Part shown: positions 1-64,000 of the stretch, piece by piece
Numbering within the stretch: position 1 is the stretch's first letter
Layout: every line of letters begins with the position of its first letter
Origin: Clavelina lepadiformis
Taxonomy: Eukaryota; Chordata; Ascidiacea; Aplousobranchia; Clavelinidae
Length of the DNA stretch: 64,000 bases
Assembly: GCF_947623445.1 (NCBI RefSeq)
Contig: NC_135244.1
Location: forward strand, 18,290,860-18,354,859
Direction of reading: 5' to 3'
The notes under the pieces: model-generated
The model's input: only the letters and a program-made list of their open reading frames with translations
Database searches by the model: none
What the model was told of the DNA's origin: nothing
Position numbers and translations under genes: made by a program

Positions 1-627
1 TGCGTTGGTGAAGTAAAATGACTAATGCGGTTGAGAACTTCATATCCATGCCAGCAACATTTGTGAGCAACTAGCCCAGGCAAGCTCTCACTGATGGAAA
101 ATAGAAAAGGTTATCGACGCTCATGTTAATGACGTAATTGGTTTCGCTTCCTTCGTACAAGCAGTTCAACAAAAAATTTACGTCTCGAAAGAAATGACAT
201 ATTCGCGAACCCTTGTGCTACAGTAAATCATTATTATCTTTAAAAAGATACTGTATAATGAATAATATAATGAAACTTGCAACTTAACTCGAGCTTGGCT
301 CCTTGCGTATAGGCTACAATATGCACGAAGTTTATTGACAACGTAGGTGTTAGAGGTCACCGGCACTACGGCAAGTTTATGAAACAATACGTGCTCTACC
401 AGACTAGTATTTTGCAATAAGTTCAACAAACTTGGAGCATGTCGCCACGCCTAAACATTTACGTAGGCCTGTACATTCATTATAAACTATAACATAATAT
501 TGTCAGGAAAGTAACGTTGATAAATGGCATGAATAAATTTAGAAATCATATAAAAGGTTGACATCCTTAGAATATTCAAATGGCAGTCTTCAATCCTAGT
601 TTGTATTTAGCGGCCAGTGTTCTTTCC
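1..627. other. Flanking DNA without a recognised gene
   Basis: AT-rich sequence downstream of the fibronectin type III gene. The short open frames here have no domain-like composition. The stretch just below position 628 should contain the 3' UTR of the minus-strand gene, but I see no clear AATAAA on that strand close to the stop. Confidence 0.5.
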
Positions 628-3600
628 TCATCCCGAGGTGATTGTTTCCAAGAAGGTCATTCGAGTTTCACCTTGTCCCACCTTATCGTGCCCGTTCATG
701 GTGATACCGTTCTTTGGTTGAAGTATGTGATTCTCTGCCTGTTTCTTTTCGACTCGATCTTCACAATTTATGGTCTGGTCATCGTCAGTATGTTGTTGGA
801 AAACCTCATTGTTTGTCTCTTCAGCGGGTGTAGAGCCGTCACTTGCACCGTCTTCTGGTTTCCCCGTCGTCTGTTCATCTTCCATAGACGGCTTCATTGT
901 GAGCTCATCTTCCACGGCGTCGCTTGTATCCGCATTTTCGGGCGTGTGGCTGGAAATGTGTTCTGGCTCCACTTGTTGCTCTCTCGAAACTCCGTTGGTT
1001 TTTGCACCATGAGTTAACTCATCGCCGCTGGAACAGACGTGGTCTGTTGAATGCAACTCTTCTGCGTCATTTGCTGCGGGGATAACATTGCTAAGTGGCC
1101 CCTCCATTTTGCCTTTTTCGACATCAACATGTCCAGGGTTGAACGGCTTGTCTTTTGGAACTGGAGAAGTTGTTACCACTCCGTGGATCTCTTCGCTTGT
1201 TTCCGTCTTTTGTGTATCACAAAGCGTGGTCAGACCATCTTCGCCGGTAGACGTAGTCTCGTTTTCAATTTGTGGAAATAGGCCTACTGCAGCGGGTTTC
1301 TGGGAGTTTGGTTTCTCAACTTTTGCAATATCCTCCGTATGTGGTTGATCCGCATTTTCATCTTCCATTGCTTCAGAAGATAATTTCGGGGAATCTTTTT
1401 CCACCACTGCTGCAGCTTCCTCGTTTCCAACCTGTTGCGTCTCGACTCTTTCAGGACAAGAGCCTGCATCGTTAGTCGGTGTCGACGTGAGTGTATCTAC
1501 GTCAAATACCGATGACGAAATTTCGTGATTTGGCGCGTCGTTATCGTTGTGAATGGCTTTCTCCTTTTTCTCTGTTATTAACCCCTGACTTTCAGGCTGG
1601 ATTTCTTCAACAACACCTCGTGTTGCGTCGACAGAATCGTCTTTAACGATCGATTCCTTCAGCGTGGCATCAATTACAGCGGTGTTGCTCTCTTTGAATG
1701 TGAGTGCGGATACTGCGGGTTCAGTGTGGTTGTCATCGACGTTTTTCCATGTTCCTTGCGCAACAATTGCTGACCCAGGCGAAGACGTTTTCTCATACAC
1801 CGGCTGAGCGCTCTCCTTGGTTTCGTTGAATTCGATAGGAGATATCACTTCAGATGTAGCTTCAACTGCAGGTATATCCGGTATATCTCCACGTAGGGGA
1901 ACTGAAGGTTCTTTCTGCATAGTCGACAATACTACATCCGCCTTGGAAGGATTAGCAACATCCGGAAGCGGTTGTTCAAACGGAGGAGCAAGCGTTGGTT
2001 GAGTGATTACCGCATCCTCCCCGACTCCAGCATCACCAACAGCTCTAAGACGGATGCCGTAAACAGTGTCCGAGTCCAAGTCGCAGAAAGTGTAACTGCT
2101 TGATCCTCCGTCATTTGGCGCGATCTTCTCCTGCTTAATCACGATTGGACTTTGCTCCTCGATTGGATCCCCGTTCTTTCTTAAACGAGTTAGGATGATC
2201 TCTACATCCTTGCAGTTTCCTTCAACGCCCCACCACTGTACCATGATGGTATCCATTGTCACAGCATTGGCGGGAACGTAGACATTCAAGACGTCACCTG
2301 GTTCTGGAAAAAGTATTTAAACAGTTTTAACTGACGAATACAACACACATCATATAACTTTACCAGCAAGTGAGATATTTGCTTTGAACTATTCCGGATT
2401 CACGCAACGGAAATCCAACTCTATGCAATATTTCCCCTTACTTGTGTATGTCTTTGCTGTTGACGGTTTCCCAATGACCTTGTGTGCGATTGGGATCACT
2501 TCTACCTCATAGTGTGATCCTGGAACCAGAGCACGAAATATGAATTCTGTCTGAGAAGTTTCTTGATAAAGAGACGAGGCTTGATCGCTTTCGTCATAGC
2601 TCCATATCTTTATTTTGTAATCATCTGCGCCGCTCTCTGGCGGCTTCCAGATTACTTTCACCGCCCGCTTGTCAATGGCTTGTGCTTGTAAATCCCGCAC
2701 CTGGGGTGGTCCTATTAAAAACGTCATTCGTGAATCAATTTAAAGTCTAAAAGATTAATTTCGTGATTGGTTTAGTGAAAAATTTTCACTTAGTATACGA
2801 TAAGTTACCTGTAATTTGTTTTCCACTTTTTCCGACGCTTTCAATTTTGTTACTGAGGGCAGTCACTGTAAATTTGTACACCGTGGCAGGATAAAGCCCA
2901 CCAAATGTGTGATCGGCATTTTCAGATGAGACCACTGCTTCGTGTGTGACCCCACCTTTAAAAACCATCATGTCTGCTATAACTTGCGTTTAATTACCCA
3001 CAAAAATTCTTTCTCGTGATTCGAGCTCGGGGCGAATTCTGTTCACCCATTACAAGTTAACCGCTTATTTGTACCTTTGCTTTTAGCAGTAACACGATAA
3101 CTGTCCACTCCACCCACACAAGGTTCCCAGGCGCATGTGATTTGTCTCCAGTTGCAACTGTCTTTGGGAAAGTATATCGACGGTACATGCTTCGGCTCTA
3201 TATATGGTATACATAAAAGAGACCTTATTATCTAAGATCAAAAACGCAGAGTTTTTCTATTACATGCTGACATATTTATAGATGATGAATAGTTTCTTTG
3301 CTTTGTTTGGTATCTACCATATAGCCTACATCTTACCGGTCCCGAAACATTTATCGACAGATGACGATTCCCTTCCGTCACGCATGGCTGCAACGTGCAC
3401 CCTATAAAGTGTGCCAGGCATCAGGTTTTCTAATTTGTATTGAGGTTTGTAAATGTTTTCAACTTTCCATGCCGCTTCCTGTTTATCGTCCCTTCTGCAA
3501 AACAAGATTATTTAAGCTAAATGAAGAAATATCGGTTCACAGAAAGCTTAAAATTCATATTGTTATTGACGAGGATGATATTTGGTGTGACTGGTGTCTA

Positions 3601-6357
3601 ATACAGGCCTAATTCCCATGACCAGTGTTTTTTTTAAGGTGTTTTGGGGGACCGAAACGGTCCCCCAAATTTCTCCAGCGGTTTCCCAAAGTTTGGGAAA
3701 TAATTCGTTTAAGCAAATATGGCTATTTTTTGGTATTTAAATGAAACACTTGCGGTCTCTTAAAACTGCTTAGCGGTCACCCAAACCAAACCTTAAAAAA
3801 AAACCTGCCCATGACATAAACGCCCCAAATCTAGCGCTATACTTCCGGCTTACTCAACCTGATAATGATGACGTAATGGTCCATTCTTCCTGCTGCAGGG
3901 GGCCATTTTACGAGTTGACTGGTGCATGTGCGTTCATGCTCCAGGAATTCTAAATCTCCGCACATTCCCGGTTCTGGTTTTCAACGCAAAAGCAAGTGAG
4001 TTATTGAATTTTTACCAATTTCCATGACTCTGTTTGACTATCAGTAAACATTTAGGTCAAATAAGATGTATTAATCAAATGACGCTAGTGTTTATACCTG
4101 TCGCAAACACAAATTTCGCTCTTTTGCTGTGTTTATCTTTTGCGTTGGAAACGATTCCAACTGTATATGTGGTTCCTGGTATTAGCCCTTTAAAAAATTT
4201 AAAAGGTTTCAAAACGGACTTTTCCTTATTTAAATGACACCATATAGTTTAAAACCGAGAAACTCAAACTGAATGGAAAAGTCAGCATCCATCGTTGGCT
4301 TCATCCCATACTCGCACTGCTCACCAGTAAATTTATATTCATTTGTGTTGAGCCCACGAGGTGACGTCTCTCCTACCACCCCGTCCTTTGGTGTTAAAAA
4401 TAAATCATAGTCGTCTACGTCGCCACCGGCAGACAGCCACGTGATCACCGCCTCTTCCGGTCCGATTCCACGAACACTGATTCCAGTTGCTTCCAGCGGT
4501 ACTGGTAAGAAATAAAATAAAGTGTAACGGAAGAGTTGAAAACACTTGAGAAACTCTTAGACTTTTATGGTTTAACCAACCTACAAATGAAATGTTTGAT
4601 TACCTACTCTACTTGTCCTGGCCATCTACAGTAGGCTGTGGTTCTGGTTACTTTATTGTATGTACCTGTGCATTGTGAATATGTTTGTGGTCTACTGCTG
4701 GCGTCTAAAACATTGCTCGTTATCTTGCAGTTGTACAAACGCCCTGGGGTCAGACCGTTGAAGATATATGATGTCCGTGTAAGCTTTTCAATGATAACAG
4801 GTTCCCCTCCAAAGTATAATAGTTAATTTAGAAAACGTTTGAAATAAACTAGTTTTACATTGGATAAGCTAAAAGATTGATTTAAAGCTGTGTTATTAAA
4901 AATTTACCGATTAAGGCATTATTGCCCAAACAAACACCTACTTGGGCGTTTTGTACATTCGGTCAATTCGAGAGTATAACTGTCCACTTTTCCCTCTGGT
5001 TTTTTCCATTTTAACGCCATCTCATGATGCGTTACGTCGTTGAATATTAAATCGCACACGTGACGAGGTGCTAAAGACGTTAAAGTAAACAATTAGGCGA
5101 TATTTTAAATCTAAATCAAAAAGGAATATATCAGAACAGTAAAACAAAAAAATGATTATTTTAGATTGTTCTAGTCGTAGAATTCTATTCAGTAAACAAG
5201 GAAAAAGAAATCTTAAGATGTAAACTTTCATTGTCACGAAATCGAAATACCGTATTTTTTGACAGATCTGCATAAACTATTTATTTGCCTGTTTTAATTT
5301 TCCCAGTGAGTGGTTCACTTTTTGCACCCTGGACAACGGTCCGGATATTCACTTCGTATTCTGTTCCAGGTACAAGTCCTTTGAAAAGCTGGCTGGTTTG
5401 CCTCAAGTTTCTAATCTGCGTTGCGCACGTCACACCCACATCGGGTGCAAGGTCAATTTCGTACTCGCGATGTCTGCTCTTGCAATGTTTCCAGTAAACT
5501 TTGAAAGCCTCGCTGTTGTTATCGTTGGAGAATCTGATTTCTCGTGGCGGTCGAGGCACTAAGCAAAAGTCAAAAGTATCTCAATAAATTGTAGATTAAA
5601 AAGAAGCATGTCATTGTCTGGCAAGTTACATGTTGTAACGTATCCGGTAGCACATGGTCCCTTGTTCCCGTAATCATCGGTTGCTATCACGCCAACTGTG
5701 TATGTAGTGCTTGGTTTGAGTCTTGTAAAAGTGTGGTCTGAACGAGGCAGAGCTCTAAGCTGAAATAAAACCGCATTATACACTTGTTAGCGTTTCCGAG
5801 GCTATTTCATATTAATAATTATGTACTTCAATGAACAGTCATAATTACCAGTGATTTTGATTTGACGTGGTCTGGGGGAAATAATCGGACTTGATACGAG
5901 GCAGCAAGTAAGTCCTCAGGTGGATCCCATTTTACTCGAAACGAGTTGGTTGTAACTTCGTCAAAGTTAAAGTTTCGAACGTAGTCGATAACTGAAAAAG
6001 AACAAAAAACGCTCAAGCTTGCATTGGCTTTCACAGGTGCCAACCAGCAAAGGTGTTTACGTTTCAAGCAATTAGGATGCAATCTGTCTAACACCTACAC
6101 TACAAGTGAAACGAAAACAATACTTTGTGTGATATCACACTCCTTCTTAATTCTTAAAACAATTCAAAAAGCAGGTGTGCACGCTAAAATTTTCAACTTA
6201 CCGTCATCCTCCACACTTTGTAACGTGCCTCCAGAAGAGTAGGAAGACTGAGAAATAAACGAAAGACCACTTCTTGACCTCACTGGAGCAACTTTGCTTG
6301 GCCTACTTCCCATTACGCTAATGTAATTTGAAGGCTGATAGCCCGCTTCAACCGAGT
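628..6357 (-). CDS. Eight-repeat fibronectin type III protein with long acidic tail (5' end incomplete)
   Basis: Fourteen phase-compatible exons: 6202-6357, 5849-5991, 5630-5759, 5289-5558, 4942-5070, 4666-4806, 4325-4501, 4098-4187, 3859-3973, 3337-3494, 3075-3197, 2809-2973, 2442-2711 and 628-2297, about 1,245 residues. Eight tandem FN3 domains of about 90 residues are visible. Each has the conserved Trp early (for example VKWDPP, VIWKPP, ITWLSAGG) and the L-x-P-G/S-T-x-Y strand near its end (GLVPGTEYEV, GLIPGTTYTV, LMPGTLYRV). Introns tend to fall at domain borders in phase 1, as expected for shuffled FN3 modules. After the eighth domain comes a tail of about 450 residues rich in Glu, Asp, Thr and Ser, ending in a stop at 628-630. 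I see no membrane segment or kinase/phosphatase domain. The first exon read carries an EAGYQPSNYI stretch resembling the end of an SH3 domain. FN3 repeats usually mediate adhesion or scaffolding; the specific gene is not recognised. The intron between 5070 and 5289 appears to use a GC donor. Confidence 0.8.
3623..3807. mobile_element. Short hAT-like non-autonomous transposon with perfect 8-bp target duplication
   Basis: A 185-bp element in an intron of the FN3 gene. It begins CAGTGTTTTTTTTAAGG and ends as the near-inverse (CCTTAAAAAAAAACCTG), and it is flanked on both sides by the identical octamer CCCATGAC (3615-3622 and 3808-3815). The CAG terminus and 8-bp duplication fit hAT elements. It has no coding capacity. 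The intact duplication suggests a recent insertion. Confidence 0.8.
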
Positions 6358-6504
6358 CTTTAATAAACTTTTTAAAATTTGTTGAAGTATTTCACAGATC
6401 TATCATTAAAAGATCATTAAAAATACATGTCTTATTACCTTTGATGACAATGTGAAAGAAAGTATGACTAGCTCAAAACGACTCAGCCTGATTCAGAAGC
6501 TTAC

Positions 6505-6693
6505 ATGATAATACTACTGACGACAACATACAACGATTACACAAAGTAACGCATATGATATGTAGAGGTCGTGTCTGAATAATAGTGGTAGCCTTGGATA
6601 TCTTGTCGAACAAAAATATCGCTGTATTGTCTTCGCATGCCATCCATGTAACCTGATACCAACGACTGACTTCGTAAAGATCGACAAAGTGTC
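6505..6693 (-). CDS. Candidate additional 5' exon of the FN3 gene
   Basis: This block lies upstream of the FN3 gene on the same strand. It is flanked by a polypyrimidine-AG acceptor at its high-coordinate end and a GTAAGC donor at 6504, and its phase would join to the exon ending at 6357. Two of its reading frames are open (one reading HFVDLYEV, the other DGMRRQYSDIF), so the true frame is undecided. It could equally be the end of another transcript, since one frame terminates at 6537. No domain is recognised. Confidence 0.25.
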
Positions 6694-7324
6694 CTGGAAT
6701 TTAAAATGAATAAATCATCCAACCTTATACGACAGGGGGTTTTCGTCATTTAAAAGGGCGCATGCCCATGATTATTTGTTGTTTTGTACTTGCTGTTATT
6801 TTACGCAACAACAGCCAGCGTCCCATCTTGCTGTTAAAACGCAACTGCATTGACATTGTTTTCGTGGCAAGACTTACCATAACCTAGATTCTAACATGTT
6901 TTTAGTTTACACCATGGTTGCTAAAAAACTTTGCTTTCTTCTGCATTTTACCAACCACCGTTTCAAACCGACCGTTGTTATAATGTATTGACAATGATTT
7001 ATTTCAGAACTAGATTAATGTCGCAATAGTCTCATTTCGATTAACATCTATTTGGTGTTTTGTCTGAGTCGACACAGTTTGCAAGGTTTCGTTTTACTTA
7101 CAATACAAGTTTGACTTTGTTTTGTCAGTATTTCGTATGTTCAGAGACTCAATGCAATGCAAATAACAAAATTCTGCACACAAAATAGCAAACGTTTAAG
7201 ACAAGCTTTAAACGCGTTCTTTGGAGGAAATTAACACACTTGTTCTTTTTTAAATAACATTTTATTAAAGGAGTAAATTAAAACAAAAATTAAACCAATT
7301 ATTATATTTCGAGAACCTCAACAG
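6694..7324. other. Intergenic DNA, no gene seen
   Basis: AT-rich spacer between the FN3 gene and the first bHLH gene; both lie on the minus strand. A minus-strand AATAAA near 7260 is a plausible poly(A) signal for the bHLH gene. Nothing else is recognised. Confidence 0.5.
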
Positions 7325-7382
7325 AACATCGCACTTTATACTTTCATGCTAATTTTTAATGAAAAGCAATGCGATAAAATAA

Positions 7383-8534
7383 TCACGCAACATTCAACCC
7401 ATAAACAGACAACAGGCAGTCGTAGTCGGAACTATCCGGCTGCAATAATTTGTTCTTCGGCGATGACATAATTTCCTCCAGATCTGCAAACGTCTGATCA
7501 TCGGAAGCATTCTCTGGTAAAATATAAGCGTCTGTACAAACACCAGCGTCAAGAAGAATGTTATTTTGCCAAACGCTTTCTCCCACTAAAGGGTATGTAA
7601 CCTGTCGCTTTGAACTAATTTGGTGTTGTTGCTCCACGCTGCCAACGGTGTAAGAGCAGGGATTCCATTGCAAATTAACTTCTGCACGGTGGTGCGCTTG
7701 TGTTTGAAAATTTCTTTTCGTGAAAAGTTGCTCTTTAGAATGAAAAACATCGTTGCTTGCCTGCGAGCCGAAAGCATTAGTTTGAATATACGCCGATTGA
7801 TTTCCTGCAGCACATTGGCGCTCTGAGAAATTAGGATGTTGTAGTACAGTAGATTGCGCTGGTAGAGAGTACGGGATTTGCTGTAAGTATTGTTCGGAAC
7901 AAGCTGTTGGGTTTTGAAATTGGTGAGCTCCGACGGTGGAAGCGCAATGCTGGAGCCCGAGCGATTGTCGATGCATCCTGAAATTGGACTCTTTGGATTG
8001 GGCGGCCGAAAACTCAGTCGGGATTAAATCCGGTCGTGGTCTTGCAGGACATTGATTGCCTGGAATACTTCCAGCTTCCGCTGCTTCCATTGCGTTCATC
8101 ACCACCTCGTCTTCTTCGCGACACCAGAATCTGTTGCGGTCGTTCCAGTCTCGTTTGTCTCTCAAGCAATCTTGGAGGAATTTGATGTAACGAATAGCCA
8201 GCTATATGCATATTAAGGAGAATGTCATGTCTAAGAAACATATTTTACTGAGACGGATAAACATAATTAGGTTTAGGACTGATCTTATACATAACTTAAT
8301 GTGGCAAATAATCTTCATTCGAATATCTTCTTATTTTGCGCAAGAAAAACTTACCTGAAGCGTTTGCTTTTTATGGAGTTTTCTGTTTTGCGTCAATCGA
8401 ATTGGAATGACGCTTTGCAGATCATCGATTGCGTCATTAAACATTCGGAGTCTTTCTCGTTCTTTGCCAGCTGCTTGCGTGCGTCTAATCTTCATTGAGA
8501 CGTTTGAGGTATTTTCAGGACTTTTTCGTTTCAT
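7383..8534 (-). CDS. Class A bHLH transcription factor, copy A (Twist-related-like)
   Basis: Two exons, 8355-8534 and 7383-8201, joined by GT-AG in phase 0, encode 332 residues. Exon 1 carries the basic region, helix 1 and loop (RERERLRMFNDA, then VIPIRLTQNRKLHKKQTLQ). Exon 2 begins with helix 2 (LAIRYIKFLQDCL) followed by a short conserved KRDWNDRNRFWC extension. The rest is Gln/Ser-rich and probably disordered, ending in a conserved C-terminus (SVYGLNVA). The product should bind E-boxes as a dimer in the nucleus. The Asn that usually precedes the RER of class A bHLH proteins is Ala here. Three clustered divergent copies and the helix 2 sequence suggest the ascidian Twist-related (Twist-like 1) family, which specifies mesenchyme; that name is inference. 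The ATG at 8534 is shared with copy B. Confidence 0.88.
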
Positions 8535-8559
8535 TCCGCGTGTTTCTACCCGCCTTAAA

Positions 8560-9113
8560 AAATCCTAATAATGATAAAACAAGTTTTATAAATATAAAAT
8601 AAGACTCAAACATCTTACTGACGACGTCGAAGCTTTTTCAACTAACTTATTAGCACACACAATAGTAAAGATTGATTTTAAAATCATAGTCTACCATGTT
8701 ACAGGGGTCGATAATTTCGACGTTGCTTGAACGCGTGTTATCAAGAGCTTTGATAACAAATGATGTCTGTCGATAGCAAACCAACTCATGCCTTTGATAC
8801 CAAATCATTGTCTTAAGTCAAAGGAAAACTTTTTTCTTTTCCTTAATTTCCTATACCAGTCTTTTTTTAGCACTTCTGCAAATATTTGTGACGTGGTTAT
8901 GCTTCTGTTCTTTTCACGACGGTAAATCTCTGGCCACAAGTGTGAAGGCTTTAATTCAAGTTACCTACGTGGTCGACTGTGCGCTTCCGAATCGACGGCG
9001 CTTTGATGCTTGAAACACCGCGGAAATTTAGCGGAAAGATTATGGTCTGGGTATGATTCCTGTGCACACCAACCAGTCCTGCAATAGGATTTAGAAAATT
9101 AGTCGAGAGTTTG
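8560..9113 (-). promoter_or_regulatory. Upstream region of bHLH copy A conserved with copy B
   Basis: Non-coding DNA upstream of copy A that matches, in inverted orientation, the DNA upstream of copy B (16783-17350). The shared blocks include an inverted repeat of GATA-type sites, GTTATCAA - 5 bp - TTGATAAC (8737-8757 here, 17142-17162 in copy B), lying about 200 bp upstream of each ATG. Further TTATC/GATAA motifs and a GCGGAAAG (ETS-like) motif are also shared. Promoter or enhancer function is inferred from position and conservation. Confidence 0.55.
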
Positions 9114-12100
9114 TTCTTTACGATCGCGACGATACGACGGATACACTCATCCAAGGTGCAATCAAAAATTATAATGTGTTGAAATTATGACAATTTTGGG
9201 ATGACATAATAAATAAGATACCGCAAAATAAGAAACAAAATCTGTGGGTTCATAACTTTTTCTATTCATCTTAAGATCTCAATCGTTATTCAAGCTTTTT
9301 ACATGATAAAGAACAAACTTACTGCAATATCAGATGCAGCTTTTGTTCCAAATCCAGGCAACATGCTGTGGTTATCAAAAAGTACAACTTTTGATTCAAT
9401 TTCACGCTAAGAACCACACTTATCTCCACTGATGTTTGTTTGTATATTGTTTTTTCGCAGTTTATAAAACAAACAATACTCTGTAAAAGTGTAAATAGTT
9501 TGTTCAGCTGATTAGTTTTTTATTTACTTATTAAAGCCCAAACTGTTTTCACTTCTGAAGTTCTTCAATTTTAAAATTGTTACGGAAAATGAGCTAAACG
9601 CAGCATGACTGTTAAATATCAATTTACTGAAACAGACAACCCACCGTTTTCAGCCGTTATATCAAAGTGAAATGATAAATAACTAAAGCTCTGAAACGTC
9701 AGAAAAATATCTCCATACTAGTAATTACCCAGAAAAAACAACCAGCAGTTATTGTCGATTACAGTTTGTCTGCGGAAATTTACTCACCAAATTTTGACTT
9801 TGTGGCAATTTATTAACCAAATTCGTTGCCATTTTGCATGTGGATACGTGTCTCGATCTGAAAAGCAGTTCTCACTTTATTACTTCGTTTTGACTTTTGT
9901 AATACAGTATTATCACTTCTTAAGTTTTTGCCAGTCGTCTTATCGCCTGCATTTAAATACTTCCTATAAGACAAGCAAGTCCCATTCCTGTCTGCTTAAA
10001 ACATTTTCACGCCCGTCTTTCAAGTATACAGGATTGTAACAACGTCTGAGACTAAACAACAGAATAGTTTGTAACTTATAAATTTAATAACTTTTATATT
10101 TTTGTGTCAGTTAGCTTCATGATACAATTTTGTTTTTAATGCAGACAATTTTCATTTAAAACTTGCATATTTCAGCAATTTACAAAACGGAAAATCTGAT
10201 AGAGAAAATTGAAATCATTTTTTGCCATAAGCGTATTTTAAAATAATGTTAAAGATTTGCATAAGCTGGCTAAAGCTGTATATTAAGGCGTCACCCATCA
10301 ATATGAGAATCAGTATATCAACCAAGCAGCCGAGATTATTCTTCTCTGCAAAAAATAACTTTGAAGTCAGCAGTTAACAAAGTATTGCATGTGCATATTA
10401 TAGTCAGTCTTCAAGACAATTTTCATTAAAATGGCAAATATTCCGTAAAAATGAAGAAAATAACTTACCACGTTACTTTTGGGATTAACGAGTATAAGAT
10501 TGTTATTACCACAATCGTTACATACATGTTAATATTTCTGAATATTTTACGTAGAATTAAAGCCTTTTTTAACAAATCGATCAGCTATAAGCTTATTACT
10601 CGAGCATGTCATTTTGATCACAATGAAATATGTCGAGAAAAATTAGGAGATGTCTATTTGTTTATTAACATCAGCAGTTTATATTTCGTATTTTGCACGC
10701 GCTATTGTTTATCTTGTTAGCCTTATTAGCAAATTTACAATTTACTTGTTGATAGATTTTCACTTTTCTATCCAAACAAATATTGTTTGTTTTGACCGCG
10801 TGGTTCACTTTCAACTAAATACACTCATGCAAGTTGGAGCGATGTTGGAGCAAGAACTTACTTTTGTTCTTTATTTCGTATAAAAGTTATTCTTTGTTGT
10901 GTTTTTGTTATATCTTGTTATTCTTGTTTTTGTTATAAAAGTTATTCTTTATTGTGTCGCACACTCGCATTGCACGACTGCTGTTGCATGAAGTGGGAAG
11001 AAAGGAGTACTTTTGTATCTGCCATAACGCGTTGCTCCACGTGCACGAACTATTCCCAATTTTAATATTATATCTGCATTGGTGCTACTATATAAAACGT
11101 TTATGTTATATATTTGCACCGAGCTATATCCGTTGTGCAAGTTACGAGTGATATACAATTTATGCGCGCATTTTTAAAATTATTTTTCCTTTTTTTATTG
11201 TAGGCTATTGCCTACAATATAATTGATATCGATACAAAGATTTGACTGATTAAGCTGGCCGCGTTATAACGGTATTAGATCCTGATGAAGTGAGTGTACC
11301 ACGTTACTCAAATACATCAGCAAATGGCCTATATATGAGGTTAGCTACTGTATATTACAATTTGGACGATATCATACAAATTATACAGCTATATTTTGGA
11401 TGAATAATATAGTCAAAGATCATGCTGCGTTTAGTTTTAACGATATTTTTGACTATATTATTAAAATATGACAAAGAATACAACTTGTATGACTTTACAT
11501 GATATGTGTATATTCTAGTCGTCATAGTTAAGCTATATATCTGTTATAGTCAAAATCTTTTATAATCTGTAACTGTAAACTCTCGAAATTACTTTTGCAC
11601 TATCGCGAATATGTTTTTATATCTTTTATTCATCATTAATGCAAGAAACAAATGAATTTCCACGCAAAAATTACGACTATATCTTGGGCTCATCGAATTA
11701 ATTACACAAGAATTTGTAACTCGAATACACATAAATATAAAAAAAAATTTTCTTTGGTTTTAATTAAATCACACTTTGAAAGTAGCAAAAAAGCACTTTG
11801 AAAGCAATAAAAGGTTGGTAAAGGCTAAATTTTCTGCTGGAACGACGTCTCAAAAGCTTGTGATGAACGTCGTCATTTGAAAAAAGGGAAAAAGCAAAAC
11901 ATTTCGTATTCGACAGTTCGTGTTACTCAAATATAGTACTTCTTGTACTGGATTATAAATAATACAAAATTATGATGAACATTTAGCTAAGACTCGTTTG
12001 CAGAGAAATTCTGTTCAAAGACATTTAAGTGAAAGGAGTTTTTATATGTCTTACATCAATACATCACAAGCCTATTCTAATGTGAAATAGAACGTTTTTG

Positions 12101-12300
12101 TTATCATCACTTATAAATTTTCCAAATTTAAAAATTTCAAATTTCGAAGGCGAGATTCCCTGTGCAGACAATCTCGTAACGCGGAAAAAGTTAGCAGCCA
12201 CATTTCATTTGTTGAGAAAATAAGTTTTTTCACCCACTTTTTTACTTTAACTAAAGTTTTAAAAAATACAACTTATATGAGGATAACACACTATCATAAA
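9114..12300. other. Intergenic DNA, no gene recognised
   Basis: About 3.2 kb of AT-rich sequence between the duplicated bHLH upstream region and the 3' end of the OST-alpha-like gene. Open frames are short and lack domain-like composition. The only structure noted is a short tandem duplication near 10.9 kb. A minus-strand AATAAA near 12321 probably ends the OST-alpha-like transcript. Part of this DNA may serve as regulatory sequence for the divergent bHLH genes. Confidence 0.5.
10878..10957. repeat. Local direct repeat, period about 54 bp
   Basis: The motif TATAAAAGTTATTCTTT followed by (G/A)TTGTGT occurs twice, about 54 bp apart, with T-rich related sequence between. It looks like a small tandem duplication. 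Confidence 0.6.
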
Positions 12301-12472
12301 ACTGTATTTAAGTCATCAAATTTTATTTCGTCATATTTTAAACTATAACTGAGATGTGCAATTGTGCTATGAAGTATTACCATCTCCTCTTATAGTCTTG
12401 CGTGGAATGTAAATGTATTCAAAATTATCAAGAAGTAGGCTATCAGGTATAAGTAAAATCGAAAAGCAGCGC

Positions 12473-14990
12473 TCAGACAGAAGATGACGTGCCTTGATAA
12501 GTTTGACTTGCGTCATTACGAATTGCGACTGTGTTTGCATTGCTTTGGTCAGAAGAATTTTCTGAAGAAGGCTGTGCTGAAGCTACAGACGCGGTCCCAC
12601 TGTAAGAGCGCTTCTTTTGAACGAATGCATCCACGGCTGTGAATACAGCGTTGTTTTCTCCCGGTGTGATTGTCAAGCTATCATTAAGAATTGCTTGACG
12701 TTGAATGTCATCCTTACGCCTGCGAAAGAAGATGTAGATTGTAGACCTACTGTACTTTCATACTGTCATCTTATATTTGTCTGCATATAGTGAGTGTGTA
12801 TATACTCTAAATTAAAGTAGAACGCACTTTTCAATATTAAGGCAAACATCATTCAACTCACCTGAAATGATACCTTGCTAAAATTCCCAAGAAAAAGACT
12901 TGGATAACAACAGCGTAGTTGTAAATAGCTGCACAATTTTCAAGTTAAGTATATCGTTAGTATTTCAGGCAAAATTGTGACATAATACGGCCAACTTTTG
13001 TGTATATTCCTATACCTCTTCTCCTGCTTAGAAAGTTCAAAGGGGGGGTACATGGAAAAACATCCAACTGTGCCAAAACATTAAAAATCATTCCTTCAAA
13101 TCCAGTGATGACCATTAACAATTGTATACACATGGTTTTGCCTTTAATAGCATGAACTTCTTCCATTCCTGCACAATTGATCATACCAACATGTCAACAA
13201 GTTAATTCTACCATCTTAGCATACTTTGCAAAACTATAACAGTATAGAGTGTATCTAAGCTTGGACTCTTTAAGTGCAGCTCATTGTCATGTGGAGTGGT
13301 TTCAGCATTCACCATACAGCCTTTTAGACTCTTAACTCTTTCTCTGGGGAATTTTAATGAGGCTCGTTGAAAGAAAATCAAAGTTATAAATATGTAACCT
13401 ATTTAGTCTGATTGAATACTTGATGAATAAAATGTAATAAAATTATGTAATATGGCAAAAGTGACGATACTGTTGAGTTATTGCTACGAGTTCACTTGAA
13501 TTCTTCAAAGCTCATTAACCCTTGCTAATGGTTGCAAATACAAATGGTATCAAATGGTTGAAAATCGTTTTGGAAATGTTACGTTGTAATTTTCAAAAGA
13601 ATATAGTGGCGTTCAAACAGTTTCTTTTCTTAATACTGTGCATTTTGCTTATGTGTCCACACCTTTATAGGAACACTATGATGTTGTTATCTTTAGGTTG
13701 CATGATTTTTTGTTCAGAGCAACAAATTTGTGAGTAAGGTTGCTACTGTTCTTCTTCGTAATAAACTATATTTCCAACACTATTGCAAAACTTATATGCA
13801 TAACAAAACTATCGTAGTAGCCCACATCAAAAAAGTGTATACGGACGTTAAAATAGCCTAAATCATAACCGATTTTACCGTGGATGCTTTTTGTCATTTG
13901 ATGCATCATTTTAAATCCATACATGCATACGAGTGTAGCAGCACCATTTAGTACAGAAAGATACACCGAAGCACTTATTCCCTGTTAGAAATATTTTAGT
14001 AAAGCATCATAGAACATATAAACTACTACAAACATATGTAAATGGATAGGGCGAGAGATAAAAATGTATCATCTCTGTAAAAATTTATTTTATACTTACT
14101 TCTAAACTGTAGAGTTTAGAATCAGCTTTCAACAGTACACCAAGGGCACCGAAAAATGGTGTAAAAATTACGTTTTGTAAAATCAGCCATTTTGCCGTGT
14201 TTGTGACCCGCCTGTGAACATATAGTCAAAGCATTAAGATGTATATTGCAGTTCAACCATTAACCCGAAGCGTCTAAAACTCCAAAGTGTTTATGTGTAG
14301 TTACTTTTTCAGTTATTCTACGCTATAGGCCTTAGTACGTACTCTGAATTTTTAATTTTTGGTAAGCAAACAAGACAGCAACATGGAATATTGTTTAATG
14401 GAACATCATTGTGAGCACTTTTGTCGACAAAAGATTTGGTTCCCCCAGCAAACACAACTATAAGGTAGTAATACTTATACACCGCATAGGCCACAAATAT
14501 TCCATAAATAAACGATAGGTATACAACTCCACGTGGAATAAATATTGCCACAGTTCCGATGATCATTAGGCCCTTAAAAGTAAGACAAATTATTGCAAAA
14601 AAATCTAAATTACATAAGAAAATTAAATTGGTCGCATCTCTATATGACTTATTTTTAGACACAGAATAGAGAAGTCATAAGGTTAACACAAAATACTAGC
14701 TACAAAGTATTAGTTTTTCGCTGCTATTAAGTGTATACAACTGGTTTTACCATTTGATTAAGTCCAACAAAAGGTTAGGCTACATATTCAACCTTACTTT
14801 GTTTCTTAACGTATATGGCTTACAGGAAATGTCCCTAAGATCCATAGCAAAGAATTTCTGAGATCTTTTGAATCCGCCTTTCGCAAGATGTAATATACCT
14901 CTTCGCAGTACACAAGCAGTAAAGCCAGAGACAAAACAGGGGGAACAGTAAGAAAAACGACTCCACCGTAACTCCAACGCTCATAAACAC
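12473..14990 (-). CDS. Organic solute transporter alpha-like membrane protein (Solute_trans_a family; N-terminus not found)
   Basis: Seven exons in consistent phase: 14824-14990, 14343-14572, 14100-14211, 13879-13981, 13016-13168, 12862-12928 and 12473-12719, about 359 residues without the N-terminal part. Hydrophobic segments fit the seven-helix OST-alpha/SLC51A fold: LTVPPVLSLALLLVYCEEVYYIL, then a second helix ending IPRGVVYL. Next come a cysteine cluster IPCCCLVCLPK matching the Cys-rich loop of vertebrate OST-alpha, and a late helix ending FPCTPPL. The C-terminal tail is Ser/Thr-rich. Vertebrate OST-alpha works with OST-beta in basolateral bile-acid and steroid-conjugate transport; substrate here is unknown. 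The first coding exon upstream of 14990 could not be fixed; a good donor (AAAG|GTGAGT) sits near 15249. A minus-strand AATAAA near 12321 may be the poly(A) signal. The gene lies between the two arms of the bHLH inverted duplication. Confidence 0.78.
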
Positions 14991-15059
14991 CTGAAATATA
15001 CAACGATTCCTCCTGTAAGCCCAGTTGTTGTATATGCTAAAAGTTTCCCTTCCAAGCAA

Positions 15060-16782
15060 TTACAATACAACAGTTTCGGGCGAAAATATGTAATTTGTAT
15101 TTAATTTCCACGCATGCTAAGTATTGATCTTCTTTTAACAACCTTTACTGACTGGAATGAAAATATATTACCACTTGGAAAGGCTGTTTGCTGCCGTGCT
15201 GTAAGTGTACCGTGTATGACGTAATCGCGTCAACAATGTGCCAAACTCACCTTTGGATACTGACAAACATGTAAAAGGCAGTGTGTATAAGTCTGTATAG
15301 GAACGATGGCAACAAACGAAAAGTGTGGAAACATATTTTACAAAACCGCCTGTACTCTGGCTTGTTTAAACTAAACTTACGTACCACATATTGCTTCTCT
15401 GCCATTAACTTGCTTGCTTTTTCATAATATTGGTTCGTTTGTTTACTGTACGCATCATACAAATTGTACTTCAGTTCACCGCCATACTTATGAATAACAC
15501 TTGAACTTACATGCTGAAAAAGCTTGGGACAATGGAGCTAATATCTTGCAAGTCACATTTGATAGACTTTCACAGCTCATTTCCAATGTTGATCGGTACC
15601 TCAGGTCTGCATAAAACACCCCTATTTCAACGCTTAACGAAGCTTGCGAAACAAGGAAGTGAATCTGAAAAAGACATCATTATTATCCTGCTGTGTATGA
15701 CGTATATAGCTTACGAGTAGGAAGACATACACCAAAAGAGCTCATGTTAACGCCGATTAAGAATGTACGTCGTACGAGCTTGAACGAACAATTAAATGTT
15801 TCCACGCATCTCACGTACGCACTATCTGTGCAGTTATGAAATACATTTTCTGCAGGTAGAACTAGTCTTCGAAACGCTTTGGCAAATGCCATTCATATGA
15901 AACATATATGCATATGCATCCTTGCCTATGAAAACTCCTCAAAATATTTTTTACAGAATAAAATATCCTACACCATTTTGCGAAAAACTACAACTGCTAC
16001 CCGCTGTACCGGTACCACACGTTGCTTAAACTGAAAGTCTGCGACTGAAATTGTAGTCTTGTGAAAGTATATGTTTTTCGCTACCAGCACGTTAGCAAAT
16101 GATTAATCAATGGCAAAGAGAACTCCTACAAGGTAAATAAATTACAACATGCAACATGATCCAAGGTAAATATAACGTTAATCATGTTTCGTCACTATAA
16201 ACGAGGAGACGGTTGGAGTAGATAACATAAACGTAACCGTTTCAATTGGAAAAAGGTTTCAACAGCTTGAACTTTAAAAAGTAAACAAAATGCCAATAAG
16301 TTCGATAAACTATTTACGGAGTGTTGTGTATTTTAAAAGGGGCGAAATCGTAAAACAAACAACGGCTGCATGATCAATGAAATGAGATAAGTGTGGCCCC
16401 AGCATGATATTGAATCTGTTTCAATGACGTATGCTGCGTGATACAACAGCGCTGTTTGTAACCAAAACTGTACCAAGCTTTTGTGAACAAATTTTTTCAA
16501 AAGCTTTGAACGTATAGGTAAAAATAATAACCAAGCATAATCACGAGTAAATATATCATGAGTCGTTTCAAAAATTCTGAACATTTATGGTTTTGTTTTA
16601 TGTTTTTGCTGTCCCCCACGTGTTAGTTGCTATTCGTCCATGCGTCCAACGAAATAGTTATAAAAACTAACTGATCCTAAAAAATTTGCATTTATTTGCA
16701 CTCCATCACAACCGCAAACAACACATTTATTTACTGTCTTTTGTAATTAATTATATGTTTTCTACTGAACCTTACAGGACGA
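15060..16782. other. Spacer with the unresolved 5' part of the OST-alpha-like gene
   Basis: This probably holds the first exon(s) and promoter of the OST-alpha-like gene. A minus-strand open stretch at 15250-15460 ends at a strong donor near 15249, but its phase does not fit cleanly to the next exon. Nothing is recognised between about 15.5 and 16.78 kb. Confidence 0.4.
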
Positions 16783-18522
16783 GTAAATTGTCTACTTTCC
16801 AAATCCCATCGCAGGACTGGTTGGTGTGCACAGGTATCTTATCCAGATCATAGTCTTTCCGTTAAATTTCCGCGGTGTTTCAAGCATCAAAGCACGGTCT
16901 ATTCGGAAGCGCACAGTCGACCACGTAAGTAACTTGAATTAAAGCCTTCACACTTGTGGTCAGAGATTTACCGTCGGAAAAAATACAGAAGTAAAACCAC
17001 ACGCCAGATATTTGCAGAAGTGCTAAAGAAAAACTGACATATAGGCAAATTAGAAAGAAGAAAAAAGTTTTCCTTTTGCTTAAGACAATGATTTTGGTAT
17101 CAAAGGCTTATCAGTTGGTTTGTTATCAACAGACATCATTTGTTATCAAAGCTCTTGATAACATGCATTCAAGCAACGTCGAAATTTTAGACCCTTGTGA
17201 AACGGTATGATTTTCAAAACAGTCTGTAGTTTGCCTGTGCCAGTATTTAAATAAGCTCTTACGTCGTCAGTAAGATATTTGAGTCTTATTTTATATTTAT
17301 AAAACTTGTTCTTTTCATAACGATGAGTATTTAAACCAGGTAAAAACACGCGGAATGAAACGCAAAAGTCCTGAAGATACCTCAAACGTCTCAATGAAGA
17401 ACACGCGCACGCAAGCAGCTGGCAGAGAACGAGAAAGACTCCGATTGTTTAACGACGCAATCGATGATTTGCAAAGCGTCATTCCAATTCGGTTGACGCA
17501 AAGCAGAAAACTCCATAAAAAGCAAACACTTCAGGTAAGTTTTTCTTGTGCAAAATAATAAGATATTCGAATGAAGATTATTTGCCAGATTAAGTTATGT
17601 ATAAGATCAGTCCTAAGCATACCCTTATCGGTTCTCAGTAAAATATATTTCTTAGACATGACATTCTCCTTAATATGCATATAGCTGGCTATTCGTTACA
17701 TCAAATTCCTCCAAGACTGCTTGAAAGGCAAACGAGACTGGAACGACCGCAACAGATTCTGGTGTCGCGAAGAAGACGAGGTGGTGATGAACGCAATGGA
17801 AGCAGCGGCGACAGCTGGAAATATTCCAGGCAATCAAAGTCCTGCAAGGCCACGACAGGATTTAATCCCGACTGAGTTTTCGGCCGCCCAATCCAAAGAG
17901 TCCAATTTCAGGATGCATCGACAATCGCTCGGGCTCCAGTATTGCGCTTCCACCGTCGGAGCCCACCAGTTTCAAAACCCAACAGCTTGTTCCGAACAAT
18001 ACTTACAACAAACTCCATACTCTTTACCACGATCTTCTGTTATTTCCAAGAGTCACTGCGCAGTTGAAAATGATTTGCCATCTGCTGATTTCACCTCACA
18101 ACCAACTTACGGTCTTAGGTATTCGGAGAACATCATTATTCAACACTGCCAACCTCAACAACCACATCGCACGGAGATAAATTTCCGAATGGACACTTGT
18201 AATTCTAGCAACGTGGAGCGACAGAACCGAGTTAGTTTACAGCGAAAGGTTACACACCCTTTAGATGGAGGAAGCGTTTGGCAAAATAACAATTTTGTAG
18301 ACGCTGGTGTTTGTACAGACGCTCATATTTTACCAGAGAATGCTTCCGATGATCAGACTTTTGCAGATCTGGAGGAGATAACGTCATCGCCAAAGAACAC
18401 ATTATTGCAGCCAAATAGTTCCGACTACGACCGCCTGTTGTCTGTTTATGGGTTGAATGTTGTATAATCGTTTTATCGTATTGCTTTGCATTAAAAATAT
18501 GCATGAAAGTATAATGTTCGAT
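16783..18522. repeat. Right arm of the inverted gene duplication
   Basis: Inverted counterpart of 7325-9113. Upstream DNA, exon 1, the intron, the start and end of exon 2 and the 3' flank to about 18522 are closely similar. The middle of exon 2 (about 18025-18240) is strongly diverged, including length differences. Confidence 0.9.
17355..18467 (+). CDS. Class A bHLH transcription factor, copy B (Twist-related-like)
   Basis: Exons 17355-17534 and 17685-18467 join in phase 0 to give 320 residues. Exon 1 differs from copy A at only about six of 60 residues. It contains the basic region and helix 1 (RERERLRLFNDA) and the loop up to HKKQTLQ; exon 2 opens with LAIRYIKFLQDCLKG and KRDWNDRNRFWC. The intron is also closely similar to that of copy A. 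Residues corresponding to about 18025-18240 are very different, while the C-terminus (DDQTFADLEEI to YGLNVV) is nearly the same, a mosaic suggesting patchy gene conversion. An AATAAA at about 18542 is a plausible poly(A) signal. The role is expected to match copy A: nuclear, E-box binding, dimeric. The Twist-related name is inference from family resemblance and the three-gene cluster. Confidence 0.88.
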
Positions 18523-21004
18523 GTACTCTGTGAGTTATACCAATAAAATAATGTCAAGAAAGATCTAAAGTTCTAAACTAAGCTGGTGAATCGCTGTTAC
18601 ATGAAGTTAATCGTAAATATTCCATCGACTCATTTTACAAGGTCAATATCAGCCTAAAATTAATTGTATAAGCGTACTGCTATTCTGCAACAAGATGTTA
18701 CTTAACAAAGAACTATTGATTTAAGACAACAAAGGGATGCATAAAATTTATTTTTCTATTTTAGTGTTGCCTATACGTGGTACAATATATGTCTATATGC
18801 AGTCCATTGCATGAAAGTCAGTGCTTGGATCCCTTATAGGAATTAGCATGCGTTTACACAATCAGCCTGCTTGAATTTTGTTTAATGACCGCCGTATTTT
18901 AAATGAAAGAGCAAGCCATATGCGTTAACTTTTGTTTAAAGGGTTTCCCGTTCATTTAACTTGAGAAATTAGTCGAATGATATTGTCCACTGATATTGTT
19001 TACGCTACCAGTCGCGGGACTATGTGAAAAATTACAGTAATACACGCGTATCCTGGTAAGCTTAGCAATGTTAAGTGCATATGCACAGAAGTGAGCAGCC
19101 GGTACTTTGAGCACCGGTTATTGGCAAAAAATGTACCGACCTTACCGGTATTCGGTACCGTTTCAAAAAAATAGTTCAGTACGTTGTCAATACTCGCTCT
19201 ACCGCAGCTTTTTGTATAAAGGATGCTCTCCAAGTGCACTTTTGCCCCAGTTTAAACCCGGCTAGAGGTTACTCCAAGTCAAAACATATTTCACCTCATT
19301 GGTTGCAACTTTATTACACATTTGTATAGATTAAAAAAGGACAGCAAACGCTAAAAGTTGGCATTAACGTTTAATTAAAATGAACTTTTGAAAATCATAC
19401 TTCTCAAAACCTTGAAATAATCAATTGAAAAGTGCCGAGTACCGGAACCGACTAGAATTTCTTGAAAAAAGTATGTCGATACAGGGATTCGGTACGTTTT
19501 TCCAAAAGTAACGGCGGTACAGTAATTAAGTACTGCCCACCTCTGCATATATATATACATACCGTATCACATGCAGTTTGCCGTATAATGTCTTGAAATC
19601 TGTGTATAGGCTAATCATCCCACAGTATAAGCTTACAAGTAGTCAAATTACTTACAACCTGTGTATGCAAGTCTTATTCTTTCATGTGATGGGTTTATGA
19701 ATGCGGTCTATGTTTGTCCGCTGTAATGTCTCTGTTAAGTTATTTGCAAGTGATGGCGTCACCGATCTCCATTTTTTGAGCCGTATTATTCAACTTATGC
19801 GATTATTGTTTGGAATTCGGCAAATAAACAGGAAAATTATGACTAAAACCATGAGCTAAGTTATTATCCAAATTACCTTAACTGGTTTAAAGTATTTTAT
19901 AAATAAATCAGATTCAAATATCAAAAGAAATGTCCCAGTTTATTCTTATGACTACACACCCTGTAATATGGATTTTCACGCATTATATGAACGTGGCGTA
20001 GCGATTATAAACTGGGGCTAAGATTAGCCCAGCTTGATACCTTCTTTAATCAGATTTGCAGCATACGTGTAGGCCTACTTGTACAAAATTTCGATTGCAG
20101 CTAAAGACCGGTAAACGTCAGTTAAAAAGAGCATTTTGCAAACTGATATACTGTATACAAAGATGCAAGAGATTTTTATTAAACAACTACCGAACATATT
20201 GCCTATATAAGTTACCTTAAAATAGCTAATTAACGTATATTTGTAGCCACTGTTGGTTCCAATAAGTATGTATTGTCAGATAGCTTACAAAAATATATTT
20301 TTGAGTTTTTAATATTTTTAACAGTTAAAATACCTTTTGTCATTGTCCATTTCCAATGCAGGCCAAAGTTTGATTTGATCCACTAGTAAACACATTGGTT
20401 TTTATTTGAGAAAAAAAACTCATTTTTTCAGAATTGAAGTTCAAATGGAGAAGAACGGATCACAGACGGCAAAGAACGATTCAGTGGTATTCCAAAAGCT
20501 GACGTTTTAAAGCACGTTTGTCAGCGTTTTTGTCATTGATTAAAATAATGGAAAAGCACAGTTTTGAAGATTTGTTTCTGTGCAACATAATTTAATGCTT
20601 AAAATATAATAAAACAAAAACTCCCTCAAACGGGCTTCCATTGCAAGCAATTGACACAGATACGTCTTACGAGACCACAATTCACAGGACGAAACGGAAA
20701 AGGAGCTTCCTGTTTGAGGCAAGATGTGTCTCAAATTGCCGTTCCTTAACGATCGGCGATTCGGCTGTGCAAAGTATTAAGCTCGCTTAGTCATTGGCTA
20801 CAAACACAGAAGAAAATTTCAGCTTGTCGTTCTCTCATGCGTCATGTGATTTGATGGTGGAGCTGAAGGTGGCCAGGTTGTGATTAAACGACGCTGGTAT
20901 CTTGCAACTGATGGAATCGTTTGTATAAGTTGCAAAAAGGCATTTTATTCATTTAGAATTAGTGCAAAGTCAAGTATAATCTAGCAACTATTAATAACAA
21001 GAAA
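18523..21004. other. Spacer between bHLH copies B and C, with one hAT-like element
   Basis: No gene recognised. It contains the hAT-like element at 19086-19545. The 250 bp before 21005 should include the promoter of copy C; I did not find the GATA inverted repeat seen upstream of copies A and B. Confidence 0.5.
19086..19545. mobile_element. Non-autonomous hAT-like DNA transposon
   Basis: A 460-bp element. The ends are inverted copies of CAGA(A/G)GTG(A/G)GCAG, a typical hAT terminus, and the subterminal regions share GGTACCG-like and AAAAATGTACCGA blocks in inverted orientation. It is flanked by imperfect 8-bp target duplications, CATATGCA (19078-19085) and CATATATA (19546-19553). No transposase frame is present. 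Confidence 0.75.
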
Positions 21005-22404
21005 ATGACGCGGAACGCAAAGACAAGAGCACGTAGAGGCGAAAAGTGCGGACGCAGAAGCCGAAAACAACCCGCTGAAAGCCATGTCGTGCAGAGGCCA
21101 AACGCGGCAATACGGGAACGGGAAAGATTGAAAATCTTTAACGAATCTCTGGAGGCTTTGCAGAAAGTCATTCCAATACGACTACCTGAAGGAAGAAAGC
21201 TTCACAAGAAGCAAACATTGCAGGTAAACTCAATTTAACGTTTCAAAGCAAACCATGTAAAAAATTACGTTAGTATTTTTTTCTCAACTTTTTTGTTAGA
21301 GTTACCACGTTTCTACCAATTTAGTGTAACTGCTCTAAACCGCCTGACCTAACAGGTAAGCGCTTTTCTGGAATAAAATTTAGTGTAAACGTTTATACAC
21401 GAAAGTTTCGCTCAACAACAGCGACTATGATAATATGATCTTTCTTGGTGTGTCTAAACTTGCATTTCTAACAATTTTTCTATAATTTGTCATATTCAAT
21501 TTCACAGTTGGCATGTCGGTACATTAAGTTTTTACGGGATTGCTTGGACGGCAAACGCGATTGGGATGACAGGCGAAGATTCTGGTGCGGAACAGACGAA
21601 GATCACATGATCGACGCAATTGACACGGCTGCTGCAGCTAATGGAATGGAGTCTGGAGCGCCAAAGACCAGTAACCCTGATCGCCTTACGTTCAAATGCA
21701 CGCCAAAGCAGCGTAGTAGCCCAAGGTTGGACAAAGAACGGTGCAGGATCGAGTGTTCCGAGAAAACCAATAACGTCATAAAGACAGCGGGATTAACACC
21801 TACGTCGTCTTCGGTGTCTACTGAACGGGCTACGATTCACGGTGACGGATTTAACATTCCATGGCACTTAGATATGAACAATTTGCAGAGTGGCACTTTA
21901 AGGAATGCCCTTGCTCAAGATTCTGACGGTTTTAAAGTCAGCTTACAGACTTCTGACACACATTTAGATCACAAGATAAACGTTCAGCTTTCCGCATGTC
22001 CTACACAAACCGCGTTACCGTCTTTTCCATACTATACCGGTAATCTCTGCTTTGATAACCAACCGGGTGCATCAGGAAAAGGACTTCCGCGGATAACAAA
22101 CAGTTACTCGGCTCCTGGCGCAGGAAACCCAATACTGGAAAAATTTCAGACACCACGTCGGGTCCCTCCGATCGTCTTAGTGGCGCCGCCCCAAGGTAGT
22201 GGAATAAATCCCGCAGAAATTGATCCTCCCGTGGACACAACCAGGGATTCGGCGGTGCCCTCGACGAAGTACCAAGCAAGCAGCGGGAGTGATTTCATGA
22301 AAATGCCTTTGCTTGGAGGTTCTCCGTCCCGCTGTTACGGCGATGATGATTTCAACGCAGTTTGGACCGATATTGATGAGATCATTCGCAAGAACGAATC
22401 TTAG
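21005..22404 (+). CDS. Class A bHLH transcription factor, copy C (diverged Twist-related-like paralogue)
   Basis: Exons 21005-21223 and 21508-22404, joined in phase 0, encode 371 residues. The N-terminus is longer and basic (RARRGEKCGRRSRKQ). The bHLH domain reads RERERLKIFNESLEALQ, loop VIPIRLPEGRKLHKKQTLQ, helix 2 LACRYIKFLRDCLDG. It is followed by KRDWDDRRRFWC, the same extension as in copies A and B. The intron interrupts helix 2 at exactly the same codon as in the other two genes, which supports descent from one two-exon ancestor. The rest of the C-terminal part is not alignable by eye with A or B. As in its relatives, Ala stands where most class A bHLH proteins have Asn before RER. Expected to be a nuclear DNA-binding regulator. 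Confidence 0.87.
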
Positions 22405-22871
22405 AACCTTGGTACCTTCATTAACTCTTAGCTTTAATTGCCTTCTGTTAGTCATGAAGAATTAAAACTTTGATTTGAAGTAAAACGTGTTTTTTGTGTT
22501 CATTTCAGTCGTACAAAAACACAAAGTTTAAAAAACAAAGTATAATTAAACTATATCTATAAAAAAAACGTGCAAATACTTCCCATCTATGTGTTATAAA
22601 AGTTAGCTAATAGCTACAAGCAGATAGCGTTAGCAACAGAAAAAAACAGACAAATCAAGCACAGACAACAAAAACAAGCATAAAAAGTGCAATCCGTAGT
22701 AAAAATTGACTTGGTAAAAAGTTCTAACTTCTTAGATAGGCTTTAGACGGCATCTGCTACATTTAGAAACAGCAATAAGCAGTTATCTTCCAATCACAAC
22801 AGCCGGTTCGAAATTGCTTGAGGCATACAGTACACACCGACTGTAAGTGAGTGTTAGGCTTTGAAGTCTTT

Positions 22872-25800
22872 TTATTTCACTCTCTGCATCCTTACAAAAG
22901 TGTTATGATGTCCGACACGTAAGGAACCATCTGACTCGACCGCGGAATGAGCAGTCGCCCTTGTCGGCGGAAATGACGCATTATGCTTTTGTCGCATAGA
23001 GACGCCACCTTGCGGGGATTGATTTGCGCTATGTGATTTTTGCCGGGTGTGCGGTAGGACGTACATTCTCGTTGATAAGCTGAATTGGACGAAGTCTCGT
23101 GATGTATCAAAGCTCCTGCGAGCAAGCAAACTTAGTAATCGATAGTGGCTTTATGCTTTTTACACAAAGGGGTGCCAATTCATAGCCGTGCATATATAGA
23201 GTTAATACAACTTATACAGTAAATGTATAATGTATGTGTGTATAATAATCTATAAGTTACTTTGTAAAGTGGAATTGTGCCCAGCTATGAATAACAGAAC
23301 CGCATGTATATCGTAATACTTAGAATTATGCAAGCTGCCTGCTGACACACACACACAGATATTACACACACACCCGACTTATTATACTTACTTGGACGCA
23401 GGCATTCTTGCTGGGTGGGGTTGCAAGGTTGTCAAATCCGAACTTGATTGTGAAGTGTCAAATGCAGAAGGAGAATAAATTCGAACCCCGCCCATTTTAG
23501 ATCTAGTCCCGGGTACTGCAGGCGACGTGGGCTTGCTGAAAAACATCCCCGGGGTGCCTTTTCCGTCCACCCCTGTTCCGCCCACTTCTCCGCCCCACGC
23601 AGAACGGGCACCGGATCGTCCTCGGCCGGGAGTAAACCTGTTTTGTAATAAAGCAAATAGTGTTTAAACAATCTACTTTAATCAGGGGCGGCTGTATCCG
23701 GCCATCAGCTACAAATTTTGTAACTGCAAAAAAACTAAGGTATTTAGAAAGCTGAAATTTGTTAGAAACCCCAAACCTGATTGTATTGCAATTAAAAGTG
23801 TTACATATCAACACACATATATATATATATCAACAAATATCAACACATATATCAACAAATCGTTTGTTAATCAGTAATAAGAGTTTTACCTGAAGTCGTC
23901 TGGTAAAAAGTGTCCAAGAATACATTGTTGTTTTGTTCTGAAAACCTGCTTTTTAAAATCGTTCTTTGCGTTTCCGTACCCGTTGAATATATGATCCGCA
24001 AAAAGTAGCCGTCCGCCACAGTACATCTACGTTTTCATACCACAGGATAAGACTCTAAGAAAAAAACTTCCAAGACAAAAACATAACCGTGTTTAATACC
24101 AGTGTCATTCCGGGCACGACGTTGTGGCGTCCTAAAAGTAGTGGCGTGGCGCGACCAGTACCCAACTTGGCAACCGCGAGATCGTATCTCAACACTCGGT
24201 AGTTATCGTGCCTGCTTTGTCTACAGGGATGGGTGCGGTTTCTATACAAATATAATTATCTAATTACTATTAAATCAACTGATAATTTCAGATTTGATAA
24301 TACTGCGACTGTATTTATACTAAATCGTAGATTTAATATTGTTAATATAATTTAATCAAATTTAACAGAAATGGAATTTCTGTAATATTTTAGTTATTTT
24401 AAAAACGTTGTGAAAATGTACATGACACCTTTTTCAATGTTACCTGGCGGTAATAATAGTCATACCTATTTTTCTCAATATAAAGTCGTTCGAACATCGA
24501 ATCGTACGAACTGGCGTCTGGATAGAGGCTATTGATGACGCAGATTACAATAAGCTGAGTGACAGGAGCGACAATGCGCAAATAATAGTCAAATTCAAGG
24601 TCGTGTATGAAAGGAATCCGGTGTTTACTGCACTTGCACTGGAATGTTTTCTCTCCAGGTTTGTTTTCTGAACAGAAAAAAACCGTTTTAAAATAAACTT
24701 TTTGATTGGTAATTAACAACAGGTTTCCATATCCAGAAAGGAAATTTACAATTAAATAATGATCTGTGGAATTATTATAAGCTTTCAAGCACTTAAATTA
24801 ATCTTGTTATAGGCAATTTACACCTCAATTTGTAACGTTCGTTTATATCAGTTGGTACATTCTTCATCATACATCATACATCCGTACCTACCCGACTGTA
24901 ACAATTTATTTCTGGTCGCCACCGGGCAGCACTCAGATGCAGGCGTCCAAGATTTTTCGCGGGAAGACGAAGAACTTACTCCGGCCGCGCTTGCGCTACT
25001 GCTCGTTCTCACGATCGACCTCGAAGACCTTTGCAAACTCTTCGACCCAAGGGTGGCTGGACGTTGCCTGGAGCCGTGTGCAGAGGCCATGGTATTGGAA
25101 AACTTTTCTTTTCCTGGTAGTAACAACACGTATTTTGAATACAATATTCTGTAATGGATCTAATGCGTATCATACAATTACAGCTTTCAACATAAATTAT
25201 TCCTTGCCGATTCTTGTATCAGCAGCGTCAGTTGGTGTGTTGACAATGCGCACATGAGAATCTCCTTTCTTGCTTACGTTGGATGACGTCAAAGCTTTCT
25301 TTCTGTGTTCATTGAGAACAACCGCCTGGAGAGTGAAACATTTTCAATTTAATATAGAAGCCTGATACTCTTCGTTTTTTTCTACCTACTCTAACAGTCT
25401 TTTTAACTGGATGTATAAATCCAGGCTCGAGACAAGTTTGACACTTACATGAGGTCCTGGGATCATGTGTCTCGGAGGAGCAGATGGAGACCTGAAGGAC
25501 TGAAATTTAGTGCCTTTATCATCAAACTCTACATCTTCTATATTGGAAACCTTTCGCTCTCTGGCGCTTTGAATAGTCCTATGCGCGGATTTGACCTTTC
25601 AATAAAAAATGTTTGATCGATGTCAGGGAACGTTTGTTCAGCAAACAACGCCTGACAACTAGTCTACGGGAGTTTAAGTTGAATACTGAGAGGCGGGACT
25701 TGTTATAAACCTGTGGTTTATCCAGCATGCGTTTGAGAACAGGAGAGCTAATCCCGACCGACATCCTGTAATGCTCCATCCAGTCATCCACTAGATTCCT

Positions 25801-28800
25801 GGTCTTATCCTGAAGTTTCGCGAGTTCGCGATCGGCCTGGGATTCGAACTCGAATCTCTCAGGTGGATCAAGCGCATGTTTAAGTTCCTCCAATTCATAC
25901 GGTTTTTTCGACTACATAAACATTATTAAATTTTTAGTTTTCAAACTATTTAACTTCCCCTTAAATGAAATATATGAATGTACTATGTATGAATGCACAA
26001 CACAAACTAAAATGTATTGGAAACTTCCAACCAATAACATAAAGGTCAACAACTCGAATGGGCATTTACCGATTTTCGCGGGCCGATACTCTTGCGGCTT
26101 TTATTTGCCGTCTTGACTTTTTCACCTTTCCCTGGCTTCGGAGTCACTTGGAGATCCGTCGCAGCCTTTGATGAAAGTTTAGTGCCTGACTGTAGCACGC
26201 CCTATATATTTTTTAAAAGAATTACTTTTAGTTTTCAGTATCTCGCCTCCCCTAACTTACTCTTTCAAATCAAATCAAAAGCACTGGTTGCGTGTAATTG
26301 CCTTAGTGTAAGTAATTTCCACATAAGTTCCTTACCACTGACTCTGCGCCACTTTGTGGTGAGCGGACGCTAGACATAGCACCAACTGGAATTTTGATGG
26401 ACTCTCTGTTTGAGTTGAAATGCAGTGTCACGTTTGATTTGTTGATTACTCGGACGTACATTTCCTTATTCAAATGAAATATGACGCTTTCTTTTAACTT
26501 CCCGCCGTTTTTCGGCCATTCCCACTTTCTTGCCACGGAACCGTTTTCGGTCTTAAGCAGACCACCTTGGTTGGTCAATATTAACCCGGGTACTCCGTTT
26601 TTATGATAGCAGCACGACTGAAAACATACAAAATGAACAGTAAAAGGTTTCGAAACGCTCATATTGTCAATGTTTATTCTCACTACCTTCCCATAAGGAG
26701 TGAAGCTCGCAAGACAGGTCCTGTCTTCATTATTGGCGTAACAAGTAACGTAGAGTTGGTCTGGGGCATCTGGCACAGCACTGGCCATAACTGCAACTTC
26801 GCCATTCTTTGGGTAGCTGCCAAACGTTAAGTATTAAAATTATATGCAGCCTATAACACCTTGTATAGTGTACAGTGTGCGTTCATAAACCAAAACAAAA
26901 ATTTAAATTAGGTGGCAGATTCTCTGTTGAATTAAAAACTGTTGCTGGGCTTACTAGACTGTAATAGATCCGTCGGGCAGCTGGACCATAAACTTCTCTT
27001 TCTCGGCGCTGTCCATCTTGCTCAGCTGCGGAATCTTGGGAACTCCTCCGGATTTTCTTCCAGGAAGGAGCCCGGCGCTAACTGCGCCAGCTCTTCCGTC
27101 CGGCTCATTTCCTTTCCTAGAAAGAAGCAAATTTAACGAGATTTTTCTATAAGATCCTGCAATGCTTTTCTTTGAATGGTTTTCCTGCATGTCCATGAAC
27201 TCCATATTACCTGTACAATTTAAGGAGCGTATCGCGGCGACTGTCTCCATAATTGCGAATCATCATGGGCTTGTCGCATCCATTACTCTTCGCTATCTCC
27301 TCCTCTTCTTCCCTGCAAATGAATCAAAGTTAAATCTGAAACAATGAACGATTGAGCCCCTTCCGCGATGGTAACACAGCCGGTCAAATTTCGTTTTCCG
27401 CAAACCTACTTCTCAATACTTTAACCTACTAGTCGTTTTTGTTAACAATTTTTTAATTAACAATTTTTTTCTGTTTCCTATGCATTTACCGTTTCTTACA
27501 AATAACTATCTTATGTTGAAGTCAACTAAAATTACTTCTGTTTCATGGCTGATTGCAGACGGTTGGTGGCCCACTCCAGTAAATTGCTTTGTTCCAAATC
27601 GGGTTCTGGTTGGGCATTCACGATCCATCCTTCTTCGAACGCTTTCTTTGAGGACAAGTTGAAGCTAAGGGTGGGATTTCCTCCATAACGAGGCAACTTA
27701 TCATCTAGAATCAGCAAACTTTTTTATAAGGCCACTGATTTTTCCCATTATAAGTTGAACTTATAAAAGCAGATTTCAGTTAAAAACCAATCACAAAGTT
27801 AGGCCTAACTGTGATGCAAAATCATTTAAAACTCATGCTTACAGGGTTCTGGCGGTCCCGCAATACTAACATTTGACTTTGTCGACCAGTCTTTGTTTTT
27901 GGATAATCCGGTGACTAAATAAAATGACATTTTCAGTTTTAAACGGCCGGATAAACATGTATTCCAACTAAATTAAATAACAAGTCAAGCTTAATAATAT
28001 ACAGAAAACAATACTGCAACGCATTTAACTGGTAACGATGACAAATAACGAACTTGTGTAACAGTTACACCAAGCAGAAACATAAACTGTATGGTCTGCG
28101 TATCGTACCAGACTTTTTTCTTTCTTCCGGAATAGTTTGCAGTCTTGTTATAGTCTGGCCGTATGCTACTTGCTTGCGAAGTGATGACTTTGAAGGTTGT
28201 TTGTTCAATGTTAATTTGGAAGAAGTCTTATTGGTCTTCATTATTGATTTTATCTCGCTAAGTTGCGGAACCGGAACTGCAGGAACAGGGATGCTTTTGC
28301 TTTGCTGAGTAGAGGTACTTTTCTTTTGCTGAATGTCTTCATCTTTCGTTCTAGGTCCTACGTTGAATATAGATATTGACTAGATGGAAAACTACTAAGC
28401 TTTATATCTGATTAACTTCTTTACGGATTGGGGCTGATAGGCCTACATCTGGCAACCCTACCGGAATCTATTCTAAGCTGCCGGAACTAAATTTGAATGA
28501 ATCTCTGAAATTATTTTACCTTAACCTCTATTCTAACCTGCTGGAACTAAATCTGACTATCTGAAATCTTGTCACCTTTCCTGTTCTTAACAATCAGTAA
28601 AACTTTAGCTTTTACATTAATCTAACTAACTTCATCATCTGTTTTCAGAATTCCTTTTCCTGTTGTCGTACGGTCAAGTGATCTGTGCGCACTGAGAGCA
28701 CTTCACTTCAGTTGACTTTGGAAACTATGCTAAGACAAATATAGACTTATGTTTATTCTTATAGCTAAAAAGAAGTTATTTATACAACCTTGACTTGCAA

Positions 28801-30662
28801 TGCTTGAAACACTGGTGAAGGATAGGTTATCGATGACACCAGTAGGTTTAACGGTAACCGGTTTTTCTGAAAAACTTACATCTTCAGGAAATACAATGTC
28901 TTCAATAGCGAACTTGTTGTCAGTATACAGCTCAGTTATAACTATGCCGCTCATTGCAAGTTTTATGGAATACTGTAACCACAGATAGACACATTGTGAC
29001 ACGAAACTTAGAATAACCTTTCCCTAGTTTACCTAGACTACACCTACACTTTTCCCTATTCTAACAAACCAGCACTTGAGTTATATGTGTATGTTTTCCT
29101 CATACAAATTGACCTACGTGAAACCATTGTTCCATTATGATGAAATAATAACTGTATTTTGAACTAAGGTATTGAGAAAAACGAAAATTAAAATTGTTTG
29201 ATATAACGGTTGCTACTATCTCATAAGAAAAAATCGTATGTTCGAAGCAATAATGCATAGTTTTTTGTTAACCTAACGAAAATATTACAACATAGCAACC
29301 TAAATCATCAACATTTTGATCAAAACTAACTTCAATTTATCAAACTTAACCAGCTATTTTTAACAACAGGCTTCGTGATATATTGATGAAGAAAGAGCCC
29401 TTTCTGAGTAACAAAAGGAAAGAAAGAAACTTAAGTGAAAACTGAGAAGTTGTGGCGACTTATTTAAAGTAGTTCAAGGATAGTGTTTAAATAAAGTTTA
29501 AAATAGGTCAATAAAATCAGTTAAAATAATAAAATTCATACCAGGTAACCCAAGAAAATTCTGAGCAATGTCCTTCACCGAAGTTTTCCCAGCCTTTTTG
29601 AGATCTAATATTGTGCGAGTGTCCGCATTACTGCCTTTGGTATGTGCCTTGCTACGCGATTCTTCCAGCAGATCAACAATGCTTTTTAATCCACTAGAAA
29701 TTTTAGGTCCGGATTTTTCACCACTTCCAGCACCTGTTGCAACCACTTTTGGAATTCCAGTGTCATTTGGAAGTAGCTGAGTAACATCTTGTTTTCCGCT
29801 ATTAATCGTTGGGGCGTATTTGTAACCTGCCTGATAGGAAGACGACTGCCAGGTCCTTGGGATATACATAGCATCCGCAGTTACGTCTTTCCATTCCTGA
29901 CAAAGAAGATCCGCAATACCAGGCGGAAGGAGCATCGACGGCTTCGTTTTTTCCGTAGGAACAGGTTCGCCCGTACCTGGGTCATACAGTGTTGTGCGTT
30001 GGGCATATTCTTTAAATGAGGTTTCAAAACGTTGCAAAGTATCAGCAAGCTCACGCAGGATATTAGGAGCCGCAAAAGTTGTTTCTTCAAATTGATAGCG
30101 CTGTGGATCTTCCGCCTCATTAAATGATAGTCTGGAGTTTCCGAAAGGGTTATCGCCAAACGAGCCGAGCATGGCACCTTTACTGTCGTTAATGTCAGGA
30201 AAGAGATGCCTGACTTCTTGGCTGAGCTCGTTACGAAATTCGCCACCCATCAAACCCACATCACCATCAGGCTGAGCTCCAGCAACAGCTTCCTTACCAT
30301 CTTGCTTGCCGCCTTTTGCTCGTTTTAGCATGCTCTTCGGATCTTGTTTTCCAAGAAAAGCCGCAATCCGTGGATTGAGATTTGCATATTTGAAATATCT
30401 GCGGTACAATAATGCACAATCAAATGTACTGAAAATGCTTCATCCACATTAGGCTATTTCTCTAATCGTAGCCTACATTTCGTTGTCTTATAGTCGCAAC
30501 AAATCTACGATCGCAAAAACAAGTGATATTGGCTAAATATTTTTACCTTAGAGCTTGCGGCAACTCTTCCGGTTCTTTACGTACACGGCGATATTGGCGC
30601 ACAGGATTTCTTTGGTGATGGAAAAACAAATAATTATTGTTTTCGGGCAGCGAGGACTCCAT
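22872..30662 (-). CDS. FAM194-domain protein, C3orf20/ERICH6-like, 20 exons
   Basis: Exons (high to low): 30547-30662, 29542-30398, 28795-28941, 28109-28357, 27843-27914, 27536-27704, 27211-27312, 26955-27116, 26687-26816, 26336-26617, 26070-26189, 25711-25911, 25449-25595, 25208-25325, 24892-25113, 24466-24667, 24100-24241, 23890-24026, 23392-23637 and 22872-23115. They sum to 4,065 nt (1,354 residues plus stop) with all phases matching. The start MESSLPEN has a good context. The middle holds a FAM194-type domain (VQLPDGSITVYYPKNG, FTPYGKSCCYHKNG, LILTNQGG, RKWEWP). The C-terminal part has a second conserved block (KHRIPFIHDLEFDYYL, VICVINSLYP, RHNVVPGMTLMYCGG, LLFADHIFNGYGNAK). These resemble vertebrate C3orf20 and ERICH6, which have no known biochemical role; orthology is from memory and moderate. 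The intron between 25113 and 25208 would need a GC donor; if it is not spliced, the protein would stop near 25206 and the downstream exons would form a separate gene. Confidence 0.7.
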
Positions 30663-33181
30663 TGTGAAGGATTTTAAAATACTTGATTAAAAATACCTAA
30701 CTCATGATGGAATTTCCCCTGCATTGCATTTCAATTAAAATCAAGAGCATAATGAAGTCATAAAGATATCTGAGTTGCATTCCTTGCTACTTAGAATTGC
30801 ATTCCATCTCGAAGGATAGGCCTAACGCGAGCTGCTCACTTTACCTATGCAGCATCGGAATCACCCGAGTGGGTGCAGGGCAAATTATATTGCGAAGTGG
30901 TGTTACCCAAACGCTCAAGTACCCTGAAGTGATGATTGAAGTTACAGTAAAGTAAAAATCGATTTCTCAAGGCTTTGTTTGACACTTTGATGACATCGCG
31001 TCTTGGAAGTGTTCTAATCACCGTTTTTTTTCGTTTATTGGTATACTCTGGTACAAAAATATGTATTATCCTCAGATTTCTTTCAAAATACTTAGTGACA
31101 GGCCTTATCGCTGCTAGCAAGATCGTAATCGACAACTAAGCAAACTCTAAATCTTAGCTACTAAAATGATTTACGAAACCGAGTTTGGGTTAGAGTGTTA
31201 GACTATCGTTCTCATGGCATTGCCAATTAACAACTAAAGCCCAAGAACATTAAATAATCAAACATTAATTTCATACAAAGGTTTAGATAACCTAATAAGC
31301 CTTCCTTGGGCGAACCATATTAAGAACAACCTTTCGCTCGAACTACGACATTTCCTACTGCCTTTCTTTCTCGTTTTGAAATGTTACAAGGCACATATAT
31401 GTAAACAATAAGCCCTTTGTATCAGTTACAAAGCATGTCACATTAAACACCATAAAATCTTAATGAACATCCCTGCGAGTTATTAAAAGGAGCTCAGCAA
31501 AGCCTATATTGTCCTCACGTTTCACTTCGTTACGGATCGATGGTTAGCTTTACCCTGTCGGCAGGTAAAACAATCGTGGCGTTGCTAAGCGATACCGGAC
31601 GAACGAGAGAGGGAGTAAGACGACGCCTACGTTACACGCGCCTAAATACGATTCTGTGACGTTTCGTAGATTACGTCTCACATACGTATACGTAAACGTC
31701 AAGTCAACATCACACTTTTGAAGTACATTTTACTGATTACCGCAAATTTCTATTAACATGAATTTTATTTTACAGTAAGTTCACTAAAATTGTTCTTGAT
31801 GTTTTCCTGAATATCTTTTCGGTATTTTAATTGATAGTTTACATTTAATACTTACGTCAACAAACCGCCCATTCAAAGAAGGTTTACAGACGCTATCTTG
31901 AAGTAGAATCGGGGTGGAGACGGATTTTAAATACAATGAGTTACCTATCAAAATGGAACTGATGTATTTGGAGACAAAATAAAGTGATCCAAAGAAACAA
32001 CGATTGAACGTTTGGTGTACAGTTAGTTATTCATATTTATATTTCGCTCCGTGGTGAGGTTTTCGAAAAGCCGACGACCTTGGTGGTACTTTTCTGTATG
32101 TCTGTCCATTTTGCTCAAAATCTGCTCCAATTTAATCTTCAGTCTACGCTTAAATTCGCCCTGGCGTTATGCTGAAGGACAACTCGGAAAAATGATTTTC
32201 ACTTAAAATAATGACATTCACCACTGAATTTAAATTCTTAGCTTGGAGTTTGTTTGACATTGTTCGAGGTAGAATGACAACCACAAAAGATTGTCGGTTT
32301 TGACCAAATCCCCGTTGTCAAAAGTTCTATTTCACTTCCTCAATAATAAAACCGCAACGCTCTGGCAGACAATGAACCAAACGGCTGTAACCATGATGTA
32401 GGACGTAAGTTGTACTGTCTCACACAAAGAGAAATGACAGCATATTGAAGTGAAATTAATACACGAAGCACCAACAAATGAACAGCAATGCTACCAAAAA
32501 ATAATCATTGAGCTCATACAAACTTAACCTTTTTCAACCCCACAACCATGCAATCGTTCTACTAACAATGCCAACGAACAAAGACAGATCTAAATGACAG
32601 ATTGGTAGTCTAATTGCTACACTACGTAATAATAACAGTTGTTATCACGGAACCCGGAAAATTGGTAAAATAAATAACAATATGGCCTCAATTTCATCGT
32701 TACCTCTTTGTAACACTGCACACGAAGTGACGTAACAGCAAACACAAGCTACGTAAGCTTGTCAATTGTCAGTCTTAATATGATTACAGATACTATTAGC
32801 ACACAGACAGCCAGTAAATGCTACACGGTCTTAAGAAATACTTTCACTACTTCGGTAAAGTGGCAGGTTAGGAGGCGGTTTTAGCATTTCGTTTGACATG
32901 CAATCTGGGACCGTGTTACTAGCATGATTACCTGCATAAATACAATGAATGTTAAACTCTTATGACTTGTATGAAATGGACTGCAGTGGTATTTGGTAAT
33001 AAAACAGCACAGTGTTGCAATATTTAGTAAGCTTTGCAGAAAAAGTAACACGATTCATGAATAAATAATGCAATACAATTCAAATTAGTATAGATTAAGC
33101 TAATCTAGTTAAGCTATAAGTCACCTTAATCATCCATCACTATAAAAACAAACAAAGATTTTGCTGATGACGAAATCTAAT
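30663..33181. other. Intergenic DNA with a CpG-rich patch
   Basis: No convincing gene. It includes the promoter side of the FAM194-domain gene. A 96-codon minus-strand frame at 30845-31135 has no ATG start and no recognised motif. A patch at about 31510-31700 is unusually rich in CG dinucleotides (ACGTTACACGCG, GATACCGGACGAACG and similar) compared with its surroundings; it may be a promoter. The DNA from 31.8 to 33.1 kb shows nothing recognisable and probably includes the 3' UTR of vezatin. Confidence 0.45.
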
Positions 33182-36100
33182 TCAACTACTAATCAAATCA
33201 CCATCATCTCCAAAAGTGATAGCAGTTTCACAATTTCCTTTTCCACCCACCGTCCTTTGTTTAGCAAGCAAAACTGCTTGCATGGCCATGTCATTAGAGA
33301 AACCCAAGCCGAGACCATTTGTCCAGTCCATGTTTTTATGTCCACTTTCAACCTGGTCTTTGGAATCGGCTTGTGGTGTGCTGCTTCCAAGCGATATTTC
33401 AGCATTACTTAAACATTCACTTTGGACTGTTGAATGCACGTTGTTAGTTTGGTCAGGTTGGTATGTTAAACTACCTGGTTTTTGTTTGTACTTTTTTAAC
33501 GAAGGAGGTCTACCTGGCAAAGAGGCTTTCTTTGGAAAAGACAGAGTTCTGTATTTCTTCTTGCTTGCATTTGACGATGAAAAATTTTGAGAACGATTGT
33601 CGGTTTTGTGAAACGATATCTTTTGGTTGTCTTCTGTTAGACTCAAAACATCTTTTACTGCCTTGGAACCATCTTCACGGTAGGATTGTTTTGAACGATA
33701 GTGAGGAAATAGTTGTCTCTTCCACATTTCTCTTTGTTTTTCACACGTCTTTACTGCAAGCACTGATTGCAATTCCTCGATCACAGTAGAAGACTTTTTC
33801 AGATTTTTTTCAAATGGTTCATCTGTTCCAAAATCCAACATTTTACCGTCATCTTTACGATCCGCTGTTCCTTCAAATACCTAAAAATGTGAAGACAGAA
33901 AAGATTAATTCAAGAGCTATTTTTTTGAAAAATTACAACTTTACAGTTGACATTCTCTGTCCTTTACCTGATCCTCAACCAAGATGTCTTCATCAGGATT
34001 GATCATGGTTGGTTTTGACGCAGTATCCTGCAGAAGAACATGTTTATCTTTTAAAACTACAGAAGGTTTTTCGCTTCCGACTGTCTTGATCTGTTTCAGG
34101 CAGTCATCCCAGCATTCCAAGCTCGCATCAAAGTGTCTTTTCAAGTCATGAAATTGTTCTAGAAGAAAAATAACGACACCATACACATTTTATTTGAAGC
34201 AATTTACAAGAGACATCATCCTAAAAAGAAGGGGGGAAATACAGCCAAAGTAAACTTAAAAACATTTCTTGCTGAAACAGCTTCAAATGTATATCAATTT
34301 GAATCAATGATTAACGAATTTGGATTTTATTCTTATGGCAATTGGTGCAATTGTTGTATCAACTTTATTGCAACCTGGGTCTTCTGGTTTCCGCCCTTTG
34401 CAAGAAACAACTCTAGAACTTTTTGTTTAAGTTTTATAAGTCATACATAAGTTGGAAATCGTCAAAAATGCAATATTGCAGTCAGTTTAACCAACCTGTA
34501 CCACTAATGTCAAGTTTATGTGGGAGAACCTTTTCTTCTAACTCAATTGACCTGAAAACAGAACAACTATGATAAAAAAGCATTAAATTCAACAAGAAGA
34601 AAAACTTCAAAATTCAATTACAACACTTACGCCAAAATTGCAGCTCTCATGTGGACTTGCAAGCTGTGTATATTGACAAAAAGTGCAGATGACTGGAACC
34701 CATTTGAGTCTACACAATAAAATCAGTATAAATTTCAAAAGATTACATCTAACAATTATAGAAACATTTTAAATCTCTTCGGCTTGGTTTAACATCACAC
34801 TGATCATAGGTTCTGTGAAACATTTAGAAAAAGGTTATAAATGGGTTTGATAAAACCATACTTTGCTTAGAAACTTCGTCATTTGTATTTCGGAGGTTTG
34901 ACAAGTTCTTATGCATGTCAAAACTATGTTGCAGTGTAGTCAAGCAATCCATTGTTACTTTGTATGGTTCCAACAACAGATGCGGAAATGTGGAAAGAAA
35001 GCCTAAACGCACAAATAGTGTTAACTTATCATATACGGCAATACAATAGAAAAAATACACGTAAAAAATTCATGAAACTAATATGTAGGTGTAATTTGTA
35101 CATGTAGCACATGGAGTATATCATAGTAACAAGACATATAAGTATGGAATCATTGGGAATAGTAGCAGGCTTATAACGCTGTTCACATTTTTCTTTACTC
35201 AAACAACATCCTTATTTAAACTGCACTGACTGCAGTGTTTGCGTTTGTTTACCATTTGGTGTGAAGTCCCAGGTTGTACCAGACAGAGTTAGTGACAAGC
35301 GAGTCAGCATTTCTGACCTTTGCTTTCGTAAGAGGTCATTGAGGGATTTCAGCACAGCTAGACAACAACCATCACTGATCGTGAGCAACTCAGCAGAGCT
35401 TACATCCTACAAAACAGCTGCTTGTAAATTTTAACGAACAGCTCAGACTTTGATTAGTTGAACATTGACAACTTATATAATGATGCTGCATTGTACTTGT
35501 ACTACTGTTTCTTTCATGACATGAAATTGTTGTTTATGCTTTAATTAACACAAGAAATTAAATATTATAATTAAAATTGGTTCTAAAATGCAACCAACAC
35601 AAATAAAAAATAAATCACTTAATTTAGGTTTGGGTTTGGCGCTAATTTTTTGTACAATTTTATTATAAAAAAGTATTTTACCATGGTAAAACAGGGTCCC
35701 AGTTCTTCAAGTGGGATATTACAGATGTGGTACATGTCCAGGCCATCAATGTCATTTTCATCAAGTTTATATTTCTGCAGAATCAGCGTTGCTTCTCTGC
35801 ATACTACAGTACACTTCACAGCGCTCCTAAGTACAGCCAGTCGTAATTTCATAAATGCTCGACAATTCTGCATTGTGCCCAGCTCCAACCTTGTGATCGG
35901 TGTTTTGCCGTTAACCCTAGTAGCAAGCATAAACACACATTCAACTATCAATCGGAATTTTTGTAAGGGCGGACAGAATTATTGTACCATAGCAATGCGG
36001 ATGTCTTACAATTTATACCCCCTAGATACCACTTCCATTTCTTGCACAAGACGTATGCTGCGTCGTATCATTGAATTTAATTTTTCACTTGCTTTTAAAA

Positions 36101-38011
36101 AATTTTTCAAAGCTTTAAGATTTGCTTCATGCCGCCTTTTCCAAACCAGCACAATTATCTTTACAAGAAATTGCAATCAATCATTAAATGTGTCATCTTT
36201 ATCAAAACTTCTTAACAAACATAAACAACATAATGATGACTAAAATAAATAGGATTCGCTACAGGCTACTCTAAATATGATTTATGTTACTCCAGCATAT
36301 TTTCAATCCTTTTTAAGTAATACTCACCTCTAGCCGAATATTGAAAAATGTTAAGAAACATGTCACTAACGCGAAAATGATCTGAATGAAAGTTGGCACA
36401 ATTGGATCAAAAAGCGCTGCGAGGAAGAAAGCTAATAATGCAACAATCAGCGTTGAATACCTACAACAAACATGAAAAATTTGTGAGCATCGGTACCACA
36501 AGATGTAGAATGCAATAACATCAAAGGCTAAAATTTACAATTAATTAATTATTGAACGGCTTCATATCAAAAACTGCAATAACATAATAACCACAATATG
36601 TTAAATAAATAATTGTACAGAAAACACTCTGCGAGGTAAATATTAAAAAGCCAGCACAAGAATTAAAAAAATGCAATAAGAATGGCATTGATTCGGTCGA
36701 TACTTAAAGCAAATCGATAGAGAACAACATATTGCCGCAAATACTTGTATTAATTGCAGTTAAGTCTCTTCCTTTGCCATTCAATGGACATTTAATTCTT
36801 TGTACCGGCAAATCTTTATATTGATCATATATATTAAAAAACCTATAATTACTGCAGTTACGTACCTGGTGGATTTTCCATCTGGATCTTTGTTTAGCAA
36901 TGATCTCTTAGATATCAAGAATTGTTGGGGAGTCTGAAGGCAAAGATAATCCAAGTCATCCTCCAGCATTATTTTACTTTCAAGAATTTCCTTCCCATAT
37001 TCAGTGTAGAAATACCGGCTCTGTCAAATATGTGCTTGTTTATTTTGACCAGTAACTGACAACTATAGCAAGCAACACATAACTGTAGAATGATGGTTTA
37101 CACCATTATAAATGATATCTTTTAATTAGCTTTCTAAGTTTTTATATCTGTATCATATTCATATGTACCATTTTCACAAGAACATCTTGAGATACGGGAA
37201 ACATGTTGGCCCACTGCATGCGAAAAGAGCGCCATTGCCAGTTTATATAAGCCTATAAATATATATACATATATACTGTATGTATAAAATAAGGGGACAT
37301 AAAAAAAATCTTTTACCGGTACTAGATGAAAATATGTATCTACATGAAAATTCAAAGAAAATATGTAATTTAGTGCTTTGACCAAAAAGTACAAACACAA
37401 ACTTTTAGAGAGGTTCCAAACCAGAAGCCGTTCAGATATCGATAATAATCTTCATAATAAGTTGTTTTGATTCGAGAAAGTGAACCTTTCACCTCATTAA
37501 CATTAACCACATCGAGGTCACTGAGATAAGCATGTAGGGGGCTCCCCTTAAGTGAGAATATAGTTAAGTGAAAACCAGGCAACATATTCTAAGACTAATG
37601 CATGCTTTAAACTATGGGTCTCAAACATTTTGTAGCCTGTGTTTTATGGGGCCTTGGAGAATATTTTGTACGATCCGCTATGTATTTTGAAACCTTCAAA
37701 TAATAAGCGATTAACCCTTTAAGAGACACATATTTGTCCTTGTTGATGTGAAACCCTACCCAAAAAAATTGATTGGGCAAGTAGAGTAAATCAAAAATTG
37801 TATCAAACATTTTGTTTTTATTGTATCTTTTCAATTTATTAGTGTGTATTGTGGCCCTCGAGCTGCAATAAAAGTTTTCATTTAGCTTTAAGAGCGATTT
37901 GAGTTTGAGACCACAAGTTTAAACATTTCCAAATAAACACAAGTGTACCTCCAAGGTTATGTCCTCTTCATTATCAGATACACTATTTTCAGTTGAAGCA
38001 GATTCCATCAT
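33182..38011 (-). CDS. VEZT: Vezatin
   Basis: About 12 exons on the minus strand, roughly 730 residues (human vezatin is about 780). The start at 38011 reads MMESASTEN and ends at a donor before 37949. Later exons (approximate) are 37420-37540 (GSPLHAYLSDLD, matching the vertebrate SPLYQYLQDLG), 36870-37020, 36330-36460 (two adjacent membrane helices), 36000-36180 (RRSIRLVQEMEVVSRG, like vertebrate RKALRLIQETEVISRG), 35690-35920, 35254-35405, 34860-35000, 34632-34709, 34497-34551, 33968-34158 and 33182-33880. The last exon has IEELQSVLAV and REMWKRQLF, matching human LQELKSVLGF and RQKWKQLLF, and a C-terminal LGFSNDMAMQ element. Vezatin is a junctional two-pass membrane protein linked to cadherin-catenin complexes and myosin VIIA, and acts in dynein-based transport. 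A hAT-like element sits in the first intron. The gene follows CIAO3 in tandem, 373 bp after its stop. Confidence 0.85.
37613..37916. mobile_element. Non-autonomous hAT-like transposon in the first vezatin intron
   Basis: A 304-bp element whose ends are inverted (TATGGGTCTCAAAC at the left; GTTTGAGACCACAA at the right). It is flanked by 8-bp duplications CTTTAAAC (37605-37612) and GTTTAAAC (37917-37924), 7 of 8 matching. Internal GGGGCC/GGCCC-containing subterminal blocks are typical of hAT elements. No coding capacity. Confidence 0.75.
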
Positions 38012-38384
38012 AATCTCTGATGCATTTGCAATCTGTCATCACTTAACTGTTGACAGCACTATCTTACAGAAAATTTTCTGCGGTACTTACATCATTGCAT
38101 AACCTTTAGGTCAGGATAATGTCAAAGTGTCAAAAATTTTCAAACATAATCTGGAAAATGAATAGCAGCAAGCGTTACACAGATACCGCTGCCGGTATGT
38201 ACAAAGAAAGTTGCAAAACAAGTTTTTGAGCATAACTTTATCATAAATTACATTCCAAATTTGGATATACAAATTACAATTATATACCATTAAAAGGTGA
38301 AAAATTTTCACAAGAAAGAAATCATAAACCTCAAGCCAAAATATATTGACTCATAATAAAAAAAACACTTCTAAACTCAAAACA

Positions 38385-39857
38385 CTACCATTTCACATTA
38401 AGAGACAATGTTTCCTCAGTTTCAACAGCATGGTACTGGGTATGCAAAAGTCGCTCAGTCCTTTCACTATCATCTTTAAGATTGTCAAGTTCACGCTTTA
38501 CGTCCTCATTTTCACCAGGTGCAGTGGTTGGAATTTCGTTGTACACCTTTTCAACCATTGCCAAGATGTGTTTCTGTTTCTCACGATCAGCATCATCTTC
38601 TTTTATCTGTCCTCCACCATTCAGGCAACCGGAGGGACATGCCATCACTTCCACAAAGTGATACGGACATTTCCCACGCTTCATCTTCTGCACAAGATTT
38701 TGAATGCTCCGAAAACCGTAAGCGGCGGCAAAATGCAACAAAGTTTTTCCTTCCTCATCTTTCAAAATGACTTCCCGAAAATCCTTGTTGTTTCGCATGG
38801 TTTTGTATATGATCTTGTCAACTGTGATACCAAATAGTTCCTTTGCAGCGCTTCTATAGACGTAGTCAAGGTATCCTCCTGAGCCACCGCCACTGTGGTT
38901 GAGCAACGTTTCATTGCTTAGGTAAGTTGGTTTTAGCTCTTGCACGACTTCAAAATTAACAGAATCTTTTTCATTGAGCAAATGAGCAAGCAACGTGGAT
39001 TCATTTTCTAACATCACTTGTACCTCTCCTGCTGTAAGAACCAAATCAACGTCTCCTGTTGCATAGACATCATTGTAAAAGTCCTGACGAGAAGCTTCAA
39101 GTTTTTTGTCGTAACAGGGCATAATGGCAACATGGTATATTTGGCTTGGTGTTTTACCATAATGTTTAGACAACAACTCTTTGACCAAAGTTCCTGTGAT
39201 CTGCTGAGGTGACTTCACAGTGCTTATATGTGGTATCACAAGCTTTCCATGAGTTTTTTCTGCATAGCAAATCCAACCTGGACAAGATGAAGTTAACATA
39301 GGTAAAGTTTTTGGCATCTTTTCTTTGTTTTTATACCTTTCCATAAATTCTTCAGCACTTTTAATGAGGCCAAGTTCTCTTGTAAATGTTGTATCCAGAA
39401 CAAAACTTGCTCCTAAACGCTTGAAAAAGATAGATAAAGCAAGGGCAGCATTTTTAGCATTTATTGCCTGTTTTACTGCTATTGAAGCCCTTGCTTGTGG
39501 TGATACTGATACCACAATCACCTTTTTCTGGTTTGCACTCGCACTGTTATTTTCTTGAAGAACTTCGTAAAATTTCTCATGACTTTGCATTGCAACCAAA
39601 ACCGTCTCTGCTGAAGTGATGCAGCCACTGCAAGCGAGACAGTCATTTAAAGTTATTTCGGCTTTTTGTAATTTGGTAGACTTTCCGCTGTTTGCATCAA
39701 CAGACAAATAACTTCCATCCTCTGTAATTTCTATTTTACTGCGGCCCTTGCTTGGAGGAGCTTTCTTTATTTGTACCGGTTTGATACATTCTTGCGAAGG
39801 TGTGATAAAATCATTCAAATCAGTCAGTTGCAAAGCACCACTAAAGTGTGATGCCAT
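38385..39857 (-). CDS. CIAO3: Cytosolic iron-sulfur assembly component 3 (CIAO3/NARFL/IOP1), intronless
   Basis: One uninterrupted frame of 490 residues (human CIAO3 is 476). I chose the ATG at 39857 ([18 protein letters not shown]) because it aligns with the vertebrate start; an in-frame ATG five codons upstream (39872) is also present. The iron-hydrogenase-like fold is complete. The N-terminal Fe-S cysteines lie in ECIKP and NDCLACSGC; the H-cluster-type cysteines are in [28 protein letters not shown] and [11 protein letters not shown]; the C-terminus ends in the family's aromatic residue (NVKW), which acts as a targeting-complex recognition tail in many CIA clients and adaptors. CIAO3 links early Fe-S assembly to the CIAO1-CIAO2B-MMS19 targeting complex and supports maturation of cytosolic and nuclear Fe-S proteins, including IRP1. 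It is divergently arranged with the ALAS gene. The lack of introns contrasts with every other large gene in the window. Confidence 0.97.
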
Positions 39858-40858
39858 GGCAAGTTTTCTCAAACACCAACAGTTCTTTTCATATAGGGAT
39901 CAAACAAATAGCACGAAATTTGAATGCAATTCAAGTCTTAGGTCTAACAATTAGATCACAAATTGTTTCTAAAGACAAAAAATATTTGGTTATTCAAAAT
40001 ATAACATTGAACCAAAATATACTTTTATGTTCTACCCATTCTGCCACTAATGCAATACAAACGTTTTTTATAACTCCAGGCTATGTCAAGTACCAGATTG
40101 GAAAGTTTGCTGATTTTCGGTGAGAAATCCTCGCGCAATCAAAATGGAACAATAACCATTATACGTGCACTTAGCAAACTTTCCAATCTTAGTTAAGTGT
40201 AGCCAAACCATTGACAGTTCTATGATAGTCTTGCAGTATACGACTTTATGCAATCTACTTAACGCCATAAGCCATTAGTACCAAAACACATATTTATTAT
40301 TTGGGCTCAATCCCAAGTAGGCCTTTGTAACACATAATTTCACCTTTCGCAGTTACTAAGTTACAGTATGCCTGAATACTGATTGTTTGATCGCAACAAA
40401 GTGATTCCGTGATTTTATTAATCTCTTTAGCCCACACCATAGATATTGTGTTAACACATGTTTATATAATATCTGTAGCCCTCACTTTCGGGATGACGTC
40501 ACCGAATTCTTGCCCACAACATGAAAGAAAGTATAATTAGTTGGCTTTTTAGCGTTTGACGTACCTGTGTTGCTGCATGTCTAGCCTACCTGGAACATAT
40601 ATAAAGTATTGCAGACGAAATAAAGTTATATTTCATTATTATTGGTTTAGTTTTTTTGCTGAAACAAAATCTTTTCACCTTTTATCGTGTAGCATTTGAT
40701 TTATTTGTGGCAGGTTTAACAGTAGAGGCGCTCTTGCTCTATTAATTACTACGTTAGATGACGTAACACGGATAAAATACATACACAAATAGAGGTCAGC
40801 GAAGTTAGATTTAAGAGTTTAAAGTTTAGGTTGGTTAACAAGGAAACAGCGTGGATTA
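39858..40858. promoter_or_regulatory. Shared intergenic region of CIAO3 (-) and ALAS (+)
   Basis: About 1 kb between the CIAO3 start codon and the ALAS IRE. Two TATA-like elements point toward ALAS: TATATAAAG near 40600 and GATAAAATA near 40771. The second would put the cap close to 40800 and the IRE within about 60 nt of it, as in known 5' IRE mRNAs. A CRE-like TGACGTAA lies near 40760. Transcription starts are not proven from sequence. Confidence 0.45.
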
Positions 40859-42600
40859 TCTTGTTCGCTCTCAGTGCAGGGCAACGAGACCAATTTTTTT
40901 CGACTATTGGATCTCGTAAAACAAATTTAAAGGTAAGTTTGGAAATGTTCTTTCATTTTTAGCCCTATGTTCTGAAATATTTTAGACTTTAATAGGCCTT
41001 TGACTACTTAGGCTATGCAGCTATAGCCTAGCTATATAGATTGTTAAGTTTGTGAGAAAGTTTTATATACGTTATTACTGTATTATCATTATGGCCATAA
41101 GTCACAAGCTAAACTTTACCGATACAAGCTACAATGCACAAAGATATATAGGCCAAGTATCATGGGAAATACGAAGCATAGGCCTCCAGGTGTGAACTTA
41201 TCTTGTGATATTTTTGTCAGTTTGTTCTATTGTTTGCCTATTTTAACTATGCACGTTAGTATTTATAATGGAAATTTTATCTAGTATTTCTTTATTTTAA
41301 ACTGTTGTATTTCTACTTAGTGAACGATTATGATTTTAGAGGTGTTCTTTGCTTTTGTAACCTTCTCATAATGGAAAGTATGACAACACTTATCAACATG
41401 CATTTTCTGCTTTTACATGGTCACGCTGATTCTTAATAAAGAAACTGGACAAAGTCGGTTGCTTAAGCATGAATTTATAACAAATAAACAAACAATTAGG
41501 GCTTTAGTATCAGGCCAAAATTTGTGTTTTGTACACATGATTTCTGACTGAAAGCTGACATCATTTTCAGTCAAGCTCTTTTGAGGACCAAGTGCCATGA
41601 TTTTGTCTTTGTTAGTTTACCTCATAATATTTCATCGTAGCTTAAAAAAGACATGATTTTTGGCGGGCTTTTGCTTATTAGACAAGTCACATTTATATAT
41701 GAATTCTGGTTGTTTGCCTACCAACTGTCAAAGGTTTTAGTTATTGAGTACATCAGCTTTTGCTGTTAATTTTTGATTGCTATTTGTTCAGTCATAATGT
41801 TCTGAAAACCAGTCATGTCTAGTCTTATTCCTGGCTTTGTAGTGATAAAACCTTTATTGGTTAGAGATAATGAGCGAAGGCAAAAGTAGACCATCAACTG
41901 TCAATTGTGCACTGTACAGCTAGCAATCTGGGTGGTGCCTGTCAAGCAGTGTTTTCAGCCTAAGGCTGATATTTCTCTTTTTTACTTAGCTGCAGTATAA
42001 TGATTACCTTGTGCATAGAAGTGAACAAAATGATATTTTCCATTTTTGTGAACGTATGAAAGATTTTCTTGTGTCTGCAGCTAGCCAACTATATCATGTT
42101 AGCTCTACCACACTCAAGACTTCACTTTGTTGTGGTGTAGTACTGTAGTGTGCATATATTGTATATCGGTTGACAATTGGTGAAAACTTTGAGTTTTTGG
42201 TTATTATGTGTCATGGACTTAGTCATCTGTCAAGGCATTTTAAATTTATTCTTAAAACAAATTACAGTCAAGGCTTTTTGACTAGGTGCAGTATATATGA
42301 TACTTGACTTTTAGTTTGCTTAATTAGATTTTAGTTATATAATAATTAACCATTATTAACTTCAATACATTTCATGATAATTAAAATTAAACCCAAAATT
42401 AAAATACTGAATATCTTTCAAAGATATATACCATCAATTGTCGTTAACATTCATGGACTAAAAAAATTGTTGTATACATTTTTAGGATCAGAGCATTTGG
42501 AATTGATCAACAATCAAACATCACAAATCCAACTCGCTTCAAATCCTACAAAAAATTTAAATACATTAAAGTAAAACATTCTTTCTGGTCCCGACCAAAC
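40800..42600 (+). other. ALAS 5' untranslated exons and first intron
   Basis: A predicted non-coding exon ends at 40932 (AAAG|GTAAGT, an ideal donor). The intron runs to a strong acceptor TACATTTTTAG at 42485. The second exon begins at 42486 and reaches the ATG at 42601 in the context CAAACATGG. The spliced leader from about 40765 contains no upstream ATG, which suits a translationally regulated mRNA. The 1.55-kb intron shows no gene. The transcription start is estimated. Confidence 0.65.
40859..40889 (+). promoter_or_regulatory. Iron-responsive element (IRE) in the 5' UTR of ALAS
   Basis: Canonical IRE hairpin. The lower stem pairs CTTGTT (40860-40865) with AACGAG (40883-40888), extended by a T-A pair at 40859/40889. 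It has an unpaired C at 40866, a five-pair upper stem GCTCT (40867-40871) with AGGGC (40878-40882), and the hexaloop CAGTGC (40872-40877). All defining features are present: the mid-stem C bulge exactly five pairs below a CAGUGN loop, and full pairing above and below with only two G-U pairs. It lies 44 nt before a perfect splice donor and, after splicing, about 160 nt before the ALAS ATG. In vertebrate erythroid ALAS2 and ferritin mRNAs such an element binds IRP1/IRP2 and blocks translation when iron is low. Confidence 0.9.
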
Positions 42601-45600
42601 ATGGATTCAATAGCAAGCAAGTGCCCTTTTCTAACAAGAGTGTCGAGTCAGTTTTTAAGAAGGGCAGGGCAATCCATTGTGTCCTACGCTAAACGCTGCC
42701 CAGTCATGTCTGAGTACATGACTCATTATGCAGCTTATATGACTATGCAATCTGCTAGGTATGTGCATTTTCCATAGGTTATTTGTTGTTATAAGTTGTA
42801 AACAAATTATTTATCCAATTTAATATTTATTTGAATAGTTTTTAATTTTACGTTCTTTATTAGATTAGTATCATTTAATTTTTCAATTTTAATTCAATGT
42901 GATATTTTAAAAACATGTGTGCAGTTAGATTTCACTGATCTACCTGTAATTAGATTTTGTTATATTTTGTGGTGACATGACATATTTATCTTATCTTTAG
43001 ACCTATTTCTACAACAAGCATAAACACTCAAACTTTGATGAAGAAAGAGAAAGGTAACTTGGTGAAAATTTAACTAAGTGCTTTTTGTTTTCGCTTAACC
43101 TGGTTTATGTAGTTGGTAATTGGTGCAAAGTTTCCTCTGTATTGCGAACCATAGTTGTCATTGAAGCGTTACGTGATCGGTTTCTTTACCCATTCACCAA
43201 CCATTTCCTGTGAGATGGCTTCTGGTAGTTAAGGCGTGATGATTAATTTATTACTTGGTTTAAGGCTTACTTGTTTGCGTTTAAGAATTTTAGTGTATTG
43301 TATACATTTTAGGCGCTTGCTTTGTTTTGGCTTGGTCATTCTTTTTAAACTCTATATCGTTTATATTGTTTATCACCACAATCATGCCGTCTTCGTTTTG
43401 AAAACTGTATTATCTCCATCTCTGTATAAATAATAATCCCTTCAAGTGACCTGTTAATCGGGTAAGCATAATTTAAGCAAAGGTGACGAGTGCTTTTTAC
43501 CAATCTGTATGGCGTCAGTAGAAGCAAATGCATAGCCCGAAAAGTCAAATTCTTTGCATTGTATTCAAGGCCCACATCGCTAAAGCGTGAAACATCAGTT
43601 TATTTTTAACGCTGAATGCTCTTAGAGTATCAATATAATCATCAACCGTTTTTGATTGTCAGCTTAATGCAGGACCCTCAGGCAACATATCCATGATCAT
43701 TGAATAACGCCTTTATTGTTGAAGTGCACGTTTAAAAACACCGACTGTAGTCGATTACAAAAACGTGGGTAGTTAAATAACAATTATTATATCGTTAAAA
43801 TAATGCAATACATTAGCTTGCTAAGCTTCACAACAATTCCGGGATTATCGTTTTCGGCGTTGTTGAAAGAGGTGCACGCCATTTACGTTATCAATTGTAG
43901 CCATAACTAAGCGTTAATTGAATATTGAATTTGCAAAACGGGTAGTAATGCCAGATAACATTTCATTGTGCCAACATTTTTTTGCCATCGTCGTTAATCA
44001 CCAACCTTCAACGCAAGATCAGATTCTCATTTACTACAAAAGTGGCACTCAAGAAACTTAATCACCAAATGACTTAATCACCGCCATTTGCATAGACGCA
44101 ATAACTGTCATGGCTTACTGGATTTTGAGAATCAAAGAAACCGACTCTACCACTTTATTTATCCAGCTTTACCGGGAAATGTTTCCAAAGTTACACCGTG
44201 TGCGAACAAAATGACGGTGCTCAACTGTCCCTTCTTGAATCACGATGTTTCAGTGACGAGAGAGGCGAGTCCCGAAGTGCAGGAGGACATATTTATCGAT
44301 GCCGAAGAGGGAAACGTCGACGCTGGCGTGTTCGCGGCTGATATTTTTCTGGATGCTATCGACGGTAAAACATTTTTGATGATGACGTTATTTTTCTATG
44401 CCTTGTTGCTTGTTTGTCAATATTCAAGAGGTTGGTGCGTAGACGACTTCTCAAAAATTGATTAGTAGCGGTAAAATGAGTTTGTGTGTATTTGCGTAAA
44501 ACGTATTTGAGCTACGCTACTTTTTGTTTGAATACGGTCCCGTTACGTTATTTAGTGAATACTGAACAACCGGATGAACCTTGCTTCACCGGTGACGCGG
44601 TGTTAAACATTGGTATGGTGACGTCATCGGGCGAGGTCTATCCCACTGAGTCTACCGACACTACAGGTAGGATTCGTTGCATTGTTGGGTAACAGTTTGT
44701 GATCGCGTGATAACGCGACAATGAACTAATTGTTGCGTAATCTACACGTAGGTGTCGAGCACTTTAACTATGAGCAATTCATGGCGAAGAAGATTGATGA
44801 GAAAAAGAGCGATCATTCCTACAGGGTCTTCAAAAAGGTATCTGCTTAGATTTTCTTGTTTCATCACTTATCCCACGTTTCGTTTATGTCTTTCATAGTA
44901 GGAGCCTTTTAACCAACATTCAAGTTTTTATAAAATTGTGACAATAAATAACAGCATCAGTAAATAACGAGTCAGAAAAACACAATACTATTAAATGCAC
45001 CAGACTATGTGTTCCAAATAAATATTAACCTTTACGGCTTGTCGGCTTGTATGATTGCGATGTAAAACTTCGATCAGCGTCTCGGGAAAAAAGTCGGTTT
45101 ACAAGAACTCTGTTCAGGCGTAAAAAAACTCCCGTATCTATTTATGTCGTCACGGTATGTCTGTTACGCTTGGCGAATTTGAGACTTTCGACCAATCAAA
45201 TTCATTGTGTTGTGGTCGGAAACGTTGCTTTTTCTGCCTTCTGATTGGTGCAGACGTGCGTTATAAACTTATATTCAAATGAACTCTTGGTAGTTTCGTT
45301 TAACAGTATCTCATCGCATTTTTCGTTTGAAATTCCAGGTCAACCGTCGTGCGGACATCTTCCCTTATGCGGACGATTTTTCATCCAATGCTGAAACATA
45401 CGAGGAACCGAAAAGGGTTTCGGTCTGGTGTAGCAATGACTACCTTGGCATGAGTGGACACCCGAAAGTCTTGAACGATATCAGGTTGGTCATTAATACA
45501 GGTCCTCTCTAAATACCGCTAGAGGACTAACAGAACTAGCAAGCAGTATACCATAGACATCCTGGTTTTCCTTAATTCTCTTAACCTTCTTAGTTCTCTA

Positions 45601-48600
45601 GTGGTATTTAGAGATTTCCGTTAATACATAGCTTGGTCCTATTCAAAGTGATAGGCAAGTCTAAAAACGAGTTAATTTTATATGAAAGAACATTGCTCAC
45701 TGAATATTCTGGCAAAATAGTTTTGAAAAATAATTTTTGGTTAGGTAATTATAAGCAAAAGAAAATCGCAAAATTGGCGTTAATTGTGACGTAAATCAAG
45801 GCTCTTGTGATGTTATACGTAATCACAGACAATATTCGCAAATTCATAAGTTTAGCTGTACCTACTGTCGATCACGTATGACTTGTATGTATCTGTTACA
45901 GCTGTATAGATTGCTCTAACTGCCAATAGCTGACAGCTTATAGCCCAACCACGGCAACCAGTACGTTACCAGTTTGACGGGTAGCATATGCGGCCCAAAG
46001 GATACCGACTGCGGGATTTTTTATGTTGAAAACAATCGTTTGTAATTGCATAATTTTTAATTACAGTGCTTCACGTTGCTAATTTCTTCACCTTACGTCT
46101 AATTGGACGTAGGCTAAACTCATACGACCTACAGTCCTACACTTTTGACTTCAGTTGACTACCGCGCATGGAAAGCAACAACAACAGCATGTTGTCAAGC
46201 ACCTTGGCTAATCTATGACATAACAACACTCTTGATCTATCTCACAAATGAAGGCCAAAACTGAGATTTTTTGCAATTTTCTTTCGCCGATAACTACCTA
46301 ACCACAAATTATTTTTCCAAAATATTTTACCGGAATGTTCAGTTAATAGTGTTCTTTTTTATAAGATCAACTTGTTTTTGGATTTGCCCATCACTCTAAG
46401 GTTCATTTAACTAGCGTACCATGAAAAGCATATCGCAGTGCAACCAAATTGTAGCCAGTTGTAAAACTATCACAATCGGATGATCAATAAATAGGTTAAT
46501 GGAATCAACAACAGCGCCTTAAATGTTGCTTGACCTAATATTTATAATATATTTATCTAGCTGTGGTTGTAAAAAAAATTGTAAGTCACACACATGTTGC
46601 TACAATCTCATGTTTCAATATCACAGCGACACCATCGGAAAATACGGCGCCGGTGCCGGGGGAACGCGCAATATCGCCGGAACATCATCTCTTCACGAAA
46701 ACTTGGAATCGGAGCTCGCAGATCTTCACGGAAAGGAATCCGCTCTGCTCTTTTCTTCTTGCTTCGTTGCCAACGACTCAACACTTTTCACTTTGGCTAA
46801 AATGTTGCCAGGTTTGTTGGACTCGAATGTTTTGTAAAAAAATGGGCAACCGCGGCAACCAGTGGCCCGCGGGCCGCACTGCGGCCCGCCAGGTTGTTCC
46901 GTGCGGCCCGCGTGGTGCTCAGCAAAATGTTAGAACTTCATACTAGCCATCACTATTTCATGCAGTTTACATCAAAGCAATGGAAATTTTCGCACGCTGT
47001 GTATAGAAATATTGCCTTTTGTGATGCAACAATGCTGCGTTGCATAATTTCGCAATGCGAGATTAGCACTTTGAAAAAGCTGTGTGGCATTGTACAGTAC
47101 CGCACAAGTGTGTCGTGGACTGCATTAAATCTATTTCTTAACTACATAAACTGCATAGGAAAGTCGTTTTACGATACTAATTTTTTCTGAAAAAATCATG
47201 TGGCCCGCGTTGTCATTCAACATTTTGTATTTGGTCCTCCAGTGAAAAAGGTTGCACATGCCTGCTCTAGAGTCTAGACGCACTACACCTCATCAGAACA
47301 GCGTCTGAACATCGTTTGTCGTTGTATTTTTGATTGCATCGGGTTTTCGTATTATGACGGTTGGTTATTAGTTGCATGTTAGTAATATGGTTTATTCATG
47401 TTGTTTTGTTCACGCAAAACATGCGCATGATTTGCTGACGATGATTGCCTAAAGCCTTTGCAAGATACAGATTTCTCTTTTTACTAGTTATTTTGCTTGG
47501 AAAACATTCAAAATGACGTCAAAATTTCTGTTAACTCGCACTGTCAATGCTCTTCGAGTCAAGAAAGTTCATAGGACGCCTTTGGCCCGTTTGAAAATTC
47601 TTGGTCTGCACAACCCAGGCGGCGGCAGGCCTATTATTTAATCTCTATCTTTTTTAGAGTAAGGCTGTTTACGTTATTAGATGCAAGCTTAACTTGTCCA
47701 AATACGCGTAAAATAGGTTGCTGATACGGTAATGACAGGTTAAACTTAAAGAAATATTGTAATTTTTGGACGTTTTTGTGGAAGCGAATCTTCCTCCAAT
47801 ATCTAAAACAGACTGGAAAAATTTGATTTACCCTTGTGATCAGGATTTGCTGCGAGACCCAATTGATTGATGGAATGCTGCTGTAACTTAAAACTTCAAA
47901 AGCAATCTTAATCGTTAAATATATTGCCGGTGCTCACTTTTCGTAGGCGGTTGTGGTTTTATTGCTTTTGTTCTTGGACATTTTTGATAAAATGCCTTTT
48001 ACTTCACGACATTAACATAAAAAGCTTTTCGTATTTTTGTATGTGGTCACCTTCCGCATATTGTGTGATAACATTTCAGCCATTTACAGAGAAATAATGT
48101 CGTTAACGTGAAACCAGTTAAAACAAGTTTTATCTGCCTGTTTGTACACGTGATAGGCCAAATCTTGCAGAACCACTTTTCAGCCATGTTTTTGCCACAA
48201 ATTTAATCACGCGAACCACTCTTAATCGAATCGTTGTAAATCGGTTTATCTTGTGACGTCACTTATATTCACATGAGTCCATTTTATCGACGATTCGGGG
48301 TAGCGATGTGTGACGACTAAATAAACACAATGTGGCGCTACTTCCGAAAAAATATCGAACTTTTATTTATTTTTAGAGTTTATTTAGGTCCATAGTTGTT
48401 TCGTTGTGCAATGTACAAACTTTTTTAAGGCCTATTGTACATCGTACGCTAACGGCTGTTTTCATTACTTTAATGGAGAGAAGAACAGTGAGGCTTTCGC
48501 TACCATAATCATGACAAAACAAATAAAAGTACGTCACCTATTCACAAAATTAGGAGTGTATAAATAGTTAAATACATCTTAGAAGAAGATTTATTTCCAT

Positions 48601-51334
48601 CTTCCATCGATACAAAGGAAGTCTACTGCCATAAACAGTTTAAAGACTTTTCTTATCCATAAATAGATTTGTTCTGCGAACTCAGCTCTCTGTCACAGAT
48701 AAATACGCGTTAAATCGCTCACGAATTGCAAAGTTTTATTTGCTCAGCGGTACATTTCGCTAAGTCACCGTGACGTAACTGTCAGGGAAGACCGATGATT
48801 TTACGCGTATTTAGATCGTGTTGCCGGTACCCGCGTACCAATTTCGCGGGCGTATTTTTGTCATTTCGTGAATACTTTGTTGTCTTCATGCACCTGTCTT
48901 AAATATTAGGTGTAAAGTTGGAATGCGTTGCTTAACAGCCAGTCCGGATTTTGACATTTCCTTTCATTTATTAACTGACATTATGTCTTTGAAGACAAAC
49001 ACAATGAGGTACCAATGTTTACTGTGCAGTACTGATATGAAAGGATTGCACGTGTTCAAACAGTTTCTGTGAATTAATTGAGGTCCAATTTGCCCCGTAT
49101 TGCCTGCGAATAAGTTAACCGTGCACCGACCTATTCGTTAACAACATTAACGTGGTATTTTTTCCAGGATGCGAGATTTATTCGGATGCTGGGAATCACG
49201 CTTCTATGATCCAGGGAATTCGTAACAGCGGAGTTCCAAAGTTTGTCTTCCGTCACAACGATCCCGGTCACCTGCAGGAACTTCTACGACGATCGGATCC
49301 ATCGAAGCCAAAGATCGTCGCTTTTGAAACGGTTCACTCAATGGATGGTAAGATGCCCGTCGTTCAGTTCCTCTTTATCTCTTTCCGATATCAACTTGCT
49401 TGTATTCTTGGAACAAAGACTGCTTTTCTACAAATTCTCGGTTTATTTTGTTCTTTTTCCTTTTTGGTTTTTCTTTTCCTGGCAATAGTTTTACCGAGAA
49501 TTCATCTTCGAAGAAATACTCTTTAAATCGCCACTTTCCGCTGCACAGGTGCGGTCTGTCCACTCAAGGAACTATGCGATGTTTCGCACAAGTACGGAGC
49601 GATAACATTCGTGGATGAAGTGCACGCGGTTGGCTTGTATGGGGAGAGAGGAGGCGGAATTGGGGAGAGAGATGGTTTGATCAACGAGATCGACATCGTT
49701 TCCGGAACTCTCGGTGTGGTTTTACGAAACCTTTTTGAAAATAGCTGCACGACTTTATGTAAAGAATCGAATCGACGAAAAATCACAAATTTATTTCGAG
49801 CCTCATTTTAGACTAGATTTCAGTCTATGAGATTAATCTCAAAATTTATCACAAATTTCACACCGTATAAAACGAATAAAATCAAAACCAATATGACATG
49901 TTTCAAAAGTTTGATGAACCTGATTATGTTTGATTATTTCCAGGTAAAGCTTTCGGCAACGTAGGCGGCTACGTCGCCAGCACATCTCTGCTGATCGACA
50001 TGATCCGGAGTTACGCGGCTGGATTCATCTTTACTACCGCTCTTCCCCCCATGAACGTTGCAGGTGCTCTTGCCGCCGTCCAGATTCTGAAATCGGAGGA
50101 AGGACAGGTTCTCCGCTCCCAGCATCAGCGGAACGTCTCCATGATGAGGAAGATGTTGATGGCTGCTGATCTCCCGCTTGTTCACTGCCCAAGCCACATC
50201 ATCCCTATTCAAGTGAATTGAATTTATCTTCTGTATCTTTATCAGAGGTGATAGTTTCACTTGCTGGGAAAGGATTTTATTATATTCACGTGTTCCATAC
50301 CGACCTTTACCTTGTTGATGAATGACTGCTGCTAATGCTTCCAGTCATGTCGTTTTAGCTGTGAACACTGATTTCAATACTTTCGAGTGTTAAAGTTTTC
50401 AAAGAATCATGTAACTATCTTTTGTCTTTGTCTTGATGCTTTTTTATGCATTTAAAGATATTATCCGCATTTCTTCTTATAATTGTCTACCTTCTACATC
50501 GTTATCAAGATCTCGCCATCTGTGTATTAACCTGCAATGACGTCATTTACGACGTTAAAGCAGTTGTAGTTAGATTTTTTAATAACTTTTATTAGCCTGA
50601 AACTATGATCTTGTGAAGGTTGGCGACCCAGAGAAGAACACCCAGTTGTGTGACATTCTCTTGCGGAAGTACGGCATCTACGTTCAAGCCATCAATTTTC
50701 CGACCGTGCCACGTGGACAGGAAATGCTGCGAGTGGCGCCAACGCCAGGTCATAGTCTCTCGATGATGAGGTTAGTCAACAATTTCCTACTTATACCAGT
50801 CATTTTAACTCGGGCTATCTAGCAGACATTGAATTACCGAGACTGGCCATTAATGCCAGAAATAAACTTAATTTACAATTTATATCAAGGAAAAGCTTAA
50901 ATGGCGTTTAATGACCGATATGGCTTGAAATATTTTAAATAGGCTGTTTCTATCAATTGTTGACTAAATACATAGTTCCAACGATTCATTTGCATTGTTT
51001 ACCTTCTGATTACGTGTTTGGTCTACGGCGTAACTAGGGGTTAAAGATAACGCAGGTAACTGTTCTAGGCTCCTATTTTAACAGCCTCTTTCTATGACTA
51101 GTTAATAATTGATTAGTGATAACAATGAACAAGCAGCAAACACCAACAATCACTTCGCGCAGGTATTTCGTGGAGAGCCTGCGAGCTGCTTGGACTGATG
51201 TTGGTCTTTCTGCTCCTGAGCCCCACCCCGCGGAAACATGCGAGTACTGCCTCAAGCCGGTTCAGTTTGAGTTGCTGTCAGCCCGCGTTCGACTCTCTGC
51301 CTTTCTACCTCGGCAGCAAGCAGTAGCTGCCTAG
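42601..51334 (+). CDS. ALAS: 5-aminolevulinate synthase, mitochondrial
   Basis: Twelve coding exons: 42601-42758, 43001-43053, 44167-44364, 44556-44666, 44752-44837, 45339-45484, 46627-46811, 49168-49347, 49549-49713, 49944-50212, 50619-50770 and 51163-51334. They total 1,875 nt, 624 residues, with all phases matching. It catalyses the PLP-dependent condensation of glycine and succinyl-CoA, the first committed step of heme synthesis in the mitochondrial matrix. The N-terminal presequence carries heme-regulatory CP motifs SKCPFL and KRCPVM, with a third, LNCPFL, in exon 3. The catalytic core has [21 protein letters not shown] (PLP Asp) and SGTLGKAFG with the Schiff-base Lys at the exon 9/10 border. 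The C-terminal extension of animal ALAS is present ([14 protein letters not shown]). A single gene of mixed type: CP motifs as in ALAS1 and ALAS2, plus a 5' UTR IRE as in ALAS2. Introns 6 and 7 hold transposon relics. An AATAAA near 51956 is a possible poly(A) signal. Confidence 0.97.
45506..45614. mobile_element. Miniature inverted-repeat element in ALAS intron 6
   Basis: A 109-bp sequence bounded by inverted repeats TCTCTAAATACC(G/A)CTAGAG, 18 of 19 positions matching, just 21 bp after the exon 6 donor. No coding capacity; the superfamily is not assigned. Confidence 0.6.
45640..46400. mobile_element. Foldback element with arms of about 200 bp in ALAS intron 6
   Basis: Two imperfect inverted arms, about 45640-45835 and 46205-46400. 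Shared blocks include AAAAATAATTT followed by GGTTAGGTA, GAAAGAAAAT-like and CTGAA(T/C)ATTC stretches in opposite orientation. The centre is about 370 bp of unrelated sequence. This is the layout of a long-inverted-repeat MITE or foldback element with ancient divergence between arms. No transposase is seen. Confidence 0.65.
46840..47268. mobile_element. Degenerate hAT-like element in ALAS intron 7
   Basis: It starts near GGGCAACC followed by an unusually GC-rich GTGGCCCGCGGGCCGCACTGCGG tract cluster. It ends with the inverse of CAGGCATGTGCAACCTTTTTCACTGG. These are signatures of hAT non-autonomous elements, which commonly carry GCGGCCCGCGGGCC near their tips. The left terminus is eroded and no target duplication is clear. 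It begins about 30 bp after the exon 7 splice donor. Confidence 0.6.
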
Positions 51335-52099
51335 ACGATCGTGCTGCCACCTTGAAACCGGTGGCTTAATAACATGCAGTGTGTCTAAATTAATAGGAAA
51401 TGTCTTTGTCAAATAATTTATATGATTGTTTATGTGCAACTGTTTCAAACTTTCTTCTTATGCTTACTAATTTAAACTTGAATTGCATAAAGTGTGTAAT
51501 TGCTCCGCTTTTCGCTAACACGACACAGAACGTAATTTCCGATTGAACATACGCCATGAAGATCAAATCGATCCTAAACAACGCAAGTGGTTGTGTCCTC
51601 ACCTTTCAGCTTGGCGCCGTTTTTTTGCCTAAATCTTGTGGATTAATTAAAATTCTGAAGTTAAAAGCAGAGAATGACTAGGTTTGATGAAACGTTCCAT
51701 GCTGTTTGCACTTGTTTGTTCTTTAATCCGCTCAGTTATCTACTAATTATCTACTAATCGACCGGCAATCGTTGCACTTATTTACTTAAGCTTACTAATC
51801 GAATTAAAAATTTTATCCTGAAATTGATGCGAATATATTTATTCAGTTATTATTATTCACCATATTTTAGTGCTTATGCTCATTTTAATAATATAAGTAA
51901 ACATTATATAAGTTAACGTAATCCAGTTACTCGGCACGTAATCTTTTTGCTAATTTTAATAAACACTTAGATTTTTGGATATGCAGAAAATTTGAACCAT
52001 TGCTGATGCAAGCAGAACAATACAAATGCATCGTTTCTCACTGGGATGACTTATTTATCATGTTGCGAGAATTTAAAGGTTTCTGTCAGAGAATTAATA

Positions 52100-52119
52100 T
52101 CCACACTGTACAGTGTGGA
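52100..52119. repeat. Perfect 20-bp palindrome
   Basis: TCCACACTGT immediately followed by its exact reverse complement ACAGTGTGGA, with no spacer. It could form a cruciform or bind a dimeric factor; no function can be assigned from sequence. Confidence 0.7.
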
Positions 52120-52712
52120 CATAACATTAGACCAGACACCAGTGTAATCGAAATTTTCAAGTTTTATGCTTTATTGCTATTAGCTCTCGTGCGATGCAAT
52201 TATAATTGGACCAACGTTTGATTTTCTATTCTGGTTAGGATAAATATAGGCTATTTCCGTTTTTAATTCAACGATAACCAACAAATCTGAGCATTCTTGA
52301 TTAGATTTCCAAAAACTTAAATAAATGGGAATATTAATAGGCAACATTTAAACAAATAGCTGTTGTTGTAAAAACTGGCAGACGAAAGTTCGTCATGTAG
52401 AATAACATAAGCTATATAGGCGGCAAGCCTACTACAGCCCATACCAAACACTAGTGAACTAATCGTAACCGTTTCGATTTGTTGAAATTATATCTTTTTG
52501 GTAGACCCAATATACAATTTATTTTTGCTTTGTATGTTCCCTATTCATTTCTATGATTACAGTTTGTTAACGAACATTTTCGCGTGCACTCTCACCTCAG
52601 CTAGCAAGTCGTAAACTAAGCTGGATGGGAGTATTCAAGTATGTCACTCAGATAATTTGGGTCCGTTAATATTCTAAATGCCGAAATGGACAGGACAGGG
52701 TTAACTACGTAG

Positions 52713-53005
52713 CAGTGGTTTCCAACCTTTCGGTCCGCAGAATGCTTCTAAAGTGTCTATTTGCAGCATTTATACAGTTGTAAGTTATGTTTGACCACCT
52801 TCAGAAAAACAGCCTTCCTGACAGGAATGTTTGGAAGTTTTCGACGAGAAATTGCGCGTGCAAAAACACAAGTTTTGTTGTGCATGCAATGAAGCTTGTT
52901 TGTTTGTTTATTTAATATACAATAATTTGTTGTTCAGACACGCTAATTTGTTTGGTTTTATAAATAGGTGTGAAGATGAAAAAGTTAGGCGTGCATATTG
53001 ATCAA
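52713..53005. mobile_element. Decayed hAT-like element
   Basis: The left end CAGTGGTTTCCAACCTTTCGG is a typical hAT terminus. The probable right end near 52970-53005 (GGTGTGAAGATGAAAAAGTTAGG) resembles its degraded inverse. The right border and target duplication are not certain, and no coding sequence is present. Confidence 0.45.
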
Positions 53006-56000
53006 TCTCGTTAATGTCACACTTTCCACTATGGTGGCTCATCATGTGAAGCCTGCCATTTTCTTTATATTTGTCTTTCTTCATCTATTGACAACAAAAA
53101 AGTCTTTTTTAGTTCGTTTCAGTTCGTTTTAGTCGTTGTAGCTTTGTTTAGTGTAAGGGCCAGGGAATATAGTACAATGATCCTTCAAAGTCCAATGTGT
53201 CTTCTGCTGCAGTCAAAAAGTGAATCACATCACCATAGGCAACAAAAGCAGGCTGTGCTAGCAGCTTTTCATTATTGCTACGTAATAAAAAACACAAATG
53301 AAAACTCAAGAACTGCACATGATTAGGCCATAATGCTAAATTGTCGCGTCACAATTACCACCGCTCCTTCGTTGTTACTTGACAAGATTCATCTTTGCTG
53401 AGTTCCATACCACTGATATGTTCCATGCCTTCGTGATATTTGGTTGGAAAGATTTTTTTCGTTCGCCTCTTAGCTTAATAACTGGAATTATCATCGACCC
53501 ACTTTGATTCTTTTTAAATTGCGAGCGTTTTGAGCATTGTATCGCAAAGGTTTCATTCAGGTGAATAGAATATGAATTGTTTCAAAAATGATAATTGAAA
53601 AACTGTTGCTTAGTATCTATTTTACAGCGATAAGAATCTTACGCCTTGTCTATATGACGTTACGGTACGTAGTCAAGGTGACGTGCAACATAACAGGGCT
53701 TAAGAGTTTTCAAAACTGCCCCTTTGGGAATAGCCTACATGTCCAATGCGCATTCAATCGCAATATCGAATAGTTGCTAGATTTTTAAAAAGCTGTGCTT
53801 ACTAAAAAAAAATGCTTGAATTAGCTAAGTCGATTATTATTGCTCAAAATTGCAAGGAATTCCTGGGCACTGTCAAAAGAATCTTGGAAAAAGCTTGTTT
53901 ATGGTTTTATGTTAAAAACGTTGGTAATGAAATAAATTTTGCAATCACAGGTGGTTCAAGAAGTATCTGGTATTTAAAATGTGAATGAGAAATTGTCTCT
54001 TCCGTTCCACACTTATTATAGTTGTTCACATGCAGCAAAAATTTTCACTTAAAGCACTCATTTTTTATAAGAAATTGTAGAGACCTTTTTTCGGAAAACT
54101 AAAAAATTTCGTAATTATTTTCGTTGTTACACGAGCAATTATTTTTTTATTGTTTTTCGGTTTTTAATTGGGACATTTATAAAATTGTTTGACTTTTGTA
54201 CTGTATGAACAAAAGTCAGCGGTAAACTTCATTTCCGTTTTTTCTAAACTAAAAAACGGTTAATTACTCTGTGAAATCTGGTTCAAATCCAGTTCATATC
54301 TTGATAAACTAAGAAAGTCATACATTGCTATAAAATCGGAGCCTGAACATAAGAAACAAAAGGCCAAGTTACTAGAAGTTCCGACAAGAAGTTTTCTTTT
54401 ATGAAAAATGAGTGTAATTGAAAACAATTTTTGTGCAGCCTTTCAGCCATTTTGAATTTCCGACGCATTTAAAACTATTTCTAATTACCAAAGTTATACT
54501 AAGCCCGCCTAGCGCAAGGGCGCTGATAACTTTTCTCAGCGGCGTTTGTCCGTCACTAGGAGTCAATAAAGAGAAGTTAATGACCGCAGATCAATGACCA
54601 ATAAGTGGGTATGCGATGCCTTAATCGTCTTGAGTCTGCATTTGCCAAGAGACCTAAAAACAATCATACTTCAAGCCTGTAACACCAAAGCGAGCCCGCT
54701 TCAATCAAACTTCGCCATTTAATTGCGCTAGTCTAGTGGCTGCGTTTTGCTGTAAGCACACAGCTGCTTTTGTGTTTTGTTGTGTAAGCCGATCAAATTT
54801 CTAAGAATTGTTACATTTCCAATTTAATCAGCCCACACACTTTTACTATCACTGTAATCCACACATTAGCTTCCTTTGATCGGTGTTTAACACTACGCCC
54901 GATTATACTGAATTCACACAAACTGTATATCCGAGTACAATAAGCATTATTCAAAATCAATAAGTATTTCATCGACATATCAAAAATTGCAATGAGAATA
55001 TAAATAAACATATGATCCACCATACCGGTAAATACTGCATTGTATTTACCGCTAACTTGTCACTTGTGCTTTTTGGCATACTGCGCCAAGATAGCAAAAT
55101 TACAAACACAGATTTTCGTGTATTTCCTCCGACAAAGGTGTTCTAACAACTTCACAATAAAACAAGCGAGCGAAAGTATGAATGGAGTCCATGCTTTTTT
55201 TCGTGGTTTCACGGAGTGTTCGTTCTTTCATGTTAGCGCAAGCCATCGCGGTCCGTCGTGTTGGGTAAATATTATCGCCGCGCGACCAACAGTCAGTCAT
55301 TGAAAAGTAGTAGGATACCACAGCGTTATTGTTCGCTGAGAAATCGGAGAGTTTATTTTAAATTCGTTAAGTGGTTTACAAAGCTACTATGTTTTGAGCG
55401 ACTGTGGTTAATTGTAGCAACATTTTTAGAAGTTATAGAAGGTTTCTCTAGTTCGTATTATGGCGTCGTTAAGCGTTCACGTAAAGGCGCGCTGCTTCAC
55501 AAGCACACCATGTGTCATTTTTATCTACTTTGTGTCTGTTGCAGAATTTATGACTTTTGTCCGCAGTTGATAACGCTTTTGGGTGCCGTGCGTTAGTTGC
55601 TATACCTGTGTGGTGGTAACTTAAAATCGAAGCAGGCAATAGTTTGGAGTTTACCAATCAAACTATGACGGCTACTATGAAATACTTTCGCGTCGTTACT
55701 ACAGCACTGTAGCGTTGTAACTCATACCAGATCTGTAAAGCGTTCATGAACTGTTTTTGTTGTAGTTATGTTACGTTGCAGTATCTTTAGTGTGCACAAA
55801 TATGTCTGCTAATGGCCACTTAGGCTACTTCGCAACTTTTGGACAATGTTTCCTCGCAAACGCAGCTATCACTCAAGTACCCGCGTGTTAGATATCGGTT
55901 ATTGATAGGTTTTGTCGCAATTCCTTTTAGATAACGAGACGCGTCAAAGACAACTGTTAGCATTTCCGTTATTTTAAGTGACAGTCATTGCTTGCTGTTG

Positions 56001-59000
56001 ACCATTGCGTTGGAATATGACGTCATTCACCACCTCGTTAAGAGCATGTTTCCATTCCAGTGGTCAACATAGCGCTGGAATGGTCTGGTTATAATAGACA
56101 AGCAGCGCGTGATTTCATCTTGCGAAGGATATTTTTCACTAAGTGAAACGTCACTAAGTAACTTGCAATCGTGTAGCCTGTAGTCAGCTATGCAGCCTAC
56201 TCGAGATGGAAGGTGAGATAAAGTTTTGCTAAGGTCGTTACGGCACTTGTGAAAGGGCTGATAACGGTAATAATACTTTCCCAAGTGACCTGATATTATA
56301 TCGCAATATACTCTTCTGGTATGTTTGCGCAGCGTTTAATTTTTCGTAGTATGTTTGGAAAACGTTAACAGCGAGCATCATTAGCGTTATAGTGCAAGGT
56401 ATTTTGAAACATACACAAATTCACCTATGCCTTATCTTTCCATATTTTTAGCTAACTACAAACTAATACTTGGTCTGTTACAATCAACAAACATTTGCAG
56501 TTCTATACAGTCATTTGTTAGTGAACTATAATTTAGTCATACTCATAACCAAACCACAATATAGTGTCAGACATAACAAGGGTTGTCAACTACTGCGAGC
56601 CACTTTGTAAGTGTGTTACTTTTATAATTGGAATTGTTTCGATAACGGATATGAGTTTGGATAATTAATTTCTCATAGCTTGTGTATACGTAAACTTGTT
56701 TTAATAATTAATGCTGTAGCTTTCTTAGTAATTAATTTATGCCAGCTTAGGCGAAGTTTCCATTTTGGTTTCTCAAAAGTAAATTGACATGGCGGTTGCC
56801 TTGTTGGTACGGCATGGCGGTGGTTTTAAGTTGAATTAAACGCCAGTGTCATCATGGAAAAGCCACGGGCAATAATTTTCCGTGCTGACGCTCCGATTAC
56901 CTCATGAATACTTTGCTTTTATTTTATCCAGCTCTTTGACAAAACATCGCGTTAAAGATCACACAATTTACGTTTATAGTCGAAATGAAACGGGCATGGT
57001 GCATCAAATTCTGTATTTACGTAAACATAAAATGCACAACCTAGTTGTTTACTGCCTTTTGGTATTTCAATGTCCGAATTTATACCATGTATATCGGATT
57101 ATTTGAAATTTGACCGGGGTAAATACCCGATGGGAAAGCTTATCACAACCACGGATTGCGTTATGCAAAGCATCTTCATGTTTTCTTTCATCTTTAACAT
57201 GTGAAAATTTACGAGTGCATCGCTGATTTAAGTCATCGCAAACTTTCGTCCCAACAAATAAATGTTTTCAAGATAGCGAAAAACGAAAAGTCGGTTACGG
57301 AAAATCCCATTTTCCAAAGGTCTGCGATATCAATCGAGCATCAGACAATACGTCTATTACCGCCTTCGTTAAGCCGACTTGGAAACTAACGATACTCTTA
57401 AAATCATTGCTTATATGTCGGGCTTCGATTTATTGTTAGCATTGTAACGAACTACTACCGGTGTTAAGGAGAACGGTAAAGAAAGTTCTGAAAAGAGTTA
57501 TCCCTTGGATCTATAAAAAGTCAACTTTCCGTTAAATTTTACTTTAAATGTAAAGATAGTTTCACCAGCCAGTGTATTTGGTTAGGCTTGAAGAAGCCAG
57601 ACTCAGTATAAATCGAGTCATTCATTCCAACTTCGGCGTGACATCCACATTGTGTGCTGGTGCGAGAAACGCCGATGTTGGAGCTGATGAATACCGTAAC
57701 CCAATAATTGTTTTCTGATGCCACAAAACGCCGGTCTATCGCTAAAAGTCTAAACGATACTTTTACCACAGTGACTAAAACTTAACTTGTCTTTTTAGCC
57801 GCAGTTGCTTTTTTATGTGACGCCAAGTTTATGTTGATTGTAGGCTACTGTGAAAGTTAAAATAGTTCAACGTATCAGGATCTATGGCAGGGAATTTTTG
57901 AATGAGATTTCGTTCTTGTGTTAAAGGAGTTTCTAAAGGCTAATCCTTGACTGACAGTTTTTAAAAGGAAAAACGAATATCCACAGGAAGCCTTGGGTTT
58001 AATAGAAAATTAATTGGCTTATGATACTGAACTAGATTGTATCGATTGATTCTGGAACTGGAGCTGTGTCGTTGAATTGAAAGCTGCGTAATGGAATGTG
58101 ACGGATGTCGTTGGAAAAATTAAGACTATTATGTAGTTATGAGTTATTTAAAATCAGTGATAAAACGCAATAATATTTACAGCATTCCTTTGATGTGTTT
58201 AGCCTTGCTTTGTTAGGTTAAAACCTACGCAGTGAAGCGGGCAATAATACTTGGAGTAAATTTAGCATATTTGTCAAGTGTTGACAGAGCCGTTTACTTG
58301 AATCAAGTGGTATTATCGACACGGAAACAATTGCCTGTTATCTTGCCGTCTCTGTGGACACTGCCGCACCGCAAGGGTAAAATAAAACTCACGTGCCGCG
58401 ATCATCGTCCTAATAACGAGGCGAAATAAAATGGAACGGACGGCTCATCACTCGTAATTGGATTTTATTGTGAAACAAAATGCAACGCCCATAGGTTATC
58501 AAAAGAGCAGTGTTAGGCTTCGTTTTATTTATGCTGCGAGATTTGCTGTTTTATGTCATACTGAGCGAAGCCCATAAAAGCAGACAAAAGTCGGTGAATT
58601 TGCTTGCCTTGGCCATAACTGCCACTTCCCGGAATTAAACCGCAGGTCGTCCAATATATTTAAGAGCGTAGTAAAAACTTTCCAGTACAGCTGCAGCATG
58701 CAAGGTCGTTGCTAGGGATTAGACAGTTGTCCTGCTGATTCAGATGCAGTCCTCGTGTATGTAAGTTGTTGGTGATGACAGATTTTAAAATTGATTGCCA
58801 TGCAGCAAATGCGTTCTTCGATCTCTTTTTGGACCATACGTTGGTGAGAATTATCCTTTAACCCCCTGTTGTAGCACGCCAGAAATTCGATCGCTGTTTG
58901 CCGTCGTAATTTTCCCACCTCGTCGACAATTGCGTGGTTATGATTAGGAAGTGGTCGCTCTTAACTTGCTACAACATCAAGTACGAAAGATATTGTTTGC

Positions 59001-59619
59001 ACGTTTGCTATTGTCGGCATTGCAGTACCGACATCAGAAGTTTTAGCCAGTCATCAAAACATAACCTATTTTTGGAAATTACATCATTAATAACCGCTAG
59101 CGTTGGGTTCAATGGGTTCAGAGCACAAGGTAATTTCCAGCTTAAATTGTTTCTTCGCAATACGGAACTGACTATTAACGTAACTTATGCTGCTTGGGCC
59201 GTATCGTAACCACATACCGCAGGCGTTGAGTTATTGTCGAAATGGGCCAATTATGAAATGGCGCTGGTTATCATGTGCTTTGGTATGTCACAGTCGCAAC
59301 ATTACCGCTTTCTTCAGGGCGAATATGTTGGGTTGTTTGCTCTGGAAATTTCAATAGTTTTGATGAGTGAATATATTAAATATACTAGTAATCATTACAT
59401 AGGAAAACTATGTACTAATTCCTAGATTATTTAGAATAAAGGTTACTAAACCTACATATTTTATATAGAGCCAAGGATTTAAGAGCATGTGTAACAGTAA
59501 CTAGATTCCTTCAGTTTTTCGTGTATGCAGTTATTATTTCAGCAGCATTTGTTATCTTCAGAGTCCAGTTACATAATTGTATTGGTGAAAAACATATTAA
59601 AGCGCCGTGTCTTTGAGCG

Positions 59620-60072
59620 ATGGGATATCAGGAGGTTTATCAAACGAGATCTAAAGGAATACATACAGCCCGGCGCCATGAAAATGACTTAAATGAACAC
59701 AATTGTCCACTCAACAACGGAAGATCAGTTAAAGAAACAAGAAATGCAGATTTCCGGCAATTTCACAAACGTGCCACATTAAAATATGCAACTTTGTCGT
59801 TGTGTTGCCTCTTCTTGCTACTGGACTCCGCTACCGGGCAACGACATATTGGTCTTCAACCGAGCAGGACCATGTTTCCCGCACTTTCCAGAGAAGAGGA
59901 CTTTAATCCGGGAATGGAGGATCCTACTCGAAGATTTCTGGAGAAACCCTGCATCTTCAGCGCGTCCGCCGGGACACTTTTTAATCAGTCGATGATGGAT
60001 GAGATTGGGAAGATGAATCCATCCATTAGCACGGATGCGAGTTTGATAGAGGTGAGAATGTCGAATCCACAG
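59620..60072 (+). CDS. Unrecognised first-exon-like ORF, gene probably continues beyond the window
   Basis: Open from an ATG at 59620 through 151 codons to a possible donor CCACAG|GTATAACG. The first 60 or so residues are polar and basic. A short hydrophobic segment (TLSLCCLFLLLDSATG) follows at about residues 59-76, then an extracellular-like stretch (RRFLEKPCIFSASAGTLF, MMDEIGKMNPSIS). This could be a signal-anchor or a signal peptide preceded by an unusually long N-region, perhaps because the true start is in a different exon. I recognise no family. No matching downstream exon was found up to 64 kb, so the next intron would exceed 3.9 kb. Confidence 0.45.
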
Positions 60073-63000
60073 GTATAACGATTATTTTCTTTTATCGGTC
60101 TTTACACTAAATGGAACACCGATAAGAGCGGGTTTAAACTGAGGCTGTAAGTTATGTGAGATGAAAAAATGTGGTTTTCTTTGGACGCTATATACATGAA
60201 ATGGTTGCACCGTCGCGTTTATCGCTATGGCAAGTAATTAAGACTGTCCAGTACATGGTCGATAATTGCGACAGGTGTTGTAATTTACTGCGGTTTTTGG
60301 GACTTTATGTCATTTATCCGTCATGGTTTATCAGTTATATGGTTTATGAATTTTCACGCTATATGCTAACTTGTAAAAAAAATCCCGTAGAGATTTCCCG
60401 TCTAGATAATTTTATATTGATGGTTATACTGAGATATACTACCATATACTTTAATAAATACTATAATAGTAGTAATAATACTATAAAATACTGTAATACT
60501 AGTATACTACATATACTTTTCCGATATACTATAACTATACTATTGATACGTTAGCAACCAATTAAAGTTGCGAATTGTGTTTGGTGTTATCGGGTTTTCA
60601 CGTTTAGCAAATGGAACATGTCTCAAAAAGACTATAATTGTAATGTAATGCAGATTAAATCATTGCAGCGAATCACCAAACACTGCACATACTTCCCTTT
60701 TACCAACCAACACTTAAAGTGACAAACCAGTCAGCATCGCTTTGCATGTAGTTTGTAGTTTGCAATCAGCTACTGTATAATGATTAGCAATGTGTTTACG
60801 AAGTTGCCCTCGGTGGGACTTGGGAATCAATTCCGTTTTAATCCCTGTGGAATCTCATATAAGCTTACCTTTGCGTGGAAATGTCCAAGTGTATTCATTT
60901 AGCTTCATTGTCGACAATGTGGACTTATTTTCTCTGCCTAATTTACGATGCTTTTTCCGAAATGTGTTCAGGAATACAGAACTGCGATGATAGCTTTTCC
61001 AAGTTTCATTTTCTTTGCCGACTTTCTTGACAACAATTTTTATATAAAAAATACGCGGTAAAGGTCAAAAACCTTTTCAGCTAAAAAGCTTGCCCGAACT
61101 CCCAAGGTTTAAAAGGAAATATTTGTCATTGTTTCAATAAGACACCCGCTGAACATTCTGCCACGCCGCTGTGATGATGCCACTGAGCTAACAGACGGTT
61201 GTATGACTGTTAATAAACCCCGAGACGAAACGGTTATTGCGCCTTTCTAGAATCGGCATTGTCTTTAATAACCGTTCCATTCGACCCTGTAAGCGACTTG
61301 TGATAATGTACCATGGTTAACCCGTTTCATTACGTCAGCAGCATGCCGTGCTAACTTATTGGCCTATGCAGGGTCAATGTCCTTGGAATGCATTTAACGT
61401 GTCTAGTTTTACAACTTAACCTATCTCATTAAATTGCCGAAACAGCGGCGTAAAATTCTGCCGTAATGAATATTTCCCCTTTATCGGATCCAGATCTGAT
61501 AACTCCGGAACAACCCAAACTCCGTAATAAAATTTCTACATAAAAATTTAAAAAAAATCTTCATACATACTTTAGTTATAAACTTGATCTTTGTCGATAA
61601 AAACAACCACATTCACCGATGTATAGCGGAATGTTAATCGACCATCTATCCATCATCAAAACACTGACAGAGCTTTATATAACGTATATATAGGTGCTAA
61701 GGTTGGTAATAGGTGCAATAGGAATAAACAGTAAAAACTATTTACAGACTCAGAAACATAGCCTATAGCTGCTGCGAAAAGCTCCAAGTAATAAAAAAGC
61801 ACAAACATACTCGGGCATTGTAATGACAACACAGGAAGCAAATTTTGGCCGCAAGTGTTTTACCACTCATTTGAAAAAACATCTGTTTTGGAAGTGTGAA
61901 GACTTTATGACTTCCAAGCTATATACACCTAACCTGCATTTTTATGCCATGCAAAGCAGAGCATGACTGAGTACTGCAGACGGTGATTTAACTTCTTGTT
62001 AATTTTTAACGAGCAGCAATTATTCTACCATTGCTTTTTGGAACATTTGTTCTATGCAGATTTTGAAGCACGAATCCCCTTTTTTCCGCCAATATGCCAA
62101 TACGCCAATACCAATGTAAGTATGTAACTCTTATACAAATCTGGGATACGGTGTTTCACGTGCGGCGGCACAAAGAACAAGAGTATATTTGTAAAATTGG
62201 GTTATTTGATGTGTGATGTGCAATTACTTTTGCTGTCTGCTGCAGCTATCTCAATTGTCTGAAAGCGAGGCCGAAAATTATTTCGGCACAATTCAGCTTT
62301 AAAGGCGATGCTTTTTTCACCTTCAAATTGTTTTGTGTGAAAAAAGTTTAAAAGTTTTCTAGAAATTGTTCAAACAAGATACAATTTCAGTCAAAGTAGG
62401 CCGAAAATAGTCGCGTAAAATTGTTTCAAAATTGTACAATAATGGCTACTTATTCGATTCGTCTTTTTCAAGACAAAATTGACCAATTACGTGTTTTTGT
62501 ACTGACATCTTTGTTTTCTATGGCCGGACCGCCCGCGTAATTACGTCATGATTGAAATGATCGGACGTCGTTTGTTTTTCTTCACTTTTTCGCTTGAAAC
62601 TGTCGTTTACAACACCGCCACGCGATGCATTATAGATTGTGTTCAAGGATTTCAGCGGCAGTTTATTACAAAACGCGCTATAAAATATTCATATCTCTTA
62701 AGATAATCTTGTATACCGATGCTGCCACCAGTCGCTTGCTAATTACAACTTTACGGGTACTACTACAGCATGTTGTAATCGTTGAAAAAGATAATCTTGC
62801 AGGATACTGACGTCCTTTCACAATAATCTGATGTTTATCAAACGTTGTGGGGTAAAAAGTGCTTTGTTTAAATAATAAGCGGGACTAAAATCAACAAAAT
62901 ATGCCTTGTATGTACAAAAGCTGTAGATACTAGACATAAATTTGCTCTACATACGCAACAGCTGTAGCCTGCCTCCAACTGTCTGCATAGCTCCAAATCA

Positions 63001-64000
63001 TTGTAGAAAAAGCGTTTGATGCTTATGCGACAAGTTGGGAAACGAATGGGCAGTTCGCTATTCTATTTGCGCTTTCGTTTGCTTTTGGTGTTACGGAATT
63101 TCGCGTCCTTTTCTTGTAAGCTTCGACACCAACAACAAAGCAGAACCGACTGTATTTGTGTCACCGTCGTTTCAAAAAATATTCTTTGCGTTGCGTTGGT
63201 CAGCTCAAATAAACATCATAATGTGCTGGTGTGTTTTGAAATTTATGTGTTTCGCTTTCGCTGATTTGTACCAGGAGCAAATCTGTCGGCGCTTTTATAG
63301 TGAACAAGTAAAACGTTGTAATAATTGATTCATACCATATACGTATTGTTTGATGAGCACCGCTTTAATATCGACTTACTTAATTTATTGGTGCTTTAAA
63401 ATCTTTCTGAACACGCGTTTCGTAAACCATTCTGAATTATATGAGTCGCAAACGAAGACCATCATATTTTCTCACCCCAACAAGTTCTATGTAAGTGAAA
63501 TACTGCATGAGGGTCCAACAGGCATTCCAGTACTACCTGCTAAATTCTAAAACATTAATTCGAAAAGAGTTGAGATAATGTTACAATCCGAGGCAACAGT
63601 TGAAATTAGATGCGTAATTGCTGGTACCAATGCGGGAATGGCACGTGGAAGTAATTATCCCGAAAATGAAGATGAATTGGTCAGAACATAACGTCAAATG
63701 CGACAGTGTTAGTTATCTTAAAAAATTATGCTAAATGTCACCAAACAAGTAAAATGCGAACGGTATATGATGTTAAAACTCTACAACGCTGTTGTTGATA
63801 TTGGCAAATAATATCGTGCAAATCGGCAATTGCGATTTAACCTTATCGTAGCGCAAAGTGTAAGCCTTTACGTTCAGGTGTTGTTGCGATGTTATGAAAA
63901 ATGTTGTGTGGACACAATGAAAACACCACTGTGTTACCCACTGCCATGTATTTTTAATGACTCGATTACATTTGATCAATAATCGAGTTTTCATAACGTC
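60073..64000. other. Probable long intron or intergenic DNA
   Basis: No recognisable exon. It contains the AT-rich simple repeat at 60410-60545. Two overlapping plus-strand open frames at 63016-63328 are rich in Phe, Cys and Ile and match nothing I know. Confidence 0.4.
60410..60545. repeat. AT-rich imperfect repeat of ATACTATA-type units
   Basis: Repeated TATACT, ATACTATAA and AGTATACTA words form a low-complexity tract of about 135 bp, probably derived from slippage. Confidence 0.6.

Follow-up and report, generated by a model that had tools for sequence, protein, structure and literature searches.

A probable ALAS2-type iron-responsive element in the leader of the ALAS gene of the tunicate Clavelina lepadiformis

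The ALAS gene of the tunicate Clavelina lepadiformis, a member of the Aplousobranchia (PMC10884593), is preceded by a hairpin that resembles an iron-responsive element (IRE). This raises the question of whether the hairpin is a genuine 5′ IRE of the gene and whether it shares its origin with the IRE of vertebrate ALAS2, for which control by iron through IRP1 is described as established (PMC3904948). We analysed a 64-kb window of chromosome 5 (positions 18290860-18354859), together with other parts of the genome; positions below are those of the window unless a contig is named (Table 1). We conclude that, very likely, the hairpin is a genuine 5′ IRE of the single ALAS gene found, shares an ancestral element with the vertebrate ALAS2 IRE, and is controlled by IRP1. 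At low iron, IRP1 without its Fe-S cluster would bind the CAGUGC loop and the bulged C, blocking translation of ALAS; with plentiful iron, IRP1 would take up the cluster and release the ALAS mRNA, and heme synthesis would track iron supply. We infer that the exon carrying the hairpin is retained in ALAS mRNA, near the cap, and that the hairpin forms there and binds IRP1.

A hairpin with IRE grammar ahead of ALAS

A canonical IRE has a CAGUGN loop (where N is not G) on a 5-bp upper stem, an unpaired C 5 nt 5′ of the loop, and a paired lower stem; it lies in a UTR of the mature mRNA, near the cap if it is a 5′ IRE, and is bound by IRP. In the Clavelina hairpin, a CAGTGC loop is carried by five upper-stem pairs (GCTCT with AGGGC), one of them G-U, followed by the unpaired C40866 and by seven lower-stem pairs (TCTTGTT with AACGAGA), again with one G-U (T40862-G40886). 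The initial annotation had stated that the hairpin obeys the IRE rules, and both reading and folding bear this out, with a lower stem of seven pairs. Folded alone, positions 40857-40890 have exactly the IRE structure as their minimum-free-energy structure (-12.5 kcal/mol, z -3.08, with 2 of 200 shuffles as stable). The folding energy of a 61-nt stretch around the IRE is ordinary (z -0.99, with 35 of 200 shuffles as stable); hence, the weight of the case rests on motif grammar rather than on stability. We scanned for that grammar, defined as a C bulge, a 5-bp upper stem, CAGTGH and at least four of the first five lower-stem pairs. Across the window and 19 other genomic loci, the only full match was the hairpin at 40859-40889. 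There were no full matches on either strand of 60 Markov copies of the window, in which the bulge, upper stem and loop alone occurred 0.033 times per copy. In a single-strand Markov simulation of 209 Mb, bulge, upper stem and loop came together 220 times, never with a 5-bp lower stem.

Table 1. Features of the ALAS locus (window positions)
Feature	Position	Strand	Details
Iron-only-hydrogenase-like ORF	38388-39857	-	490 aa; PF02906, 218.8 bits; divergent from ALAS
CRE-like site	40494		TGACGTCA; motif match only
CRE-like site	40557		TGACGTA; motif match only
CRE-like site	40759-40765	+	TGACGTA; motif match only
TATA-like site	40772-40779	+	ATAAAATA; motif match only
Putative 5′ non-coding exon 1	40803-40932	+	Start guessed from TATA-like site; donor AAG/GTAAGT at 40932/40933
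Candidate IRE hairpin	40859-40889	+	
Lower stem of IRE	40859-40865/40883-40889	+	
Unpaired C of IRE	40866	+	
Upper stem of IRE	40867-40871/40878-40882	+	
Loop of IRE	40872-40877	+	CAGTGC
IRE core	40863-40885	+	23 nt; 21/23 identical to human ALAS2 IRE
Downstream hairpin	40884-40917	+	11 pairs, one bulge; ACGAGA (40884-40889) common to IRE lower stem
Putative intron 1	40933-42485	+	Acceptor ATTTTTAG/GATCAG
Exon 2	42486-42758	+	Rest of leader, start codon at 42601, presequence with two CP motifs (KCPFL, RCPVM)
ALAS coding region	42601-51334	+	12 exons, 624 aa
ALAS coding exons 1-6	42601-42758, 43001-43053, 44167-44364, 44556-44666, 44752-44837, 45339-45484	+	
ALAS coding exons 7-12	46627-46811, 49168-49347, 49549-49713, 49944-50212, 50619-50770, 51163-51334	+	

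Splice sites of the ALAS gene were chosen by hand to keep the reading frame. The joined protein has no internal stop, scores 619.6 bits against TIGR01821 (cut-off 338.55), and finds its best PDB match in human erythroid ALAS (675 bits). A third CP motif, NCPFL, is encoded in the third coding exon. A genome search with this protein returned 17 matches, 11 of which lie within the ALAS gene. The remaining six, at 29-48% identity (two on contig C3, three on C4, and one at C5:6437288), are presumably related acyltransferases such as serine palmitoyltransferase. We thus found a single copy of ALAS, in agreement with its apparent single status in the initial annotation.

Ahead of the coding region, the donor at 40932/40933 scores 7/7, is one of two such sites on the plus strand of the 64-kb window, and lies 43 nt past the hairpin; the next-best donor within 40701-42601 scores 5. 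Two other AGs in 42300-42600 have a pyrimidine share equal to or higher than that of the acceptor at 42485, and our choice of acceptor is tentative for this reason. Since there is a TATA-like site at 40772, our guess is that transcription starts near 40803, ~56 nt before the hairpin. There is no ATG in 40759-40932 or in 42487-42600, such that the first ATG is that at 42601. Placement of the hairpin in a predicted leader free of upstream ATGs, as first annotated, therefore holds, the exon being a gene model in which the hairpin-bearing sequence would be spliced to ALAS.

Searches with covariance models, one of the checks named alongside the initial annotation, gave a divided answer. Rfam 15 reported no IRE in the window at the gathering threshold, and the ALAS hairpin went unreported at E up to 10 in searches of 351 nt and of 71 nt. 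Since the ferritin hairpins of the same genome score 21.2 bits against a 34-bit cut-off, this miss probably reflects a strict, ferritin-weighted model. Our own covariance model, R1, was built from five human IREs, none of them from ALAS. In 100 kb made up of the window and four ferritin stretches, R1 ranked the ALAS hairpin first with 22.8 bits and E 0.0021, ahead of a next hit with 11.3 bits and E 5.9, E-values of a model of this type being rough. R1 is a narrow model, since it did not report the genome's own ferritin hairpins in the same 100 kb. A genome-wide search with RF00037, in which 82 of 83551 candidates were scored, listed four weak places; R1 found nothing in three of these and scored 12.0 bits (E 1.2) in the fourth (L011). 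On the minus strand of the IRP1 locus described below, R1 scored 13.5 bits (E 0.39). A loose IRE pattern applied to the whole genome did not discriminate (34510 + 36384 matches vs 29734 + 30447 in the reversed control).

Likeness to the ALAS2 element of vertebrates

The human erythroid ALAS IRE is GUUCGUCCUCAGUGCAGGGCAAC (PMC12845348; given in gapped form in PMC2413145) and is placed at NM_000032:13-36, in the 5′ leader (PMC2413145). We compared the 23-nt core of the Clavelina hairpin with this element and with seven other IREs, namely those of FPN, TFRC (three), mACO, human ferritin and Clavelina's own ferritin. The seven match the core at 8-12 of 23 positions. Outside CAGTG and the bulged C, the core has the human ALAS2 letter at 15 of 17 positions, as against 3-6 of 17 for the seven others (5/17 for the ferritin hairpin of the same genome and 4/17 for human ferritin). 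The Clavelina hairpin thus has letters specific to the ALAS2 type beyond the general IRE grammar. The two differences from the human element only move the G-U wobble to the neighbouring upper-stem pair, so that all pairs are kept. When random hairpins were forced to conform to IRE grammar, 63 of 2,000,000 reached 21/23 against human ALAS2. No second place within three mismatches of the core occurs in the 209-Mb genome (reversed control, 0), and no 23-mer in the 209-Mb Markov simulation matched the human element at more than 18 of 23 positions. This closeness to human ALAS2 suggests that the Clavelina IRE is of the ALAS type and shares its ancestry with the human one, as would be expected had the element arisen before ALAS1 and ALAS2 separated.

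The Clavelina hairpin and the vertebrate ALAS2 IRE thus have in common, besides the core letters, a C bulge, a 5-bp upper stem, the CAGUGC loop and a position in the 5′ leader, which for Clavelina is a predicted one. They differ in the two swapped upper-stem letters, in a distance from the cap that for Clavelina is a guess, and in the setting: in Clavelina the element lies on a single, unduplicated ALAS gene that also encodes three CP heme motifs. With the ferritin 5′ IRE (Rfam RF00037, IRE_I) the ALAS hairpin shares the CAGTGN loop and the bulged C; however, it has a simple C bulge, whereas ferritin IREs have an internal loop at that place.

IREs on invertebrate ALAS genes have been described before. 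Tzou et al. (2014) report high-quality IREs in the ALAS leaders of one of two chordates (a tunicate) and of the one echinoderm surveyed (a sea urchin), predict IREs in three of four teleost ALAS1 leaders, and propose that a common ancestral ALAS had both an IRE and heme motifs (PMC3904948). The same article cites an earlier report of a Ciona ALAS IRE by Piccinelli and Samuelsson (2007), in wording that is muddled as to Ciona, which is a tunicate. Going by these descriptions, the tunicate and sea urchin elements resemble that of Clavelina in being leader IREs on the ALAS of invertebrate deuterostomes. Clavelina, from the Aplousobranchia, is another tunicate than those in the earlier reports, and among the matches listed for the open-licence literature we found no report of a Clavelina ALAS IRE.

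These publications bear directly on the evolutionary reading in the initial annotation. Its proposal that the IRE predates the ALAS1/ALAS2 split fits the 21/23 match and is not new, having been put forward in PMC3904948. Its assumption that among vertebrates a 5′ IRE is confined to ALAS2 is contradicted by the teleost ALAS1 predictions in that article; because three of four teleost ALAS1 leaders have predicted IREs, loss from ALAS1 can apply at most to part of the vertebrates. The interpretation is thus largely right and already published, with Clavelina providing a fresh instance and, from its letters, a case for shared descent: the 21/23 identity with all pairs kept is letter-level evidence for a single origin of the ALAS IRE in tunicates and the ALAS2 IRE in vertebrates. 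KCPFL, RCPVM and NCPFL of the Clavelina protein all conform to HRM_t, a heme-regulatory motif defined in PMC3904948 and reported there for 3/3 chordate, 2/2 echinoderm, 19/19 vertebrate ALAS1 and 7/14 ALAS2 proteins. The Clavelina ALAS gene pairs the IRE with three motifs of the type present in every vertebrate ALAS1 surveyed there. The presence of both on one ALAS makes a division of labour after duplication testable, with iron control passing to ALAS2 and heme feedback to ALAS1.

Fate of the hairpin in the ALAS transcript

We weighed the genuine-IRE reading against three others. The first, that the hairpin arose by chance or took on IRE form independently of the vertebrate ALAS2 element, could draw on the ordinary folding energy of the 61-nt stretch and on the lack of an Rfam match; however, with no full-grammar match in either the Markov windows or the 209-Mb simulation, with so few grammar-conforming random hairpins as close to human ALAS2, and with the hairpin sitting ahead of ALAS, we consider it extremely improbable. 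The same identity to human ALAS2 bears on the fate of the exon. At up to two mismatches, the genome has 1677 sites with a Ciona-type spliced leader and GT directly after it, as against 38 in a reversed control; among the matches listed, all but 12 sites are on contig C6, mostly 745 bp apart. At C6 ~12.139-12.226 Mb, this Ciona-type leader, ATTCTATTTGAATAAG, is repeated mostly at 745-bp spacing and followed by GTAAGT; these repeats are probably SL RNA genes of Clavelina. With a spliced leader encoded in the genome, exon 1, and with it the IRE, could be lost through trans-splicing: the ALAS pre-mRNA would receive the leader at the acceptor of exon 2 (42485), leaving the mature mRNA without the hairpin. 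In Ciona, at least 58% of expressed genes are reported to receive this leader (PMC7986045). Against such an outron, a 7/7 5′ splice site lies between the hairpin and the acceptor, where an outron would need none, and an excised outron leaves the 21/23 identity unexplained. We regard removal of the hairpin by trans-splicing as improbable.

A further reading keeps the IRE in the mRNA and holds it in a competing fold, making it weak or conditional. It is compatible with the genuine-IRE reading, and the probabilities that we attach to the two overlap. The downstream hairpin and the IRE lower stem are mutually exclusive, and positions 40883-40917 fold at -11.4 kcal/mol, with 0 of 500 shuffles as stable. 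In the joined leader, extended 60 nt into the coding region from each of six assumed starts, the lower stem of the IRE had a mean pair probability of 0.00-0.02 and the upper stem one of 0.06-0.67, at least partly because the downstream hairpin takes the shared ACGAGA. The lower stem thus has seven pairs in isolation and is disfavoured in the long leader fold. Of the two starts tried, imposing the IRE cost 3.0 kcal/mol with one and 1.4 kcal/mol with the other, and the cost was 2.3 kcal/mol in 40855-40932, such that the competing hairpin wins in silico. However, the minimum-free-energy structure of the competing fold retains the IRE upper stem and loop, albeit at the ensemble probability given above; binding of IRP to an IRE is tight and would probably pay the energy cost; and predictions are uncertain for leaders as long as this one (some 200-270 nt). 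Hence, we think it unlikely that the element is weakened in this way. The exclusive pairing also allows a two-state switch, in which IRP or another factor would flip the leader between the IRE and the 11-pair hairpin, on an ALAS still under both iron control and heme feedback, before these were divided between ALAS2 and ALAS1; we offer this as a speculative and rather improbable extension.

IRP1, ferritins and neighbouring genes

The genuine-IRE reading calls on IRP1, and an aconitase-family gene lies at C4:16859085-16870364. Its joined exons gave 493 residues, part of the gene, and this piece scores 758 bits against rabbit and human IRP1, 677 bits against IRP2 and 80 bits against mitochondrial aconitase. 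It is thus closer to IRP than to mitochondrial aconitase. Cysteines are kept at the places of C437, C503 and C506, which we take to be the cluster cysteines of IRP1, the numbering being by count. Weaker aconitase matches at C4:546177-550725 are probably mitochondrial aconitase.

As a positive control for an IRE system in this genome, we examined its ferritins. Three tandem ferritin genes lie at C5:6062858-6074300, two of which have a near-identical, IRE-like leader hairpin (TTGCGTCGTCAGTGAACGAACGG) ahead of the first coding exon, with CAGTG at C5:6065358 and 6073074, ~120 nt upstream of the presumed start ATG. These are weaker IRE-like hairpins than that of ALAS: each reaches the 21.2 bits quoted above with RF00037 (E 1.7), below the cut-off, and has four of five upper-stem pairs, with G-A at one position. 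The ferritin hairpin stretch does not take the IRE fold as its minimum-free-energy structure, and 115 of 200 shuffles are as stable (z 0.29). We detected no C-bulge match in 26 kb searched for the third tandem ferritin, or in 10 kb surrounding a ferritin-like match on C9.

Within the window, the iron-only-hydrogenase-like ORF, which we take to be CIAO3/NARFL-like, stands head-to-head with ALAS, with ~950 bp separating its ATG from our guess of where ALAS transcription starts and the three CRE-like sites in between. These two iron-linked genes might share a promoter. We considered the hairpin as part of this divergent minus-strand gene and rejected the assignment, since that gene reads the other strand. 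Elsewhere, three related ORFs at 7383-8201 (minus strand), 17685-18467 (plus) and 21472-22404 (plus) have in common a motif like YIKFLxDCLxxKRDW and no Pfam match at E 0.001; judging from this likeness, they appear to be a local gene family with one copy on the opposite strand. Positions 26306-26833 on the minus strand contain a piece of a FAM194-domain gene (PF14977, 65.3 bits).
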